From positions 310,001-374,000 of the forward strand of contig NZ_BCAG01000001.1 of assembly GCF_001293685.1 (NCBI RefSeq): a DNA stretch of 64,000 nt, written 5' to 3'. Origin of the DNA: Desulfatitalea tepidiphila (GTDB lineage Bacteria; Desulfobacterota; Desulfobacteria; Desulfobacterales; Desulfosarcinaceae). A program made the position numbers and the translations under genes. Positions 1 through 64,000 of this stretch are shown here, in pieces. The first letter of the stretch is position 1; each line of letters opens with the position of its first letter. The notes beneath the pieces are model-generated. The model ran no database searches. It was not told where the DNA came from and saw nothing but the letters and a program-made list of their open reading frames with translations.

Positions 1-1
1 G

Positions 2-184
2 CTCAACACGGCCCTGATCCTCAAGGTGGCGGGCAAGGCTGCCACCGTCGCCGCGGGGATGGAAAGGGCCCTCGCGGCCATGGACCGCGGAGACGCCTAC
101 CGGACCCTGGAAGCCTGGGTGGCGTGTCAGAACAGGGATCCAAAGCGGGGATTGGAACGGCTGCGAAGCCTGACGGCGCCGTAA
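2..184 (+). CDS. Anthranilate phosphoribosyltransferase-like protein, C-terminal fragment
   Basis: This is the last 60 codons of a gene that begins before the window; frame 2 is open from the first base and ends in TAA at 182-184. The fragment resembles the C-terminal end of TrpD-family phosphoribosyltransferases, where an N-[AT]-A-L-x-L-x-V-A-G-K stretch (here LNTALILKVAGKAA) is followed by a helix with regularly spaced alanines. The catalytic glycine loop would lie upstream and is not visible. The stop codon sits inside the left arm of a long inverted repeat. The family call rests on a short C-terminal match, so it is moderate. Confidence 0.5.
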   Translation, partial: LNTALILKVAGKAATVAAGMERALAAMDRGDAYRTLEAWVACQNRDPKRGLERLRSLTAP

Positions 185-296
185 AACGCCCAATATCTGC
201 GTTGCGCTCATCCCGTGGTCCTTGCGGCGTACGACAAGTACGCCTCAGGACACTGAATTTCGCGCGCCTTGATCTCGAGCGTTTTACGGCGCCGTC
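172..296. repeat. Long inverted repeat (palindromic dispersed element, copy 1)
   Basis: Perfect 18-bp arms at 172-189 and 279-296 enclose about 90 bp. Inside is a second imperfect palindrome centred near 237 (arms around GGCGTAC and GTACGCC). The inner borders match those of the element at 38865-39007: GATCAAGGCG-GCGAAA on one side and AACGCAGATAT on the other. The left arm overlaps the last codons of the trpD-like gene, so the folded RNA could end or stabilise that transcript. Confidence 0.75.
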
Positions 297-391
297 CGAT
301 ATCGGCTTTTTAATACTCCGTCAAACCGGGTCAGCTGAACACAGGAAAGGTGAAGGCAGGTTCGCCGAAGGGGCAGGAAAGGAGAAACGGC

Positions 392-1357
392 ATGAAACTG
401 GTATTGACCGCTCCCGGCCTCCTGGAGACACGGGCATCGGGAAGGCCGGCGGCCCAGGATGGCATGACGCGGCTGACCGTCGAATACTGCGGCATTTGCC
501 GCACCGATGCCAAGATGTGGCGCACCGGGCATAGGGACTTGGTGTTGCCCCGGGTGCCGGGGCACGAGGTCGCGGCCCGGGACGACAACGGCCGCCTGTT
601 CACGGTGTGGCCGGGCCACGCTTGCGGACGATGCCGGCATTGTCTTGGGGGTCGCGAGAATCTTTGCGACGGTATGCAAATCATGGGCTTTCACTTCGAC
701 GGCGGTTTCAGCCGCCACCTGCTGGCGCCCACCGCCAGCCTGATTCCGGTTCCCGCCGATTTGCCAGCCCACCTGGCCTGCTTCGCGGAACCAGCGGGAT
801 GCGCCCTCAATGCCTTGGAAAAACTCGGCCTTGGAGCCGGCGAACGCCTCGTCATTTTCGGCGGCGGAACCCTGGGGTTGATCGCCGCCCTGGCGGCCCG
901 GACCATGGGCGCACAGCCCCTGGTGATTGAAAAGAATCCGGACAAGATCGCCAAATCCGAGGCGTTTCGGCAGATATCGCAGGTCATGGCGCGCAGCGCC
1001 GCTCCCCAGGACGATGAGTTCGATGCGATGCTCAATGCCTGCCCCGATCCCGAGGCGTTCGTCCAGGGACTCGTCCGGCTGGCCAGGGGCGGACGCTGCG
1101 CCTTTTTCAGCGGTCTGACCGGGGGCGGGCGGCTTCCGGCCGATGGGATCAACCTGATCCATTACAAGGAGGCCGCGGTTTTCGGCGCCTATGGCCTCAC
1201 CCGCCGTCACATGGCGGCGGCCCTGGCGCTCATCGGCCGTTATCCCCGCGCCTTCGAGCTGCTCGTCGAAGCGATCGTGCCGCCCCAGGATGTGGAACGG
1301 CGGTTCTGCGATCTCCTCGACGGCCGGAGCTTCAAAACCATACTGGATTTGCGATGA
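392..1357 (+). CDS. Zinc-type medium-chain alcohol dehydrogenase family protein
   Basis: A 321-aa member of the medium-chain dehydrogenase/reductase superfamily, probably a cytoplasmic NAD(P)-dependent oxidoreductase acting on an unknown alcohol or polyol. The N-terminal GroES-like half has CGICRTD with the likely catalytic-zinc Cys36, GHE at 57-59, and a structural zinc set Cys78, Cys81, Cys84 and Cys92. A GGGTLG dinucleotide-binding loop follows near residue 160. The ATG at 392 has an AAAGGAG ribosome site 7 bases upstream, better than the in-frame ATG at 350. It lies downstream of the trpD-like gene but is separated from it by the long inverted repeat. The substrate cannot be read from the sequence. 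Confidence 0.85.
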   Translation: MKLVLTAPGLLETRASGRPAAQDGMTRLTVEYCGICRTDAKMWRTGHRDLVLPRVPGHEVAARDDNGRLFTVWPGHACGRCRHCLGGRENLCDGMQIMGFHFDGGFSRHLLAPTASLIPVPADLPAHLACFAEPAGCALNALEKLGLGAGERLVIFGGGTLGLIAALAARTMGAQPLVIEKNPDKIAKSEAFRQISQVMARSAAPQDDEFDAMLNACPDPEAFVQGLVRLARGGRCAFFSGLTGGGRLPADGINLIHYKEAAVFGAYGLTRRHMAAALALIGRYPRAFELLVEAIVPPQDVERRFCDLLDGRSFKTILDLR

Positions 1358-1360
1358 GGG

Positions 1361-1656
1361 ATTCTAACTGAATGCCATTCACCAAATCCGGCCCGGGTGG
1401 GACAGGTGGCCGATGCCACACGCCAAGCGGTCAAGTGCCGGTAAAATGCACGGCGGGCGGCCCAGAAACTCGCTGCGCTCAAACAGTCTGGGCCGCTTGT
1501 CCACCGTTTGCATTCAACCGGCACTAGCGACCGCTGGCTGACGTGGCCCTGGCCACCTGCCCCACCCGGGCCTGCCTCAACCGTTGCCATGCGAATTTTT
1601 TATCAAACGCCTTCTGTAATGCATGCCCTTCAAGGTGAATCACATTCAGTTAGAAT
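1361..1656. repeat. ~300-bp dispersed palindromic element, copy A (MITE-like)
   Basis: Bounded by perfect 14-bp terminal inverted repeats, ATTCTAACTGAATG at 1361-1374 and its complement at 1643-1656. Inside are two nested palindromes: 20-bp arms with one mismatch at 1392-1411 and 1551-1570, and a long imperfect hairpin from 1437 to 1522. Copies B (33018-33314) and C (36732-37003) lie in the opposite orientation. It fills the intergenic space between the convergent dehydrogenase and response regulator genes. No transposase is encoded. The size and terminal repeats resemble a non-autonomous mobile element. Confidence 0.85.
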
Positions 1657-1686
1657 TGCTGATTTGCGATCGATCGACGGCTGAGG

Positions 1687-2319
1687 CTAAATGCGGTTTT
1701 TGATGGCGAACCGGACCAGGTCGGCGGTGCTTTTCAGCCCGAAGTTCTCCATGATGGTGTATTTGTGGAATTCAACGGTGCGGGTGGAGATTTTCAGGAT
1801 CGTGGCCACCTCCTTGACGGTGCGCCCCTCGGCGATCAGTTGGAGCACCTCGCGCTGGCGATGGGTCAGGGCCACGCGTTCGCCCTCGGTTCCCCGTGGT
1901 TTGCCCTTCTGGTACTGCAACAATTGACCGGCCAGGATGGGTGTGATGTAAGTGCGGCCCTTGAGCGCACTGTTGATGGCGCTGATCAGTTCGGTGGGGG
2001 CGGCGTGTTTGAGGACATAGCCGGAAGCGCCCGCCTCGAAGGCGCTGGCCGCATAGGTCACATCGAGATGCATGGTCAGAAAAACGACGGCAATCTTCTT
2101 GTTTGTCTTTTTCAGCTGGCGCACCGCCTCGATGCCGTTGAGCAGGGGCATGGAGACGTCCACCACCACGACGTCGGGATGCAGCCGTTCCACTGCGTCG
2201 AGCATGGCCCGTCCATCCTCCACGATACCCACCAGCTCGAAATCCGGTTCGAGCAGTCCGCGCAGTCCTTCGGCCACCATCCGGTGGTCGTCGGCCAATA
2301 AAATCCTGGGACGTTTCAT
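1687..2319 (-). CDS. NarL/FixJ-type response regulator
   Basis: A 210-aa DNA-binding response regulator. The receiver domain (about 1-120) has the acidic pair D10/D11, phosphoacceptor D54 in VVVVDVSMP, T82 and K104. A LuxR-type helix-turn-helix follows at about 148-205 (LTHRQREVLQLIAEGRTVKEVA). The ATG overlaps the 3' end of the histidine kinase gene at 2316, so the two are translationally coupled and form a cognate pair. It is the last gene of the minus-strand operon that starts with the transporter at 8570, so it likely controls that operon in response to the kinase signal. The signal is unknown. Confidence 0.93.
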   Translation of the reverse strand: MKRPRILLADDHRMVAEGLRGLLEPDFELVGIVEDGRAMLDAVERLHPDVVVVDVSMPLLNGIEAVRQLKKTNKKIAVVFLTMHLDVTYAASAFEAGASGYVLKHAAPTELISAINSALKGRTYITPILAGQLLQYQKGKPRGTEGERVALTHRQREVLQLIAEGRTVKEVATILKISTRTVEFHKYTIMENFGLKSTADLVRFAIKNRI

Positions 2320-4175
2320 GATGCGCTCCCTTCAATGGGGACGGCCACGGCCACCGAGGTGCCCTTGCCCGGTTCGGAACGGATGGTGAATTCCCCCTTG
2401 GCGAATTGCACCCGCTCGCGCATGCTGGCCAGGCCGATGCCAGGGGTGTGGCGGACGCTTTTGGGCGCAAAACCGACGCCGTCGTCGGTCACCTCGAGGC
2501 ACAAGGCGGCGCCGCACCGCCTCAGCGAGACCTCGACGTTATGGGCACGGGCATGCTTGGCGATGTTTCTCAGGCTCTCCTGCACGATGCGATAGACGCA
2601 CAATGCCGCTTCTTTGGGCACGGTTTCCGGTATGGCCTCCGGGTGGAATTCGATGTTCAGATTCTCCCGGTCGGAGACGGTCATGCAGAGCGATCGGACG
2701 GCTCTTTCAAGGCCGAGATCTTTGAGAATAGCCGGGTGCAGTTCGCGGGAGATCGAATGGACATCCTCGGACAGACAGATGAGCTCGTCTTTGATGTGTT
2801 CGATCTTTTGCGACACCTGCGGCGCCAGCTTTCCGGACTGCTTTTCGAGAGTTCCGGCGGCAATGGATACGGCGGCCAACCGTTGGGCGATGTCATCATG
2901 AAACTCGCGTGAGAGGCGCCGCAACTCCTCTTCCTGGGAGGAGATCAATCGGCCGGCCAGCACTTCCAGGTCCTGTTGACTGTCTCGCAGCGCCATTTGA
3001 GCCTTTTTACGTTGGCGCAGATTGACCATGAGGGCGACGATCAGGACGGACTGCAGCGCCACCAGAAGAAAGGTGCCCAGAAAGTAGTATTTGTACAAAT
3101 CCCACAAGGTCGGCTCGCGGTACAGCAGGTTCGCCTCGGCCGGCAGGTTCCGATGATCGATCTGCCAGCGTTGGAGCTGCCGCCAATCAAAAGCGGTTAC
3201 ACACGTATCCCTGCCTTCGTCGAAAGGGATATCTGTAGGGTCTGCACCGTTGAGTATCCGGCTGCCCAGCTCGGCGGCTCTCTGGCCTTGTCGCATGAGG
3301 CTGATCAGGCGACCGCCGACAATGCCCGCGCCCATATAGGATTCGTAAGGTCCGAAAACAGGGATATCCGCATTGTCGGCCACCAATCTCAGCACATCCC
3401 GGGGAACGAAACTGCGGCCTGCAGCGTCAACAAAAAAGGTCGAAAAGAAAATCACCGCATCGGTGGGCAGTCGTCTCAGCCGTTCGACGAGGTGTTCGAC
3501 GGCAAGACCCGTCAAATCGATCAATTCGAGCTGTTTACCCCGCAAAGAGAGTACTTTTCGCAACTGCGCGACCCTGATGCGGTCATTGTCATAATCGCCG
3601 GCAATCAACACCGCATGCCGGCTCGCCGGTCTGAGCGTCAGCGCCGTTGCCACAAGTTCTTCCGCGATGTTCGGTTCAAATACCACCACTGCTCTGGATT
3701 TCAGCGCGTCGGCGGTGAAACGGTCGGATTGAGATCGGGGAATGGAGCACATGACGATGGGCGTCTGCGCAAATACTTGATCTGCAAATTGCAGCAGGAA
3801 TTCCGCGGCCGGCAGATCCACGCTGATGATCAGGTCGATGCCGTCCTGGGCGTATCGTTGGCGCAACAGATCCACCTGTGCCGTTCGTTGCCCCTCGTCC
3901 CGAAATCGGGACAGGTCCAGATACTCCGAAAAGAGCTGGATGTTGAAGCGGGTGCGGCTGACGAAGACTTCCCGGATGCCCTTTTCGGCCTGCCGTGTGG
4001 CCGGAAAGTCGAGCGGGCCGGAGTAAAGCACCAGCACGTGACGGGTCTGCCCGTATTCGGCATAGACCACCGGCCCAAACCAGAAGGGTGACCCCAGCAC
4101 AAGCCAAGTCCACACCACGGCAGAACACCATACGGCTCGACGGCACCAGGGGCGGTGGCGTTTGATGTGTTTCAT
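2316..4175 (-). CDS. Sensor histidine kinase with periplasmic substrate-binding-protein-like domain
   Basis: A 619-aa inner-membrane kinase. After an N-terminal hydrophobic segment, a large periplasmic region resembles ABC-type substrate-binding proteins (HVLVLYSGP start, then repeated alpha/beta units). A second membrane helix follows (YYFLGTFLLVALQSVLIVAL). The cytoplasmic part has a HisKA_3 dimerisation motif with phospho-His426 in REFHDDIAQRL, and a HATPase domain with N-box (RNIAKHA) and G-boxes DDGVGFA and GIGLASMRER. The start is placed at 4175 because the upstream extension is low complexity. The sensory domain suggests that a small periplasmic ligand, perhaps the transporter substrate, is detected. 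Confidence 0.9.
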   Translation of the reverse strand: MKHIKRHRPWCRRAVWCSAVVWTWLVLGSPFWFGPVVYAEYGQTRHVLVLYSGPLDFPATRQAEKGIREVFVSRTRFNIQLFSEYLDLSRFRDEGQRTAQVDLLRQRYAQDGIDLIISVDLPAAEFLLQFADQVFAQTPIVMCSIPRSQSDRFTADALKSRAVVVFEPNIAEELVATALTLRPASRHAVLIAGDYDNDRIRVAQLRKVLSLRGKQLELIDLTGLAVEHLVERLRRLPTDAVIFFSTFFVDAAGRSFVPRDVLRLVADNADIPVFGPYESYMGAGIVGGRLISLMRQGQRAAELGSRILNGADPTDIPFDEGRDTCVTAFDWRQLQRWQIDHRNLPAEANLLYREPTLWDLYKYYFLGTFLLVALQSVLIVALMVNLRQRKKAQMALRDSQQDLEVLAGRLISSQEEELRRLSREFHDDIAQRLAAVSIAAGTLEKQSGKLAPQVSQKIEHIKDELICLSEDVHSISRELHPAILKDLGLERAVRSLCMTVSDRENLNIEFHPEAIPETVPKEAALCVYRIVQESLRNIAKHARAHNVEVSLRRCGAALCLEVTDDGVGFAPKSVRHTPGIGLASMRERVQFAKGEFTIRSEPGKGTSVAVAVPIEGSAS

Positions 4176-4227
4176 GGCCTGGCATCCTTCAATTCCGTTG
4201 GTGACGGTGGGGTCCGGATTCCGGGAG

Positions 4228-5160
4228 TCAGCAGACATTCCCCTGGGATCGAATATAGCGCTCGGCGGATAGGGCTGCAATGGTGCCGTCGGAGACCGCC
4301 GTGGTGATCTGGCGAAAGGGTTTGTCGTTGATGTCGCCCGCGCTGTACACGCCCGGTATTCCGGTGCCCATGTCCTGCCCCGGTCGGATGTAGCCCTGCT
4401 CCGTCAGCTCGAGCTGATCCTTGAACAGCTCGTTGTTGGGGTGCTGCCCGAGAAAGACAAAAACCCCATCCACCTCGACGGTGCTGGTGTCGCCGCTCTC
4501 CGTATGTTTCAGTACGGCGCCCTTGAGCACGTCGTTCTCCACGATCAGGTCCGCCACTTTCGTGGAAGTGTGGCCGACCGCCTTGCCGCAGCTGAAGAGG
4601 CGCTCCTGGGTGGCCTGGGCTGCAAAATAGCGGGGCATCTCCTCGACCAGGGTAATATGTTCGATACCGATGGATAGCATATACAGGCTTTCATCGAAAG
4701 CGCTGTTGCCTCCGCCGACCACCAGTACCCGCTTGCCCACATAGGCCATTCCGTCGCAGATGGCACACCAGTGAACCTGCTCCGATGGCGTGGGCGTGGC
4801 CAGCGGGATGGGCTTGCGTCCGGTGGCCAGGATGATGGCTCTGCCCGCGTAGGTGCCCTCATCCGTGACCACGCGCTTGAAGGGTCCGCCAAGCTCCAGG
4901 CGATCGATATCGCAGACCTCTTCCACTTCCACCTCGAGGCTGTCCACATGAGCACGGAATTTTTCCATCAGATCCATGCCGTGAATGCTGGGGTAGGAGG
5001 GGAAATTCTCCACCGTGTAGGTGGCGTTCACCAATCCCCCGGTGATGTTGCTTTCCAAAATGATGGTTTTCAGCTTGGCCCGGGCCGCATAGATGGCCGC
5101 CGTCATGCCCGCCGGCCCGCCGCCGAGGATCACCAGATCATAGATGCGCTCTTCATTCAT
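4228..5160 (-). CDS. trxB: Thioredoxin reductase (FAD/NAD(P)-dependent)
   Basis: A 310-aa flavoprotein with the two-Rossmann layout of low-molecular-weight thioredoxin reductases: FAD motif GGGPAG at 13-18, redox-active C132-A-I-C135, an NAD(P)-binding loop VVGGGNSAFDE, and the C-terminal FAD motif YSAGDI. It transfers electrons from NAD(P)H to thioredoxin. The start at ATG 5160 has a good AGGAG site. The partner thioredoxin gene is directly upstream in the same operon (78-base gap), so the two form a dedicated pair. The GGGNSA loop, rather than GGGDSA, is a small departure from the E. coli enzyme and leaves cofactor preference open. Confidence 0.9.
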   Translation of the reverse strand: MNEERIYDLVILGGGPAGMTAAIYAARAKLKTIILESNITGGLVNATYTVENFPSYPSIHGMDLMEKFRAHVDSLEVEVEEVCDIDRLELGGPFKRVVTDEGTYAGRAIILATGRKPIPLATPTPSEQVHWCAICDGMAYVGKRVLVVGGGNSAFDESLYMLSIGIEHITLVEEMPRYFAAQATQERLFSCGKAVGHTSTKVADLIVENDVLKGAVLKHTESGDTSTVEVDGVFVFLGQHPNNELFKDQLELTEQGYIRPGQDMGTGIPGVYSAGDINDKPFRQITTAVSDGTIAALSAERYIRSQGNVC

Positions 5161-5237
5161 ATCTGACTCCTGCCATGATCGACACATCGGACCGTGCCGC
5201 GGCGCGCTTCCATGGCAACGCCGCCGGCCGGGATGCA

Positions 5238-5546
5238 TCACACATTTTTATAAAAGGCCAACATCTCCTTGGGGTTCATGAGCCCGGCCTTCTTGCCCAC
5301 CACTTTGCCGCCTTTGATGACGATGGTCGTCGGTGCGCGTTCGGCGCCGAGGGCATCGGCCGACCCCTTGTTCTCTTCGATATCGATGGAGAGCAGGGTG
5401 ACGCCGGGTTGCAGCGCGCTGAATTTTTCCATCACCTTCATCATGTTCTTGCAATGGGGACAGAGTTTTTTGATGAAAATACACACACCCGCCGCCGTGT
5501 CGGCCATGCGGTTTTCGTAGGTCGCATCGGTGAGTTGTTCAAACAT
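5238..5546 (-). CDS. Thioredoxin
   Basis: A 102-aa thioredoxin-fold protein with active site C29-P-H-C32, more like DsbA/glutaredoxin-type CPHC than the WCGPC of housekeeping thioredoxin. The C-terminal part keeps the cis-proline region (APTTIVIKGGK). ATG 5546 is chosen over the in-frame ATG at 5564 because AAGGAG sits 6 bases before it. Set between the reductase and the hydrolase gene, it probably receives electrons from that reductase. No signal peptide is visible, so it should be cytoplasmic. CPHC thioredoxins paired with such reductases occur in sulfate reducers, but the target protein is unknown. Confidence 0.88.
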   Translation of the reverse strand: MFEQLTDATYENRMADTAAGVCIFIKKLCPHCKNMMKVMEKFSALQPGVTLLSIDIEENKGSADALGAERAPTTIVIKGGKVVGKKAGLMNPKEMLAFYKNV

Positions 5547-5612
5547 GGGAATCTCCTTTTTCATGGTGTGGCTTGCGGAGCGAGGATCGGCCTCGCCCCG
5601 CAAGATCGGTGG

Positions 5613-7139
5613 TTACATGGTGCGCAGCTCGCCAATATAGAGTTTCAACTGTTCGAGCAGTTTTTCTCCCACATCAGGCTTTTGGTCGAGCAGGTTGCGC
5701 AGCTGAAACGGATCGTTGCGTCGGTCGTAGAGTTCGTCGCCTTCGGGGCACTCCTGCTTGGCGCCGGCCGTGCACGACCACATCTCTTCGTTTTCCATGG
5801 TGACTTTGCCGGGGTTGTCCTGGCTGGTGTAATCGCGCTGGCTGGCGTTCTTGAGGATCCAGTGGATGTAGCTGTAATCTTCTGTGATGATCGACCAGGA
5901 CATTCCGAAATAGCCGGCGATGGCAAAGTCGCGAATCTTGTCCGTCTCGCCGCGTACCAGGGGCATCAGGCTCTTGCCCTGCATGTCGATGCATCCGTAG
6001 ACCGGAAAGCCGTGGCCACCGTCCAGCGTGTTGATTTCCTGGTACAGGCCGAGGGCATCCAGGATGGTGACGCCCACATCGACATTCTGCACGAAACTCT
6101 TGATGCGCTGGCCACCGGCCATGCCGGGCACATGCATCATAAGGGGCACGTGGACCAGCTCTTCGTAAGGCCAGGGACGGCATTTGCGCATGATGCCATG
6201 GCCATGTTCGCCTTCGCCCATGGGCTGGCCGTGATCCGAGGTGATGACGATCAGCGTTTCGTCCCACAACCCCTGGTCCCGAATGGAGTCGAGCAGTTTG
6301 CCGATCTGTTTGTCCACCAGCTCGATGTTTTCCGTATACAGGGCGCGGATGTGCTCGCACTCGGCATCGGTCATTCGGCCCTCCACGGGGGTCCAGGGCG
6401 CCAGCAGGATGGGGTTGCCCTTCCACTCCGCATCATACGGACACGGCTCTTTTCGCCATACCGACGGTGGATCCCAGGGCTCGTGGGGATCGAAGGAGTC
6501 GACCCAGAGCATGAAGGGGCGCGTCTTGATGCGGACATCGCGCAGCCAGCGGTCCGACTCCCGGGCCACCACGCTCACGTAGTTGTCCTCCTCGGAACGC
6601 CACTCCTGGCGGAACTTGAGAAAGCATTCGATTTCGTCCAGCAGGGCCTGGCTGGCGTCGTCGATCAATTCGCCGTTCTCGTTGTAGACCATGGTGGGGG
6701 AGGTATAATCGATGGGCCGCATACCGGGATCGAGGGTTCGCTCCGCATAGGTGGTGTGATCCAATTCATGGCCGGGGCAGAATTTCACATAATCGAAACC
6801 GCGGGAATAGCCGTACTTTGGAAGCCGCATGGGCGGGGTGTCATAGACCAGGGCGGTCTGTACCTGGCGTCCCCACAGGATGTCGGTGATGGTGGTGTCG
6901 TCGTGGGAGAGGGCTTGCCATCCGGAAAAGGGGAGGGTAAAGCGGCCCGTCATGATGGCGCGTCGTACCGGTACGGTGGGCAGGCCTTCGCTGTACGCGT
7001 TTTCGAAGAGGATGCCGTTGCGCGCGAAGCGGTCGAAATTGGGGGTTTTGACCGTCTTGTTGCCGTAGCAGCCCAGGTAGTTGAACTGCAATGTGTCCAG
7101 CATGATGAAGACGACGTTTTTGATCTTGTTTTCTGTCAT
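5613..7139 (-). CDS. Sulfatase-family hydrolase (alkaline phosphatase superfamily), atypical active site
   Basis: A 508-aa protein of the sulfatase/phosphodiesterase fold. Metal-site residues are recognisable: D15 in FIMLDT and the SDHGQPMGEGEHGHG block in the middle. The signature normally reading C/S-x-P-x-R, which supplies formylglycine, here reads T55-V-P57-V-R59 followed by AIMTGRF. Cys or Ser is therefore replaced by Thr, the nucleophile of several phospho-transferring relatives. No signal peptide is seen, so it is predicted cytoplasmic, acting on a substrate brought in by the adjacent DASS transporter. It may be a phospho- or phosphonate-ester hydrolase rather than a true sulfatase. 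Confidence 0.8.
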   Translation of the reverse strand: MTENKIKNVVFIMLDTLQFNYLGCYGNKTVKTPNFDRFARNGILFENAYSEGLPTVPVRRAIMTGRFTLPFSGWQALSHDDTTITDILWGRQVQTALVYDTPPMRLPKYGYSRGFDYVKFCPGHELDHTTYAERTLDPGMRPIDYTSPTMVYNENGELIDDASQALLDEIECFLKFRQEWRSEEDNYVSVVARESDRWLRDVRIKTRPFMLWVDSFDPHEPWDPPSVWRKEPCPYDAEWKGNPILLAPWTPVEGRMTDAECEHIRALYTENIELVDKQIGKLLDSIRDQGLWDETLIVITSDHGQPMGEGEHGHGIMRKCRPWPYEELVHVPLMMHVPGMAGGQRIKSFVQNVDVGVTILDALGLYQEINTLDGGHGFPVYGCIDMQGKSLMPLVRGETDKIRDFAIAGYFGMSWSIITEDYSYIHWILKNASQRDYTSQDNPGKVTMENEEMWSCTAGAKQECPEGDELYDRRNDPFQLRNLLDQKPDVGEKLLEQLKLYIGELRTM

Positions 7140-7184
7140 GTGATGCCTCCTAAGCTTTTTGAATCGTACGTTTTAATCCTGAAT

Positions 7185-8570
7185 CTATAAAATGCCGATG
7201 AATCGCCAGTAGGGGACTTGGATGGCGATGATGCCGACGCCGGTGAAAAACATGCGCAGGGCCAGTCCCTTCATGATGTGTCGCGCGGTGATGTAGCCGG
7301 TGGTGAAGGCATACATGTAAAGCGCATATTCATAGGGGAAGATGTACTGGTCGAGTCCGTTGAGAAAGGCGAACAACATGGGTTTTGGGTTGATGCCCAG
7401 CGCCTGGGCGATTTCGATCATGGGGGCCGTGAGCGACGAGACGGCCGCCAGGGGGGTCAGGATGAAATTGACCGCCGCCGAGGTGCAGTAGGCCGCCAGG
7501 ACACTCAGGCTGGGCGGCAATTTCTGCATCACGGGCAACACCAGCGATGCCATCCATTTGTCCGCGCCGATGAATTGGGCCACCGCGCCGATGCCCAGGC
7601 AGGCCACGATGAAGATGATGAAGCCCACATTCAGGTGGCGGAAGTTTTCCGGTTTGGAAATGTTCAGCACAGGCAGGTAACAGGTCAAACCGACCATGGC
7701 ATACACGAAGGTGCCGGGCATGCCATGAAATTTCTGGGTCAGCAGGCCGGTGATCGCCACGATCAAAACCGCCAGTAATCTCCACTCGGTGGCGGTCATC
7801 GGCCCCATCTCCGCGAGACGCTTGTGAATCACCTCCTTGAGGTGATCTTCTTGGGGCAGGTGTTCCTTGCCGGGAATCACATAGACACACAGGACGACCG
7901 ACATGGCGCAGTAGAGCAGGTTGAAGGGCAGGTTGGCCAGTGCAAATTCACCCCAGGACACGGGACCGATCACCGGCGTGGCGATGGAGGCCGTGATCAG
8001 CGCCATCTCCGTGCCCGTGAGAAAGCCGTATCCGGGTGACGTGGCCGAAAAAAAGCCGGCCATGATGATCGCTGACGAGATGCGGGAGGTGGGTTTCAAA
8101 TCCAGGGCCAGCACCAGGCCGTGGGCGATCGCCACGAAGATGATCACCCGGCACATGATATCCGGTAATAGGAAGGCCATGAAGATGCCCGTGGCCATCA
8201 GGGCGATGATCGTATTTCGATAGGTGGCGCCGACCAACAGCATCAGCCGCAACGCCATTCTTCGGGTCAACCCCGTGTGTTCCAATGCATCCCCCAACAC
8301 CAGGGCGGCCAAACAAAGCCACGGCAAAAAGGAGCTCCAGGGGGCATAGACCACCTTGGCCGGCGCCACTTCGCCCAGCACATAGAAGAAGGTGAGGGCC
8401 GCGGCCACGGGAATGGCGGGCAGGATTTCCAGGGCCCAAACCGTCACCGCCCAAGCCGTGAACGCGAAAAACAGCGGCATCTTGGGGTGAACCGTTGGAT
8501 CCACCGCAAAATAAATCGCGACGGGAATCGCCAGGCTGATCAGCCATTTGATGCGGGTCATCGTCAGCAT
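7185..8570 (-). CDS. SLC13/DASS-family anion symporter
   Basis: A 461-aa polytopic membrane protein with about 11-12 hydrophobic helices and the repeated-half layout of divalent anion:Na+ symporters. Recognisable pieces include the MPLFFAFTAWAVTVW start and a helix with NFILTPLAAVSS near residue 390. Such carriers import sulfate, dicarboxylates or organic anions. ATG 8570 has GAGGAG seven bases upstream, and an extension to 8699 lacks hydrophobic or conserved character. It is the first gene of the minus-strand operon, 45 bases before the hydrolase, so it probably supplies that enzyme's substrate. Confidence 0.85.
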   Translation of the reverse strand: MLTMTRIKWLISLAIPVAIYFAVDPTVHPKMPLFFAFTAWAVTVWALEILPAIPVAAALTFFYVLGEVAPAKVVYAPWSSFLPWLCLAALVLGDALEHTGLTRRMALRLMLLVGATYRNTIIALMATGIFMAFLLPDIMCRVIIFVAIAHGLVLALDLKPTSRISSAIIMAGFFSATSPGYGFLTGTEMALITASIATPVIGPVSWGEFALANLPFNLLYCAMSVVLCVYVIPGKEHLPQEDHLKEVIHKRLAEMGPMTATEWRLLAVLIVAITGLLTQKFHGMPGTFVYAMVGLTCYLPVLNISKPENFRHLNVGFIIFIVACLGIGAVAQFIGADKWMASLVLPVMQKLPPSLSVLAAYCTSAAVNFILTPLAAVSSLTAPMIEIAQALGINPKPMLFAFLNGLDQYIFPYEYALYMYAFTTGYITARHIMKGLALRMFFTGVGIIAIQVPYWRFIGIL

Positions 8571-8992
8571 GTTTGCTCCTCGGTCAAAAGTATTGGTTTC
8601 TGAAAGTCTTCTTAAAACGGTTCCGGTCGATAAAAAGGGGTTCGGGCGGCGCTCATCGATGCGATCTTCTCTTCCCTCGCGAAATTTTGTCCGGGCCATT
8701 GTTTAGAAGGCATTCAACCAGAAGGGGAAATTGAAAACAACTCGGAGAACTACTAGGTTTTGGAGGTTTTTTTTCTAGGGCGGCCACCCCTGTTCATCGA
8801 TGAGGGTTTTTGTGGAGCCTACCAATAAACTACTAATAATGTTATTTATCGCTATTGATTTCGCCTTGGCCGACGATTAGAATTCGTTATTCTTCAGACC
8901 ATGAGCGGTTTGGTGATAACAATTTAAGGGAATCCGGGACGCAACGGCAACCTGAGCCGCACCATGCCGTGTCGATCCAGGGGGAGGTCGTT
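8571..8992. promoter_or_regulatory. Divergent control region with two NarL-like heptamers
   Basis: This 422-bp gap between divergent genes has no credible ORF. It is AT-richer than its surroundings. Two heptamers fitting the NarL consensus TACYNMT occur as a direct repeat, TACCAAT at 8820-8826 and TACTAAT at 8831-8837, 11 bp apart (one helical turn). The operon running leftward ends in a NarL-type regulator, so autogenous control is plausible but unproven. Confidence 0.35.
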
Positions 8993-9403
8993 ATGATGCT
9001 GGTCTATGGAGCCGCGGGAGTGGCCCTTTCGGTCCTGCTCTTCGGGGTCGTGTTGATCATGTGTCGGAACCCCAGGCCATCGGCCTGGACTAGCGATTTT
9101 CTTGTCGGCAATATTTACACGCCTGCCATCGTGGCCATGATGGCTGTCAGCGTGGCGTTCTTCATCAAGTTTCTCATTTCACTAGGCACCGAACCGTTCA
9201 GCATGACGCAACTCGCCGTCGCGATCGGGATTGTCGCGGTTGGGGTCGTTGGTCTGAAGATGCTTCGGATCAAAAAGCGATTGAGCGAATACGAGGCAGT
9301 GCAGACCTCCGCCGGCGTCATCGAGCCGGTCGCCTTTGCCAAAACGCGAAATGTTACAGACGAGCCACCCCACACGACCACCACCGGTCGAAAAGCGGCT
9401 TGA
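8993..9403 (+). CDS. Small membrane protein of unknown function
   Basis: A 136-aa protein with three hydrophobic helices (about 2-24, 38-60 and 70-85), followed by a charged cytoplasmic-looking tail rich in Thr. I do not recognise a family. The start is ATG 8993 because GGGGAGG lies just upstream, whereas the open frame back to 8855 is not hydrophobic or conserved-looking. It stands alone: divergent from the transporter operon, and 366 bases before the sulfite reductase gene. A strong hairpin follows at 9482-9511. Confidence 0.6.
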   Translation: MMLVYGAAGVALSVLLFGVVLIMCRNPRPSAWTSDFLVGNIYTPAIVAMMAVSVAFFIKFLISLGTEPFSMTQLAVAIGIVAVGVVGLKMLRIKKRLSEYEAVQTSAGVIEPVAFAKTRNVTDEPPHTTTTGRKAA

Positions 9404-9769
9404 CGTGGTCTTGTCCCTCTGGTTGACTTTTTCGAAATCCTCACAAGGCGCGTCACAACCCTTTAAGCTCTGCCAATAGAAGGGGGATCGGCCGCTGATT
9501 GGCGATCCCCCGGCGCCATGCACCCGACTGTCCTCACGCCCGCGAGCCTCGCCTCGCACCGGTCAGGCCGCCTATTCCTGGTCCCGAAGGGCCAACCCAT
9601 CCCATATAGATCGACATCGCGATCGCTCGAATGCCTCGGGGCTATCGTGTGCCCATCTCTTGTGTGTCGAGGTTTGCTTTTGATTCTGTGGCCAATAATG
9701 ATAAAGAAAAGTGTTGAATGACCTATTCAAGCCCACTTTGAGCCAATGATCAACATAAGGAGGAACCCC
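9404..9769. other. Intergenic region upstream of the sulfite reductase gene
   Basis: This gap holds a hairpin with arms GGGGGATCG at 9482-9490 and CGATCCCCC at 9503-9511, likely ending the upstream transcript although no T-run follows. The rest has no open frame with a ribosome site. An AT-rich stretch at 9695-9720 could hold the promoter of the next gene. Confidence 0.45.
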
Positions 9770-10426
9770 ATGCTGAAAATCGGAGAAAAAGGCGCCATTC
9801 CCCAAAAAGGCAGAACCACCTATGCCATTGCCCCCCATATCCCCTGCGGTGTGGTGACGCCGGAGTTGCTGCGGAAGCTGGCCGACATCGCGGAAAAATA
9901 TCAGGTCCAGGCGATGAAAATCACCGGCGCCACCCGTATCGCCCTGGTCGGATTGAAAGAAGAAGACATCGACAGTGTCTGGAACGATCTGGGAATGGAC
10001 AAGGGCGCGGCGGTGGGCCTTTGCGTCCGAAGCATCCGGGCATGTCCCGGCACCACCTTCTGTACCATGGGCAAACAGGATGCCCTCGGCATGGGCATGA
10101 AGCTGGATGCCCTCTATCATGGGGCTCAATTGCCGGGGAAGTTCAAGATGGCAGTGTCGGGCTGCAAGATCAATTGCGCCGAGTCTTCGGTTCGCGATTT
10201 CGGACTGATCGGCGAACCCGATGGCTGGAAGGTCGTGGTAGGCGGCAACGTGGGCGTCACCCCCAGACTGGCCGACGAGGTCGCAAAGGGCCTCACCGAC
10301 GAACAGGCCCTGGAATTCGCCCAAAAAGTGATCGCTTATTATGCGGAGACGGCCACCAAGGGTGAACGTCTCGGCAAGATGATCGAACGGGTCGGTCTCG
10401 ATGCTTTGAAGTCCGCTGTGCAATAA
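9770..10426 (+). CDS. Small monomeric sulfite reductase (assimilatory-type, sirohaem/4Fe-4S)
   Basis: A 218-aa protein matching the small low-spin sulfite reductase known from Desulfovibrio and relatives. It carries the sirohaem-[4Fe-4S] ligand set: C-x5-C in ACPGTTFCTMGK and C-x3-C in SGCKINCAES. It lacks the duplicated ferredoxin-like halves of full-length sulfite reductases and is much shorter than DsrA or DsrB, so it is not the main dissimilatory enzyme. Reaction: six-electron reduction of sulfite to sulfide, or a related sulfite/nitrite detoxification role. ATG 9770 follows a strong AAGGAGG site. It appears monocistronic. Confidence 0.88.
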   Translation: MLKIGEKGAIPQKGRTTYAIAPHIPCGVVTPELLRKLADIAEKYQVQAMKITGATRIALVGLKEEDIDSVWNDLGMDKGAAVGLCVRSIRACPGTTFCTMGKQDALGMGMKLDALYHGAQLPGKFKMAVSGCKINCAESSVRDFGLIGEPDGWKVVVGGNVGVTPRLADEVAKGLTDEQALEFAQKVIAYYAETATKGERLGKMIERVGLDALKSAVQ

Positions 10427-10434
10427 TCGACGTG

Positions 10435-10615
10435 GCATCCCGCAACTATTGAATACGTCATCCCGTTCTCGATCGGGTTTCATCACCTGTTGAAGATTCG
10501 GAATGCCGGCGCCGGACGGCATGACGCTTCGGCAGCGTCCTGGTGGCCCCCGGAGATCACACGGACTCACCTGGCGGCAGGCGGGTTTCCCATGATGGCA
10601 TTCCCCAGGTGAGCC
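10435..10615. repeat. Intergenic palindromes (CGTCAT-type repeat and 9-bp inverted repeat)
   Basis: Downstream of the sulfite reductase gene is a degenerate CGTCAT...ATGACG palindrome (about 10467-10529) of the same general type as the element at 21971-22043. It is followed by 9-bp arms CTCACCTGG and CCAGGTGAG ending near 10614. The stretch lies between convergent genes and may act as a bidirectional transcript end. No T-tract is present. Confidence 0.5.
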
Positions 10616-10634
10616 TCGTTTGCGATCAAGCGCG

Positions 10635-11003
10635 TCATCCCCCGGCGAGCTTGGTTTTGAATCCCTGCGTTTCCAGTTCCCTCTTGATGGCCTCCCGGTG
10701 ATCCCCTTGAATCATGATGATGCCATTTTTGGCCGAACCGCCGGTGCCGCAGAGGGTTTTGAGGCGGGCGGCCAATTGCCTCACCACATCCTCGTTTTCA
10801 TCAAATCCCGAGATGGTGGTGACCGTCTTGCCGCCCCGCCCCTTGGTTTCCCGTTTGATGCGGAGGATGCCATCGACCCTTGAATCGACCGATGAATTAA
10901 CATGCTTGCTCCTGCAACCGCACTTTTTCAAAGGACGGCCGCAATTCGGACACATGCGGCCGGTTTCGGTGGAATAGACCAGATGGGAATTGTCATTTTT
11001 CAT
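10635..11003 (-). CDS. SUI1/YciH-family translation initiation factor-like protein
   Basis: A 122-aa protein with a C-terminal SUI1 (eIF1-like) domain at about 50-120, including the basic GRGGKTVTTISGF strand-loop and GTGGSAKNGIIMIQGDHR, which match bacterial YciH. The N-terminal part has a four-Cys knuckle (C-x2-C and C-x-C spacing in MCPNCGRPLKKCGC), typical of the longer bacterial forms and likely zinc-binding. It is predicted to bind the ribosome and modulate start-codon fidelity. ATG 11003 is used; the upstream TTG adds only one residue. Confidence 0.88.
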   Translation of the reverse strand: MKNDNSHLVYSTETGRMCPNCGRPLKKCGCRSKHVNSSVDSRVDGILRIKRETKGRGGKTVTTISGFDENEDVVRQLAARLKTLCGTGGSAKNGIIMIQGDHREAIKRELETQGFKTKLAGG

Positions 11004-11041
11004 CAATACGATGCCTTAAAAAAGAAGATGACGACGAAATC

Positions 11042-11809
11042 TCACGCCAATCGCCCGAGAAACTCCCGGATGGCCGAGTTTACATCGTTCGGACGCTCGA
11101 TGGGAGACAGATGGCCGGCCTGGGGTATGCTCACGATGCTCGAGTTGGGAATGCCCTGGTGGAGGAATTGGGCATATTTGGGCGGCGTCAGCTGATCATC
11201 TTGGGCGGAAAGAATCAGGATCGTTTCGGAAATCTCTTTCAGACGGCTCATCACGTCGAAGGCGTTGCAGGCCGCAAAATCTTTGTAGACCACCTCGGGA
11301 CGGCACTTTTTCGACTCTTGGATGTACCCCCTAAGCAGATTGCGATCCGTTTTTGGAGAGGCCGCCACTTGCGGGCTCGATTCGACATAGGTCTGGTAAT
11401 CGGTTTTGATCATATCGAAGATTTGCGGCATGACCCTCAGCCGTGACCCCGTATTGATCAATATGCCCGCATGATAGCGCCCTTTTCCGTCGAGCAGCAG
11501 TTGAAGCGCCACCGCCCCGCCCAGGCTCAAGCCGCAGGGAATCGGCATGGGCGCCTGAAGACTCGCGATCAGTTTTTCCACCACCCGCGCATAGTCGTCG
11601 ACGCTGTCCATGCCTGCGCCGGGGCTCTCTCCGTGTCCGGGAAGATCCACGGCGACCGTGTTGGCGCAGTCATTCAGGCTCTCGAGCTGATTTTTCCAGA
11701 ATAACCGGTTGTTGCCCGAACCATGAATGAAGAAGATCGTCGGTCGATCCGCCTGGAGCGGCCATCGGCCGGCATCAAAAGAGATATTATCGATTATCGA
11801 ATGGGTCAT
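11042..11809 (-). CDS. Alpha/beta-hydrolase
   Basis: A 255-aa cytoplasmic alpha/beta-hydrolase. The oxyanion strand motif HGSGNN lies near residue 26 and VDLPGHG around 60. The nucleophile elbow G-L-S-L-G is in PCGLSLGGAVALQLLLDG, and the C-terminal His is in AGHLSPIERP. It resembles BioH/MenH/hydrolase-type carboxylesterases, but the substrate is not evident. ATG 11809 is preferred to 11839 because AAAGGA lies 7 bases upstream. It follows the Nudix gene on the same strand with a 50-base gap, so the two may be cotranscribed from the promoter at 12423-12450. Confidence 0.85.
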   Translation of the reverse strand: MTHSIIDNISFDAGRWPLQADRPTIFFIHGSGNNRLFWKNQLESLNDCANTVAVDLPGHGESPGAGMDSVDDYARVVEKLIASLQAPMPIPCGLSLGGAVALQLLLDGKGRYHAGILINTGSRLRVMPQIFDMIKTDYQTYVESSPQVAASPKTDRNLLRGYIQESKKCRPEVVYKDFAACNAFDVMSRLKEISETILILSAQDDQLTPPKYAQFLHQGIPNSSIVSIPQAGHLSPIERPNDVNSAIREFLGRLA

Positions 11810-11859
11810 TGAAGGTCCTTTCTTCTTCCACGTCTTCAATTAAAATCGACTGGACGCGC

Positions 11860-12252
11860 TCAAAGCGCTATTTGTCCCTGCCGGATCATCCGGACGAACG
11901 GCAGGTCCGCCGGCGCGAAATGGTATTGGTCGATATCATCGGCTCCCACCCAAACCGCCTCGGCATGATCGTTCAGCTTGAAATCACCTCCCACGATCCT
12001 TGCCCTGAAGGCCATCAACTCGATGGTGCCAAACTCATAGTCGTACACGCTGGTCCCCATATATTCACCGACCACCACATCGATCTCGAACTCTTCCCAA
12101 AGCTCCCGCTTCAGGCACTGCTCCGGCGTTTCGCCGCTTTCGACCTTGCCCCCCGGAAACTCCCACAGGCCGGCCAGCCTGGCCGTCGTTTTTCTTCTGG
12201 CGGCAAAGATTTTTCCTGCGTCGGTGATGAGGGCGGCGGTGACTTTGGTCAT
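11860..12252 (-). CDS. Nudix hydrolase, MutT/NudG-like
   Basis: A 130-aa nucleoside-triphosphate pyrophosphohydrolase. The WEFPGGK lead-in and Nudix box GKVESGE-x7-RELWEEF are clear and give the Mg-binding glutamates. In the consensus RE-U-x-EE-x-G-U the late Gly is replaced by Glu (EEFEI). This size class cleans oxidised or modified nucleotides from the pool. The start is placed at ATG 12252, where MTKVTAALI begins the fold; the open frame to 12450 has no family character. The long leader (about 170 nt) from the predicted promoter is unexplained. Confidence 0.85.
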   Translation of the reverse strand: MTKVTAALITDAGKIFAARRKTTARLAGLWEFPGGKVESGETPEQCLKRELWEEFEIDVVVGEYMGTSVYDYEFGTIELMAFRARIVGGDFKLNDHAEAVWVGADDIDQYHFAPADLPFVRMIRQGQIAL

Positions 12253-12422
12253 GGCGAAGCTCAGCCGATCAACGTTGTGCCGCATGCGATGCGGCGGAGT
12301 GGGTTTGAATTTTCTCTGATGGGGCGATTCTTTCTGTTGCGGTGATCGAAAACGTGGCGTCTTTTGCCCGACATGTCCCTGGCTTGCGCATGAAGTTGAT
12401 CCGATGGTTGCTGTTTTCGGGC

Positions 12423-12450
12423 AGGATACCATAAGCTGAGGGATTGTCAA
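12423..12450 (-). promoter_or_regulatory. Sigma-70-type promoter for the Nudix-hydrolase genes
   Basis: On the minus strand TTGACA (12445-12450) and TATCCT (12423-12428) are separated by 16 bp, a near-consensus sigma-70 promoter. It points at the Nudix gene about 170 bases downstream. The 373-bp gap 12253-12625 otherwise contains only the tRNA terminator. Confidence 0.6.
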
Positions 12451-12583
12451 GAATTGCGGGCAGATATTCGATCGGATAAGCCAGACAGGCAGGATGAGCT
12501 CCTCTCAGTTCAGAAATTCTCAATACATTAAAGAATATGCTGCCTATGTTGGGGATATTTTTGGGGACGATAGATTCAGGTAA

Positions 12584-12618
12584 GAAAAAAGGGCTTATGA
12601 TTCTAATCATAAGCCCTT
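12584..12618 (-). terminator. Rho-independent terminator of the tRNA operon
   Basis: Perfect 12-bp stem AAGGGCTTATGA / TCATAAGCCCTT with a 6-base loop, followed on the minus strand by six or more T residues. It sits 8 bases after the tRNA-Asp 3' end. Confidence 0.9.
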
Positions 12619-12625
12619 GATATTA

Positions 12626-12703
12626 TGGCGGGAGCGACGAGACTCGAACTCGCGACCTCCGGCGTGACAGGCCGGCGTTCTAACCAAACTGAACTACACC
12701 CCC
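12626..12703 (-). tRNA. tRNA-Asp (GTC)
   Basis: A complete cloverleaf is readable on the minus strand: acceptor GGGGGTG pairing with CGCTCCC (two wobble pairs), anticodon stem CCGGC/GCCGG with loop CTGTCAC giving anticodon GTC, T-arm with GTTCGAGTC, discriminator G and encoded CCA at 12626-12628. It is the distal gene of a two-tRNA operon ended by the terminator at 12584-12618. Confidence 0.95.
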
Positions 12704-12747
12704 GAAACTCATCGATAAGAACATGTTTTAGAGCTTTCCAGCTCGTT

Positions 12748-12823
12748 TGGTAGGCGGAACAGGGCTTGAACCTGTGACCCCCGGCTTGTAAGGCCGGTGC
12801 TCTACCAACTGAGCTATCCGCCC
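12748..12823 (-). tRNA. tRNA-Val (TAC)
   Basis: The minus strand folds with acceptor GGGCGGA / TCCGCCT (G-U first pair), D-arm AGCTCAGTTGGTAGAGC, anticodon stem CCGGC/GCCGG with loop CTTACAA giving anticodon TAC, T-arm GTTCAAGCC, discriminator A and encoded CCA at 12748-12750. It precedes tRNA-Asp by 44 bases. Confidence 0.95.
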
Positions 12824-13267
12824 GTGGATGAAGCGCTGTAGCTACCAGTTCGGATGATCGATGTCAAGCGGATTTTTAGGCCGTGATTGAAACTCGCCGG
12901 CATGACGCCTCCGAGACTTTAAAAGTTTATCAAACTGCGACCATCCGGGGAATCTATAAAAAGGATTTCCTATGACATGGTCGGAAAAATTTGCAACTGC
13001 GTTATTGAGAATGGAAGGGGGTGCCGGCAAAGGGGTGGGTCCCATTTTGGATAGCGGTGTGCATAAAGGCCTCAGGGAAGCGGGGATCCAACCGGATGTT
13101 CGGTGAGAGCAAACAGGCTTCCAGATAGTAAAACAGGCCGTTCAAAACAAATGTTGACCCTGTTGCCGCTCGCATTTAATATGGCAGGACCGAACAGAAG
13201 CCCGGGCCCGGCGCTTGATCTCCGCTCACTGCCGAAAAACAACTTACCTAAGGTGCAACGATCTGCG
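12824..13267. other. Intergenic region between the tRNA genes and the MFS gene
   Basis: This gap must hold the tRNA promoter (minus strand) and the promoter of the transporter operon (plus strand). I see no convincing conserved element or small gene. The open frame from 13103 is an unconserved upstream extension of the transporter. Confidence 0.4.
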
Positions 13268-14524
13268 ATGATACCCGATCATCTTAAACGCTGGCTGATT
13301 TTTCTGATCGCCTGCCTGCTGTTCGTGCTTTCCCAGTTTTATCGGGCGTCCGTGGCGGTGATCTCACCGCAGCTGATCGGTGAACTGGCGTTGGACACCC
13401 CGCAATTGAGCCTCATTTCGGCCGCATTCTTTTATGCTTTTGCCCTGATGCAGATTCCCATCAGCATGTACCTGGACGGCATCGGGCCGCGCATCTCCAT
13501 GACCGTGCTGTCGGCCATCGCCGTGGCGGGTTCGGTGGTGTTCGCCGCCGGTCATTCGGTGTCTGCGTTGGTTGCCGGCCGCGCGTTGATGGGCATCGGC
13601 ATGGCCTGCAACCTGATGGGCACGCTCAAGATCATCACTTTGTGGTTCACGCCGCGCTATTTTGCCACCCTGTCGGCCCTGGTCGTCTCTTTGGGGACCG
13701 TAGGCAATCTGATCGCGGCCACGCCGCTGGTGCTGCTGGCCCAGGCCATGGGGTGGCGCAACTCGTTTCTGGTCATGGCCGGGATCAATCTGATCCTGGT
13801 GGTTCTCTTTTTCGCCATTGCCCGCGACCGTCCCCGGACGCCGCTGGTTCCCGATGTGCCCGAGGCGGCGTCGACCCGGATGAGGGACATCCTGCAAAGC
13901 CTCGTTCGTCTTTTCAAAGAGAAGGACTATTGGATCATCTCCCTGGGCACCTTTTGCCGCTACGGCATCTTCGCGGCGGTGCAGGCCCTGTGGGCCGGGC
14001 CTTTCCTGATCCAGACCCTCCAGGTGCCGGCGGTCACGGCGGGCAACCTGCTCATCCTGACCAGCGTCGGCATCGTGGTGGGCAGCCCGATATTCGGATG
14101 GCTGTCCGATACGATTCTGGAAAATCGTAAAGGGGTCGTGATCAGCGGGTTGATCGGCATGGCGGTGGTCTTGCTGGTGCTGACCCGGCTGGAGCCCGGC
14201 ACGGGCATGGCGGTGCTGAGCATCCTCTTTTTTTCCTTCGGTTTCTTTGGCAGCGCCGGCGGAATCATGTACACCCACATCAAAGAGCGCATGCCCCCGG
14301 AGCGGGCAGGCGCAGCCATGACCGGGATCAATTTTTTCACCATGATCGGCGTGGCGGTTTTCCTCCAGGGCCTTGGCAACATGATGAAATATCTGCATCC
14401 CGACGATGCCATGGGCGGCTCGGCATTCATCGACGCCTTCGGGTTCTGCGCCATCTGCCTGGTCGTCACCACCGTGATCTACCTGTTTACCGTCGAAACT
14501 CTTGGCAAGAGAAAAAAGGGATAG
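13268..14524 (+). CDS. Major facilitator superfamily transporter
   Basis: A 418-aa protein with 12 predicted membrane helices. The first begins at about residue 10 (WLIFLIACLLFVLSQFYRAS). The MFS motif-A region D-G-x-G-x-R between helices 2 and 3 appears as YLDGIGPRIS, and a GRALMGIGMACNLMG helix follows. A cytoplasmic linker is at about 200-225. ATG 13268 is used because upstream codons are not hydrophobic and AAGGTG lies before it. It is followed after 11 bases by the nitronate-monooxygenase-like gene, suggesting that it imports or exports that enzyme's substrate. Specificity is unknown. Confidence 0.87.
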   Translation: MIPDHLKRWLIFLIACLLFVLSQFYRASVAVISPQLIGELALDTPQLSLISAAFFYAFALMQIPISMYLDGIGPRISMTVLSAIAVAGSVVFAAGHSVSALVAGRALMGIGMACNLMGTLKIITLWFTPRYFATLSALVVSLGTVGNLIAATPLVLLAQAMGWRNSFLVMAGINLILVVLFFAIARDRPRTPLVPDVPEAASTRMRDILQSLVRLFKEKDYWIISLGTFCRYGIFAAVQALWAGPFLIQTLQVPAVTAGNLLILTSVGIVVGSPIFGWLSDTILENRKGVVISGLIGMAVVLLVLTRLEPGTGMAVLSILFFSFGFFGSAGGIMYTHIKERMPPERAGAAMTGINFFTMIGVAVFLQGLGNMMKYLHPDDAMGGSAFIDAFGFCAICLVVTTVIYLFTVETLGKRKKG

Positions 14525-14535
14525 GAGGCGTGGAT

Positions 14536-15429
14536 ATGAGCAATTTGCTGGACCTTTTGGGCTGTCGTTATCCGATCATCCAAGGCCCTGTGGGGGAACT
14601 GAACGACCCGCGGATGGTGGCGGCGGTGTCCGAAGCCGGCGGCTTCGGCATGCTGGCCCTGGGCTTTATCACCGACCTGGAGAAGGTGAAGCGGATGATC
14701 GCCGAGGTGCGGGCGCTGACCGATAAGCCCTTCGGCGCCAATCTCATGATCGCCATGAATCCCAACAACGAGGCGATACTGGAGATGCTGGCCGGGGCCG
14801 GCGTCCGGACGGTGACCACCTCGGCCGGTTCGCCCAAGAAGATCTATCCAAGGATCAAGGCTCTGGGCCTCAACGGCCTGCATGTGGCCCTGGCGGCCCC
14901 TCTGGCGGTCAAGGCCGTCGAGGCCGGCGCGGACGGAGTGGTGGTCTCGGGCGCCGAATCCGGCGGCTTGCGCACCACGGGGCCTGAATCGACCAATATG
15001 ATCCTGATTCCCCTGGTTTGCGACCAGGTGGACGTGCCGGTGGTCGCGGCCGGCGGTATCGCGGATCGCAGGGGCTACCGGGCGGCCCTGGCCCTCGGCG
15101 CCCAGGGGGTCCAGGTCGGCACGGCGTTTTTGTGCGCGGAAGAGAGTCCGGCCTCCCCGGCGTGGAAAGAGGCCATCATCGGTTGCGGCGATGCCGGCAC
15201 TACGCTGCTGCCCATGGGCCCCATGGCCATGAGAACCATCGTCAATCCCAAAATGGCCGGCCTGATGGCCGAGGGTGCGGACCTGAGCAAGGCCTATCAA
15301 CTGGGCGATGCGGGCAAAGCCTGGCGCAGCGGCGATTTCGACCTGTTTCCGGCCGGTGCCGGCCAGGTCAGCGCGCTGATCAAAAAGATCCGGCCGGTCA
15401 AAGCGATCATCGAGGGGATGGTCGCCTGA
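14536..15429 (+). CDS. Nitronate monooxygenase-like FMN enzyme (NMO/FabK family)
   Basis: A 297-aa TIM-barrel flavoprotein of the 2-nitropropane dioxygenase family: N-terminal YPIIQGPVG, the VVSGAESGG phosphate-binding loop at about 140, VVAAGGIADRRG near 175, and ALGAQGVQVGTAFLCAEES. Family members oxidise nitronates or act as enoyl-ACP reductases. In anaerobes they are often of unknown function. ATG 14536 is chosen over GTG 14530 because the TAGGAGG site at 14522-14528 is well spaced only for the former. It lies in an operon with the MFS transporter and the UGSC selenoprotein pair. Confidence 0.85.
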   Translation: MSNLLDLLGCRYPIIQGPVGELNDPRMVAAVSEAGGFGMLALGFITDLEKVKRMIAEVRALTDKPFGANLMIAMNPNNEAILEMLAGAGVRTVTTSAGSPKKIYPRIKALGLNGLHVALAAPLAVKAVEAGADGVVVSGAESGGLRTTGPESTNMILIPLVCDQVDVPVVAAGGIADRRGYRAALALGAQGVQVGTAFLCAEESPASPAWKEAIIGCGDAGTTLLPMGPMAMRTIVNPKMAGLMAEGADLSKAYQLGDAGKAWRSGDFDLFPAGAGQVSALIKKIRPVKAIIEGMVA

Positions 15430-15469
15430 CCAGTGTCTTGCTTTTAACCGAAAACGGAAAGGCACATTC

Positions 15470-16909
15470 ATGGAGATACCCGCCGACGGGCTTATCGTCG
15501 TGTGCAAGCGGGAATGCGCCACCTGCGGCATGGTCGTTCCGGTGCTTCGCGAGATCGTCGACAAGGGAAAGCCGCTGACCGTCTGCTCCCAGGACGACCC
15601 CGCCTTCCCGGACGGATGGCCGGGGGTGGTGGACGATACGGCCCTGGCCCACTCCTTCCGCCTGGCCGTCGAGGCCGTGCCGACCCTGATCCGGATGCAA
15701 AACGGGGTGGAGACGGCACGGGCCGTGGGTTGGGACCGGGCCGAATGGCAGGCGGTCACCGGCATCGAGGGTTTGGGCGAGGATTTGCCGCCGAACCGGC
15801 CGGGGTGCGGCTCCCGGAGCGTCGAGCCCGGCTTGGCCGAGGAATTGGCCTTGCGTTACGGCGGCGTTCGCCTGGCGGCGCGCCGGATCGAGACGCCGTC
15901 GCATGAAGACGAGATGGAAACCTGCTTTGCCAGGGGGTGGACCGACGGCCTGCCGGTGGTGCCGCCCACCGAGGTACGGGTGGTGCGCATGCTGGCCGGG
16001 ACCCGCCGTGCGCCGGACGAGGTGGTGGGCATCATACCGCCCAACCAGGCGCCCTGCACCGTTGAAAAGGTGGCCATCAACGCGGTCATGGCCGGCTGCA
16101 AGCCGGAATACCTGCCCATCGTGATCGCCGCCGTGGAGGCGGCCTGCCTGGATACGTTCTGTCTGCACGGCCTGCTGGCCACCACCTATTTCGCGGGTCC
16201 GGTGGTGATCGTCAACGGCCCCATGGCAAAGGCGGTGGGCATGAACTCGGGCGTCAATGCCTTCGGCCAGGGCAACCGGGCCAATGCGACCATCGGCCGG
16301 GCCTTGCAGCTGGTAGTGCGCAACGTGGGCGGGGGGCGGCCGGGCGAGATCGACCGCGCCACGTTGGGCACACCGGGGAAATACACTTTCTGCTTTGCCG
16401 AGGACGAAGCCGGTTCGCCCTGGGAATCACTGGCCGCCGAACGCGGCTTTGCCCAAGGCGCATCGACGGTGACCCTCTTTGCCGGCAGCGGGGTGCAGCC
16501 CATTTTCGACCAGCACTCCCGCGACCCCGAATCCCTGGCGCGCACCTATGCGGCCTGTCTGCGCACCGTGGCTCATCCCAAGATTCCCATGGCAGCGGAC
16601 GCCTTCCTGGTGGTATCGCCCGAACACGGCCGGGTGTTCCGCCAGGCCGGTTGGACCAAGGCGCGCCTGCGCCAGCGGTTGGACGAGCTGCTGCAGATTC
16701 CCGGCGTCGATCTGGTGCGCGGCGCCCACGGCATGGCCGAAGGCATTCCCGAGTCCCTGGCCCACACCACTCTGCCCAAATTTCGACCGGGCGGCCTCGA
16801 TATCGTGCATGCCGGCGGTACGGCGGGCATGTTTTCGGCCATCATCAGCGGCTGGGTGGCCAGCGGCGCCAAGGGAAGTCAATCGGTCACCAAGGAGATT
16901 GGACAATGA
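15470..16909 (+). CDS. Thioredoxin-fold/large conserved domain protein partnered with UGSC selenoprotein
   Basis: A 479-aa protein. The first ~95 residues look like a thioredoxin-type fold: strand, then C12-K-R-E-C16-A-T-C19-G, and VEAVPTLIRM with the cis-proline. Residues ~150-470 form a separate domain containing RGWTDGLPVVPPT, a G-M-N-S-G-x-N-A-F-G-Q-G-N-R loop and many Gly/Ala helices. I recognise this domain as one that accompanies UGSC-family proteins but cannot assign chemistry to it. Its TGA stop overlaps the ATG of the selenoprotein gene, so the two are translationally coupled and probably work together in thiol/selenol redox chemistry. Confidence 0.7.
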   Translation: MEIPADGLIVVCKRECATCGMVVPVLREIVDKGKPLTVCSQDDPAFPDGWPGVVDDTALAHSFRLAVEAVPTLIRMQNGVETARAVGWDRAEWQAVTGIEGLGEDLPPNRPGCGSRSVEPGLAEELALRYGGVRLAARRIETPSHEDEMETCFARGWTDGLPVVPPTEVRVVRMLAGTRRAPDEVVGIIPPNQAPCTVEKVAINAVMAGCKPEYLPIVIAAVEAACLDTFCLHGLLATTYFAGPVVIVNGPMAKAVGMNSGVNAFGQGNRANATIGRALQLVVRNVGGGRPGEIDRATLGTPGKYTFCFAEDEAGSPWESLAAERGFAQGASTVTLFAGSGVQPIFDQHSRDPESLARTYAACLRTVAHPKIPMAADAFLVVSPEHGRVFRQAGWTKARLRQRLDELLQIPGVDLVRGAHGMAEGIPESLAHTTLPKFRPGGLDIVHAGGTAGMFSAIISGWVASGAKGSQSVTKEIGQ

Positions 16910-17442
16910 ATACAGGCATGGTATTGCTCGATCCCACCGCCGAGCTGGCCCCGGCTCGCCGGGAGCGTCTGCCCCGGCCCAAAGAGTTGGCCGGTCAATG
17001 CGTGGGGTTGCTGGATATCTCAAAGGCCCGCGGCGATGTGTTTCTCGACGAAATCGAAGCCCGGCTCAGGGCCGACGGCGTATCGGTGCGACGCTATCAG
17101 AAGCCGACCTTTGCCCGCGTGGCGCCGGTGGCCCTGATGCAGCAGATCAGCGCCGAATGCCAGGTGGTGATCGAGGCGCTGGCCGACTGAGGGTCGTGCA
17201 CGTCATGCAGTGTGCATGATATCGTCGATCTGGAAGGCCGGGGGATCCCCAGCGTCTATGTGGCCTCGTCCGAGTTCGAGGCGGCGGGGACGGCCCAGGC
17301 GACGGCCCTGGGGTACGACCCGGCGGCGGTGTTCGTTCCCCATCCGATCCAGGATCGCACCGATGGGGAGATGCGGGAGATCGCCCGTGCCGCCGTCGAG
17401 GATCTGATCGAGGCCATCACCAGTCACGGAGAACGGAGATGA
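16906..17442 (+). CDS. UGSC-family selenoprotein (in-frame TGA = selenocysteine at residue 95)
   Basis: The frame starting at ATG 16906 meets TGA at 17188-17190 and then continues open to TGA 17440-17442, giving a 178-aa product if the internal TGA encodes selenocysteine. Flanking residues read A-D-U-G-S-C-T-S-C-S-V-H-D, exactly the signature of the UGSC (seleno)protein family. The downstream half (DLEGRGIPSVYVAS ... VFVPHPIQDRT) is the expected C-terminal half, and its apparent independent start at 17212 has no ribosome site. A stem-loop just after the TGA fits a bacterial SECIS. A redox role for U95/C98 is likely; the substrate is unknown. Confidence 0.9.
17188..17224 (+). promoter_or_regulatory. 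Selenocysteine TGA with bacterial SECIS-like hairpin
   Basis: Twelve bases after the TGA (17188-17190) a perfect 7-bp stem TCATGCA / TGCATGA (17203-17209 and 17213-17219) closes a GTG loop. Spacing and total length (17 nt) match the apical fdhF SECIS of E. coli, which also needs G and U in the loop for SelB binding. Confidence 0.75.
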
Positions 17443-17496
17443 AACGAGTGGTCTCCTGCGGTATCCGGGATGTGCGAGTGGGCGAGCGGGTTTTCG

Positions 17497-20400
17497 TCAG
17501 ATCCGGATCAGCTCGGCGCGCTTCAGGTGCTGGACGGTCGTGTGGCGCCAATCTTTCGGTGCGCAGGCGTCGGCCAGGGCCACGGCCAGGTGTTTGGGCG
17601 CCACGAGCCCCAAGCGGCTCAGGCCGTTGAGGCAGGCCGGACAGTTGGTCAGCAACTGGTTCATGGGGTCGAGGGCGAACTGGGGCGCGAGGGCCGATCG
17701 TTTGCGTTCCAGCATGGCGGCGGCGATGTCCGGGCGACTCAATGCCAGGGTGCCGGCCTCAGAGCAGCAGTACGGCACGGCGGTCACCCCTTCGGGGGCG
17801 ATGTCGTGCAGCAGCGCCTCGCCCCGACCGTCGAGGGAGTCGTGGCAGGGTTGATGATAACAACTTTTGCCCGAAAGCCGGACGTCGAGTCCGCGGTCCA
17901 GCACAAAGCCCGTCACGTCGGCGACCGGCGCATCGAAGATGTCGTCGGTTTTCATGCGCACCAGGGCCTCACGGCAGGTGCCGCAGGTGATCAGGCAGGC
18001 ATCGAAATCGAGATGCCCCAGCATGCCGCGGATCTGGTTGAAGAGGATGGTGTTCTCCAACTCCAGGCGGTTGGTCAGGTCGGTCTTGGCATTGGCGCGG
18101 GACGGAAAACCGCAGCAGAGAAATTTCGGCGGCAGCACCACGCGCACGCCGCTGTGCAGCAGCAGGAAGATGGCGGCCAGTCCGATGTCGGCATGCAGCC
18201 GTTCTGAGCCGCAGCCGGGAAAGTAGAATACGGTGGCCGTCGGCGTCTGCTCCGGCGAGACCACCAGTACATGGTTCATATCGTGGCCGTGGGGGAATTG
18301 CCTGGTGAGCGGCTGGGCGGCGATGGCCGGCGCCGGCGCATAGAGCGGTCGCAGCACCGAGGCGCGGCGCCACAGGCCGCCGGCGAGACGCGCGGCGAGC
18401 CGCTGAAGCGCTCCTCCCCATTGGAAGACGGCGCGCCGCATCACGGCATTGGTGGCCGGCGAGCGCGAGGCGAGGTAGGCCAGGGCCATGCGCGTGGGCC
18501 ACGCGGTCTGTCGGGTGCCGTGGGCGATCAGCACCTCGCGTTCGAGGATCGAGACTTCGGCCGTATCGATGTTCACCGGGCAGGGCGCCTGGCATTTGTG
18601 GCACAGGGTGCAGTGGTCGGCCAGTTCGCCCAGCCAGTGCAGGGGGCGCAGCCCCACGGCATGGGAGCGCTGGGCATCGTAGAGCAAGGCTTCGATGATG
18701 GCGATCAGGGCCAGGTTCTTGTTGCGCGGGTGATAGAAGAGATTGCCGCCCGGGTAGAAGACGCAGCAGGGGGTCTTGCAGCGGCCGCAGCGCACGCATT
18801 GGGAGATCTTTTCGGCCAGTTGTTCCAGGCGGCCGTAACGCAGGATCCGCGCCTCCATTTCGAGGAGGTTGAACGACGGGGCATAGACCCGCTCGGCCAC
18901 GCTCCGATCGGTCAGCTTGCCCGGGTTGAACAGGCCGTCCGGATCGGCCGTCTCCCGGTAGCGTTTGAATTCGGCCATGATCGCGGCGTCCAGATGCTTG
19001 ATCTTGGTGAATCCGATGCCGTGTTCGCCGCTCACCACCCCTTCGAGCGCCACCGCCTTTTCCATGATCACATCCGCCACTTCGGCGGCGTGGCGCATCA
19101 TCTCCCGGTCATTGGAAAAGACCGGGATGTTGACATGCACGTTGCCGTCTCCGGCGTGCATGTGGGTCGCGACCACGATACGGCGGTTGCGGATCTCGGC
19201 CATGTCGCGTTCAATTTCCGCGTTGACCTTGCTGTAGCCGCGCAGCAATTCGGCGAGGGATGCCTGGACCTGGCGCAGGTGGGTTTCGTTGCGCAGGTGG
19301 TTGCGGCCGGCCAGCTTGATCTGCTCCATGGCGGCCTGGAGCAGTTGCCGTGCCCGGGGCAGTTTGGCGCTCAGCCATTCCGGGTCCTCGATGGGAACGG
19401 CCTTTTCCATGTAGTTCAGTAGCTGCCAGATCGCCTCTTCCTGGTTGGCGCGCTCCTCCTCCACGTTGAGCTGGTCGACGAAGGCGGCGAACTCAGCCAG
19501 GGCCTTGACCGGTAGCACGATGTCTTCGTTGAGCTTGAAGGCGTTGGTGCGCGCCGCGATGGCCCCCAGCCGCTTGCGGTCGCGCCAGAACCGCTCGGCC
19601 TCCTGGGCGCTCTGGGCCACGGCCATGAAAGTGTTGGGATAGTCGGCCAGCAGGGTGGTCAGGCGGGACAGGCCGCTGTCGATCTGCTGAGCGGTGTGGC
19701 CCACGACATCGATGAGCAGCACGGCCTTGGGACGCTGGCTGCGGGGCGCCCTGGCCTTGTACTGAATGGCGCGCACATATTCTTCGTCGAAGTGCTCCAG
19801 GGCCATCAGGGCTTCGCGCCCCTTTTCGGCAAAGGCCGCGCAGATTCGGTCGATCACCTCGGCGGCCTCTTCCATGTCTTCGCCGAAGAATTCGAGGCAG
19901 ACGGTGCGCTGATGGGGATAGGGGTGATGCAGCACGAACACGGCGGAGGTGATGACGCCGTCGGTGCCTTCTTTCTGGACGCCCGGAAGGCCTTGGAGGG
20001 TCTTGTTGGTGATATCCTTTCCCAGGCCGGGCTTGCGCAGTTGCCAGCCGTGGATCTCGATGCGTTTGAGGGCTTCGCCGGTGGCCGTGTCGCTCACCTC
20101 GAAGTGAATCGAGCCTTGGGGATCGATGCGCACGGCGTCGGGCTGCAGCCGCCGCACCTCGAGCAGGCGGCCGTCGGCCACTGCGATGCGAAATCCGAGC
20201 AGGTTGTCGATGGCCGTTCCCCACAGCACGGCGCGCTTGCCGCCGGCGTTCTCGGCGATGTTGCCGCCGATGGTGCAGGCCCACGAGGAGGTGGGATCGG
20301 CGGCGAAGATCAGGCCGGCCGCCTCGGCCGCCTGCATGGCCGCCTCGGTGATGACCCCGGCCTCCAGTTCGAGGGTGGGCAGGGTCAGGGTGGTGCCGTC

Positions 20401-21096
20401 GGGCTGGTCGAAGGGCACGTCGCGGATCGCGCCGATGCGGTTGAGCTTTTCGGTGTTGATCATCACGCAGCCGGGCGCCACCGGCACCGCCCCGCCGGTC
20501 AGGCCCGTGCCGCCTCCCCGGGGGATCGCCTTGAGACCGAGACCGGCGACGGCCCGCAGCAGGGGCGGCACCTGGTCTTCCCGGCTCGGGCAGACCACGG
20601 CCACGGGCAGATGCAGGCGCCAGTCGGTGGCATCGGTGGCGTGGGCGCAGAGGGTGAAGGGATCGAAAAAGACATTGGGATCGCCCACGATGGCGCCGAG
20701 CCGGCGGCGGGTGCGCTCCCGGCTCTCCATGGCTGCGGTCAGTTCGTGTTCCAGGGCATCGAACTGCCCCCGGCATTTTTCGAGCACCAGGTCCAGCTCG
20801 GGTGTCTTGCGGCTCCGTTCGGTGATCTGGGCCAGGTCGCTGCGCACCATGGAAAAAAAGCGCTGTCGCAGGTCGCGGTCATCGATCAGCTGCTGGTAAA
20901 GGAACGGATTGCGCCGGAAAATGAACAGATCCCCGATGAGCCGCATGAGCAGACGCCACGACCGCCCGGTGCGGCGGGTGAACACCAGCCGCTCCAACGG
21001 TGCGAGTACCTCCTCGCCCAACAGCATGCTCCAGACGCGCCGGTCGTCGGCCGAGGTGTAGTTGAAGGGGATTTCCCTGGAGGTGGTCCTGCTCAT
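17497..21096 (-). CDS. Giant FAD-linked oxidase / 4Fe-4S / CCG-domain oxidoreductase (DUF3683 type)
   Basis: A 1199-aa fusion related to FAD-dependent D-lactate/2-hydroxyacid dehydrogenases. Order: N-terminal DUF3683-like region (REIPFNYTSADDRR), FAD_binding_4 domain at about 160-390 with PRGGGTGLTGGAVP, FAD-oxidase C domain with THMHAGDGNVHVN and SGEHGIG near 640-730, two 4Fe-4S motifs (CVRCGRCKTPCC and CTLCHKCQAPCPVN), then CCG-type cysteine clusters (FLCCGFPS; CYHQPCHDSL; PYCCSEAG). It probably oxidises a 2-hydroxy acid and passes electrons through its own iron-sulfur module. No membrane helix is clear. No Shine-Dalgarno precedes ATG 21096, which abuts the stop of an upstream open frame. 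Confidence 0.85.
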   Translation of the reverse strand: MSRTTSREIPFNYTSADDRRVWSMLLGEEVLAPLERLVFTRRTGRSWRLLMRLIGDLFIFRRNPFLYQQLIDDRDLRQRFFSMVRSDLAQITERSRKTPELDLVLEKCRGQFDALEHELTAAMESRERTRRRLGAIVGDPNVFFDPFTLCAHATDATDWRLHLPVAVVCPSREDQVPPLLRAVAGLGLKAIPRGGGTGLTGGAVPVAPGCVMINTEKLNRIGAIRDVPFDQPDGTTLTLPTLELEAGVITEAAMQAAEAAGLIFAADPTSSWACTIGGNIAENAGGKRAVLWGTAIDNLLGFRIAVADGRLLEVRRLQPDAVRIDPQGSIHFEVSDTATGEALKRIEIHGWQLRKPGLGKDITNKTLQGLPGVQKEGTDGVITSAVFVLHHPYPHQRTVCLEFFGEDMEEAAEVIDRICAAFAEKGREALMALEHFDEEYVRAIQYKARAPRSQRPKAVLLIDVVGHTAQQIDSGLSRLTTLLADYPNTFMAVAQSAQEAERFWRDRKRLGAIAARTNAFKLNEDIVLPVKALAEFAAFVDQLNVEEERANQEEAIWQLLNYMEKAVPIEDPEWLSAKLPRARQLLQAAMEQIKLAGRNHLRNETHLRQVQASLAELLRGYSKVNAEIERDMAEIRNRRIVVATHMHAGDGNVHVNIPVFSNDREMMRHAAEVADVIMEKAVALEGVVSGEHGIGFTKIKHLDAAIMAEFKRYRETADPDGLFNPGKLTDRSVAERVYAPSFNLLEMEARILRYGRLEQLAEKISQCVRCGRCKTPCCVFYPGGNLFYHPRNKNLALIAIIEALLYDAQRSHAVGLRPLHWLGELADHCTLCHKCQAPCPVNIDTAEVSILEREVLIAHGTRQTAWPTRMALAYLASRSPATNAVMRRAVFQWGGALQRLAARLAGGLWRRASVLRPLYAPAPAIAAQPLTRQFPHGHDMNHVLVVSPEQTPTATVFYFPGCGSERLHADIGLAAIFLLLHSGVRVVLPPKFLCCGFPSRANAKTDLTNRLELENTILFNQIRGMLGHLDFDACLITCGTCREALVRMKTDDIFDAPVADVTGFVLDRGLDVRLSGKSCYHQPCHDSLDGRGEALLHDIAPEGVTAVPYCCSEAGTLALSRPDIAAAMLERKRSALAPQFALDPMNQLLTNCPACLNGLSRLGLVAPKHLAVALADACAPKDWRHTTVQHLKRAELIRI

Positions 21097-21449
21097 CTAT
21101 TGTTTTGCTATGTTGCCCAGCGGCCCGTGGCCGATGGTTCCCATCATGATCTTTGATGGATTGGTGAAAAATCGTTTCATGACGATGCCGTCAATGATTG
21201 ACAAACAAAAAACGCTCCCGAATAGAAAACCAGGCGCGTCGGTGTTCGTCGGCTTCCCTGAATTCCAGCCTCTTTTATTGATCAAGGACCGGGCCTTTGC
21301 AAGCCAATTTTCAGGAAAAATTCCAACCGACTGTTGCGGGCGACTGAACCGTGCCCCATCCGAAAGGCTCGGAAAAGCGGCCGGACTTTTTATATGGCGC
21401 TTTTTCACCTATAGATGGGCAGTGAACCCCCAAGCATCAGAGAGGCGTT
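21097..21449. other. Divergent intergenic region
   Basis: This gap separates the minus-strand oxidoreductase and the plus-strand thioesterase. A minus-strand open frame (21097-21408) ends exactly one base before the oxidoreductase ATG, but its sequence looks non-coding. Only a short final part starting at ATG 21180 could be a 27-codon leader. No hairpin or repeat stands out. Confidence 0.35.
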
Positions 21450-21941
21450 ATGCTTTCACTCAATCCCGATCACGTGCAGGCCGTGCTCCATGCAATCAAT
21501 CAAGGTCCCTACTTCAAACATTTGTCCATGCCGGTCAAAGAGATGGGGGGCGGGTATTCCGTTGTGGAACTCCAGGTCGGCCGTGAACATCTCAATCCTT
21601 TTGGCGGGATACATGGCGGCGTCTATGCGTCGATCATCGATACGGCCGCTTATTGGGCTGTCTATTGCGAACTCGATGAAGGCGTCGGCATGATCTCCAT
21701 CGACTTGAAGATCGACTTTCTGGCACCCATCAGCGATGGGGTCATCACAGCCAGGGGAAAAAGCATCAAGATCGGCAAAACCATGTGCCTGGCCGAGGCG
21801 ACCGCTGTCGATCAAGATGGCAAATGGCTCGCGCACGGGACATCCAAGATGATGATCACCAGGGGATTGCAGACCATCAGGGACGTTTTTGGGTTTGTGG
21901 GCGTCGCATCGTTACCCCCCAAGTTTTTACCCTCTACTTAA
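21450..21941 (+). CDS. PaaI-type hot-dog thioesterase
   Basis: A 163-aa acyl-CoA thioesterase of the hot-dog fold. The signature region NPFGGIHGGVYASIIDTA (about residues 50-67) contains the H-G-G and acidic catalytic Asp on the long helix, and ISIDLKIDFLAPI is the following strand. It hydrolyses acyl-CoA esters in the cytoplasm. The ATG at 21450 follows GAGAGG. It stands alone between minus-strand genes. The last ~20 residues, beyond the fold, look like run-on sequence. Confidence 0.85.
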   Translation: MLSLNPDHVQAVLHAINQGPYFKHLSMPVKEMGGGYSVVELQVGREHLNPFGGIHGGVYASIIDTAAYWAVYCELDEGVGMISIDLKIDFLAPISDGVITARGKSIKIGKTMCLAEATAVDQDGKWLAHGTSKMMITRGLQTIRDVFGFVGVASLPPKFLPST

Positions 21942-21970
21942 ACATGACGGCACCGTAGAACGTTGCAGAT

Positions 21971-22043
21971 GCGTCATGCCGGCGGACGCCGGCATCCAGA
22001 ATCTATTGGAAATACTGGATCCCGGCGTTCGCCGGAATGACGC
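21971..22043. repeat. CGTCATGCCGG-type dispersed palindrome
   Basis: Arms beginning GCGTCATGCCGGCG (21971) and ending CGCCGGAATGACGC (22043) enclose ATCCAG...CTGGAT, so the whole 73 bp folds into a hairpin. This sequence type is widespread as short intergenic repeats in many bacteria. It lies between convergent genes and may serve as a shared transcript end. Confidence 0.75.
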
Positions 22044-22134
22044 GAAAACAGGGTTCCGGATTTTTTGTCCTCTGCTCAAACAGGAATGAACGCGTGCCTT
22101 TAAAAGTGATTGGCGGATTTCTCGAATGCTGGGA

Positions 22135-23172
22135 TTAGAAAGTATGAATGGCCACGGCGTCAACCAAGACAACAACGTTTGCGCCTTCCCGAAGCTCCAG
22201 GTCCACGATGGCTCGTTTCGATACCATGGTCTTGACGGTGAGTTCTCCGCATTTCAGCTGGACTTCATAGGCGAAGCCCTGACCTGCGACGGCGGTGACG
22301 ACCGCGTGGAAGCGGTTGGACTGTTCCTGTGGGGATGAATTTCGGCGCATGGTGATGTCCTCGGGACGAATCGCGAGATATCGATGACGCGGGTTTACGG
22401 GGGCGTTGAGCTGGATGCGAAGGTTTCGGACATGGGCGATGCTGTTTTCGAACCTTGCCTCGAAAATGTTTTTCATGCCCACGAATTCGGCGACGGCCAT
22501 GGAGGCGGGCCGGTGAAAGAGATCCTGAATGGCCCCTGTCTGGGCGATTTCACCCTGTAGAATGATAGCTCCGCGGTCGGCCAGGGATAACGCTTCGCCG
22601 AAGTCGTGAGTCACCATCAGGAAGGTGGTTTGGGTCGTTTGATGCAGCGTCTTGATGGCGGTGCGGATTTCTTCCCTGAAGCCCGGGTCGATGGCGGACA
22701 GCGGTTCATCCAGAAGCAGGACATGGGGGCGCACAATCAGGGCTCTGGCCAATGTGACCCGTTGCTTTTCTCCGCCGCTGAGATGAATGGGAAGGCGGGT
22801 GAGCAGGTGCGCGATCCCCAGCAAATCCATCAATCCCTTAAGCCTCGCCCGGCCTTCACCAGCCTCGATACCATGGTACCGCAGGCCATAGGTGATATTC
22901 TCCATGACGTCGAGATGGGGAAACAGCGCATGGTCCTGGTAGACGATGCCCACGCCCCGTTTTTCCGAAGGCAAACCGGTGACCTCCGTTTCTCCGATGA
23001 AGATTTTGCCGCCGTCGACCTTAATCAATCCGGCGATCGCTTCAAGGAGGACGGTCTTGCCGGCCCCGGTGGGTCCCATGAGGACGAAGAATTCATTCTC
23101 GTTGACGGAGAGATTGACGTTCCGCAGAGAAAAATCTAGGAGGTGGATGTTCAATGCTTCGGTGCGGATCAT
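22135..23172 (-). CDS. wtpC: Tungstate/molybdate ABC transporter, ATP-binding subunit
   Basis: A 345-aa ABC ATPase. Walker A GPTGAGKT at about 33-40, Q-loop VYQDH, signature LSGGEKQR, Walker B LLLDEPLSAIDP and switch VTHDFG are all intact. A C-terminal ~100-residue extension corresponds to the TOBE/MOP-like regulatory region of ModC/WtpC (IRPEDITMRRN onward). Its ATG overlaps the stop of the permease gene (ATGA), giving coupled translation. With the upstream permease and binding protein it forms a complete oxyanion importer, likely feeding W/Mo enzymes such as formate dehydrogenases. Confidence 0.88.
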   Translation of the reverse strand: MIRTEALNIHLLDFSLRNVNLSVNENEFFVLMGPTGAGKTVLLEAIAGLIKVDGGKIFIGETEVTGLPSEKRGVGIVYQDHALFPHLDVMENITYGLRYHGIEAGEGRARLKGLMDLLGIAHLLTRLPIHLSGGEKQRVTLARALIVRPHVLLLDEPLSAIDPGFREEIRTAIKTLHQTTQTTFLMVTHDFGEALSLADRGAIILQGEIAQTGAIQDLFHRPASMAVAEFVGMKNIFEARFENSIAHVRNLRIQLNAPVNPRHRYLAIRPEDITMRRNSSPQEQSNRFHAVVTAVAGQGFAYEVQLKCGELTVKTMVSKRAIVDLELREGANVVVLVDAVAIHTF

Positions 23173-23954
23173 TTCTCCCTTGTCTCCCGCGTCGTCAGGA
23201 TACGAAGAAAAAGAAAAAGGAAAAGAGAGACGATGACGAGCCAGACGGCCACGGGTTGGGAGTACTTCAATCCATAGGATTCAAAGCGTTCGTAGATGAG
23301 GACCGGGGCGGTCATGGGGTGGTAGGCGATCACGACCACGGCGCCGAATTCGCTGATGGCACGGGCGCTGCACATGATGATGCCGATGAGCATGCTGCGC
23401 CAGGCCAGGGGGAAGGTGATGCGCAGGAAGGTCCCGGTCATGGAGGCCCCCAGACTTCTTGAAACTTTTTCGAGTCGGGGAGAGACGGCCATGAATCCCG
23501 CCTTTGCGCTATGGATATAGAAGGGAATCCCGACAAAGGTCAGGGCGACGATGATGCCGGTGACGCTCCCCATGATGCGAATGCCCAGGTCGAAGAGGAG
23601 CCGGCCGATCCAATGGTTTTTTCCGGCGATGCCCAGAATGGCGATGCCGACCACTGGATGGGGAATGACGATGGGAAGATCGATAATGGCCTCGAGGAGG
23701 CGTTTGCCTCTGAAATCCTGGCGTGCCAGCAGGTAGGCCAGCGGTGTGCCAAACAGAAACGAGATGAGGGCGGCCGATCCGGCCGAAAAGACGCTCAGCC
23801 GGATCGACCGCACCACTTCCTTGTCATGGATGCTCTCCCACAAGGCGGGTATGGAAGAGGAGGTCATCAACTCGACCAGCGGCAGGAGAATATAGGCGAC
23901 GATGACGATGCCGCAAGTCAGTGTGAGCCAGAAAAACAGCTCCTTTCTTCGCAT
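23169..23954 (-). CDS. wtpB: Tungstate/molybdate ABC transporter, permease
   Basis: A 261-aa inner-membrane permease with about six helices and the EAA-like loop (SRSLGASMTGTFLRITFPLA) that docks to the ATPase. Motifs LPIVIPHPVVGIAILG and RAISEFGAVVVIAYHP are typical of ModB/WtpB oxyanion permeases, the latter contributing to the gate. It lies 18 bases after the binding-protein gene and overlaps the ATPase gene by 4 bases, so all three form one operon. Confidence 0.9.
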   Translation of the reverse strand: MRRKELFFWLTLTCGIVIVAYILLPLVELMTSSSIPALWESIHDKEVVRSIRLSVFSAGSAALISFLFGTPLAYLLARQDFRGKRLLEAIIDLPIVIPHPVVGIAILGIAGKNHWIGRLLFDLGIRIMGSVTGIIVALTFVGIPFYIHSAKAGFMAVSPRLEKVSRSLGASMTGTFLRITFPLAWRSMLIGIIMCSARAISEFGAVVVIAYHPMTAPVLIYERFESYGLKYSQPVAVWLVIVSLFLFLFLRILTTRETREK

Positions 23955-23972
23955 AAGCTCACTTTCGAAAAT

Positions 23973-24959
23973 CTAGTTTTTGACTTCCACGAGGGGTTTC
24001 AGTTCTTTCGGGAGCCGTTCCTGCATGGCCGCCGTGGGCACCTGGCACGGGATGAACGGCGGTTGGCCCATATCCTTCAGAATTTTCAGGCCGCCGTCGG
24101 GCGAGAGCATGTATTGGAGAAAGGCGACGGCCGCCTCCGGGTTGGGTGCGTTTTTGATCAGGGTGATGCCATAGGTGCACGACCCCCCTTTGAGCTCCAT
24201 CAGGGTGCCAGGCTCTTTCCCCGACACCTTGACCGTGGCCTGGGTGTAGAAATCGTCGAATTGATAGTTGCCCAGATTGATCTCATCGGGCAGGACCACA
24301 TACTTCAGGCCGTGCTGGACGGCGACCGAAAGGTATTCCCAGGCATAGTCCATGTTTCCGGTCTGGAGCAGGGAAACCAGCTCCACCGATTTGGGACGGA
24401 TATTTTCCAGGGGGCGGTTGGCGATGGCGGCCTCGTAAAGGCCGGGTTTGCGGTAGTGCTTCTCCGCCAGTTGGAGCACCATGAGTGCGCGATATCCACA
24501 GGGATCCAGGTTGGGATCCGAGTGCCCCCAGACCACGCCCTTTTTCTGGAGAATCTCATACCAGTTGCCGGCATTGATCGTGTCGGCGTATTTGCTCTTG
24601 TCCGTGTAACAGAGGACGAGCTGGTTGGTGGCAAACCGGATGTTCCAATCTGCATAATCGGGAACGAGCAGCTTGTCGATGACCTTGTAATCCGCCGATC
24701 CGATGATGTCGCAGGGCTTTTTCAGGTCGGTCACTTTGCGGGCCGCCTGCTGGCTGCCGCTGGCTTCGCGGACCAGGTCCACTTTGGGGTATTGGGCCTC
24801 GAAGGCCTTTTCCATGGCCTGAAAGGGCACCGAAAGGCTGCCTGCATGGAACATGACCAGCTTGCCTTGCGGTTCGGCCTGGGCGGCACCTGCCGCCAGG
24901 ATCGATGCGAACACAAAAGAAAATACGGCGATCAGACTGAAAAGCGATGCTTTCTTCAT
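23973..24959 (-). CDS. wtpA: Tungstate/molybdate-binding periplasmic protein
   Basis: A 328-aa solute-binding protein with an N-terminal signal peptide (hydrophobic 5-24, AGAAQAE cleavage region). The oxyanion-site segments [30 protein letters not shown] and [11 protein letters not shown] match the WtpA subgroup of tungstate/molybdate binders rather than classical ModA, by their length and the NLDPCGYR loop. ATG 24959 has a GAGAGGAAAG ribosome site; the open frame to 25043 is upstream non-coding sequence. First gene of the operon. Confidence 0.87.
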
Positions 24960-25129
24960 GACTCTTTCCTCTCCATTGAATTGAAATGCCCCGGTGCACA
25001 TGGCAACCGAGGCATTTCTTCTGCGTTCGTCCATTTTTGTCAAGAGATCATGGAAAAATCAGGCGACCGATGGAGAGCGTTGACTCCTTCTTACTTTGGA
25101 TTACACCTTGCCACGATATCAGACCTCTT

Positions 25130-27133
25130 TTAGATCTTGAATTGCCCCACCATCAGCTTCAATTGTTCGGCCAGTTTGGCCAAATCATCGGCGCTCATAT
25201 TGACCTGGCTGCTGCTCGAGGACATTTCATTGGCCGTCGCACTGACCTCGACGATATCCCGGGAGATTTCTCCGGCTACCGATGAGCTTTGGCTGACATT
25301 GGTGTTGACCTCCTGGATGCCCCGGGCCGCCTGGGACACGTTGCCGGCGATTTCGGATGTAGCCGTGGACTGCTCTTCCACCGCCGTGGCGATGCCCGAC
25401 ACGACGTCGTTGACCTCCTGGATGATCCGGGTGATCTCCTCGATGTCCTTGACCGTGAGGGATGTGGTGTCTTGAATGGTGCCGATCTTCTCTTTGATGT
25501 CCTGGGTGGCTTCGGCGGTTTGCTTGGCCAGCTCCTTGATTTCATTGGCGACCACCGCAAACCCCTTGCCGGCTTCACCGGCCCGGGCGGCCTCGATGGT
25601 CGCGTTGAGGGCCAGCAGATTGACTTGTTCGGAGATGTCGGTGATGGCTTCCACCACATGGCCGATGGCCTGGGCCGCGTTGCCGAGATGGTCCATCCGT
25701 CCCGATGTCTCTGCCGACTTGCGCGCGGCAGTGTCCGATATCGAACGCGCCCGCTCGGAGTTCTTGGCGATTTCGTTGACCGTGGCCGACATCTGCTCGG
25801 CCGCCGTGGCCACCGCCTGGGTATTGGTCGCCGACTGCTCCATGGCGGCGGCCACATTGGCCATGTTGGTGCTCATCTCCTCCGAAGCGGTGGCCACCAC
25901 GTTGGATTTTTCGGACGTGTTTTGGGCCGCCTGGGACATCTGCTCGGAGATGGCCGACAGCTCCGTGGACGAGGCGGAGAGTGTCTCCACGCCGTGGGCA
26001 ATCTGCCGAATGATGCCCTGGAGCTTTTCTATGAAAGTGTTGAACCACCTGGCCAGGTCGCCCACCTCGTCCCGGCTGTCGACGCGCAGGCGCAGGGTCA
26101 GGTCGCCTTCACCCTGGGCGATATCTTTCAAACCCGCTACCGCGGCATTGATCGGCCGCGTGATGGTGCGTGCGGACACCAGTACAAGCACTGTGGTCGC
26201 CACCACGGCAAAGAGGCCGACCAGGACGATGGCACTGCGGATGGCGTTCGAGGCCACCAGGAACTCCTGCCGGTTCTGGGTAACGGCGATGGACCAGCCG
26301 TTGACGCCCACGGGGGCGAATCCGGCGATCTTATCGGCGCCTCTGAACGTATACTCCTCCACACCGGTATCCCCCCCAATCATCCGGCTGTTGATATGCT
26401 TCATTTCAGGGATATCGGCCACGGCGGGATTCAATATGATATCGGCGTTCGGATGGGCAATGGGCAGCCCTCCCTTGTTGATCATGTAGGCGTAACCGGT
26501 CCGGCCGATGGTGCGTTTTGAAATCAGCTCGGTGAAATATTCCGCCTTGATGACGATGCCGAAAATTCCCAGGAACCGGCCGGCTTCCGATGTGATGGGA
26601 GCGGCGGCGGTGGTGATCAGTTTTTTGGTGGCCGCGGAGCGGATAACCTCATCGATATCCGGCTTGCCGGTCCTTTTCAACTTCAGGAATGTGGGATTGT
26701 TGGCGATGTCCACCCCCTGATAGACGCTGCCGTTTTCCAGGATACCGGTGTATATTTGACCTTTGGCATCGGCGATGAATATCCCCTGATAATAATCGCC
26801 CATTTTAGCGAATTGTTTTTTGAGCGCCTGCGCTGTGGCCGCGATCATCTCTCCGGACCCGGATAGGCCCTTTTCCTCGACCGCCGTTGCGACCCGAAGG
26901 ACATCGGGTTGGGCTGCCATGGCGGCGGCTTTGTGCACCTCGGATTCCAGGATGGTCCGGGTCAACCGGCTCAAGTCCACGGCAACGTCGCGCGCCTGGT
27001 TCATCGACAAGGTCACCAACGCGTCGCGTGCCTTGGTAAACGAGATATACCCCACCACGCACAAGGGGATCAGGGCCGCAGATATACCGATCAGCATCAG
27101 TTTGGACGAAATGGATTTCAGGTTGACCTTCAT
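25130..27133 (-). CDS. Methyl-accepting chemotaxis protein with Cache sensor
   Basis: A 667-aa chemoreceptor. An N-terminal membrane helix ([21 protein letters not shown]) precedes a long periplasmic dCache-like region (about 35-285, with [13 protein letters not shown] and the [13 protein letters not shown] motif). A second helix ([20 protein letters not shown]), a HAMP domain and a ~300-residue signalling helix bundle follow, with the hairpin tip [26 protein letters not shown]. It is predicted to bind a small ligand outside and signal to CheA/CheW. No other chemotaxis gene adjoins it. Confidence 0.93.
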
Positions 27134-27397
27134 TGCAATGCTCCTTCGATCGAATGGAAAATTTCACACGAGATAACATCCCGTTGGCAATGCCATCACA
27201 AAAAATGTCCGTTTCCCATGGCGCGTCGGCATGCCGGTTCGGGGCGGCGTTTCACCAAATCATTATCGGTCGCATCGATAGGGGGCTTTAGGGTGAACCA
27301 TGGGTGATGAGGGCAAAGACAAGTCAAAAAAATGGGGCAGGGCTTTAAATGTGGCGGAGGTGTCGCACTATGTGACATATGAAAAGGAGGTGTCATC

Positions 27398-27841
27398 ATG
27401 GTACAGAACCCACCTAAAGATATGCCGCGTATTATTCCATACTTGCATTACAATCATGTCGAAAAAGCCGTCGAGTGGCTGTGCTCGGTCTTCGGTTTCA
27501 AGGTCAGCTTCACCTTGCCGGATAAAAAGGGCGGATTGATGCATGCCGAAATCACATACGCCGACGGCGTGGTGATGCTGGGCCCGGCCAACCGGGAATA
27601 CAACAGCTTGAGCCCCCTCGATTTGAAGGGTGTCAATCAAGGGCTCTATGTCTATGTGGAAGATGTGGACCGCCACCACGAAAGTGCCAAAGCCAAGGGC
27701 GCCGTGATCGTCATGCCGCCCGAAGATATGTTCTGGGGAGATCGTGTTTATGCGGCCAATGATCTGGAGGGCCACATGTGGACCTTCGGCCAGCATACGA
27801 AGGATATTCCACCCGAGCAGATGCGCCCACCGGAATATTAG
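27398..27841 (+). CDS. VOC-superfamily (glyoxalase/bleomycin-resistance-like) protein
   Basis: A 147-aa protein with the paired beta-alpha-beta units of the vicinal-oxygen-chelate fold: IIPYLHYNHVEKAVEWLCSVFGF start, KKGGLMHAEITYADGVVMLG, and VYAANDLEGHMWTFGQHTKD at the C-terminus, where the D-x-x-G-H-x-W motif supplies a metal ligand. The substrate is undetermined. ATG 27398 follows AAGGAGGTG. A strong hairpin (27867-27905) downstream suggests a single-gene transcript. Confidence 0.85.
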   Translation: MVQNPPKDMPRIIPYLHYNHVEKAVEWLCSVFGFKVSFTLPDKKGGLMHAEITYADGVVMLGPANREYNSLSPLDLKGVNQGLYVYVEDVDRHHESAKAKGAVIVMPPEDMFWGDRVYAANDLEGHMWTFGQHTKDIPPEQMRPPEY

Positions 27842-28257
27842 CCGGTCCGAACGCCTTTTGAAAACCATGGCGCGGACGGCCCTGATTCCCCGCCGTTCGC
27901 GCCATGCCCCACCCGCGCCGCCGAACACCTTGGTTCATCACTTCAAAAACATGTCTGAACACTGTCAGGCCCAGTATTGCGGATCTCTGTCAGTTGGGTA
28001 GATGACAGCCCGCCTGCATCAGATTGTGGAAAGTACGGATGAAAGTATCCCGCAAAATTAAGTGGCGCTGAATCCTGTGTTCTCATTCGTTGGTTTCACT
28101 TGGTTCGCCGATTGTCTTTTCTAATATCGTGCCTATCGTTTCGGTTAATGTGATCGCCGCGCAACGTGCAGCCATAGCGTCGATAGCCTTACCAATAGTT
28201 GGGAGTGCTTATGTCAAAATAAACTGCAGTGCCAGACACATGGCAGGGGGTGGGGAG
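27842..28257. other. Intergenic region with terminator-like hairpin
   Basis: Arms ATGGCGCGGACGG (27867-27879) and CCGTTCGCGCCAT (27893-27905) pair with one mismatch just after the VOC gene. The remainder, up to the CheB-CheR gene, is AT-richer and has no gene I can support; an open frame there (from 28090) lacks a ribosome site and family similarity. Confidence 0.45.
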
Positions 28258-31608
<3,351 letters not shown>

Positions 31609-31657
31609 GACCGAATTGAACTGAAACGGAAGAGATCGGTTAGAGAGGTTCGCAGCC

Positions 31658-32986
31658 ATGGACAGCGACAATGATTTTACAGAGCGAATGCGACTGCTGC
31701 GCGAAAAGGCACTGGAGCGTTTGGGCCGGCGCCCAGAACAGAGCGAACCGGCGGCTGATAATGAGGTGCTGCGTCTGCTGCACGACCTGAATGTGCACCA
31801 GATCGAACTGGAGCTTCAGAACGAAGAGCTTCGCGCCGCGCAACAGGAGTTGCAACGGTCACACGATCGGTATCTCGACTTGTACCATCATGCACCGGTC
31901 GGTTATGTGGTGGCCGATGCGGTGGGCATGGTGTTGCAGGCCAACCAGACCCTGGCGGCGATGTTGAACAGGGAGATCGCCGACCTGCTTCAGAAACCGT
32001 TGGCCGATATGATCCACCCCGAGGACCAAGAACTCTATTATGCACGCTATCGTGCCTTCTACAAAGACCCTAAGGGCAAGACGCTCGAGTTTCGCATCGT
32101 ATCCAGCACTGGCGGCGTGCTGGACGCCAGGTGCGAGGGACACCGGATCGAATCATCCGTCAATTCGGGTACGGGACGCGACCTTTCCGGGCAGCTTCTC
32201 ATCAGCATCAGCGATATCACCCATCAGAAGAAGGCTGAAAGAGAATTGTTGCGTACCCGCAACCTGGAATCCATCGGCACACTGGCCGGTGGTCTGGCTC
32301 ATGATTTCAACAACATTCTGGCGGCCCTGGTGGGCCATCTCGAACTGGCCAGGATCCATTGGCATGAGAGAGGGAAGGCCGACCTGCATCTGGACAAGTC
32401 CATGGGGGCCGCCATGCGGGCCAGGGATTTGTCCAATCGCCTGGTGACCTTTGCCGAAGGGGGCACTCCCCTGACACGGCCCAAAGAGATCCATCATATC
32501 GTCTCGGAGGCCGTTGAATCGAGCCTCCAAGGCTCTCAAGTGAGATGCGATCTGCAGCTGCCGTCAGACCTGCATCCCGTTATCGTCGACGAAGTGCAAA
32601 TGATGTCGGCATTGCAACACATCATCTGCAATGCCCGGGAGGCCATGTCCCGGCGAGGCAGATTGTGGATTACGGCACAAAATGTGCAAATTTCGTCGGC
32701 CGCCGGCAATCCTTTGCTCCCGGGGACATACGTCAGAATCGAGATACGCGACCAGGGACCCGGGATCGACCCGGTACATTTGGGAAAAATTTTCGACCCC
32801 TATTTCACGACCAAAGAGATGGGCTCCAAGAAGGGTATGGGCCTCGGCCTCACCATCACCCACTCCATCGTTAAAAAGCACAATGGTCATATTCAAGTTG
32901 ATTCAACACCGGGTCAAGGCACCCTGGTGACGGTCTACCTGCCTGCATTGCCTGTCCAGGCCGCAAAAGCCCCCATTCTTTCCTGA
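31658..32986 (+). CDS. PAS-domain sensor histidine kinase
   Basis: A 442-aa soluble kinase. An N-terminal coiled coil (QIELELQNEELRAAQQELQRS) leads into a PAS domain (about 75-195). The dimerisation helix has phospho-His in GGLAHDFNNILAALVGH, and the HATPase domain has N-box QHIICNAREAM, G1 DQGPGIDP and G2 GMGLGLTI. It lies 49 bases after the CheB-CheR-PAS gene, so it likely acts as its output. No receiver domain is attached or adjacent, so its partner must be elsewhere. Confidence 0.9.
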   Translation: MDSDNDFTERMRLLREKALERLGRRPEQSEPAADNEVLRLLHDLNVHQIELELQNEELRAAQQELQRSHDRYLDLYHHAPVGYVVADAVGMVLQANQTLAAMLNREIADLLQKPLADMIHPEDQELYYARYRAFYKDPKGKTLEFRIVSSTGGVLDARCEGHRIESSVNSGTGRDLSGQLLISISDITHQKKAERELLRTRNLESIGTLAGGLAHDFNNILAALVGHLELARIHWHERGKADLHLDKSMGAAMRARDLSNRLVTFAEGGTPLTRPKEIHHIVSEAVESSLQGSQVRCDLQLPSDLHPVIVDEVQMMSALQHIICNAREAMSRRGRLWITAQNVQISSAAGNPLLPGTYVRIEIRDQGPGIDPVHLGKIFDPYFTTKEMGSKKGMGLGLTITHSIVKKHNGHIQVDSTPGQGTLVTVYLPALPVQAAKAPILS

Positions 32987-33017
32987 TCCGCCAAGCCGTC
33001 TTCGTGCACGGACAGCA

Positions 33018-33314
33018 GTTCCAACTCAATGTGATTCATCCTGAAGGGCATGTTTTACAGAAGGCGTTTGTTGAAAATAATTCGTGTGGCAACGGTTGCG
33101 GCAGGCCCGGGTGGGGCAGGTGGCCAGGGCCACATACGCCTGCGGTCTTAGAGCCAGTTAAATGCAGACGGCGGACAAGCGGCCCAGACTGTTTGAGCGC
33201 AGCGAGTTTCTGGGCCGCCCGCCGTGCATTTTACTGGCTCTTGACCGCTTGGCGTGTGGCATCGGCCACCTGCCCCACCCGGGCCGAGTTTAATGGATGA
33301 CATTCAGTTAGAAT
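33018..33314. repeat. ~300-bp dispersed palindromic element, copy B
   Basis: Inverted relative to copy A. The right end CATTCAGTTAGAAT is at 33301-33314, and a degraded left end lies at 33018-33031 (4 of 14 bases changed). The central hairpin arms read GAGCCAGT and ACTGGCTC where copy A has GCCGGT and ACCGGC, so base changes are compensated on both strands. The rest of the 512-bp gap 32987-33498 has no gene. Confidence 0.85.
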
Positions 33315-33498
33315 CGCTGGTGCGTGGACGCGTCGATTGACGTTTTCCGGATCCTTTCCTTCGTTTGATTCCCCCTCGGTACAGTAAAATTGTCAAGGCT
33401 TTCATGGCCCTGCGCTGCGTGGCCCGGCCAGGGAGCTGTTTTTGCATCATCGACCATCAATCGATGTTTCATATCAAACCCAAATCAGGAGGTGTTTT

Positions 33499-34542
33499 AT
33501 GTCACTGCAACTCAAAGTTGCGCGATCAACATGGGAAAAGGAACAGGTGTACCAACTGCGGTCCAAGGTGTTCATCGAAGAGGAAAGGCGCTTCGATCTG
33601 TCGAACAAGCACATTTTCGATCGTTTCGACAGCTTCGCGGAGACGAGCAATTTTCTCGCCTTCGACGGCGATACGCCCGTGGCCGGCATTCGGTTGGTGC
33701 TGGACAACCCGGTGGGCCTGCCGGCCGAGGAGGCATTCGATTTCGGGCCGTTGCGCCGATCGCTGCACGGCGGCTGCGCCACGGTCGGTTGGTTTTGCAT
33801 CAGCAGGCGTTTCCGGCGCCATCCCGGCCTCGTCGTATCGCTGATTCAGATGTGCTTTCGCAAGATGCGCCAGCATGGCGCGCGCCATGTACTGGCGGTG
33901 ATGCACCCGCCGGCGCTGCCGCTGTTGGCGCGTCTCATAGGGGCCCGGCCACTGGGGCCCGAAATCATGGATCATGCCCTGGGCGTCGGGATCATCCCCG
34001 TGCACGTGGATCTCGAAGATCTGCCGGATAGCAATAGGAAGCGGTTCTCAGATCCGGATAAACACCTGTTCGATGATTCGGCCGAGCGCCGACTCTTCCG
34101 AAAAGATGAGACCATCGTCGCCGGGGGAGACGAGGATGCGCATGTCTATCAGATCATGCGGGGCGTGGTGCGGGTTCAGGGCCGGTCAGAACCAATGGAT
34201 AAGGCCGGATCCAAAGAACAGGCAGCCGATGCGATGCAACTCGGCCCCGGCCAGCTCTTCGGCGTACTTTCGGCTTTGGACGGACGGGGGATGGCCAGCA
34301 CCCTGGTGGCCCACTCCGAAGATGTGGACGTCATGGTATGGCCCAGGCAATCCTTTATCGATCAGATGTATGCTTCCCCGGAACGCATGATGTGGCTTTG
34401 CCGAATCATGAGCCAAAGGGTTCGGTGCACCTATGATCCCATGTTCGGGATGCCGGCGGCGGCCCTCTCCAAAGCTTTGACCGCGCCTGTTTTAATCGAT
34501 GCGCCCGTCGAACACCGTCGGCCGATGGAAGTCCTGCTATAA
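33499..34542 (+). CDS. GNAT (FeeM/autoinducer-synthase-like) acyltransferase fused to cNMP-binding domain
   Basis: A 347-aa protein. Residues 1-185 resemble the GNAT branch containing acyl-homoserine-lactone synthases and N-acyl amino acid synthase FeeM: VYQLRSKVFIEEERRF near the start, FLAFDGDTPVAGIRLV as central strands, and VGWFCISRRFRRHPG before the acyl-CoA/ACP loop. Residues ~200-320 form a cyclic-nucleotide-binding (CAP-type) beta-barrel with FRKDETIVAGGDED and LGPGQLFGVLSAL. ATG 33499 follows AGGAGG. The acyltransferase may be allosterically gated by a nucleotide. It is 44 bases upstream of the E1/nitroreductase gene and probably acts with it. Confidence 0.78.
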   Translation: MSLQLKVARSTWEKEQVYQLRSKVFIEEERRFDLSNKHIFDRFDSFAETSNFLAFDGDTPVAGIRLVLDNPVGLPAEEAFDFGPLRRSLHGGCATVGWFCISRRFRRHPGLVVSLIQMCFRKMRQHGARHVLAVMHPPALPLLARLIGARPLGPEIMDHALGVGIIPVHVDLEDLPDSNRKRFSDPDKHLFDDSAERRLFRKDETIVAGGDEDAHVYQIMRGVVRVQGRSEPMDKAGSKEQAADAMQLGPGQLFGVLSALDGRGMASTLVAHSEDVDVMVWPRQSFIDQMYASPERMMWLCRIMSQRVRCTYDPMFGMPAAALSKALTAPVLIDAPVEHRRPMEVLL

Positions 34543-34586
34543 CCACTTGTCACAACGTCCGGCTCAGCCGGTAAAAGGAGTCAGTT

Positions 34587-36713
34587 ATGCAAGCTTGTCA
34601 ATCCCCTCGGCAGATCCACCCTGCGACTGCCGGAAGCAAATACGAATACTATGAGCAAGCCTTCGACCGCAACATCGGGTTTCTGACGCCTGGCGAACAG
34701 GAGCGTCTGCACGAAGCCGTCGTGGCCATTCCCGGCCTGGGCGGAGCGGGCGGCGCCCACGTGGCGGCCATGGCCCGTCTGGGCGTCGGCCGGTTTCACC
34801 TCGCCGATCTGGACCGATTCGAAGTGGTCAACATCAATCGCCAGCACGGTGCCCGGGCCGGGACCTTCGGCCGCCCCAAATGCGAGGTGCTGGCCGAAGA
34901 GGCGCGAGCCATCAATCCGTTTGCGGCGCTGAAGGTGTTCGAGGAAGGGGTCACGGCGGAGAACATCGATGCCTTCCTCGAGGGCGTGGATGTAGTCATC
35001 GATGGCATGGATTTTTTCAACATCGAGATTCGGCGGTTGATTTTTCGTCGTGCCTGGGAGAAGCGCATCCACGTGGTCACGGCCGGACCGATCGGATTCG
35101 GCAGTGCGTTCATGGTGTTCGCACCGGATCGCGGCATGACGTTCGATCGCTATTTCGATCTTCATGACGACATGCGCGTGGAAGAGAAGTTGATCGCTTT
35201 CTTTGTCGGCCTGGTCCCCAAGGCCGCTCATAAGTCCTATACCTTGCCGGGAAGCATCGATATGGCCGAGCAGCGGGGGCCTTCCCTCGGCGCCGGATGC
35301 CAGCTGTGTTCGGCCGTGGCGGCGGCCGAGGTGGTGCGGATCCTGCTCGGCAAACCGGGATTGCGGCCGGCGCCCTATTACTTCCAGTTCGATCCGTTTG
35401 CGCGCCGATTCGTCCAGGGGCGGTTGTGGTTCGGCAACCGGGGGCCGCTGCAGCGGGTCAAGCGATGGCTGATGAAAGCCAGACTGTGCGGTCAGTCTGA
35501 ATATTTGCAAGAGCCTCGACCGAAGCTCGAAGCGCCATCGGCGCCGGGCGGCGGGCCGCTGACCGCGGAGGTTCGGGACTATCTGATGAAAGCCGCCATT
35601 CGGGCGCCCTCGGGAGATAATTGCCAGCCATGGCGTTATGCCCATCAGGCCGATACCATTCATTTCATGGTGGATCCCGCAGCAGATGATTCGTTTTTCA
35701 ACGTGGCCCAGGCCGCCTCCCTGATCAGCTGCGGTGCTGCCGTGGAAAACCTGGTGCTGGCGGCCAGCCGTTTCGGAATGGCGGCCGCCGTTGCGGTTTC
35801 GGCGGCAGACGGCAATGCCCGGGTCCAGATCGATTTGTCACCCGGCACGTTGTGCGAAGATCCCTTGCATCGGTTTGTCTGGGAAAGGCATACCAACCGT
35901 ACGCTTTACGATGGCTCGCCCCTGGAGCCCGATCATCGCCTCAAGATTCACGCGGCCATACAACCGTTTCAGCAGGCCGAGCTGCTCTTGCTGACCGAAC
36001 CGCAACAGATCCGGGAGTCTGCGCAATTGGTCGCCGGTATCGACCGTATACGGGCGGAGCATCGAGGGCTGCACACCCATCTCATGCGCATGATTCGTTT
36101 CAGCGTCCAGGAGGCACGCGAACGGCGCGACGGGTTTTTCCTCAAGAACCTGGAGGCGGGCAGGGCCGGCGAGTGGTTTATCCGGTGCACGCGGCCCTGG
36201 CCGGTGATGCGGATGCTCAACCATTTGGGGATGGGCAGGATGATATCCGGGATTTCCCGCCACGGCATTCTTTCGGCCTCGGCGGTGGGGATGCTCAAGG
36301 TTCCGAGCGTGCTCCCCGAAGATCTGATTGCCGGCGGCAGGGCGCTGGAGCGGATTTGGCTGACGGTGGCCAGCCTGGGCCTGGCGTTTCAACCCATGAC
36401 CGCCGCCACCTTGTTCTGGTTGCGCTGGCAACTCGGCGGGCAGGGCGATTTCCGTCCCGCCCATCGGCGGTTGTTGAAGGACCTGTGGCCCCGATACCAG
36501 CGATTGTTCGGCGTGACGCATGAATCCGAGGGGCATGTCATGCTGTTTCGCGTCGGAAAAGGGCGGCCGGTCGGCTGCCGCACGTTGCGAAAGCCATTGG
36601 CCTCCTTCCGGTTGCCCTGGCCGTTCGAGGCATCCTCCCGGGATGACCTCAGTGGCGGGACTCCTGAGCCGGAGCAGGCGGCTGGATCGATAAAACAGGC
36701 GTTTGGGCGATAG
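34587..36713 (+). CDS. E1-like (ThiF) adenylyltransferase fused to nitroreductase domain
   Basis: A 708-aa fusion. Residues ~35-300 form an E1/ThiF/MoeB-type Rossmann domain with GLGGAGG at 50-56, the DLDRFEVVNINRQ nucleotide and Mg segment, and a CQLC pair. Residues ~325-620 form an FMN-dependent nitroreductase-like domain (IRAPSGDNCQPWRY, and FVWERHTNRTLYDG for the second flavin face). E1-like enzymes adenylate a C-terminal carboxylate; nitroreductase domains oxidise or reduce heterocycles. With the upstream acyltransferase this suggests synthesis of a modified amino-acid or lipid-like small molecule. No ubiquitin-like or carrier protein lies nearby. Confidence 0.83.
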   Translation: MQACQSPRQIHPATAGSKYEYYEQAFDRNIGFLTPGEQERLHEAVVAIPGLGGAGGAHVAAMARLGVGRFHLADLDRFEVVNINRQHGARAGTFGRPKCEVLAEEARAINPFAALKVFEEGVTAENIDAFLEGVDVVIDGMDFFNIEIRRLIFRRAWEKRIHVVTAGPIGFGSAFMVFAPDRGMTFDRYFDLHDDMRVEEKLIAFFVGLVPKAAHKSYTLPGSIDMAEQRGPSLGAGCQLCSAVAAAEVVRILLGKPGLRPAPYYFQFDPFARRFVQGRLWFGNRGPLQRVKRWLMKARLCGQSEYLQEPRPKLEAPSAPGGGPLTAEVRDYLMKAAIRAPSGDNCQPWRYAHQADTIHFMVDPAADDSFFNVAQAASLISCGAAVENLVLAASRFGMAAAVAVSAADGNARVQIDLSPGTLCEDPLHRFVWERHTNRTLYDGSPLEPDHRLKIHAAIQPFQQAELLLLTEPQQIRESAQLVAGIDRIRAEHRGLHTHLMRMIRFSVQEARERRDGFFLKNLEAGRAGEWFIRCTRPWPVMRMLNHLGMGRMISGISRHGILSASAVGMLKVPSVLPEDLIAGGRALERIWLTVASLGLAFQPMTAATLFWLRWQLGGQGDFRPAHRRLLKDLWPRYQRLFGVTHESEGHVMLFRVGKGRPVGCRTLRKPLASFRLPWPFEASSRDDLSGGTPEPEQAAGSIKQAFGR

Positions 36714-36731
36714 GCCATGCGGACGGCGCCG

Positions 36732-37003
36732 GGAAGGGCATGCATTAAAGAGGGAGTTTGATAAAAAAATTCGCATCGCAACGGACATGGCAGGCGTGGG
36801 TGGGGCAGGTGGCCAGGGCCACGTGAGCCTGCGGTCTTGGAGCCAGTTAAATGCAAACGGCGGACAAGCGGCCCAGACTGTTTGAGCGCAGCGAGTTTCT
36901 GGGCCGCCCGCCGTGCATTTTACTGGCTCTTGACCGCTTGGCGTGTGGCATCGGCCACCTGTTCCAACCACGACGGGTTTAATGAATCGCGTTCAGTTAG
37001 AAT
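36732..37003. repeat. ~300-bp dispersed palindromic element, copy C
   Basis: Same orientation as copy B. It matches A and B from GAAGGGCATGCATTA to the right terminal repeat (C)GTTCAGTTAGAAT ending at 37003; the outermost left end is missing. B and C form direct repeats around 33315-36731. The rest of the 466-bp gap (36714-37179) shows no gene. Confidence 0.85.
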
Positions 37004-37179
37004 CTCTGAATGGGCGGATTACGGTTTGATTTTGGAATCATTCTGTCGTATGGAACCCGCCAGGCATTTTGTTGTGCGCCCTATCCTCTCTGATGGCTAT
37101 TCTCCTCTCGTTCCTCTGCTTCTTTTCCCGGTTCCATTTGCCCGGCGCCACGATATTTTTAACCCCAATGGAGTTTCAG

Positions 37180-37476
37180 ATGAGCCGGAAATTGATCTTT
37201 GGCGAACGGCGGCGGCACGAACGCAGGAGCTGCGTCTTTGAAATCGATCTCAATGATCACAACGGTTATTTCAGATGTTACTTGAGAGACTTGAGCCTCG
37301 GTGGCGCTCTGGTCGAACACCCCTCCCAATTCAAGCCCAATCTGGGGCAAGAGCTCTTTTTGACGATCCCCTATCGGCAACGATCCGGCGTCGTGGTCGT
37401 TACAGGACATGTCGTGAGAGCACGCGCCGGCACCGTGGCGGTCGCCTTTCGGCAGGGATCATCACCGGCAGCATAG
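37180..37476 (+). CDS. PilZ-domain protein
   Basis: A 98-aa single-domain protein. It has the c-di-GMP-binding motifs of PilZ: R-x3-R in ERRRHERR near the N-terminus and D-x-S-x2-G in RDLSLGGALVE, followed by beta-strands with GHVVRA. It likely acts as a c-di-GMP receptor regulating surface or motility functions through protein contacts. ATG 37180 is used because GGAG sits 6 bases upstream; the in-frame ATG at 37168 overlaps that site. No neighbour reveals the target. Confidence 0.87.
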   Translation: MSRKLIFGERRRHERRSCVFEIDLNDHNGYFRCYLRDLSLGGALVEHPSQFKPNLGQELFLTIPYRQRSGVVVVTGHVVRARAGTVAVAFRQGSSPAA

Positions 37477-37668
37477 CCTCTCTTCCAGGCGGTCGCACCT
37501 TTCCAGCTTCTGATCCGGATTCCGTGGGCATCTCCGCCGGGATGTGGCGCTCTCGATAAGCGGTCTTATTATACGTGTTAAGCTCCATCGTGTTCAGGCG
37601 AATATCGCAATTCGAGAAGCCACATGAAGGAGTTCATCGTGAGGATCGGCTGAGGAGGGAGGTCACTT

Positions 37669-38841
37669 ATGAAAACAATCCTTTTGATCACACTGGCGCT
37701 GGTCGCCATCGTTGCAGGATATAACCATATATCGAATCACCATGTCGCCGCCGGTCAAAACAAAACCGGTTCTTCGAAGAAAACGCAAACCGCCGTCTTC
37801 GCCGGTGGCTGCTTCTGGTGTACGGAATCGGATTTCGAGAAGGTGCCGGGAGTCCTGGAGGTCATCTCGGGCTATACCGGCGGCCAGGTCGCCAACCCGA
37901 CGTACGAGCAGGTATCGGCCGGTAAAACGGGCCATGTCGAGGCGGTCAAGGTGGTTTACGATGAAGAAAAGGTTTCCTACGCGCAGCTTCTCGATGTGTT
38001 CTGGCGGCATGTGGATCCTACCGATCCGGGCGGCCAGTTCGTGGATCGCGGCAGGCAATATCTCAGCGCCATCTTTTATGCCGACGATCGGCAGCGCCAG
38101 ATGGCTGAAGCATCGAAACAACGGTTGATCGCCTCGGGTCAATTCGAAAGGCCCATTGCCACGGAGATTTTGCCCCTCGGCGAGTTTTACGAGGCGGAAC
38201 CGTATCACCAGGACTATTACAAAAAGAATCCCATCCGTTATAAATGGTATCGCTCGGGCTCCGGGCGCGATCAATTTCTGGAAAATGCATGGCGCATGGA
38301 TAAATTCGGGCAAATCCCGGACGAGCGCGCCGGCTCTTTAGACGCGTCCGAAGGGAAAGAGGCAGCCGGCGCCCTGCGGCCCATTCCCGATGACCAGACC
38401 TTGCGGGCCACCTTGACCCCCATGCAGTACAAGGTAACGCGGCAGGAGGGGACCGAGCCGCCGTTCGACAACGCCTACTGGAACACCCATGAAGAGGGGA
38501 TATACGTCGATATCATTTCAGGCGAACCCCTTTTCAGCTCCACGCATAAGTTCGACTCGGGAACGGGCTGGCCCAGCTTTACCCAACCCCTGGAGCCCGC
38601 CAACATCGTCGAGCGTGCCGACCGCAGCCTGTTCATGGTCCGCACCGAAGTGCGCAGCCGGCATGCCGACTCCCACCTGGGGCATGTCTTCGATGATGGC
38701 CCGCAACCCACCGGGCTGCGTTACTGCATCAATTCGGCCGCGTTGCGGTTTGTTCCGAGGGAGGATCTTGAGAAGGAAGGCTATGGACGCTATGCCGCCC
38801 TGTTCGAGGGGGCACAGGCGACCGCCCCGGGGCGCAAGTGA
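37669..38841 (+). CDS. msrAB: Bifunctional peptide methionine sulfoxide reductase MsrA/MsrB
   Basis: A 390-aa exported fusion. A signal peptide or anchor (hydrophobic 3-18) precedes MsrA (about 40-210) with the catalytic GCFWC (C48) and the family signature EPYHQDYY. A linker leads to MsrB (about 245-385) with [27 protein letters not shown] and the catalytic Cys in [10 protein letters not shown]. The usual MsrB zinc CxxC pairs are absent, as in many exported forms. It reduces S- and R-methionine sulfoxide in periplasmic proteins. The repeat at 38865-39007 directly follows the stop. Confidence 0.93.
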
Positions 38842-38864
38842 GCCCATAACATAAATAGATTGAT

Positions 38865-39007
38865 AGTGTCCGTCCACAAATAGGCAAATTTGGTTGAGAT
38901 CAAGGCGTGCGAAAAATTTTACCGCAGGCATATAGTCGATATTCCGAGGATAAAATTTTGAGCAGAACGCAGATATCGGGCAAATTGGCCATTTGTGGAT
39001 GGGCACT
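38865..39007. repeat. Long inverted repeat (palindromic dispersed element, copy 2)
   Basis: Outer arms 38865-38892 and 38981-39007 pair with about five mismatches (CCACAAAT / ATTTGTGG core). The inner borders GAGATCAAGGCG-GCGAAA and AACGCAGATAT are shared with the element at 172-296, while the centre (AAAATTTTA / TAAAATTTT arms) differs completely. It lies immediately downstream of msrAB and may stop or protect its mRNA. Confidence 0.75.
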
Positions 39008-39033
39008 GATAGGATGAAAGCATCCCCATGTCT

Positions 39034-39069
39034 TTGAAAAAATTGGCCCGGCGAGGTTCTCGCCGGGCC
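39034..39069 (-). terminator. Rho-independent terminator
   Basis: Perfect 10-bp stem GGCCCGGCGA / TCGCCGGGCC (39045-39054, 39060-39069) with a GGTTC loop. On the minus strand it is followed by AATTTTTT. It ends the transcript of the Cys-rich micropeptide gene. Confidence 0.85.
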
Positions 39070-39150
39070 TTAATGAGTGATGAGCACTCATCTCATCGTC
39101 GTTTGTCGATATGCAGATGGCTGTGCGGGTGCTGGACGCCGCGGTCAGGC

Positions 39151-39297
39151 TCAGCTCTGCTGCTCCAGACGGCAGTTGTCGCGGCACACCCGCAGATCCT
39201 CGACGCACCCCGATGGCATGCTGCGGGTGCACTCGGTAAACTTCGATTCACAAAGGCTCATGCAACCATTTTGGTTTTTACTGGACGAATCGTTCAT
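39151..39297 (-). CDS. 48-aa cysteine-rich micropeptide
   Basis: An open frame of 48 codons starting at ATG 39297, with a strong AGGAGGG site 5 bases upstream and a perfect terminator downstream (39034-39069). Six cysteines are arranged almost symmetrically: C12-x3-C16-x6-C23-x7-C31-x6-C38-x3-C42. This twin CX3C pattern resembles helical-hairpin miniproteins held by two disulfides, or a small metal-binding knuckle. No signal peptide is visible. I do not recognise a family. It lies 135 bases after the MazG-like gene on the same strand. Confidence 0.65.
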   Translation of the reverse strand: MNDSSSKNQNGCMSLCESKFTECTRSMPSGCVEDLRVCRDNCRLEQQS

Positions 39298-39432
39298 GGC
39301 AACCCTCCTGATTGACTGTGCCGAAGGTTTTTGATTTTCAGCACCATGATAACCACGCCTGGCGGGCTGGCAAGCCCTTGTCTTGTGAAACCGTCGGGGC
39401 CGCGCCTGGCCGGGACCGGCAGGAAACCAGCG

Positions 39433-39774
39433 CTATGATGTCAGTTTGGGGTTTTGCCAGTGGCGCCGATGGTCGCGCCGGGCTTTTTCTTCCAGGTTGC
39501 CCGACACCGCAGCGGTCAGATCCACGCCGGTCTGGTTGGCGATGCAGGCGAGCACAAACATGACGTCGGCCAGCTCGTCGGCCAGGTCCTCCCTGGTTCG
39601 CGGCGTGCTTTTAAAACTCTGTTCGCCATATAGCCGCACCATCAGGCGGGCTACCTCGCCCACCTCCTCCATCAGAATGCCCAGGTTGGTCAATTCGCCG
39701 AAATAGCGCACGCCGTGTTGTTTCACCCATTGGTCCACCCGGTCTTGATAATCTCGAAGCGTCAGCGTTTGCAT
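39433..39774 (-). CDS. MazG-like nucleotide pyrophosphohydrolase
   Basis: A 113-aa all-alpha NTP-PPase of the MazG/MazG-like superfamily. The metal-binding E-E-x-x-E (ILMEEVGEVARL) near residues 35-40 and E-L-A-D (LADELADVMFVLACIA) near 68 are intact. It probably hydrolyses a nucleoside triphosphate to the monophosphate, for house-cleaning or (p)ppGpp-linked control. It is a single-domain form, as in many bacteria. The start at 39774 is preceded by GGAAAGG. Confidence 0.87.
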   Translation of the reverse strand: MQTLTLRDYQDRVDQWVKQHGVRYFGELTNLGILMEEVGEVARLMVRLYGEQSFKSTPRTREDLADELADVMFVLACIANQTGVDLTAAVSGNLEEKARRDHRRHWQNPKLTS

Positions 39775-39838
39775 GGAAAGCCTTTCCTCTCAACTTCCTG
39801 GTGCCTGTCGCAAGGCTCCAGGCGGTTGCAGTCCATAA

Positions 39839-39872
39839 GAAAAAAGGAGCGGTGCCGGATGGCGCCGCCCCT
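39839..39872 (-). terminator. Rho-independent terminator
   Basis: An 11-bp GC-rich stem (GGAGCGGTGCC / GGCGCCGCCCC, one mismatch and one wobble) with a GGAT loop is followed on the minus strand by six T. It lies just downstream of the gene ending at 39914. Confidence 0.75.
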
Positions 39873-39913
39873 TAAAATTTAAAGAAGAAATGGAGGTTGC
39901 TAAAAACAGGAGA

Positions 39914-40399
39914 TCAAGATTGCAATCCGAGCGGAGCGTTGCACACGCGCCAACGCCCGTTTTCCTTGACCAGCTCGATGGTGACATCGACGGGATAGTC
40001 GTTGCCGATGCGAAACAGTTTGCCGACGACCATGAAGACCGGGTTGATGGCCACGCGCGTCGTTCCAGTCAGGTGAACGACGGCCGACTCCGAATCCTGT
40101 GAGAGGGTCTCGGTATGGATATGGGTGAACATGTGTCGGAGATAGTTGATATCGAACCCCCTTTGGGCAGCCTCGTCGCTTTTTCGGTTCAGGAATGTCC
40201 GGACGGGGTCACCGCTTTCGCCTTCTCCGGCGCAGAGCCACTCTTGCATGTCGGTGTCCAGGTAGTAATAATCCTTGGCAAAGGCTTCGGCTACGGCGGC
40301 CGGCCCTTTTCGGCAGTCCAGACCGATCAATGCAGCCTGCAGCACGACGAACAGGGCGATTAACACGACAAAGGGAGCGAAGCGGTTCAAAGAATCCAT
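39914..40399 (-). CDS. Membrane-anchored periplasmic protein of unknown function
   Basis: A 161-aa protein with one N-terminal membrane helix (FAPFVVLIALFVVLQAALIGL, about 7-27), then a soluble domain of alternating helices and strands (VVHLTGTTRVAINP, YPVDVTIELVKENGRWRVCN). The pattern resembles small NTF2-like or lipoprotein accessory domains, but no family is recognised. ATG 40399 has an excellent AAGGAGG site, whereas the open frame to 40576 does not. It is divergent from the haem-sensing kinase gene and shares its ~230-bp control region. Confidence 0.65.
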   Translation of the reverse strand: MDSLNRFAPFVVLIALFVVLQAALIGLDCRKGPAAVAEAFAKDYYYLDTDMQEWLCAGEGESGDPVRTFLNRKSDEAAQRGFDINYLRHMFTHIHTETLSQDSESAVVHLTGTTRVAINPVFMVVGKLFRIGNDYPVDVTIELVKENGRWRVCNAPLGLQS

Positions 40400-40626
40400 G
40401 GGATCAACCTCCTTGCGGCGATGCATTGGCCTTGGCGGCATGGTTTTCGAGAGTCGATTACCGGCAGTCCATAACATGGACACGCGGGCATGACAAGGGG
40501 TTTGGGTGTCCATGGGAAACCCGCGACGTTGACCCCATACGGGGAATCGGTTATCGTACGGGATCAACACCGCCATTCAGGTGCGCCAACTGCCTCTGAC
40601 GCCCGATACCCTTTAAGGTAGCTGCA

Positions 40627-42903
40627 ATGGCCCCATTTTTCAGAAAATTGAGGAACAGTCTGATCACCAAACTGCTCATCAGCGTCGCGGGCATCATGCT
40701 CGTGTGCCTCTGCATTTGGGGATATTTAAATTACCAATATCTGCAACAGAAGGCCATGGACGACCTGGCCGTAAACATGGACCGCTTGAGCAACACCATC
40801 CGGCTGGGCACCCATTATGCCATGATGCTCAATTCCCGCGACGACATCCAACAGATCATCAACAACGTCGCGCGCCAGAACGACATCGAAAATGTCCGTA
40901 TTTACAACAAGGCCGGTGAGATCAAGTATTCCAACCGTTCCGAAGAGGTGGACCGGCAAACCAACATCAAGGCCGAGGCCTGCGATATTTGTCACAATGT
41001 CGATCCGCCGCAGGTATCGGTGCCCTTGACCGAACGGGTGCGCCTGCTCCGCTCGGATCAAGGCTATCGCATGATGGGCATCATCAGCCCGGTATACAAT
41101 GAACCCGGTTGCGCCACGGATGCCTGCCATGTGCACCCGGCCGATAAACGGGTCCTCGGGGCCCTGGACCTGGTGGTTTCACTCAAGGATGTGGACCGCG
41201 AAGCGGCTGTCTACCAGCGCAACCTGATTCTGCTGGCGGTCGGCCTGTTCGTCGGCATCGCCGTGATGATCGTGTTCATCATCCTGCGGTTCGTGACGGC
41301 GCCGGTCAAGCGCCTGATCCAGGGCGCGCGGTGCATCGAGAGCGGGGACTACGGCGCCGCGGTCCAGATCAACCAGAACGACGAAATGAAGGCGTTGGCC
41401 CAGGCGATCAACCAGATGGGGCAATCCATCGGCGAGAAGACCCAGGCCCTCAACCGCCAGCGCAATCAGTATCAAAATCTCTTCGGGACGGTGCCTTGCA
41501 TCATCACGGTCCAGGATCGCAACTACCGGATTATCGAGTACAATCGGGAATTCGCCGAAAGGTTCAAGCCCCAGCCCGGCGCCTTCTGCTACCAGGCCTA
41601 CAAAGGGCGCGACACCAAGTGTGTCGTGTGCCCGGTGGAGATGACTTTCGAAGATGGTCTTCCGCACTACAGCGAGGAGTCGGCCCTCGATAAGGACGGC
41701 ACCATGCGGCACTGGATCGTGCGTACGTCGCCCATCAAGGATGCCGAGGGCAACATCGTTGCCGCCATGGAGATGAACCTGGACATCTCCGAGCGCAAGC
41801 AGTTGGAAGAAAAGCTGGTGCAATCGGAAAAGAAGTATCATGCCATCTTCAACAACATCCCCAATCCTGTGTTCGTGCTCGATCCGGAGACGTGGATCAT
41901 CCTGGACTGCAACGCCAGCGTCGACGCCGTCTACGGGTTTCAGCGTGGGGAGGTGGTGGGCACCTCTTTCCTGGAGTTGTTCTGGGAGCGTCCCGACCCG
42001 GTGACCGCGGCCGGTTTGAAGACGGCGACGGTGATCGAGCGGGCCAAACATCGCGACAAGGATGGGCTGGCGCGCTTTGTGACGATCCGTATTTCGCCCT
42101 CGGCGTATGGTGGTGTGAAGGTGCTGCTGGTGACCATCAGCGACATCACCAAGCGTCTGGAGGCCGAACAGCAGCTGATCCAGGCCAGCAAGATGGCTAC
42201 CTTGGGCGAGATGGCCACCGGCGTGGCCCACGAACTGAACCAACCCCTGTCGGTGATCAAGACGGCGAGCAGTTTTTTCATGCGCAAGCTGCGGAATAAG
42301 GCACCCATCGCCGAGGATGTCCTGCTGACCATGTCCGAAGAGATCGACAGCCATGTCCAGCGGGCCACCAAGATCATCAACCACATGCGTCAGTTCGGCC
42401 GCAAAAGCGGACCTGAACTGGTGCCGGTGCAGGTCAACGATATCCTGCGCCAGGCCTTCGATATCTTCAGTCAGCAGCTCAAGGTGCGCGGCATCGAAGT
42501 CGAATGGGAGATCACCTCAGATCTGCCCATGGTGATGGGGGACCCGGGCCGCCTTGAGCAGGTGTTCATCAATCTGTTGATCAATGCCCGTGACACCATT
42601 GAAGAGCAGATGGCGGCCGAGCCGGGGCACCATCGCAGCCACCGGATCAGGCTCTCCACCACTCGCACGGACGACCGTGTGGTGGTCAGCGTTTGCGACA
42701 CCGGCACGGGCATACCCGACGGCATTGCCGAGCGCATTTTCGAGCCTTTTTTCACCACCAAGAAGGTGGGGCAGGGCACCGGACTGGGGCTTTCCATCAG
42801 TTATGGGATCATCAAGGAGTGCAACGGCCGGATCTACACCCGGCCCAACCCCCAGGGCGGGGCCTGTTTTTTGATCGAGTTCCCGATCCCTCCGGAGACC
42901 TAG
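40627..42903 (+). CDS. c-haem-binding PAS sensor histidine kinase
   Basis: A 758-aa membrane kinase. Membrane helix 1 (about 15-37) is followed by a periplasmic domain (40-195) containing a haem c motif C119-D-I-C-H123 and a second C162-x4-C167-H168. Helix 2 (about 198-222), HAMP, a PAS domain with a C321-x10-C332-x2-C335-P set, a second PAS and a HisKA domain (VAHELNQPLSVIK) follow. The HATPase domain has FINLLINARDT, DTGTGIPDG and GTGLGLSI. The haem domain should sense periplasmic redox state or a gas. It lies 55 bases before the receiver-kinase gene and just upstream of the hmc operon. Confidence 0.88.
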   Translation: MAPFFRKLRNSLITKLLISVAGIMLVCLCIWGYLNYQYLQQKAMDDLAVNMDRLSNTIRLGTHYAMMLNSRDDIQQIINNVARQNDIENVRIYNKAGEIKYSNRSEEVDRQTNIKAEACDICHNVDPPQVSVPLTERVRLLRSDQGYRMMGIISPVYNEPGCATDACHVHPADKRVLGALDLVVSLKDVDREAAVYQRNLILLAVGLFVGIAVMIVFIILRFVTAPVKRLIQGARCIESGDYGAAVQINQNDEMKALAQAINQMGQSIGEKTQALNRQRNQYQNLFGTVPCIITVQDRNYRIIEYNREFAERFKPQPGAFCYQAYKGRDTKCVVCPVEMTFEDGLPHYSEESALDKDGTMRHWIVRTSPIKDAEGNIVAAMEMNLDISERKQLEEKLVQSEKKYHAIFNNIPNPVFVLDPETWIILDCNASVDAVYGFQRGEVVGTSFLELFWERPDPVTAAGLKTATVIERAKHRDKDGLARFVTIRISPSAYGGVKVLLVTISDITKRLEAEQQLIQASKMATLGEMATGVAHELNQPLSVIKTASSFFMRKLRNKAPIAEDVLLTMSEEIDSHVQRATKIINHMRQFGRKSGPELVPVQVNDILRQAFDIFSQQLKVRGIEVEWEITSDLPMVMGDPGRLEQVFINLLINARDTIEEQMAAEPGHHRSHRIRLSTTRTDDRVVVSVCDTGTGIPDGIAERIFEPFFTTKKVGQGTGLGLSISYGIIKECNGRIYTRPNPQGGACFLIEFPIPPET

Positions 42904-42958
42904 TAATTCTAGTGGACCCAAGCACTGCATCATCAAGCGGTTTGGCCGGGAAGCGCAC

Positions 42959-44110
42959 ATGACGACAGACATTTTATTGGTCGATGACGAACAGGGAATC
43001 CGCAAGGTGCTGGGCATCGCCCTGGCCGACCGCGGATATCGCGTCCACACCGCCGCAGATGCCCGGCAGGCCTTGGCCCTTTTCGATGAACTCGGCCCCC
43101 CGATAGTGTTGACCGATATCAAGATGCCGGGGATGGACGGCATCGAACTGCTTCGTGCCCTCAAGCGCCGCAACCCGGAAACCGAAGTGATCATGATCAC
43201 CGGCCATGGCGAAACGGACCTGGCCATTCGGAGCCTCAAATACGAGGCCACGGATTACATCTCCAAACCCATCGACGACGACATTCTCGACGTGGCTCTC
43301 AAGCGGGCCCTGGAGCGCATTTCTCTCAGGGCTCAACTGCGGGAATATACCGAGAACCTGGAGCGAATGGTCGAGGAGAAGAGCCGCCGTCTGATCCAGG
43401 CCGAGCGCCTGGCCGCCATGGGAGAGACCGTGGCCGGTCTGGCGCATGCCATCAAGAATATCACCGGCAGCCTCAGGGGCGGCCTGTTTGTGGTCGATAA
43501 GGGGTTCGAACTGCAAAACCAGGACTATTTGAAGCAAGGCTGGCGCATGGTTCGAGACAATGTGGCCCGGGTCGAACAACTCAGCCTGGACCTGCTCGAT
43601 ATCGCCAAGCCGGGCCGGCCCGACGTCACGCCCACCGATCCAGCCGCACCCCTCCGGGCGGTTTTTGATCTGATGTTCCCCCGGGCCGAAGCTCACGATG
43701 TCCGCATGACGCTCCAGTGCGCGCCGGACCTTAGGGCTGTTCCCATGGATCCGGAGGCGATCAACCGCTGTTTGCTCAATCTGGTGGTCAATGCCTTGGA
43801 GGCCTGCAACTCCGAACCGAACCGCTGCCTGACACCCACTATCGCCTTGACCGTCGAAGCTGGGGAAGAGGGCGTTTGCTATCATGTCAGCGACAACTGC
43901 GGGGGCATGACGACGGAGGTGCAAGCCCGCCTGTTCAAAGGATTCTTCACCACCAAGGGCAGCAGGGGTACGGGTATCGGCCTCATGCTGGCCCGCAAAA
44001 TCGTTGAAAATCATCAGGGCCGTATCGCCGTAAGTTCAACAAAAGGGGCCGGCACCACCTTCGAAATCTGTTTGCCCTGGGGGCATAACATTTCGCAATT
44101 ATCTGAATAA
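42959..44110 (+). CDS. Receiver-histidine kinase hybrid
   Basis: A 383-aa cytoplasmic protein. A receiver domain (1-125) has phosphoacceptor Asp in VLTDIKMPGMDG, MITGHGE and the Lys of SKPI. A coiled linker (LREYTENLERMVEEKSRR) leads to a kinase module with a variant H-box GLAHAIKNITGS and a HATPase with N-box LLNLVVNALEA, SDNCGGM and GTGIGLMLA. It probably receives a phosphoryl group from the haem-sensing kinase directly upstream and relays or modulates it. It is closely similar to the hybrid at 53227-55176, so the two flank hmc as paralogues. Confidence 0.9.
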   Translation: MTTDILLVDDEQGIRKVLGIALADRGYRVHTAADARQALALFDELGPPIVLTDIKMPGMDGIELLRALKRRNPETEVIMITGHGETDLAIRSLKYEATDYISKPIDDDILDVALKRALERISLRAQLREYTENLERMVEEKSRRLIQAERLAAMGETVAGLAHAIKNITGSLRGGLFVVDKGFELQNQDYLKQGWRMVRDNVARVEQLSLDLLDIAKPGRPDVTPTDPAAPLRAVFDLMFPRAEAHDVRMTLQCAPDLRAVPMDPEAINRCLLNLVVNALEACNSEPNRCLTPTIALTVEAGEEGVCYHVSDNCGGMTTEVQARLFKGFFTTKGSRGTGIGLMLARKIVENHQGRIAVSSTKGAGTTFEICLPWGHNISQLSE

Positions 44111-44195
44111 AAAAGGTTTATCATTCTGCCTGCCCGATCTTCCTGCCTCGATAGATGATCCTTTTTAATTGTACTTAATGGCATTCAGAAAAAAC

Positions 44196-44233
44196 TTGAC
44201 GATTCAGCATTATCTTGACTATATCGGTCAAGA
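44196..44233 (+). promoter_or_regulatory. Predicted Rrf2/hmc promoter with overlapping operator
   Basis: TTGACG at 44196-44201 and TATATC at 44220-44225 are 18 bp apart. A perfect inverted repeat TCTTGAC-N7-GTCAAGA (44213-44233) covers the -10 box. The following gene encodes an Rrf2-family repressor, so autoregulation of rrf2 and hmc is likely. Confidence 0.6.
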
Positions 44234-44292
44234 AGGTGCGACACCATCCCGTCCAATCTGGAAATGAAACCCGTTAACATGATGAGACGGAA

Positions 44293-44742
44293 ATGCTGAT
44301 TCCAACCAAAAAGGGCCAATATGCCTTGCGGGCCGTTTACGAGCTGGCCAAGCATCAGGGTTCGGGTCCGACTAAAATTTCGGCGATCGCCGCTGCCCAG
44401 GCGATCCCGCACCGTTTTCTCGAAGTGATCCTTTACCACCTCAAAAGCAGCGGTTTAGTGACGTCCACGAGGGGCTTTTACGGTGGCTACCAGCTCACCC
44501 GGCCGGCGGCGGAAATCACCGTCGGTGAAATCCTCAGACATGTGCATAAAGAGATGGCCGAAGCGGAATGCCTGGCCTGTATCTCGGTGCGCAACTGCCC
44601 GTTTGCTGGCGGTTGCGCCTTTTCCAGTTTATGGCAGCGGGTCAAAACAGCGGTTTTCAAAGTCTACGATGACACCACCTTGCAAGATCTGCTCGACGAT
44701 AAGGAAGCGGCCAAGGTGTTGGATCCCCGGTGCGCCGTCTAA
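44293..44742 (+). CDS. Rrf2-family iron-sulfur transcription regulator
   Basis: A 149-aa winged-helix regulator (DNA-binding region 1-75: ALRAVYELA, ISAIAAAQAIPHRFLEVIL, STRGFYGGYQLTRP). Cysteines C96-x5-C102-x5-C108 match the spacing of the IscR 2Fe-2S ligands, with an additional C93. In Desulfovibrio vulgaris the Rrf2 protein of the hmc locus represses hmc, so this protein most likely does the same, using its cluster to read redox state. The operator-like palindrome 60 bases upstream fits. It lies 26 bases before hmcA, and cotranscription is probable. Confidence 0.9.
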   Translation: MLIPTKKGQYALRAVYELAKHQGSGPTKISAIAAAQAIPHRFLEVILYHLKSSGLVTSTRGFYGGYQLTRPAAEITVGEILRHVHKEMAEAECLACISVRNCPFAGGCAFSSLWQRVKTAVFKVYDDTTLQDLLDDKEAAKVLDPRCAV

Positions 44743-44768
44743 GCGCGCCCCTGTGCCAAGGAGTGTCT

Positions 44769-46394
44769 ATGATAGGACTCGTAAAAATGGGCAAAAGTTT
44801 CGTGAGGAACGGCAGAAAGATGGTTCTCCCATTTGGCTTGCTGATGCTGACGGCGTTACTGGTATCGCTGGCCGTGGCACGCCAGGCGCCGTCCGAACCC
44901 ATCCCGGGCCGGGCCGATATAATCACTATCGACGGACTGCGGGCCTTCGGGCCGCTGGAGCGGCCGCCCGTGGTTTTTTTCCATGGCAAACACACAGAGG
45001 CGCTGGCCAAGGCCCAAAAGGACTGCCTGGCTTGCCATCCTCAGGGTGAGAAGTATCTTTCACTCAAGTATAACCGTACGGCCGATACTGACAAACAGGC
45101 CGTCATGGACGTCTACCACGACGGGTGTATCGGGTGTCATGCCGATTACCGCAGCCAAAACCAACCGTCAGGGCCGGTCACATGCGGGGAGTGCCATGTG
45201 GCAGAGAAGGCGGTGAACAACATCCGCGCCGGCATTGGCTTGGATAAATCCCTCCACTACCGGCACGTCAAGGCCGCCGAGCAGAAGTGCGAGCGCTGCC
45301 ACCACGCCTACAACCCCGAAACCAAGCAGCTTTACTATGATAAGGGCAAAGAGGGGGCCTGCCTTTACTGTCACAAGGATCAGACCCAGGAAAACCGCAT
45401 CGCTTACCGCCAGGCGGCCCACCTGGACTGTGTCGGCTGCCATCGGGAGTTGTCGCTCCAGAAGAAGACGGCCGGTCCCATGGAGTGTGCCGGCTGCCAC
45501 GACCCGGAGGCCCAGGCTCTCATCGCCAAAGTGGCCGATATTCCTCGCCTGGAGCGCAACCAGCCGGATGTGACGCTGGTCAAGGCCCACCGGGAAGATG
45601 AAAAGGTCGACGCGCAAAAACCACGTATGGCCCTGGTGCCTTTCGACCACCTCAAGCATGAGGGCGCGACCCAGTATTGCCGCACCTGCCACCACGCCGA
45701 GTTGACCTCCTGCGCCAGCTGCCATCCCATCCAGGGGCATGCGGACGGCAAGATGGTCAAGCTGTCCCAGGCCATGCATGAACAGGACGCCCAGATGAGC
45801 TGCGTGGGCTGCCACACCCAAAAACAGTTGCGGGCCGAGTGCGCCGGCTGTCATGCCAGCATGCCGGCGGAGAAGGTTTGGGCCGGCGAGGCGGCCTGCA
45901 AGGTGTGTCACATGCCCCAGGAGGCGCCGGTGGCGCGTCCCGGATACGAAATGCTGGCCAGTGAAATGGCGGCATCACTGATCGATGCCCGTCGGCAAAT
46001 TCCGCCTCCGGTGGCCGTCGAGGACATCCCCGAAACCGTGATCATCGACCACCTGGTGGATGCCTACGAAGCGGTGAAGATGCCCCACCGGCAGATCGTG
46101 CAGAAGCTTTCGGACCTGATGCGCGACGATGCCTTGGCCGCCGCCTTCCACACCCAGCCGACCACCTTCTGCCAGGGGTGCCATCACAACAGCCCGGCAT
46201 CGCTCAAGCCGCCCCAATGCGGATCCTGCCACGGACGCACTTCCGATGCGATGAACCTGACCCGGCCGGGACTGATGGCGGCCTATCACGAACAGTGCAT
46301 GTTGTGCCACGAGAAAATGGGGATCGAAAAGCCGGCCAATCGCGACTGCACGGCCTGCCATGCCAAACGCGCTGAAACCGCGCGCAACAATTGA
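44769..46394 (+). CDS. hmcA: High-molecular-weight 16-haem cytochrome c, HmcA
   Basis: A 541-aa exported cytochrome with an N-terminal hydrophobic signal/anchor ([18 protein letters not shown]). I count 16 CxxCH haem motifs, the number of D. vulgaris HmcA, with additional His residues for bis-His ligation (FHGKH, HYRH). It is the periplasmic subunit of the Hmc complex, exchanging electrons with periplasmic cytochrome c3/hydrogenases. ATG 44769 follows AAGGAG. First structural gene of hmcABCDEF. Confidence 0.95.
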
Positions 46395-46405
46395 GGGTTT
46401 TTCGC

Positions 46406-47488
46406 ATGTCGATGTCACGCAGGAATTTTTTGGGTTGGATGGGCGCCGCAGGCGTGGTCGGCGCCACGAGCCGGACGGCCAGGGCCGCCTCCAACAAGCA
46501 GTTCAAAGGGTATGCCGACAGCAATGCCGTGCTGCACGACATGACCCGTTGCATCGGTTGCCGGCGGTGCGAAGCGGCCTGCAATACCGTCAACGAATTG
46601 CCTGCCCCCGAGCAGCCTTTCGACGACCTCAAAGTCATGGAGGCCTGGCGGCGCACCACGGCTCGGACTTACACCGTCGTCAATCAGTTCTTCCCAGACG
46701 GGGACACCCTGCCGCCGGTCTTCGTGAAAAAGCAGTGCAACCACTGCCTGGAACCGGCCTGCGCGTCGGCCTGCTTCGTCAAGGCCTTTACCAAGACGCC
46801 TGAAGGGGCGGTCATCTACAATGCCGATGTATGCGTGGGTTGCCGCTATTGTATGGTCGCCTGCCCCTTTGACATTCCGGCCTATGAATATCACAAGGCC
46901 CTTGACCCCAAGATCATGAAGTGCACCATGTGCCACCCGCGCATCCTGGAGGGCAAGCTGCCGGGGTGCGTCGAGGCCTGCCCCACCGAAGCGCTGGTGT
47001 ACGGCAAGCGGGACGAACTCATCCGGGTGGCCCGCGACCGCATCCACACTTTTCCAGATCGCTACCTGGACCACATTTACGGCGAGCACGAGATGGGTGG
47101 GACCAGCTGGCTGTATCTTTCCGGCGCGCCGTTCGAAGCCCTGGGCCTGCGGGAGGACCTGGGCAACAAGGCGGCCGGAGAATACACCTCGGGGGCCCTT
47201 GGCGCCGTTCCCATCGTCATTGGATTGTGGCCGGTGCTGCTTACCGGGATCTATGCCATCAACAAGCGCAAGGAGAAGATCGCCGCCGAGGAGCGGGCCG
47301 CGGCCGTGAGCGAGGCCGTTGATCATGCGGAGGTCCAAGCCGAAGGACGTCTCAAGGCCGCCCTGGAAAAGGCGGAGCAGGACAAGGCCGCCGCGATCGA
47401 GCGGGAATTCAAAAAAGCCCTGGAGGCCGAAGCCAAAGCCCGACTGGCGTCCGGTGGAAGCGAAACGGGCGACGGCGAAAAGGCGTAG
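46406..47488 (+). CDS. hmcB: Hmc complex iron-sulfur subunit HmcB
   Basis: A 360-aa protein with a twin-arginine signal ([13 protein letters not shown]), so the iron-sulfur part is periplasmic. Sixteen cysteines in ferredoxin-like sets ([45 protein letters not shown]...CVEACP) indicate four 4Fe-4S clusters as in DmsB/NrfC proteins. A single membrane helix near 270-290 ([18 protein letters not shown]) and a charged Ala/Lys/Glu coiled tail follow. It links HmcA to the NrfD-like HmcC. The start is at the ATG giving the intact Tat motif, 11 bases after the hmcA stop. Confidence 0.93.
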
Positions 47489-47596
47489 CAGATTCATGCA
47501 GTCCGAATGGCCTGCAGGTTCAGAAACTCAACGTTCAAGCGCATCCATTGCGTTTGATCTCCCCGATGACACCGAGGGGAATACAGGAGGGCTTCC

Positions 47597-48766
47597 ATGA
47601 GCCAGGAACCAACCCCGACATCCAGTCGATACCTCACCCCGTTCAATGTGGTGGCCGGGATCTTGGTGGTGGTCGGATTGATCATCACCGTGCTCCGGTT
47701 TACCGGGGGGTTGTCCACTGTAACCAACCTGTCCGACGACAATCCCTGGGGTATCTGGATCGGATTCGACCTGCTCGTCGGCGTGGCCTTGGCCGCCGGC
47801 GGTTACGTCACTTCGGCGGCGGTTTACATCTTTGGCATGAAGCGCTTCCACGCCGCCGTCAGACCGGCCATCCTCACCGGTTTTCTGGGCTATGCGCTGG
47901 TGGTGCTGGCCCTGCATTACGATGTGGGCCGCCCCTGGCGTCTGCCCTATCCATTTCTGGTGTCGCGGGGCACCACCTCGTTGCTGTTCGAGGTGGCCGC
48001 CTGCGTGGCGCTCTACCTGACGGTCCTATTCATCGAGTTTTCGCCGGCCGCCATGGAGTGGCTCGGCTTGAAGCGGGCCCGCAGCCTGGTGGTCAAATTG
48101 ACATTGATCCTGACCATCTTCGGCGTCATGCTCTCGACCCTGCATCAGAGTTCTTTGGGGGCGCTCTTTCTCATCGCTCCGTCCAAACTGCATCCGTTGT
48201 GGTATTCGCCCTATATACCCATCTACTTCTTCATCACCAGCATCATCGCCGGACTCTCCATGGTGATCTTCGAAAGCGGGCTGTCGCATAAATTCTTCAA
48301 GGACAAGATGGACGAGGCCCATCTGGCCGGCAAGAACGACCTGATGCTCGGTTTCGGCAAGGCCGCCGCCTGGGTCCTGGCCGGCTATTTCTTCATCAAG
48401 GTGATCGGCATCGCCGCCGACAACCAGTGGCACTACCTGGCCACCGGGTTCGGCGCCTGGTACCTGGTCGAACTTCTCGGCTTCGTGGCCCTGCCGGCAT
48501 TCCTTTATGCTTTGGGGGTTCGCGAAAAGAACACGACCCTCATCCGCTGGACGGCGGCCTGGACCGTTCTGGGCATCGTGGTGAACCGTTTCAATATCTG
48601 TCTGGTGGCCTTCAACTGGCATTTGCCGGCCGAGCAGCGCTACTTTCCCCACTGGATGGAGATCGGCATATCGGTATTCATCGTCACCATCGGCGTATTG
48701 GCTTTCCGCTTCATCGTGATGCGCATGCCGATTCTATACGCCCATCCGGACTACGAAGCGCACTGA
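47597..48766 (+). CDS. hmcC: Hmc complex NrfD-like membrane subunit HmcC
   Basis: A 389-aa polytopic protein of the NrfD/PsrC family with about ten hydrophobic helices (first at ~17-37). It carries typical segments such as DNPWGIWIGFDLLVGVALAAGG, ALHYDVGRPWR, and SSLGALFLIAPSKLHPLWYSP near the quinone-site region. NrfD proteins anchor iron-sulfur subunits and interact with menaquinone, sometimes moving protons. ATG 47597 follows GGAGG. Fourth gene of the rrf2-hmc operon, 108 bases after hmcB. Confidence 0.93.
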   Translation: MSQEPTPTSSRYLTPFNVVAGILVVVGLIITVLRFTGGLSTVTNLSDDNPWGIWIGFDLLVGVALAAGGYVTSAAVYIFGMKRFHAAVRPAILTGFLGYALVVLALHYDVGRPWRLPYPFLVSRGTTSLLFEVAACVALYLTVLFIEFSPAAMEWLGLKRARSLVVKLTLILTIFGVMLSTLHQSSLGALFLIAPSKLHPLWYSPYIPIYFFITSIIAGLSMVIFESGLSHKFFKDKMDEAHLAGKNDLMLGFGKAAAWVLAGYFFIKVIGIAADNQWHYLATGFGAWYLVELLGFVALPAFLYALGVREKNTTLIRWTAAWTVLGIVVNRFNICLVAFNWHLPAEQRYFPHWMEIGISVFIVTIGVLAFRFIVMRMPILYAHPDYEAH

Positions 48767-48789
48767 TCGGGTCGGCAAGGAGGCATTCT

Positions 48790-48918
48790 GTGGATACGAT
48801 CCATACCCTGCAGGAGTTTATGCTCCATACGAAAAATATCATTTACATCCTGATCGTGCTGGCTCTGATCGCCATCCCGGCGTTCTGGCGCTTTTTGAAC
48901 GGAAGGGACAAAGATTAG
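48790..48918 (+). CDS. hmcD: Hmc complex small membrane subunit HmcD
   Basis: A 42-aa protein starting at GTG 48790, with AAGGAGG 6 bases upstream. After a short polar start it has one hydrophobic helix (NIIYILIVLALIAIPAFWRFL) and a charged end (GRDKD). Its size, position between hmcC and hmcE, and single helix match HmcD of Desulfovibrio, so it is assigned by context. Confidence 0.85.
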   Translation: MDTIHTLQEFMLHTKNIIYILIVLALIAIPAFWRFLNGRDKD

Positions 48919-48995
48919 GGGATGTTGCGTTCCACCACAGTCACCGGGTGGCAGAACGATATCGAAACGGCCTGAAAAGGCGGCAGGAGTCAAAG

Positions 48996-49673
48996 ATGTA
49001 CGAATTCGTCACAGGACCGCTGGCCATGATCGCATTTGGGGTCTTCTTCGTGGGGTTGATCTGGCGTTTGATCTGGTATGTGCGCGGGTTGCAGTGGCAG
49101 ATGGATCGCGTGGCCTACCGCGAGCACCTCGCTCACGGGGTCAAGGGGGCTTTACGTTCCATCGGGCGCTGGCTGATCCCTTTCGGCACCCATGGGTGGC
49201 GCTTCTACCCAGGTTTCACCATTCTGGTGTTCACTTTTCATGTCTGCTTGCTGATGACGCCCGTCTTTTTGCTGGGGCACAATCTGCTGCTCGAGGAGCG
49301 CTGGGGGTTTCGCTTGCCGTCGCTGCCCGAAGCCATGACCGATTTCATGACCATCGCCGTCATGGTGGCGGCCTTTTTCATCCTGCTGCGCCGCATCGCC
49401 TTGCCGGAGGTGCGAATCCTGACCAAAGCCTACGACATCATGCTGATTTTGATCGCAGTGGCCCCCTTTTTGACAGGGTTCATCACCTACCACCAGTTGG
49501 GGGACTACAAGTTCTGGCTGATCGCCCATATTCTGTGCGGAGAACTCATGCTGGTGGCCATTCCCCTGACCAAGTTGTCCCACTTCATCCTCTTTTTTCT
49601 CTCGCGGGCCCAACTGGGGATGGACTTCGGCATCAAGCGAGGCGGCATGAAAAGCAGCGGGATGCCGTGGTAG
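48996..49673 (+). CDS. hmcE: Hmc complex cytochrome b-like subunit HmcE (NarI type)
   Basis: A 225-aa membrane protein related to the NarI gamma subunit, with five or six helices. Conserved histidines lie in FHVCLLMTPVFLLGH, ITYHQL and LIAHILCGELMLVAIPLTKLSH, and could ligate haem b. It aligns end to end with TmcC at 56690 (RSI.RWL.PFGT, FH.CLL.TP.FLL.H, GELML), showing that the two complexes share an ancestral unit. It transfers electrons across the membrane toward HmcF. ATG 48996 follows AGGAG. Confidence 0.92.
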   Translation: MYEFVTGPLAMIAFGVFFVGLIWRLIWYVRGLQWQMDRVAYREHLAHGVKGALRSIGRWLIPFGTHGWRFYPGFTILVFTFHVCLLMTPVFLLGHNLLLEERWGFRLPSLPEAMTDFMTIAVMVAAFFILLRRIALPEVRILTKAYDIMLILIAVAPFLTGFITYHQLGDYKFWLIAHILCGELMLVAIPLTKLSHFILFFLSRAQLGMDFGIKRGGMKSSGMPW

Positions 49674-49771
49674 GGATGAAGGTCGGGTCGGACGCGGGGG
49701 AATAACCCGAAAGTCGGTTGATGCCAGCATCGAAAATGTAGCGCGAATAATTCGGATAATAGGAACTACCC

Positions 49772-51154
49772 ATGCCTGAAGGAATACTTTGCAACAAGAA
49801 ACCGGTGGATACGGTGGAGCAGCTGCAGGCGCTGCTGGCCGATAAGAGCGGCAAGCAGTACTATGAAGAGATGAAGCAGCTCGACGTCAACGGCGATGCC
49901 TTGTGGACCACGCTCCAGAAGACGCTCAAATCACGGCTGCGCACCTGGCTGGAGATCTGCGCCCGCTGCGGCATGTGTGCCGACAGCTGCTTCTTCTACC
50001 TGGCCAACGGACGCGATCCGCAACAGGTGCCCTCCTACAAGATCCAGTCGACACTGGGTGAGCTGGTGCGGCGCAAGGGGCAGGTGGACAACGCCTTCAT
50101 GCACTATGTCATGGATACCGCCTGGTCCAAATGCACCTGCTGCAACCGTTGCGCCTTGTACTGCCCGTTCGGCATCGATATGGGGGTGATGTTCGGCTAC
50201 GTCCGAGGTCTCTGTTTTTCACAGGGCTTCGTTCCCTGGGAGCTGAAAATCGGTTCCGGTATGCATCGTATCTACCGTGCCCAGATGGATGTGACCACCG
50301 AAGATTGGGTCGAGACCTGCGGCTGGATGTGCGAAGAGTACGAGGAGGACTGGCCGGGCCTGGAGTTTCCGGTGGACAAGCCCAACGCCGACATCATCTA
50401 CACGGTCAACGCCCGCGAAGTGAAGCACTATCCCGAAGATCTGGCCGAAGCGGCCATCCTGTTCCACCTGGCCGGGGAGAACTGGACCGTGCCCAGCGAA
50501 GGGTGGGAAGAGACCAGCCTGGCCATGTTCGCCGGAGACTGGGAGGCGTGCAAGAAACAGGTGGAGAGCGTATACGCAGCCATGGATCGCCTGAAGCCCA
50601 AGCGCATGGTGGTGACCGAGTGCGGCCATGCCTACCGTGCCACGGTCATCGAAGGGCCCTATTGGGCGGGCCTGAAGAGCGGCCAGACCCCCGTCGAAAG
50701 CTTCCATTATGTGGAATGGGTGGCCGAAGCCCTGCGCACCGGCAAATTGAAAATCGATCCGGCCAAGCGCATCAAGGAACCGGTCACCTACCAGGATTCG
50801 TGCAACTATATCCGCAATGCGGGCTTGAAGCGCTGCGCCCGTGAGATCATGAGTTATATCGCGGAGGATTTTCGCGAGATGGCCCCTTGTGGGGAGCACA
50901 ATTTCTGCTGCGGCGGCGGCGGCGGGCTCAACGGCATCGGGCGTTACCGGGATGCGCGCAATGTGGGGCTGAAAGTCAAGCGCGATCAGATTCTGGCCAC
51001 CGGCGCCAAACTGGTGATATCGCCTTGCCACAATTGCTGGGATGCCATCCGGGATATGGAAGAGATCTACCATATCGGCATCCGCTGGTCGTTTCTCAAG
51101 CCCCTGCTGCTCAAAATGGTCGTGGTGCCGGAGCACCTCCGGCCCGAAGAGTGA
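49772..51154 (+). CDS. hmcF: Hmc complex cytoplasmic CCG/HdrD-like subunit HmcF
   Basis: A 460-aa iron-sulfur protein of the HdrD/GlpC type. Two 4Fe-4S motifs lie at about 66-77 ([11 protein letters not shown]) and 117-126 ([13 protein letters not shown]), followed by two CCG-like cysteine clusters ([11 protein letters not shown] with [17 protein letters not shown]). It lacks a signal peptide and should face the cytoplasm, handing electrons from HmcE to cytoplasmic acceptors. It is paralogous to TmcB at 57401. Confidence 0.93.
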
Positions 51155-51217
51155 TGAGGACGGTTTCCCGGCGCAAATGGCGCATGGCCGGGAACCTTTT
51201 TGGCCAAGGTGTTGGCG

Positions 51218-51763
51218 ATGAACCGTGTCGTGCTGCAATCCGATGGGCGACTGCGAACCGAAGCTCTGACTCGAGTACAAGATCCGCTGGGTTGCCTGGG
51301 CCACCAGCTGCAACTGGACGACGGATGCACCTTGCGCAGCTATTTTCACCTGTTAAGGGCCTATCCGGATCTGGTGCGGATGGGTGACTTCTATCCCCTG
51401 TTGATGCGCCAGGGACAGGAGTGCCCGGGGGAAGACTGCCGCTGGGGGACTTTCGACCATCTGGCCCTGACCAAGACCGTGGAGATGGTCGGCTATCCCG
51501 GAAAACCGCGCCTGGACATCTACAACAGCCTGCATGGGGTGCGGACCGATCGACCGGATCAACCCGAAGACATCCGCTCCCTGGATCTGAGTTTTCTTCT
51601 GGATATGCCCCTGCGCCTGGGGCCGTTGCGACATGTCGTTTTCGGCGATCGGATGGATATTTTCACATTCGAGACGGCCTATACCCTTTTCGAATTCATC
51701 GACAGCATTGCCTGGGAACTGAGCTTTCACGGCACGCCCCGGCAGTGCAAGATAGGGAGCTGA
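51218..51763 (+). CDS. Conserved-looking protein of unknown function in the hmc operon
   Basis: A 181-aa protein with no recognised domain. It is soluble, with two cysteines in ECPGEDCRWGTFDHLAL, a GDFYPLLMRQG segment and mixed helix/strand content; there are no membrane helices. The start is uncertain: ATG 51218 is taken here, TTG 51200 would add six residues. It lies 63 bases after hmcF and stops 3 bases before the UspA gene, so it belongs to the operon. No counterpart is part of the classical D. vulgaris hmc set, to my knowledge. Confidence 0.7.
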   Translation: MNRVVLQSDGRLRTEALTRVQDPLGCLGHQLQLDDGCTLRSYFHLLRAYPDLVRMGDFYPLLMRQGQECPGEDCRWGTFDHLALTKTVEMVGYPGKPRLDIYNSLHGVRTDRPDQPEDIRSLDLSFLLDMPLRLGPLRHVVFGDRMDIFTFETAYTLFEFIDSIAWELSFHGTPRQCKIGS

Positions 51764-51766
51764 GCC

Positions 51767-52705
51767 ATGTTTAAGAAGATCTTGTTTGCAACCACCGCTT
51801 CTCCGGTTTGCGACAACGCGGCCAAAGTCGCCTTCGATCTTGAGCTGAAGTGGGATGCCCAGCTCATCGTTTTCCACGTGATGGGGATTCCCACCCGCGG
51901 ATTCAGCCCCTTCGTCACCGACGTGCGTACCGGCGAACCCGAACAGATGGATCCCGATTACCTCGAGTGGGTCAAGGAAGAGATGCGCAACACCTACGGC
52001 GAGTTACTTAAAGATGCCGATCGGGTCGTTTTGGAGGCGGCGGTCGGCGTCCCCCATCGTGAAATTTTGCGCAAAGCGCGCGAGGAGGATGTGGACATGA
52101 TCATTATGGGCGCCCACACCCGGCCCGAAGATGTGGGCGCTTCCCGCTACCGCAGCGTAGTGGGCAGCACCATGCAGAAAGTGGCCAAGGCCGCCCGTTG
52201 TCCAGTGGTGATCATCAGCCGACCTTGCACCACCTGCTGGAAGCTGTTCTCCAACATCGTCGTGGGCATCGATTTTTCCAGGGCCTCCAAGGCGGCCTTC
52301 CTGTGGGCCGCACGTCTTGCCAAAGAGGTGGACGCCGATCTGCACATCTTTCACGCCGTGGATCTGGAGACCACCGCCGCCGGACAGGTCAAGGCCCAAC
52401 AGGAGATCGAGGCGCGCATCGCCGCTGCGCGCACCAGGTTGGACAGCGACTACCTGCCCCTGCTGAAGGGGGTTTCAAAATACACGGTGCAGGTTTGGGA
52501 AGGCGCACCCTATGTGGAGATCTTGAAATTGGCCCGCGAGCGCCAGGCCGATCTGATCGTCATGGCCCATCACACCCGGGAGGCTGACCCGGAGATGGCG
52601 TTGTTGGGCAGTACGGTCGAACAGGTCGTGCTGCGTTCGGCTTGCCCGGTGGCCTCGGTCAATCACCCTGACAAGGCTTTAAACGAGGCCGGGAGCCATG
52701 GATGA
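51767..52705 (+). CDS. Tandem universal stress protein (UspA x2)
   Basis: A 312-aa protein with two UspA-like Rossmann domains (about 1-150 and 160-305). Each ends in an ATP-binding-type loop: MGAHTRP...GSTMQKVAKAARCPVVII in the first, MAHHTRE...LGSTVEQVVLRSACPV in the second. Tandem Usp proteins bind nucleotide and adjust metabolism under stress or energy limitation. ATG 51767 is 3 bases after the preceding stop, and its stop overlaps the next receiver gene by 8 bases, so it is embedded in the hmc transcript. Confidence 0.9.
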   Translation: MFKKILFATTASPVCDNAAKVAFDLELKWDAQLIVFHVMGIPTRGFSPFVTDVRTGEPEQMDPDYLEWVKEEMRNTYGELLKDADRVVLEAAVGVPHREILRKAREEDVDMIIMGAHTRPEDVGASRYRSVVGSTMQKVAKAARCPVVIISRPCTTCWKLFSNIVVGIDFSRASKAAFLWAARLAKEVDADLHIFHAVDLETTAAGQVKAQQEIEARIAAARTRLDSDYLPLLKGVSKYTVQVWEGAPYVEILKLARERQADLIVMAHHTREADPEMALLGSTVEQVVLRSACPVASVNHPDKALNEAGSHG

Positions 52706-53177
52706 CCGGAAGGATCGTCGCGCTTTGGTGAACGCTAACACCAAGTTGCCGACCGTTTTGATCGTGGACGATGAAATGGACATGCGCCTTTTCATGACCA
52801 CGTTGTTCGAGACCAGCGGTTTTCAAGCCGTGGCCGTGCGGGACGGTCGCCAGGGATTGACCAAGGCCGGGTCCATCAACCCCGATCTGATCGTTCTGGA
52901 TGTGATGATGCCGGGCGAAGGCGGCGCGGCCATGTACAAAGCGCTGAAAAGCGATGCGCGTCTGGCCGCCATTCCGGTCATCATGCTTTCGGCGGTGGAT
53001 GAAAAGGCCTTCCGGCATTTCCTGGCCATGATCAATATGAAATCCCGAACCCCTGTTCCCGATCCTGAAGCCTACATGGAAAAGCCGCCCGATCCCCAGG
53101 CGTTGCTGACCCTGGCCCGAAGAGTGCTCGCCACCCGATCGAGAGGCCTTTCAGGGCCGCCGCTCGATCCGGTATGA
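52698..53177 (+). CDS. Single-domain response regulator
   Basis: A 159-aa CheY-like receiver: acidic pair in VDDEMDMR, phosphoacceptor Asp in LIVLDVMMPGEGG, Ser of IMLSAVD and Lys of MEKPPD. There is no output domain. An inserted stretch before the last strand (FRHFLAMINMKSRTPVPD) is unusual. It is similar to the receiver at 59213 that closes the tmc operon (shared MPGE-G motif). It overlaps the UspA gene, so it likely acts by phosphotransfer or protein contact with the hybrid kinases of the locus. Confidence 0.9.
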   Translation: MDDRKDRRALVNANTKLPTVLIVDDEMDMRLFMTTLFETSGFQAVAVRDGRQGLTKAGSINPDLIVLDVMMPGEGGAAMYKALKSDARLAAIPVIMLSAVDEKAFRHFLAMINMKSRTPVPDPEAYMEKPPDPQALLTLARRVLATRSRGLSGPPLDPV

Positions 53178-53226
53178 CCTTCAACGCCGCCCAAAACCGC
53201 CGGCGTGTCGACCCAGAGGACCGACA

Positions 53227-55176
53227 ATGGATAGACGGCTGCTGCTTGTCGATGACGAAGAGGGCATTCGCAAGGTGCTGGGCATCGCCCTGGCCGACCT
53301 GGGCTACGAGATTCTTGCTGCCGTCGACGGCAGACACGGATTGCAGCTCTTTAGAGACCAACGCCCACCCATCGTGATCACCGATATCAAGATGCCGGTC
53401 ATGGACGGCATCGAACTGCTGCAGAAGATCAAGCAGGACGATCCCGACACCGAAGTGATCATGCTCACCGGACACGGGGATATGGAGCTGGCCATCCAGT
53501 GTCTAAAATTGGAAGCAACCGATTTCGTTACCAAACCGATCAACGACGATGCCTTGGAGATCGCACTCAAGCGCGCCAACGAGAGAATCCGCATGCGTCG
53601 CCAGCTGCGTGACTACACGGAAAACCTCGAAAGACTGGTCGAGGAAAAATCGGCACGGCTTGTGGCGGCCGAACGCTCGGCGGCCGTGGGGCAGGCCCTG
53701 GAAGGGCTGGCCGCGGCCATGCAGAACATCGCCGGGGATCTGAACAGCGGCATCGCCTGCTTCAACGATCTGCCCTGCTTTGTTTCCATTCATTCGTCCG
53801 AATTTAAGGTGGTGGCGGCCAACCAGCGTTATATCGCCAAATGGGGACCGCCGGAAGGCCACGCCAGCGGGCAGATATACAAGGCCCAGGCGCCCTCTCC
53901 AGCCGAGGCCACCTTCCGCTCGGGCGTCGGTCAGCGTATCGGCACGACAGTCCGCTTTCCGGACGGTACAGAAACGCCTGTCATCGTCTACACTGCTCCT
54001 ATCCGCAACGCCCAGGGGCAGGTTGCTCTGGTGGTGGAGATTGCCGCCGATGTGACCGAGATCCGGCGTCTTCAGGATGAGCTGCAGCTGGCTCGCCATC
54101 GCTATCAGCTGCTGTTCAATGAGGCCCCCTGCTACATCACGGTCCAGGATCGCTTTTATCGCATCACCGAGGCCAACCGGCGTTTCCGGGAAGATTTCGG
54201 AGGTAGCGATCAGGCGCGTTGCTACGAGGTTTATCGTAAAAGAGAAGCGGTCTGCGGAGACTGCCCCGTGGCCCGGACTTTCGAGGACGGTCGGCCCCAT
54301 CAGGTGGAAATCGACGTGGCCGGTCCCGACGGAAGTACGCGGCGCATGTTGGTGCAGACCGCACCCATCAGTGACAGCGCCGGCTGCATCACCCATGTGA
54401 TGGAGATGTCCACCAATGTCACCGAGATCCGGCACCTGCAGGAGCAGCTCGCCGGACTGGGACTGATGATCGGGTCGGTTTCCCATGGGATCAAAGGGTT
54501 GCTGACCGGCCTGGACGGGGGCATCTATATGATGGATCGCGGCATCTCCAAGGCGGACCCGGATGCGATCCGCGAGGGGTGGGATGCGGTGCGCCAGATG
54601 ATCGCCCGTATTCGCAGTCTGGTGATGGATATCCTTTATTATGCTAAAGAGAAGGACCTGAAATGGCAGCGGGTGGATGTGGCCTCGTTTGTGCGCGAGC
54701 TTGCCGAACAGTTCGAACCCAAGGCCGCCCGGCACGGGATCGGATGGCGTTGGGCGGTCTCCGACGAGCTCTCGGCTGCCAGCGTTGATCCGGCCATGCT
54801 GCAGAGCATCCTATCCAACATATTGGACAACGCTCTCGAAGCCTGCCTGACGGACAGCACCCCGGGCAAGCGGCACACCATCGACATGCGTGTCCGATCC
54901 GAGAATGGGGTTATCATCTTTCAAGTCAGAGATAACGGCCAGGGCATGGATCGTGACACCCAAGAGCGCATTTTTACGCCCCATTTCATCAGCCATAAAC
55001 ATGGGGGGAGCGGGTTGGGGCTGTTCATTGCCCGGCAGATTCTAGAAAAAAACGAAGGCCGCATCGAAGTTGACTCCACTCCAGGCGTCGGATCGCTCTT
55101 TTCGGTCCGCCTGCCCGTAACCGCAGCAGGGATCGATCCGGCCCGCGGACCGGAAAACCGCGCCGTCGACACGTGA
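53227..55176 (+). CDS. Receiver-PAS-PAS-histidine kinase hybrid
   Basis: A 649-aa soluble hybrid. The receiver (1-125) is nearly the same as that at 42959 (VDDEEGIRKVLGIALAD, ITDIKMPVMDG). A linker helix follows in which the paralogue's GLAHAIKN has become GLAAAMQN, so the first H-box is lost. Two PAS domains come next, the second with C332-x10-C343-x2-C346-P. A kinase module with H-box SVSHGIKGLLTG and HATPase (LSNILDNALEA, DNGQGMDRD, GSGLGLFI) ends the protein. It sits between hmc and tmc and could coordinate both. Confidence 0.9.
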   Translation: MDRRLLLVDDEEGIRKVLGIALADLGYEILAAVDGRHGLQLFRDQRPPIVITDIKMPVMDGIELLQKIKQDDPDTEVIMLTGHGDMELAIQCLKLEATDFVTKPINDDALEIALKRANERIRMRRQLRDYTENLERLVEEKSARLVAAERSAAVGQALEGLAAAMQNIAGDLNSGIACFNDLPCFVSIHSSEFKVVAANQRYIAKWGPPEGHASGQIYKAQAPSPAEATFRSGVGQRIGTTVRFPDGTETPVIVYTAPIRNAQGQVALVVEIAADVTEIRRLQDELQLARHRYQLLFNEAPCYITVQDRFYRITEANRRFREDFGGSDQARCYEVYRKREAVCGDCPVARTFEDGRPHQVEIDVAGPDGSTRRMLVQTAPISDSAGCITHVMEMSTNVTEIRHLQEQLAGLGLMIGSVSHGIKGLLTGLDGGIYMMDRGISKADPDAIREGWDAVRQMIARIRSLVMDILYYAKEKDLKWQRVDVASFVRELAEQFEPKAARHGIGWRWAVSDELSAASVDPAMLQSILSNILDNALEACLTDSTPGKRHTIDMRVRSENGVIIFQVRDNGQGMDRDTQERIFTPHFISHKHGGSGLGLFIARQILEKNEGRIEVDSTPGVGSLFSVRLPVTAAGIDPARGPENRAVDT

Positions 55177-55357
55177 TTTTGGTCTTGACTTCTATCCCTG
55201 GTTGATCCACCCTGAACACAATATTTTGGTCGGAAATATCCATACCTATACCGTCGTTCACCGCCGCTCAACCTACAGCCCACCCGTTTCCATGACAAGG
55301 TCAGCGGCAATTTCCACCGGGTGTTCCCACCCTCTTTGAAGCAGGCAAGGAGGTCAA

Positions 55358-56620
55358 ATGGTTTCAAACCAGAGTTGGGACTGGGATATCGGTCATAAAG
55401 AGATTGATATTTCCGATTGGTCCCAACGCTTTGAATGGGTGGAAGAACCCTACGCCAGCCCCGACGGTGAATCCGTCGCGGCCATCGTCCGTGTCGACGA
55501 AGCGTTCAATGTCTGCATTAACGGTGAACTCTGGTCCGATGAGACTTTCGACAAGATCTGGCACCTGAGATTCACACCGGACAACCGGCCCTATGCCTTG
55601 ATCTCAGACGGCGGCCAATGGACGGTTGCCGTATCCGGAGAGGCTTGGTCCGAGGGTTACGATTATGCCTGGCACCCCTTGGCCAGCGCCGATGGCACCC
55701 ATCTGGCCGTCGCCGTTCAGCAGGCGGGCCGTTACGCCATGGCCGTGGACGGCAAGGCCTGGGAATCCGATTTTTCAGATATCGGCTACTTCGCCTTGAG
55801 TCCGTCTGGACGCAGCACGGCTGCGGCCGTACAGGTGAGGCCTGTCGATTCCGGCCAGGTGCATGCCTTCCAGGAGGGTACCTTCAGCGTGGCCGTGGAC
55901 GGCAAGAGCTGGGATCCGATGTTCGTCAATGTGTGGCACGTGGCGTTCAGCCCCGACGAGCGCCATGTGGCTGCAGAGGTGCGCCTCAATCTTTATGATT
56001 ACACCATTGCCGTTGACGGGCAATTGTGGCCCCAGGTCTATCAGACGGTGTGGGCGCCTTGTTTCCATCCGACCAGTGGCGCCGTCGTGGCACCGGTGCG
56101 CAGCAAGGGAGAATGGGTCATGGCGCAAGACGGGCGAACGATCTGGCCACAGCCCTTCGTGCAACTATGGCGCCAGCAATTCAATGCCGATGGCAGCCGT
56201 CTGGCCGCCATCGTGGCCCCCAAGTACGGCCGCTGGACAGTTGCCGTGGATGGCACCGCCTGGCCGCTGACGTTCGGCAGCATGGTCACCGACCTGACAT
56301 TCAGCCCTGAAGGTCAACGGGTGGCGGCCCTGGCCAAGGAAGGGGCGAAATGGCATGTGGCCGTCGATGGCCGGGCCTGGCGGAACGCTTTTGACATGGC
56401 GTGGCGGCCTGCCTTTTCTCCGGATGGAAACGCCGTCGCAGTAAAGGTGGAGATCGACGGTCGGTACACCGTTGCGGTCAACGACCGCTTATGGTCCAGT
56501 GCCTGCGACATGGTTTGGGAACCGTGCTTCAGTTCCGATGGCACACGGTTGTTGATCCGAAGCCTAGATAAGGGCATCTACCGGCGAAGCGTCATTGCCG
56601 TCCATCAGATTGCGGAGTAG
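55358..56620 (+). CDS. tmcD: Tmc complex beta-propeller-like subunit TmcD
   Basis: A 420-aa Trp-rich protein made of about nine repeats of ~40 residues with the pattern W/Y-x-V-A-V-D-G-x-x-W ... W-x-x-x-F-S-P-D-G-x-x-V-A-A (for example TVAVDGTAWPLTF and FSPDGNAVAV). The N- and C-terminal pieces would complete one blade, as in closed beta-propellers. No signal peptide or membrane helix is visible. In D. vulgaris tmcD encodes a Trp-rich cytoplasmic subunit of unknown role, and position before tmcC fits. The start has AAGGAGG 4 bases upstream. Confidence 0.85.
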   Translation: MVSNQSWDWDIGHKEIDISDWSQRFEWVEEPYASPDGESVAAIVRVDEAFNVCINGELWSDETFDKIWHLRFTPDNRPYALISDGGQWTVAVSGEAWSEGYDYAWHPLASADGTHLAVAVQQAGRYAMAVDGKAWESDFSDIGYFALSPSGRSTAAAVQVRPVDSGQVHAFQEGTFSVAVDGKSWDPMFVNVWHVAFSPDERHVAAEVRLNLYDYTIAVDGQLWPQVYQTVWAPCFHPTSGAVVAPVRSKGEWVMAQDGRTIWPQPFVQLWRQQFNADGSRLAAIVAPKYGRWTVAVDGTAWPLTFGSMVTDLTFSPEGQRVAALAKEGAKWHVAVDGRAWRNAFDMAWRPAFSPDGNAVAVKVEIDGRYTVAVNDRLWSSACDMVWEPCFSSDGTRLLIRSLDKGIYRRSVIAVHQIAE

Positions 56621-56689
56621 GCCCTTTCAAAGGGGATACGGACAGGATAAAAGCCGAATTGACCACAGCATGAATGGAGAGCCATCCCG

Positions 56690-57349
56690 ATGCATGCATT
56701 ATATCAGTTTGTTGCCGGGCCATTGGCATGGGCGGCCTTTATCATTTTTCTGGGCGGGTTGTGTTATCGCCTGATCCGGTTGCTGATACTGGTCCGCAAC
56801 CGGGAACCGTTCATTTCATCGTATATGAGCTGGCGATACGGCCTTCGTTCGATCGTCCACTGGCTCACGCCTTTCGGCACGGTGCGTTGGCGAACCATGC
56901 CGGTGCTGACCGTCGTGACGTTCGTGTTCCACCTCTGTTTGTTGATCACGCCGATTTTTCTGCTTTCCCACATCGTCCTTTGGGATGAATCCTGGGGATT
57001 GACCTGGTGGGCATTGCCCGATGTGCTGGCCGACATCATGTGCGCCATCGTCATCGCGTGCTGCGTTTTTTTCGCAGTGCGACGCTGGACGCAACCGGAG
57101 GTGCGCTTCGTCACGGACGTCTCGGATTATTTGATTCTGGCGTTGACCGCGGCACCGTTCATCACCGGGTTTGTGGCCTACCACCAGTGGACCGAGGGTG
57201 CCTGGATGACCATTTTGCATATGTTCAGCGGCGAATTGATGTTGGCCCTTTTACCGTTTACTCGCCTGGGGCATATGCTCCTGGGGTGGCTGACACGGGC
57301 TTATATGGGTTCTGAATTCGGCGGTGTCCGGCATGCCCGCGACTGGTGA
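56690..57349 (+). CDS. tmcC: Tmc complex cytochrome b-like membrane subunit TmcC
   Basis: A 219-aa NarI-like membrane protein with five or six helices. Likely haem-ligating histidines lie in FHLCLLITPIFLLSH, VAYHQW and LHMFSGELMLALLPFTRLGH. It is clearly paralogous to HmcE. It conducts electrons between periplasmic TmcA and cytoplasmic TmcB. It lies 69 bases after tmcD and 51 bases before tmcB in the same operon. Confidence 0.92.
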   Translation: MHALYQFVAGPLAWAAFIIFLGGLCYRLIRLLILVRNREPFISSYMSWRYGLRSIVHWLTPFGTVRWRTMPVLTVVTFVFHLCLLITPIFLLSHIVLWDESWGLTWWALPDVLADIMCAIVIACCVFFAVRRWTQPEVRFVTDVSDYLILALTAAPFITGFVAYHQWTEGAWMTILHMFSGELMLALLPFTRLGHMLLGWLTRAYMGSEFGGVRHARDW

Positions 57350-57400
57350 TCCGAAAGCCGGGAAGTACCGTAACCCAACTGATCAGGGAAATGAAAAAGA

Positions 57401-58744
57401 ATGGCCGAGACGAACAAAGATACAGCCAAGGGCGAAGAGCTGGACGAGGGTATCGAAGTCGGCGTGCACAGGTTGACTCCCGAACGGATCCAGACGGTGA
57501 TCAACAGCGTGTTGGGTGCGGAGACCGGTGCGCGTTTCAAAGCCTATATCCAAACCTGCATTCACTGCGGACTTTGCTCGGATGCATGCCACTTTTACCT
57601 GTCGAACGACAAAGATCCCCGGTTTTCCCCGGTGGGCAAGGTCAAGCAGACGATCTGGCCCATGATTGAATCCAAAGGTCGCGTGGATGCCGATTTTATC
57701 CGGCGGGCCGCGCAGATCGCCCATACCGAATGCAACCTGTGCAAGCGGTGCGTCCAATACTGCCCGTTTGGCATCGACATCGCCTATATGATGAGCATGG
57801 TTCGTCGGATCATTCACAAACTGGGGGTCACGCCGCTCTACCTTCAGGACACGGCCCACAGCCACGCGGCCACCATGAACCAGATGTGGGTCAAGGGCGA
57901 CGAGTGGATCGACACCCTGCAGTGGCAGGAAGATGAGGCGCGTGAGGAGATCCCCGGGCTGCGCATTCCCCTCGAGAAGGAAGGCGCCGATATCATGTAT
58001 TCGGTCATCGCGCCGGAACCCAAGTTCCAGGCCCAGTTGATCTATCAGGCGGCCGTGATCATGCACACCGCCGGCGTGAATTGGACCATGCCGGCCGGCA
58101 TGGGCTGGGACAACAGCGACATGGCCATGTTCAGCGGCGACAACGAGATCATGGGCCGGGTCAAGCGGGCCCACTTCGACGCCGCCGAGCGACTCAAGGT
58201 CAAAAAGATCGTGATGGGCGAGTGCGGCCACGCCTTCCGATCCGTCTACGACATGGGCAACCGATGGTTGGGCTGGGCCATGCCGCCGATTCCCATCGTT
58301 CATGCCATCGAGTTTTATCATGATCTTCTCAAGACGGGCCGGATCCGCATTGCGCGCAAATACGACAAGCCGGTTACCTTGCACGACCCCTGCAATGTCG
58401 TGCGCGGCGGCGGGCTGCACGAAATGGCAAGATACGTGGTGTCCCAGATTTGCGAGGAGTTGGTGGAGATGCATCCCAACCGCGAGCACAATTACTGCTG
58501 CGCGGCGGGAGGCGGTGTGATCAATTGCGGTCCGCCTTACAAAAACAAGCGGATGGCGGGTAATCGGGTCAAGGCCGAGCAGCTTTTTGACGCCAAGAGC
58601 CGCGGCGCCCAGACGCTGATCGCGCCCTGCCACAACTGCCACAGTGGATTGCACGACATCATTCATCACTATGAGATCGGGTTGGATATCAAGTTCTTCG
58701 GCGATATAATCTACGAGTGCATGGAAAAGCCCGAAAGCCCATAG
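57401..58744 (+). CDS. tmcB: Tmc complex cytoplasmic CCG/HdrD-like iron-sulfur subunit TmcB
   Basis: A 447-aa protein with two 4Fe-4S motifs (CIHCGLCSDACHF near 50 and CNLCKRCVQYCPFG near 112) and two CCG-type clusters (HDPCNVVRGGG with NYCCAAGGG; APCHNCHSG). It is homologous to HmcF and to HdrD of heterodisulfide reductase. No signal or membrane helix is present, so it is cytoplasmic. It should pass electrons from TmcC to cytoplasmic acceptors of sulfate reduction. Confidence 0.93.
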   Translation: MAETNKDTAKGEELDEGIEVGVHRLTPERIQTVINSVLGAETGARFKAYIQTCIHCGLCSDACHFYLSNDKDPRFSPVGKVKQTIWPMIESKGRVDADFIRRAAQIAHTECNLCKRCVQYCPFGIDIAYMMSMVRRIIHKLGVTPLYLQDTAHSHAATMNQMWVKGDEWIDTLQWQEDEAREEIPGLRIPLEKEGADIMYSVIAPEPKFQAQLIYQAAVIMHTAGVNWTMPAGMGWDNSDMAMFSGDNEIMGRVKRAHFDAAERLKVKKIVMGECGHAFRSVYDMGNRWLGWAMPPIPIVHAIEFYHDLLKTGRIRIARKYDKPVTLHDPCNVVRGGGLHEMARYVVSQICEELVEMHPNREHNYCCAAGGGVINCGPPYKNKRMAGNRVKAEQLFDAKSRGAQTLIAPCHNCHSGLHDIIHHYEIGLDIKFFGDIIYECMEKPESP

Positions 58745-58814
58745 CCGGATGGCGGGTCTCAAGGGCACTGTCGCTACCCTTGGGCATGGGTGCTGAAGGA
58801 AGGAATGGGACCGA

Positions 58815-59195
58815 ATGAAAAGAATGCTTTTTTGGGGGATGACCATTCTCTCCATTGCCTTGGCGGTGTGCACCGCTTCCGGCCAGGAGGATATGACATT
58901 CGTCGACAACGGTGTCTTTGACCGGCCCCAGCGACCGCCCGCCATTTTCGAGCACGATGTCCACAATGAAACGGCGGGGCTTGACGACTGTGCCGAGTGC
59001 CATCATCTCTATGATGAATCGGGCCAGAAGCTGGAGGGGGAATCCTCAGAAGACCAGACGTGTGCCGATTGCCACGAAATCAAGGACGTCGGACGCAAAC
59101 CCGGATTGCGCAAGGCTTTCCATAACAATTGCAAGGGATGCCATCTGGCGGAGCAGAAGGGGCCCATTGCCTGTGCACAGTGCCATGTGCGTTAG
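58815..59195 (+). CDS. tmcA: Type II tetrahaem cytochrome c3, TmcA
   Basis: A 126-aa periplasmic cytochrome with a signal peptide (KRMLFWGMTILSIALAVCTASG) and four CxxCH motifs (CAECH, CADCH, CKGCH, CAQCH). It matches the acidic type II cytochrome c3 of the Tmc complex, including the FEHDVHN haem-ligand His before the first motif. It takes electrons from hydrogenases or type I cytochrome c3. Here tmcA is last of the four tmc genes, the reverse of the D. vulgaris order. Confidence 0.93.
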   Translation: MKRMLFWGMTILSIALAVCTASGQEDMTFVDNGVFDRPQRPPAIFEHDVHNETAGLDDCAECHHLYDESGQKLEGESSEDQTCADCHEIKDVGRKPGLRKAFHNNCKGCHLAEQKGPIACAQCHVR

Positions 59196-59212
59196 CTCCT
59201 GGGAGACAAGAG

Positions 59213-59563
59213 ATGCCGAAAAAAATATTGATCATCGATGACGACCCGGTCATTGTGAAGTATCTGCAAGCCTTGTTCGAAGATAACGGTTATGTGACCT
59301 GCACGGCGAGCAGCAGCATGGAAGGGTTGCAGCTGGTGCACGCCGAACGGCCGGATTTGATCACGCTGGATTTGGAAATGCCTGGGGAATGGGGGCCGCG
59401 TTTTTACCGTAAGCTGAGGCAGGACAAGGCATTGCGGGACACGCCGGTTATCGTGATCAGCGGGATCGACGGCGATCACGCCGTCAAGGATGCCGTCGCT
59501 TTCGTGGCCAAACCCTTTGATCCCGACAAGGTGCTCGGTATCGTCAAGAAGACCATCGGTTGA
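59213..59563 (+). CDS. Single-domain response regulator closing the tmc operon
   Basis: A 116-aa CheY-like receiver: acidic pair in IIDDDP, phosphoacceptor Asp in LITLDLEMPGEWG, Ser in VISGID and Lys in VAKPFD. There is no output domain. ATG 59213 follows GGGAG; the open frame back to 59129 overlaps tmcA and is not real. It is closest in the window to the receiver at 52698. It converges with the glycosyltransferase gene, whose stop is only 9 bases away. Confidence 0.9.
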   Translation: MPKKILIIDDDPVIVKYLQALFEDNGYVTCTASSSMEGLQLVHAERPDLITLDLEMPGEWGPRFYRKLRQDKALRDTPVIVISGIDGDHAVKDAVAFVAKPFDPDKVLGIVKKTIG

Positions 59564-59572
59564 AAATCTTCC

Positions 59573-61366
59573 TTATTCGGGTATTGAGGAAAAAACCGTT
59601 CCGAACAGTTTCCGCAGGGCCTGAACTGTCCGTTCAGCAGAAAATTGTGTCTCTGCCCGGCTTCTTGCTTTCTTGCAAAGCGTTCTTCTTTGGTCAGTTT
59701 GGAATAGTTCTAAAATTGCGGCACAGAGCGCTCCGGGATTGTCTTTTGGAATCAGGATGGCTGCATCACCTACCTCATCAGGAATCCCTTCAATGGCGGT
59801 CGCGATTATTGGTAGCCCGAATGACAGTGCCTTTCTCAAAAGCATATGGGGTGGTTCTTGCCATGACATCTCGGGAAGGCATGGCAAAAATAAGATATCT
59901 GTACAGTTGAAAAGATCAAAAAGCGAGTAATCGGAACAGTAAATAAATCTTTGCTTCAGATTCAATGCTTCTATTTTTTTTATAAGATTTTGGTCATCCG
60001 CCTGACTGGCAATGATATATTTAGTGCTATCTGCAACTAAACCACCTTTTGACTCAAGCAATTTCGCGGCATGTACAATCTCGTCTATGCCATCTGTCAA
60101 TCCATGGCCATTATAAACCAAAACGACCCGCTCTGTTTCCTTAATTCTTAATTGGCGTCTGATGAAGTTACGTGTCTTTTCGTCAGGTGTCCATTCAGAC
60201 AAACCAATTCCTGTCGGGATGACGACAATTTTATGAGACGGCACACCTTCAATGAGCAGCGCATCTCTGGCACACGGCGTGTCGGCAATGAAGACATCTA
60301 CCAGCTCCTTGTTGCTTTGTTTGAAATATTTGATGGCCTCATTTGTTTCGTGTGCAAACGCATTTCTATCCCATTGCAGGGCGATTATCTTTTTTTCGAA
60401 TTTATCTTTGGTTTTGACAGCTTGGAATGTATATGGCCATAAAATTTGGGAAACGAAAATTATATCCGCATCAAAAAGAGCAAACTCAACCCCGTTCATA
60501 GCTGTAAGGACGGTTTTGTCTTCTGGAAGCGTGATAATTGGGATATCTTTTTCCGTCCATCCCGGCGGCGGCATGCAAGTAGTGAACACCACCAGATTAA
60601 ATGTATCCTGCAAAGGTTGGTAGAGCTGGATTTCCCAACGGTTGAGATGGGGCCCTCTGACGATTGCAATTTGCGGCTTTCTCGCGTCATGCCCTTTCAC
60701 TGTATATGATATCACGTGAGGGCCTACCTGAGCCTCTCTGGGGGCAGGTTGAAAATCATAATTCCTGAACACCAGATCTTCGGGCTTGTTCACCTGGCTA
60801 CCTGGTATCCTGGCATATCGTAGGCCCTTGTTTAAGAATGTGGTTTTGTCCAGAAATCCATAATGCACGACATACACAGGCCAATCCAATACTCGGCCGG
60901 TGATACCCGACAATTTTTCATGGATAGATCGTTCCCAACGCACACCGGCTCGATTTTTCCAGATCCTTGGATAGGTTTCCAGCTGGTCAAAAGCTCTAGA
61001 ATAGAACTTTTCACTGCCTACTAGATTGCATTGTTTTATCCGATAAGCCGCCACATCCTCGGGCGTCGTCTCCAAGAGATTTCTGATCTGCTCTTCAAAA
61101 ACCATCGAAAAAGCCTCGTCTGCATCCAGCCGAATAATCCAATCACCACAGCAGTGTCTAAGGGAAATCTCTCGCTGGCGTCCAAAGTGGTTATCCCAAG
61201 GGTGGTGAATTAATTTCACTTTGCTGTGGGATTGGAGAATTTGAACGGTTCCGTCCGTACTGCCGCCATCGACAACGACGATTTCATCTGCAAACGTGCA
61301 CGAACTCAATGCCCTGGCAATAAAATTTTTTTCATTCAAAGCAATCATGGATACCGATATTTTCAT
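59573..61366 (-). CDS. Two-domain glycosyltransferase (GT2 + GT4-like)
   Basis: A 597-aa protein. The N-terminal ~240 residues are a GT-A family 2 domain of the WaaE/LPS-core type: ISVSMIALNEKNFIARAL, VDGGSTDGT and the metal-binding D-x-D in RLDADEAF. The C-terminal part (about 230-597) is a GT-B group 1 domain with VVIPTGIGLSEW and the sugar-nucleotide site EPPHMLLRKALSFGLPIIA. It likely adds sugars to an envelope glycan or glycosylates protein. Codon use and base composition are clearly AT-richer than the flanking genes, suggesting transfer from another genome. Confidence 0.87.
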   Translation of the reverse strand: MKISVSMIALNEKNFIARALSSCTFADEIVVVDGGSTDGTVQILQSHSKVKLIHHPWDNHFGRQREISLRHCCGDWIIRLDADEAFSMVFEEQIRNLLETTPEDVAAYRIKQCNLVGSEKFYSRAFDQLETYPRIWKNRAGVRWERSIHEKLSGITGRVLDWPVYVVHYGFLDKTTFLNKGLRYARIPGSQVNKPEDLVFRNYDFQPAPREAQVGPHVISYTVKGHDARKPQIAIVRGPHLNRWEIQLYQPLQDTFNLVVFTTCMPPPGWTEKDIPIITLPEDKTVLTAMNGVEFALFDADIIFVSQILWPYTFQAVKTKDKFEKKIIALQWDRNAFAHETNEAIKYFKQSNKELVDVFIADTPCARDALLIEGVPSHKIVVIPTGIGLSEWTPDEKTRNFIRRQLRIKETERVVLVYNGHGLTDGIDEIVHAAKLLESKGGLVADSTKYIIASQADDQNLIKKIEALNLKQRFIYCSDYSLFDLFNCTDILFLPCLPEMSWQEPPHMLLRKALSFGLPIIATAIEGIPDEVGDAAILIPKDNPGALCAAILELFQTDQRRTLCKKARSRAETQFSAERTVQALRKLFGTVFSSIPE

Positions 61367-61392
61367 ATATTACGGTCCCTTCTGCAATACCG

Positions 61393-62487
61393 TCACCTTT
61401 GATTTGGGGCTTTTTCCCTCTGAAGAAGGATATCGCTATACATCTTTGCCGCACACTCCGGGCACAGGCCGTGTGAAAAGCGCGCGCCGGTGTGCATGGA
61501 GACGAACTGTTCCACCTGCTGCCAATATCCCTCGTCATTTCTGATTTTCTTACAGGAGCAGCAGATCGGCAGCAATCCGCTGAGCACCTGCACCTTCTCC
61601 AATGCAGTTTCCAGTTCCTGCGTCCGCTCGCGGACGCGCACCTCCAGGTGGTCGCGGGCGTCACGCACCTCGACCATGGCGTCATCAGCCTTGCGGCGCG
61701 TCCGTTCCAACTCTTCCCCCATGGTATTGAAGGCTTCGATGAGATCGTCAAACTCGTCGTAGGTCCGCATTTCGATTGTTTCATTGAAACATCCCAGGGC
61801 CACCTGCTGGCAGCGTCGGATCAAGGTGTTGATGCGGGTGGTCAACCCCCGCGAGAGATAAAGGGCGAACAACAGTGCCAGAAGCAAAGAGGCCAGCAGG
61901 GATACCCAACCGGTCAGCCTGAGCTGGGCGAGCTTGTTGTCCACCTCGTCGGCCCGCATGTCGATGCCCACCAGGTAGCGGCCTTCCCCATGACGCAGCG
62001 GGGCATACCCGGAAAGAAAGACGCCCCACTCGTCCCGGTAGGGTTTGTCGTCCACCGAGGGGACGTGGAAGCCGGTCTGCAATAGGTCGGGTGGCTCGGG
62101 ATATTCACGGCCGGGCATGGCCTGGTTTTCGGTTTCGTCGGAATCGATCACGAATGCGACGCGGTCGGCCTCCTTGCGCATGATAAAGAGGAAGGCGATG
62201 TCCGGGTTGGCGCGTCGCGACCGGCGCAATTTTTCCAGGGTGGTGGTGTAAAGCGCCGATTCGATGTCGGCGGCAGTGCGGATGGTCTCCAGCTCCCGTG
62301 CGTCAATGCTCTGGCTCAACAGGGCCGCGCTGTTTTGAAGGCGTGAGCGCAGACTCTGCATCAAACTCTCGATGGCGTTGAAATAAAAAAAGGTACCGAT
62401 GCTGCCGGATACGAACAGCACGGCCAGAAAATGGCTGAGGAACAGCTTCGGGCCGAAGCGAAGACGGATTCGAGGAGCAATGGTCAT
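61393..62487 (-). CDS. HAMP-domain sensor with C-terminal Cys-rich tail
   Basis: A 364-aa membrane protein: helix 1 at ~15-35, a periplasmic sensory region to ~185 (FIMRKEADRVAFVIDSDE, YRDEWGVFLSGYAPLRHGEGRYLVGIDM, Cache-like), helix 2, HAMP (TTRINTLIRRCQQVALG) and a coiled coil. The tail motif CCSCKKIRNDEGYWQQVEQF ... FSHGLCPEC recurs at the C-terminus of many deltaproteobacterial sensors and may bind metal. It has no kinase or cyclase domain. The output mode is unknown; a protein partner is presumed. Confidence 0.75.
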   Translation of the reverse strand: MTIAPRIRLRFGPKLFLSHFLAVLFVSGSIGTFFYFNAIESLMQSLRSRLQNSAALLSQSIDARELETIRTAADIESALYTTTLEKLRRSRRANPDIAFLFIMRKEADRVAFVIDSDETENQAMPGREYPEPPDLLQTGFHVPSVDDKPYRDEWGVFLSGYAPLRHGEGRYLVGIDMRADEVDNKLAQLRLTGWVSLLASLLLALLFALYLSRGLTTRINTLIRRCQQVALGCFNETIEMRTYDEFDDLIEAFNTMGEELERTRRKADDAMVEVRDARDHLEVRVRERTQELETALEKVQVLSGLLPICCSCKKIRNDEGYWQQVEQFVSMHTGARFSHGLCPECAAKMYSDILLQREKAPNQR

Positions 62488-62608
62488 GATTTTTTCTCCC
62501 GGTGTCCGAATCAGGTTGGATGGGACCTGATTGGGACGAGACTAATATACCCATCCAGACATATGCGCAACTTCCAATCGGGCTCGACTATAGAACTCGT
62601 GGCCGCCT

Positions 62609-63448
62609 TCAGCGGGTCGAATCGGGTTTTCGATTGGGCGCCATGCCGAGCTTCAGACGGTCGAAGATCAGCGAGATAAGAAAGGCGAGGCTCGACACCA
62701 GGATGATTGCGGCCCCCGAGGTCAGGTCGTACCGATAGGAGAGCCAGAGACCGCAGACGGTGAACAGGGCGCCGAGAACGCTGGATGCGACCATCATCTG
62801 GAGCAGGGATTTGGCGTATTTTTCCACGATGAACGGCGGGATGGTCAGCAGCGCGATGACCAGGATCAACCCCACGACCTGGATGACCAGCACGATGGTG
62901 ACGGCCAGCAGCCCGATCATGCCGAAATAGAGCGTTTTGACAGGTACTCCCCGGATCTGGGCAAACTCTTCATCATAGCTGATGGCCAGCAAATCCTTGT
63001 AGTAATAAATCACCGCCAACGTGATGAATAGACCCATCCCGGTCATAATATAGAGGTCCGTAACCGGAACCGTGAGGATGCTGCCGAACAGATAGCTCAT
63101 CAGGTCCACATGGTAACCCGGCGTCAGATCGAGCAGGATGATGCCTACTGCCATGCCCAGAGCCCAAATGACGCCAATGATGGTGTCGGCGCGATGCCGG
63201 GCCCGAAGGGTCACGGCGGCCATGACCATGGCGGCGGCGAATGAAAATCCGATGGTGCCCACCAGGTAAGGCCAGCCGAAAAAAAAGGCCATGCCGATAC
63301 CGCCATAAGCGGCGTGGGCGATCCCGCCCGAGAGAAACACGATGCGGTTGACCACGACCAGGGTGCCCATGATGCCGCAGATGATGCTGGCCAGTAGCCC
63401 GGCCGCGAGGGCGTGGCGCATGAAGTCAAATTCGAGGGCCTCGATCAT
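62609..63448 (-). CDS. Zn/Mn-type metal ABC transporter permease (ZnuB family)
   Basis: A 279-aa permease with about eight helices. Family features are the VNRIVFLSGGIAHAAYGGIGMAFFFG segment near residue 35 (ABC-3 motif), DLMSYLFGSILTV and the VKTLYFGMIG region. It imports divalent zinc, manganese or iron. ATG 63448 is used; the ORF extension upstream overlaps the ATPase gene, which ends 5 bases before this start. The binding protein and any Fur/Zur-type regulator must lie outside the window. Confidence 0.9.
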   Translation of the reverse strand: MIEALEFDFMRHALAAGLLASIICGIMGTLVVVNRIVFLSGGIAHAAYGGIGMAFFFGWPYLVGTIGFSFAAAMVMAAVTLRARHRADTIIGVIWALGMAVGIILLDLTPGYHVDLMSYLFGSILTVPVTDLYIMTGMGLFITLAVIYYYKDLLAISYDEEFAQIRGVPVKTLYFGMIGLLAVTIVLVIQVVGLILVIALLTIPPFIVEKYAKSLLQMMVASSVLGALFTVCGLWLSYRYDLTSGAAIILVSSLAFLISLIFDRLKLGMAPNRKPDSTR

Positions 63449-63453
63449 CGCCG

Positions 63454-64000
63454 TTATTCCTTGTGCTCCATCAGAACCCGGTGGGGTAGGCCGTGGGCGA
63501 CCAGTTCCACTGGGCACACCTCTTCGGCTGTGCAGGGATACATGGTTTCCAGCATTTCGCCGGTGATCTCGGCCTGGTCATGGTAGTGCAGGCGGCGGTT
63601 CACGCAGGCGACCGATTTGACATAACGCGAGATGGCCAGCAGATCGTGGCTGACCACTACGATGGTCATGTCGCGATTCAATTCCTTGAGCAGTCGGTAG
63701 AAATCGGCCTGTCCCTTGGTGTCGATGCCGGCCGTGGGTTCATCGAGCAGCAGCAGCCGGGGTCGGGTCACCAAAGCCCGGGCGATGAAGACCCGCTGGC
63801 GTTGACCGCCGGACAACTCTCCGATTTTTTTGTCGGCATGGGCCGCCATCTCCATCTTTTCCAAAGTGGCGTGCGCTTCCTTGCGGTCGGCGGCCGATCG
63901 GCGCGCCCATCTCGTTTTTGGACCGAGTTTGGCCATCAACACGACATCCATGGCGGTAATGGGAAAACTGTTGTTGATGTGTACGTTCTGTGGAACGTAG
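63454..64000 (-). CDS. Zn/Mn-type metal ABC transporter ATPase (ZnuC family), 5' part missing
   Basis: The C-terminal 181 codons of an ABC ATPase; the frame is open to the window edge with the Q-loop YVPQN at the start, and Walker A would lie beyond it. Signature LSGGQRQRV, Walker [13 protein letters not shown] and switch VSHDL are intact. The C-terminus carries a Cys/His-rich stretch ([21 protein letters not shown]), as in ZnuC-like ATPases. It energises the permease encoded next to it. Confidence 0.9.

Follow-up and report, generated by a model that had tools for sequence, protein, structure and literature searches.

What would a sulfate-reducing bacterium make with an acyltransferase gene that adjoins a gene joining an adenylating domain to a flavin nitroreductase? 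The question is raised by two genes in a window of 64,000 nucleotides from Desulfatitalea tepidiphila, a host that is presumably a strict anaerobe. A sequence-only reading of the window had outlined acylation, adenylation and oxidation or cyclisation of a substrate, giving a small signalling or storage molecule under cyclic-nucleotide control. The chemical part of this outline is supported, being the published route to oxazolones (PMC12856293, PMC10404671), and we consider it probable, from domain architecture and by analogy, that genes 1 and 2 form a pathway to an oxazolone (azlactone) lipid, of the OxzAB/TrzAS/TyzACB kind. The acylate-cyclise-desaturate chemistry has already been published, and the window pair is a variant form of it.

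Results

The ORF listing confirms both reading frames and the 44 bases that the sequence-only reading had placed between them. Gene 1 (33499-34542, + strand) encodes 347 amino acids when its start is placed at the ATG behind AGGAGG, and TTG 33442 opens the longest form of its reading frame; gene 2 (34587-36713, + strand) encodes 708 amino acids and has AGGAG in front. The features are as follows, L numbers denoting loci used for comparison.

33499-34068, + strand: gene 1 residues 1-190, FeeM-type GNAT domain, N-acyl amino acid synthase-like (PF21926; profile match to FeeM 2g0b; dN/dS)
34090-34365, + strand: gene 1 residues 198-289, cyclic-nucleotide-binding fold whose binding cassette has degenerated (PF00027; Val for Glu and Met for Arg, relative to L080-L083)
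34102-34351, + strand: 250 bases that the sister contig (L047/L079) lacks, its protein being a GNAT-only one of 213 residues (comparison with the sister)
34543-34586, + strand: 44-base gap between the genes, including the ribosome-binding site of gene 2, AAAGGAGTCAGTTATG (sequence)
34587-35501, + strand: gene 2 residues 1-305, ThiF/E1-type adenylating domain, likely oxazolone cyclase (PF00899; PRK08223; conserved nucleotide-site residues in 28 relatives)
35553-36611, + strand: gene 2 residues 323-675, Acg/Rv1355c-like flavin nitroreductase domain, likely desaturase (PF00881; NF005901 and NF047509 below cut-off; Acg 2ymv; motifs in 23 relatives)

Both frames are under purifying selection. Compared with the 94%-identical sister, dN/dS is 0.12 for the GNAT, 0.11 for the E1 and 0.22 for the nitroreductase domain, the nearby MsrAB gene giving 0.11 as a control in the same comparison. 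The adjacency of the two genes is retained in L081-L083 at 64-66% identity, and a search of the genome contigs with a single protein returned at least two loci. Two copies of a dispersed repeat flank the pair. The one match to a known RNA near it was rejected, as its 18.3 bits (E 0.6) fall short of the gathering score, 37, and AlphaFold models of sequences from the window, L047 and L048 reached mean pLDDT values of 39.2 and 54.3, too poor for use.

The N-terminal part of gene 1 matches the FeeM family PF21926 with 66 bits (cut-off 27, residues 16-171), and a profile built from 17 relatives matches FeeM 2g0b at 1e-21. By these profile matches the domain has the FeeM fold, and the acyltransferase of FeeM or autoinducer-synthase type named in the sequence-only reading is supported. 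Gene 1 shares fold and family with the N-acyl amino acid synthase FeeM (PDB 2g0b) but differs in its site: the conserved Glu of the FeeM AE[LV] motif is Thr95. In the window's GNAT subfamily (six sequences) this column holds Thr in four, Ser in one and Gly in one, and Glu in none, whereas all 12 other FeeM-type proteins compared keep the Glu. The subfamily carries [VI]GW[FL]C after the altered site, placing Gly and Trp two and three residues later. Loss of active-site residues had been named as what would count against the proposal; the E1 and nitroreductase motifs of gene 2 are kept, and the GNAT half retains the fold but has lost the Glu throughout its subfamily.

The C-terminal domain of gene 1 passes the PF00027 cut-off (37.3 bits against 27.5, residues 198-289), and to this extent the predicted cyclic-nucleotide pocket exists as a fold. 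Its binding cassette is another matter. A Glu and an Arg of the phosphate-binding cassette are hallmarks of cyclic-nucleotide binding; both are present in all four of L080-L083, which read FGELxxLDGxxRxA, and both are changed, to Val and Met, in gene 1, which reads FGVLSALDGRGMAS. Gene 1 is also some 40-50 residues shorter at its C-terminus than these relatives. The sister has lost most of the domain while retaining the GNAT, and L084 and L048 have no such domain at all. Most likely, judging from these residues and comparisons, the domain is a former control module whose nucleotide binding has been lost in the window's lineage; nucleotide control of gene 1 is not borne out. Since L080-L083 keep the Glu and Arg, nucleotide control is plausible in those relatives. 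A Crp-type helix-turn-helix was suspected by eye at the relatives' C-terminus; of four relatives scanned with Pfam, two gave a match, at E values of only 0.08 and 0.13 and under the cut-off, and the motif was rejected.

That gene 2 fuses an E1-like adenylyltransferase to a flavin nitroreductase, as first proposed, is established by PF00899 and PF00881. The ThiF match has 151.3 bits (cut-off 28.1, residues 27-273), and the E1 half passes NF006077 (PRK08223) with 366.3 bits (cut-off 266). NF011424 (PRK14851) matches nearly all of gene 2 (residues 16-673) but below its cut-off (807.1 against 1170 bits), which none of the 297 genomes of our phylum sample passes. In the nucleotide site, glycines 50, 52, 53 and 55 as well as R85, Q86, K98 and D139 are identical in all 28 relatives, and D142, which aligns with D127 of ThiF, is Asp in 24 and Glu in four; by these residues the nucleotide site is intact. 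A CxxC pair is present too, its first Cys kept in all 28 relatives and its second in 26 of them. The closest solved E1 domains are ThiF and TcdA/CsdL, the ct6A-forming E1 (PDB 4d79, 4yed); PaaA and MccB are among the profile matches. TcdA works through an ATP-dependent intramolecular cyclisation. Different from gene 2, however, it acts on tRNA and has no flavin domain.

The nitroreductase half passes PF00881 (31.4 bits, cut-off 23.5), its profile matches Acg 2ymv at 1.1e-13, and it matches NF047509 below cut-off and the Rv1355c/TrzS family model NF005901 at 276.3 bits, under the cut-off of 476. Among 23 relatives R489 is kept in 17 and Q602 in 19. By profile coordinates alone, Gln651 of TrzS falls near Q602 and Arg540 near R489 (or R504), the shifts of the two agreeing, while Asp217 found no placement.

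The sequence-only reading had named conservation of the pair as a check, and the two genes do travel together. In the 297 genomes, the window's own included, an E1 of the gene 2 type occurs in 16, across eight families, and FeeM in 33, among them all 16 with the E1 (Fisher p 1e-17, kinship ignored); the other 17 have FeeM without such an E1. FeeM is likewise present in all 25 genomes that bear an E1 and/or nitroreductase of the gene 2 type, lying within 10 kb of it in 17, as against about 0.45 expected, and away from it in eight. In L048 the three parts are three adjoining genes; L084 and Nitratidesulfovibrio vulgaris DP4 each have them as a single fused protein. The DP4 protein, DVUL_RS15680 (989 aa, on the megaplasmid), realises the NCBIfam model PRK14852 (989 aa), in which FeeM (residues 6-229) precedes the E1-nitroreductase. 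It carries FeeM, ThiF and nitroreductase on one polypeptide where the pair uses two; it differs in that its FeeM bears the Glu, the cNMP domain is lacking and it lies among XrtA/PEP-CTERM genes. The pairing of acyltransferase and E1-nitroreductase, seen directly as adjacency and as fusion, is real.

Exporter genes were found at 15 of 31 distinct loci of relatives; the representatives typed are of RND or ABC type, with LolA-like and DUF1302 proteins. None was seen beside the window's pair or its closest two-gene relatives, and some 306 kb separate the pair from an RND-LolA-DUF1302 run on the same contig.

Discussion

Oxazolones are a recently discovered class of ring-capped lipids built from a fatty acid and an amino acid by N-acylation, ATP-driven cyclisation and flavin-dependent desaturation (PMC12856293, PMC10404671). 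The pair was compared with the known systems by architecture, family models and published descriptions. In the TrzA-TrzS (Rv1356c-Rv1355c) tryptazolone pathway, as in OxzA-OxzB, a ThiF-oxidase fusion stands beside an acyltransferase (PMC12856293), and the flavin half of gene 2 matches the Rv1355c model, although below cut-off. TrzS depends on O2, whereas the host here is presumably anaerobic, and gene 1 bears a cNMP domain, of which the available text of that report makes no mention for TrzA (PMC12856293). OxzA-OxzB of Pseudoalteromonas rubra, compared by description, likewise combines an N-acyltransferase with a ThiF-oxidase fusion but in another host and export setting (PMC12856293, PMC10404671). 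TyzACB of Mycobacterium tuberculosis has the same three activities and lies near the RND-family transporter gene mmpL9, as several relatives of the pair lie near RND genes; its ThiF and oxidase are separate proteins, however, and neither a cNMP domain nor LolA/DUF1302 proteins figure in the available text (PMC10404671).

The pair contains a FeeM-type acyltransferase, a ThiF domain whose nucleotide site is intact and, fused to it, an oxidase of the nitroreductase superfamily, all of them marks of oxazolone biosynthesis. With reactions taken from related enzymes studied by others, the GNAT of gene 1 would N-acylate an amino acid, with an acyl carrier or CoA as donor of the fatty acyl group; the ThiF domain of gene 2 would use ATP to activate the free carboxylate of the N-acyl amino acid, letting the amide oxygen form a five-membered ring; and the flavin domain would put in the double bond after ring closure. 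We infer by analogy that the product is an oxazolone, and likewise its amino acid, its chain length and the electron acceptor in an anaerobe. Against this assignment stand the scores of gene 2 under the PRK14851 and Rv1355c (TrzS) cut-offs, the GNAT without the Glu, and the use of O2 by the known desaturases as opposed to a presumably anaerobic host. The eight genomes with FeeM at a distance, the 17 with FeeM but no such E1, the absence of exporter genes next to the pair and its closest two-gene relatives, and the incomplete conservation of R489 and Q602 count against it too.

The same enzymes might instead deliver an open-chain N-acyl 2,3-dehydroamino acid akin to stieleriacine, thalassotalic acid or kyonggic acid, with the oxazolone as no more than an activated intermediate opened by water. 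In producers of such compounds, genes for an N-acyl synthase, a ThiF protein and a nitroreductase occur together, with no oxazolone observed according to the available text (PMC12479983), and tryptazolone rings open in acid and in alcohol (PMC12856293). We nevertheless regard this as unlikely, as TrzAS and TyzACB release oxazolones both in cells and in vitro (PMC12856293, PMC10404671). A signal or storage molecule switched by a cyclic nucleotide on gene 1 can draw on the PF00027 score, on the cassettes of L080-L083 and on the signalling role that the TrzAS authors weigh for oxazolones (PMC12856293), but the altered cassette, the shortened C-terminus, the sister's 250-base loss with its GNAT kept and the domain's absence from L084 and L048 make it quite improbable; the storage function was not borne out.

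A very improbable reading, and one to which the E1 fold, the CxxC pair and the PaaA and MccB matches lend some colour, is that the substrate of gene 2 is a peptide or protein, as for a conjugation E1 or the microcin C enzyme MccB, and that the acyltransferase is a mere neighbour. The link to the acyltransferase is above chance, however, and includes fusions. In addition, no ubiquitin-like or carrier partner was noticed among the window's ORFs of at least 80 amino acids, nor any ubiquitin-like or precursor gene around the relatives among ORFs of at least 70 amino acids (printed from 120), a size range that a short peptide could escape. That the two genes are unrelated, or in decay, and adjoin by chance is hardly credible: decay is seen in the cNMP part and the pair lies between two repeat copies, but all three enzymatic domains are under purifying selection and the adjacency persists in L081-L083. 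FeeM-E1 co-occurrence, selection and linkage within 10 kb refute it in the main.

The oxazolone assignment leaves the question of what such lipids are for, in the view of the TrzAS authors a major one that is still unresolved (PMC12856293). Since genes for biosynthesis and for export are often neighbours in the relatives, we suggest a role as an exported outer-membrane lipid, a testable answer, with the product reaching the outer membrane through RND- or ABC-type exporters and LolA-like and DUF1302 proteins, which in the host genome would be unlinked to the pair. What sets these systems apart is an acyltransferase subfamily without FeeM's Glu, a presumably anaerobic host and exporters near many relatives. 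The relatives also pose a biochemical question, namely how an O2-requiring reaction proceeds in anaerobes: as the known desaturation needs O2, an anaerobic version would call for another electron acceptor or for an oxygen-triggered switch from a saturated to a desaturated lipid. Taken as a whole, it is a doubtful though conceivable picture that in sulfate-reducing and related anaerobes the pathway is an exported envelope-lipid system with a rebuilt GNAT site (Glu lost, Gly-Trp gained), a cNMP sensor that formerly governed it, a dedicated RND/ABC exporter, LolA-like carrier and DUF1302 barrel, and one or the other of these solutions to desaturation. N. vulgaris is a genetically tractable species, and the three-in-one version is available on its DP4 megaplasmid.

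Two genes with the domains of oxazolone biosynthesis

The module consists of two genes, each behind a good ribosome-binding site. Their coordinates and the 44 bases between them are those that the sequence-only reading had assigned:

33499-34542, + strand: gene 1, FeeM and cyclic-nucleotide-binding domains
34587-36713, + strand: gene 2, ThiF (E1) and nitroreductase domains

The FeeM domain of gene 1 scores 66 bits (cut-off 27) and its cyclic-nucleotide-binding domain 37.3 bits (cut-off 27.5); in gene 2 the ThiF domain reaches 151.3 bits and the nitroreductase domain 31.4 bits (cut-off 23.5). The top model for gene 2 is NCBI PRK14851, a 'hypothetical protein', with 807 bits and thus under its cut-off of 1170. 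With 366 bits its E1 half exceeds the PRK08223 cut-off of 266; its flavin half is similar to the Rv1355c and Acg families, in both cases below cut-off. In its own genome gene 1 is the sole FeeM match at E <= 0.001, and the two other matches to gene 2 cover the ThiF part only.

The same three activities make up oxazolone biosynthesis, the last two being fused in our pair. According to the 2025 paper on the Trz pathway (PMC12856293), TrzA acylates tryptophan, and TrzS, a fusion of ThiF and flavin oxidase, cyclises with ATP and then carries out an O2-dependent desaturation. The same paper describes a network of 2416 ThiF sequences; in two of its subclusters most nodes have a neighbouring oxidase gene, acyltransferase gene or both. 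The network may hold relatives of the pair. Related pathways are described in the TyzABC paper (PMC10404671) and in a paper on stieleriacine biosynthesis (PMC12479983). Oxazolone chemistry has thus been published already, and the pair is most likely a variant of that pathway and not a new kind. The earlier proposal that the pair could acylate, adenylate and oxidise or cyclise a substrate was a good guess at the chemistry. Its points of interest are the presumably anaerobic host, an altered acyltransferase site, a sensor in decay and the link with exporters. Among the papers listed by our literature search (10 of 17 for one query and 25 of 1,728 for another), outside which most subscription journals lay, none deals with oxazolone genes in sulfate reducers or with such an exporter neighbourhood.

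Conservation and linkage of the pair

In a phylum sample of 297 genomes, own genome included, an E1 of the gene 2 type, defined by a match of at least 361 bits to the ThiF part of PRK14851 (next among the matches listed, 119), was found in 16. FeeM occurs in 33 of the 297, including all 16 with this E1 (Fisher p 1e-17, kinship ignored; the 16 span 8 families). With nine new genomes added, FeeM is over cut-off in 25/25, and in 17 of these it lies at most 10 kb from the E1 or nitroreductase, where counts and genome sizes would predict about 0.45. Among the eight others, four (G120, G148, G299, G367) have their E1 or nitroreductase on contigs shorter than 10 kb, and four (G187, G074, G162, G155) on longer contigs without FeeM. 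Adjoining two-gene copies occur at L047, the sister locus, and at the related loci L081, L082 and L083; at L048 (Elusimicrobia) FeeM, E1 and nitroreductase are three adjoining genes. At L084 all three parts form a single 876-residue chain in the order GNAT-E1-nitroreductase, and in the PRK14852 model FeeM occupies residues 6-229, followed by E1-nitroreductase; a 989-residue protein of this type is encoded on the N. vulgaris DP4 megaplasmid amid XrtA/PEP-CTERM genes. Because the GNATs of the L084 and N. vulgaris DP4 fusions belong to different subfamilies, such fusion probably arose twice. The module suspected from the sequence is real and conserved.

Of 97 relatives, 10 have a match to gene 2 with an E-value of at most 1e-40: 6/11 in the genus (G299 being counted by its nitroreductase half only), 0/19 in the rest of the family and four more in the order. 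The nearest relative, with 94% identity in gene 2, comes from Desulfatitalea sp. UBA4791 (contig DHGT01000024.1). G+C is 60-63% in the pair (33500-37000) as compared to 54-58% around it. Since only part of the genus has the genes, this could reflect acquisition from elsewhere. We take Desulfatitalea to be strictly anaerobic and sulfate-reducing; three iron-sulfur proteins were found among the window proteins scanned.

Enzyme sites and the cyclic-nucleotide domain

In the E1, glycines 50, 52, 53 and 55 as well as R85, Q86, K98 and D139 are identical in 28 relatives, and D142, aligned with D127 of ThiF, is Asp in 24 and Glu in four. The nitroreductase motif SGDNxQPW is kept in 22 of 23 relatives (one gap), R434, N437, R438 and R504 in all 23, Q602 in 19 and R489 in 17. 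A GNAT profile from 17 relatives finds FeeM (2g0b) at 1e-21. The Glu of the AE[LV] motif, present in 12/12 other FeeM-type proteins compared, occurs in 0/6 of the window's GNAT subfamily, which have Thr (four), Gly (one) or Ser (one) followed by an invariant Gly-Trp; substrate or mechanism of this subfamily may differ.

The binding cassette of the cyclic-nucleotide domain retains Glu and Arg in the relatives L080-L083 and has Val and Met in the window copy, whose C-terminus is some 40-50 residues shorter. In the sister 250 bases are missing (window 34102-34351); the resulting frameshift yields a 213-residue protein in which the GNAT is complete. Between window and sister, dN/dS is 0.12 for GNAT, 0.11 for E1, 0.22 for nitroreductase and 0.11 for the MsrAB control; that of the shared cyclic-nucleotide tail, 0.43, comes from five changes, too few to rely on. 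The enzyme parts are under selection and the sensor part is being lost.

Genomic neighbourhood

At least one of RND/MMPL, LolA-like and DUF1302 proteins, counted as BLAST clusters with typed representatives, is present at 15 of 31 distinct relative loci (several from one genome; L079, which repeats L047, left out), and at some an FtsX/MacB-type ABC pair replaces RND. At L080 a DUF1302 gene, a GNAT-cNMP gene of the window's type and an RND gene are consecutive, separated by 31 and 18 bases; some 520 bases upstream stands the E1-nitroreductase gene, in opposite orientation. No exporter gene of these kinds stands beside the pair in the window, L047 or L081-L083 (L083 being a 4.4-kb contig). The own genome has a single DUF1302 match; it belongs to an RND-LolA-DUF1302 run some 306 kb away from the pair, a candidate unlinked exporter. 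The neighbourhoods of the relatives suggest export for the family, and we infer it for the window's pair. In that run (L094 4954-10271; contig C1, ~652.5-657.8 kb) the RND/MMPL, LolA-like and DUF1302 genes stand behind a gene that by eye resembles a TetR-type regulator.

Other neighbourhoods vary. A Bdellovibrio sp. HAGR004 plasmid (L090 4092-8852) has in a row a LolA-like protein, ABC ATPase, ABC permease, a 388-residue protein and a gene 2-type E1. At L058 (8833-10674) a 613-residue protein carries a nitroreductase of the gene 2 family behind a part that by eye is SAM-dependent methyltransferase-like, hinting at a methylated product. In N. vulgaris (L089 1-19329) XrtA/PEP-CTERM export genes and PEP-CTERM proteins surround the triple fusion, with a PilZ gene further on; in the window a PilZ gene (37189-37476) lies downstream of the pair.

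On each side of the pair (33043-33319 and 36733-37008) lies a copy of a dispersed repeat, some 277 nt long and containing inner inverted repeats. The two copies are direct and 89% identical over 246 nt, and some 40 further genome matches were found (40 of 178 candidates scored). The repeat looks like a mobile non-coding element; at the right-hand site the sister contig has 58 bases as compared to 276.
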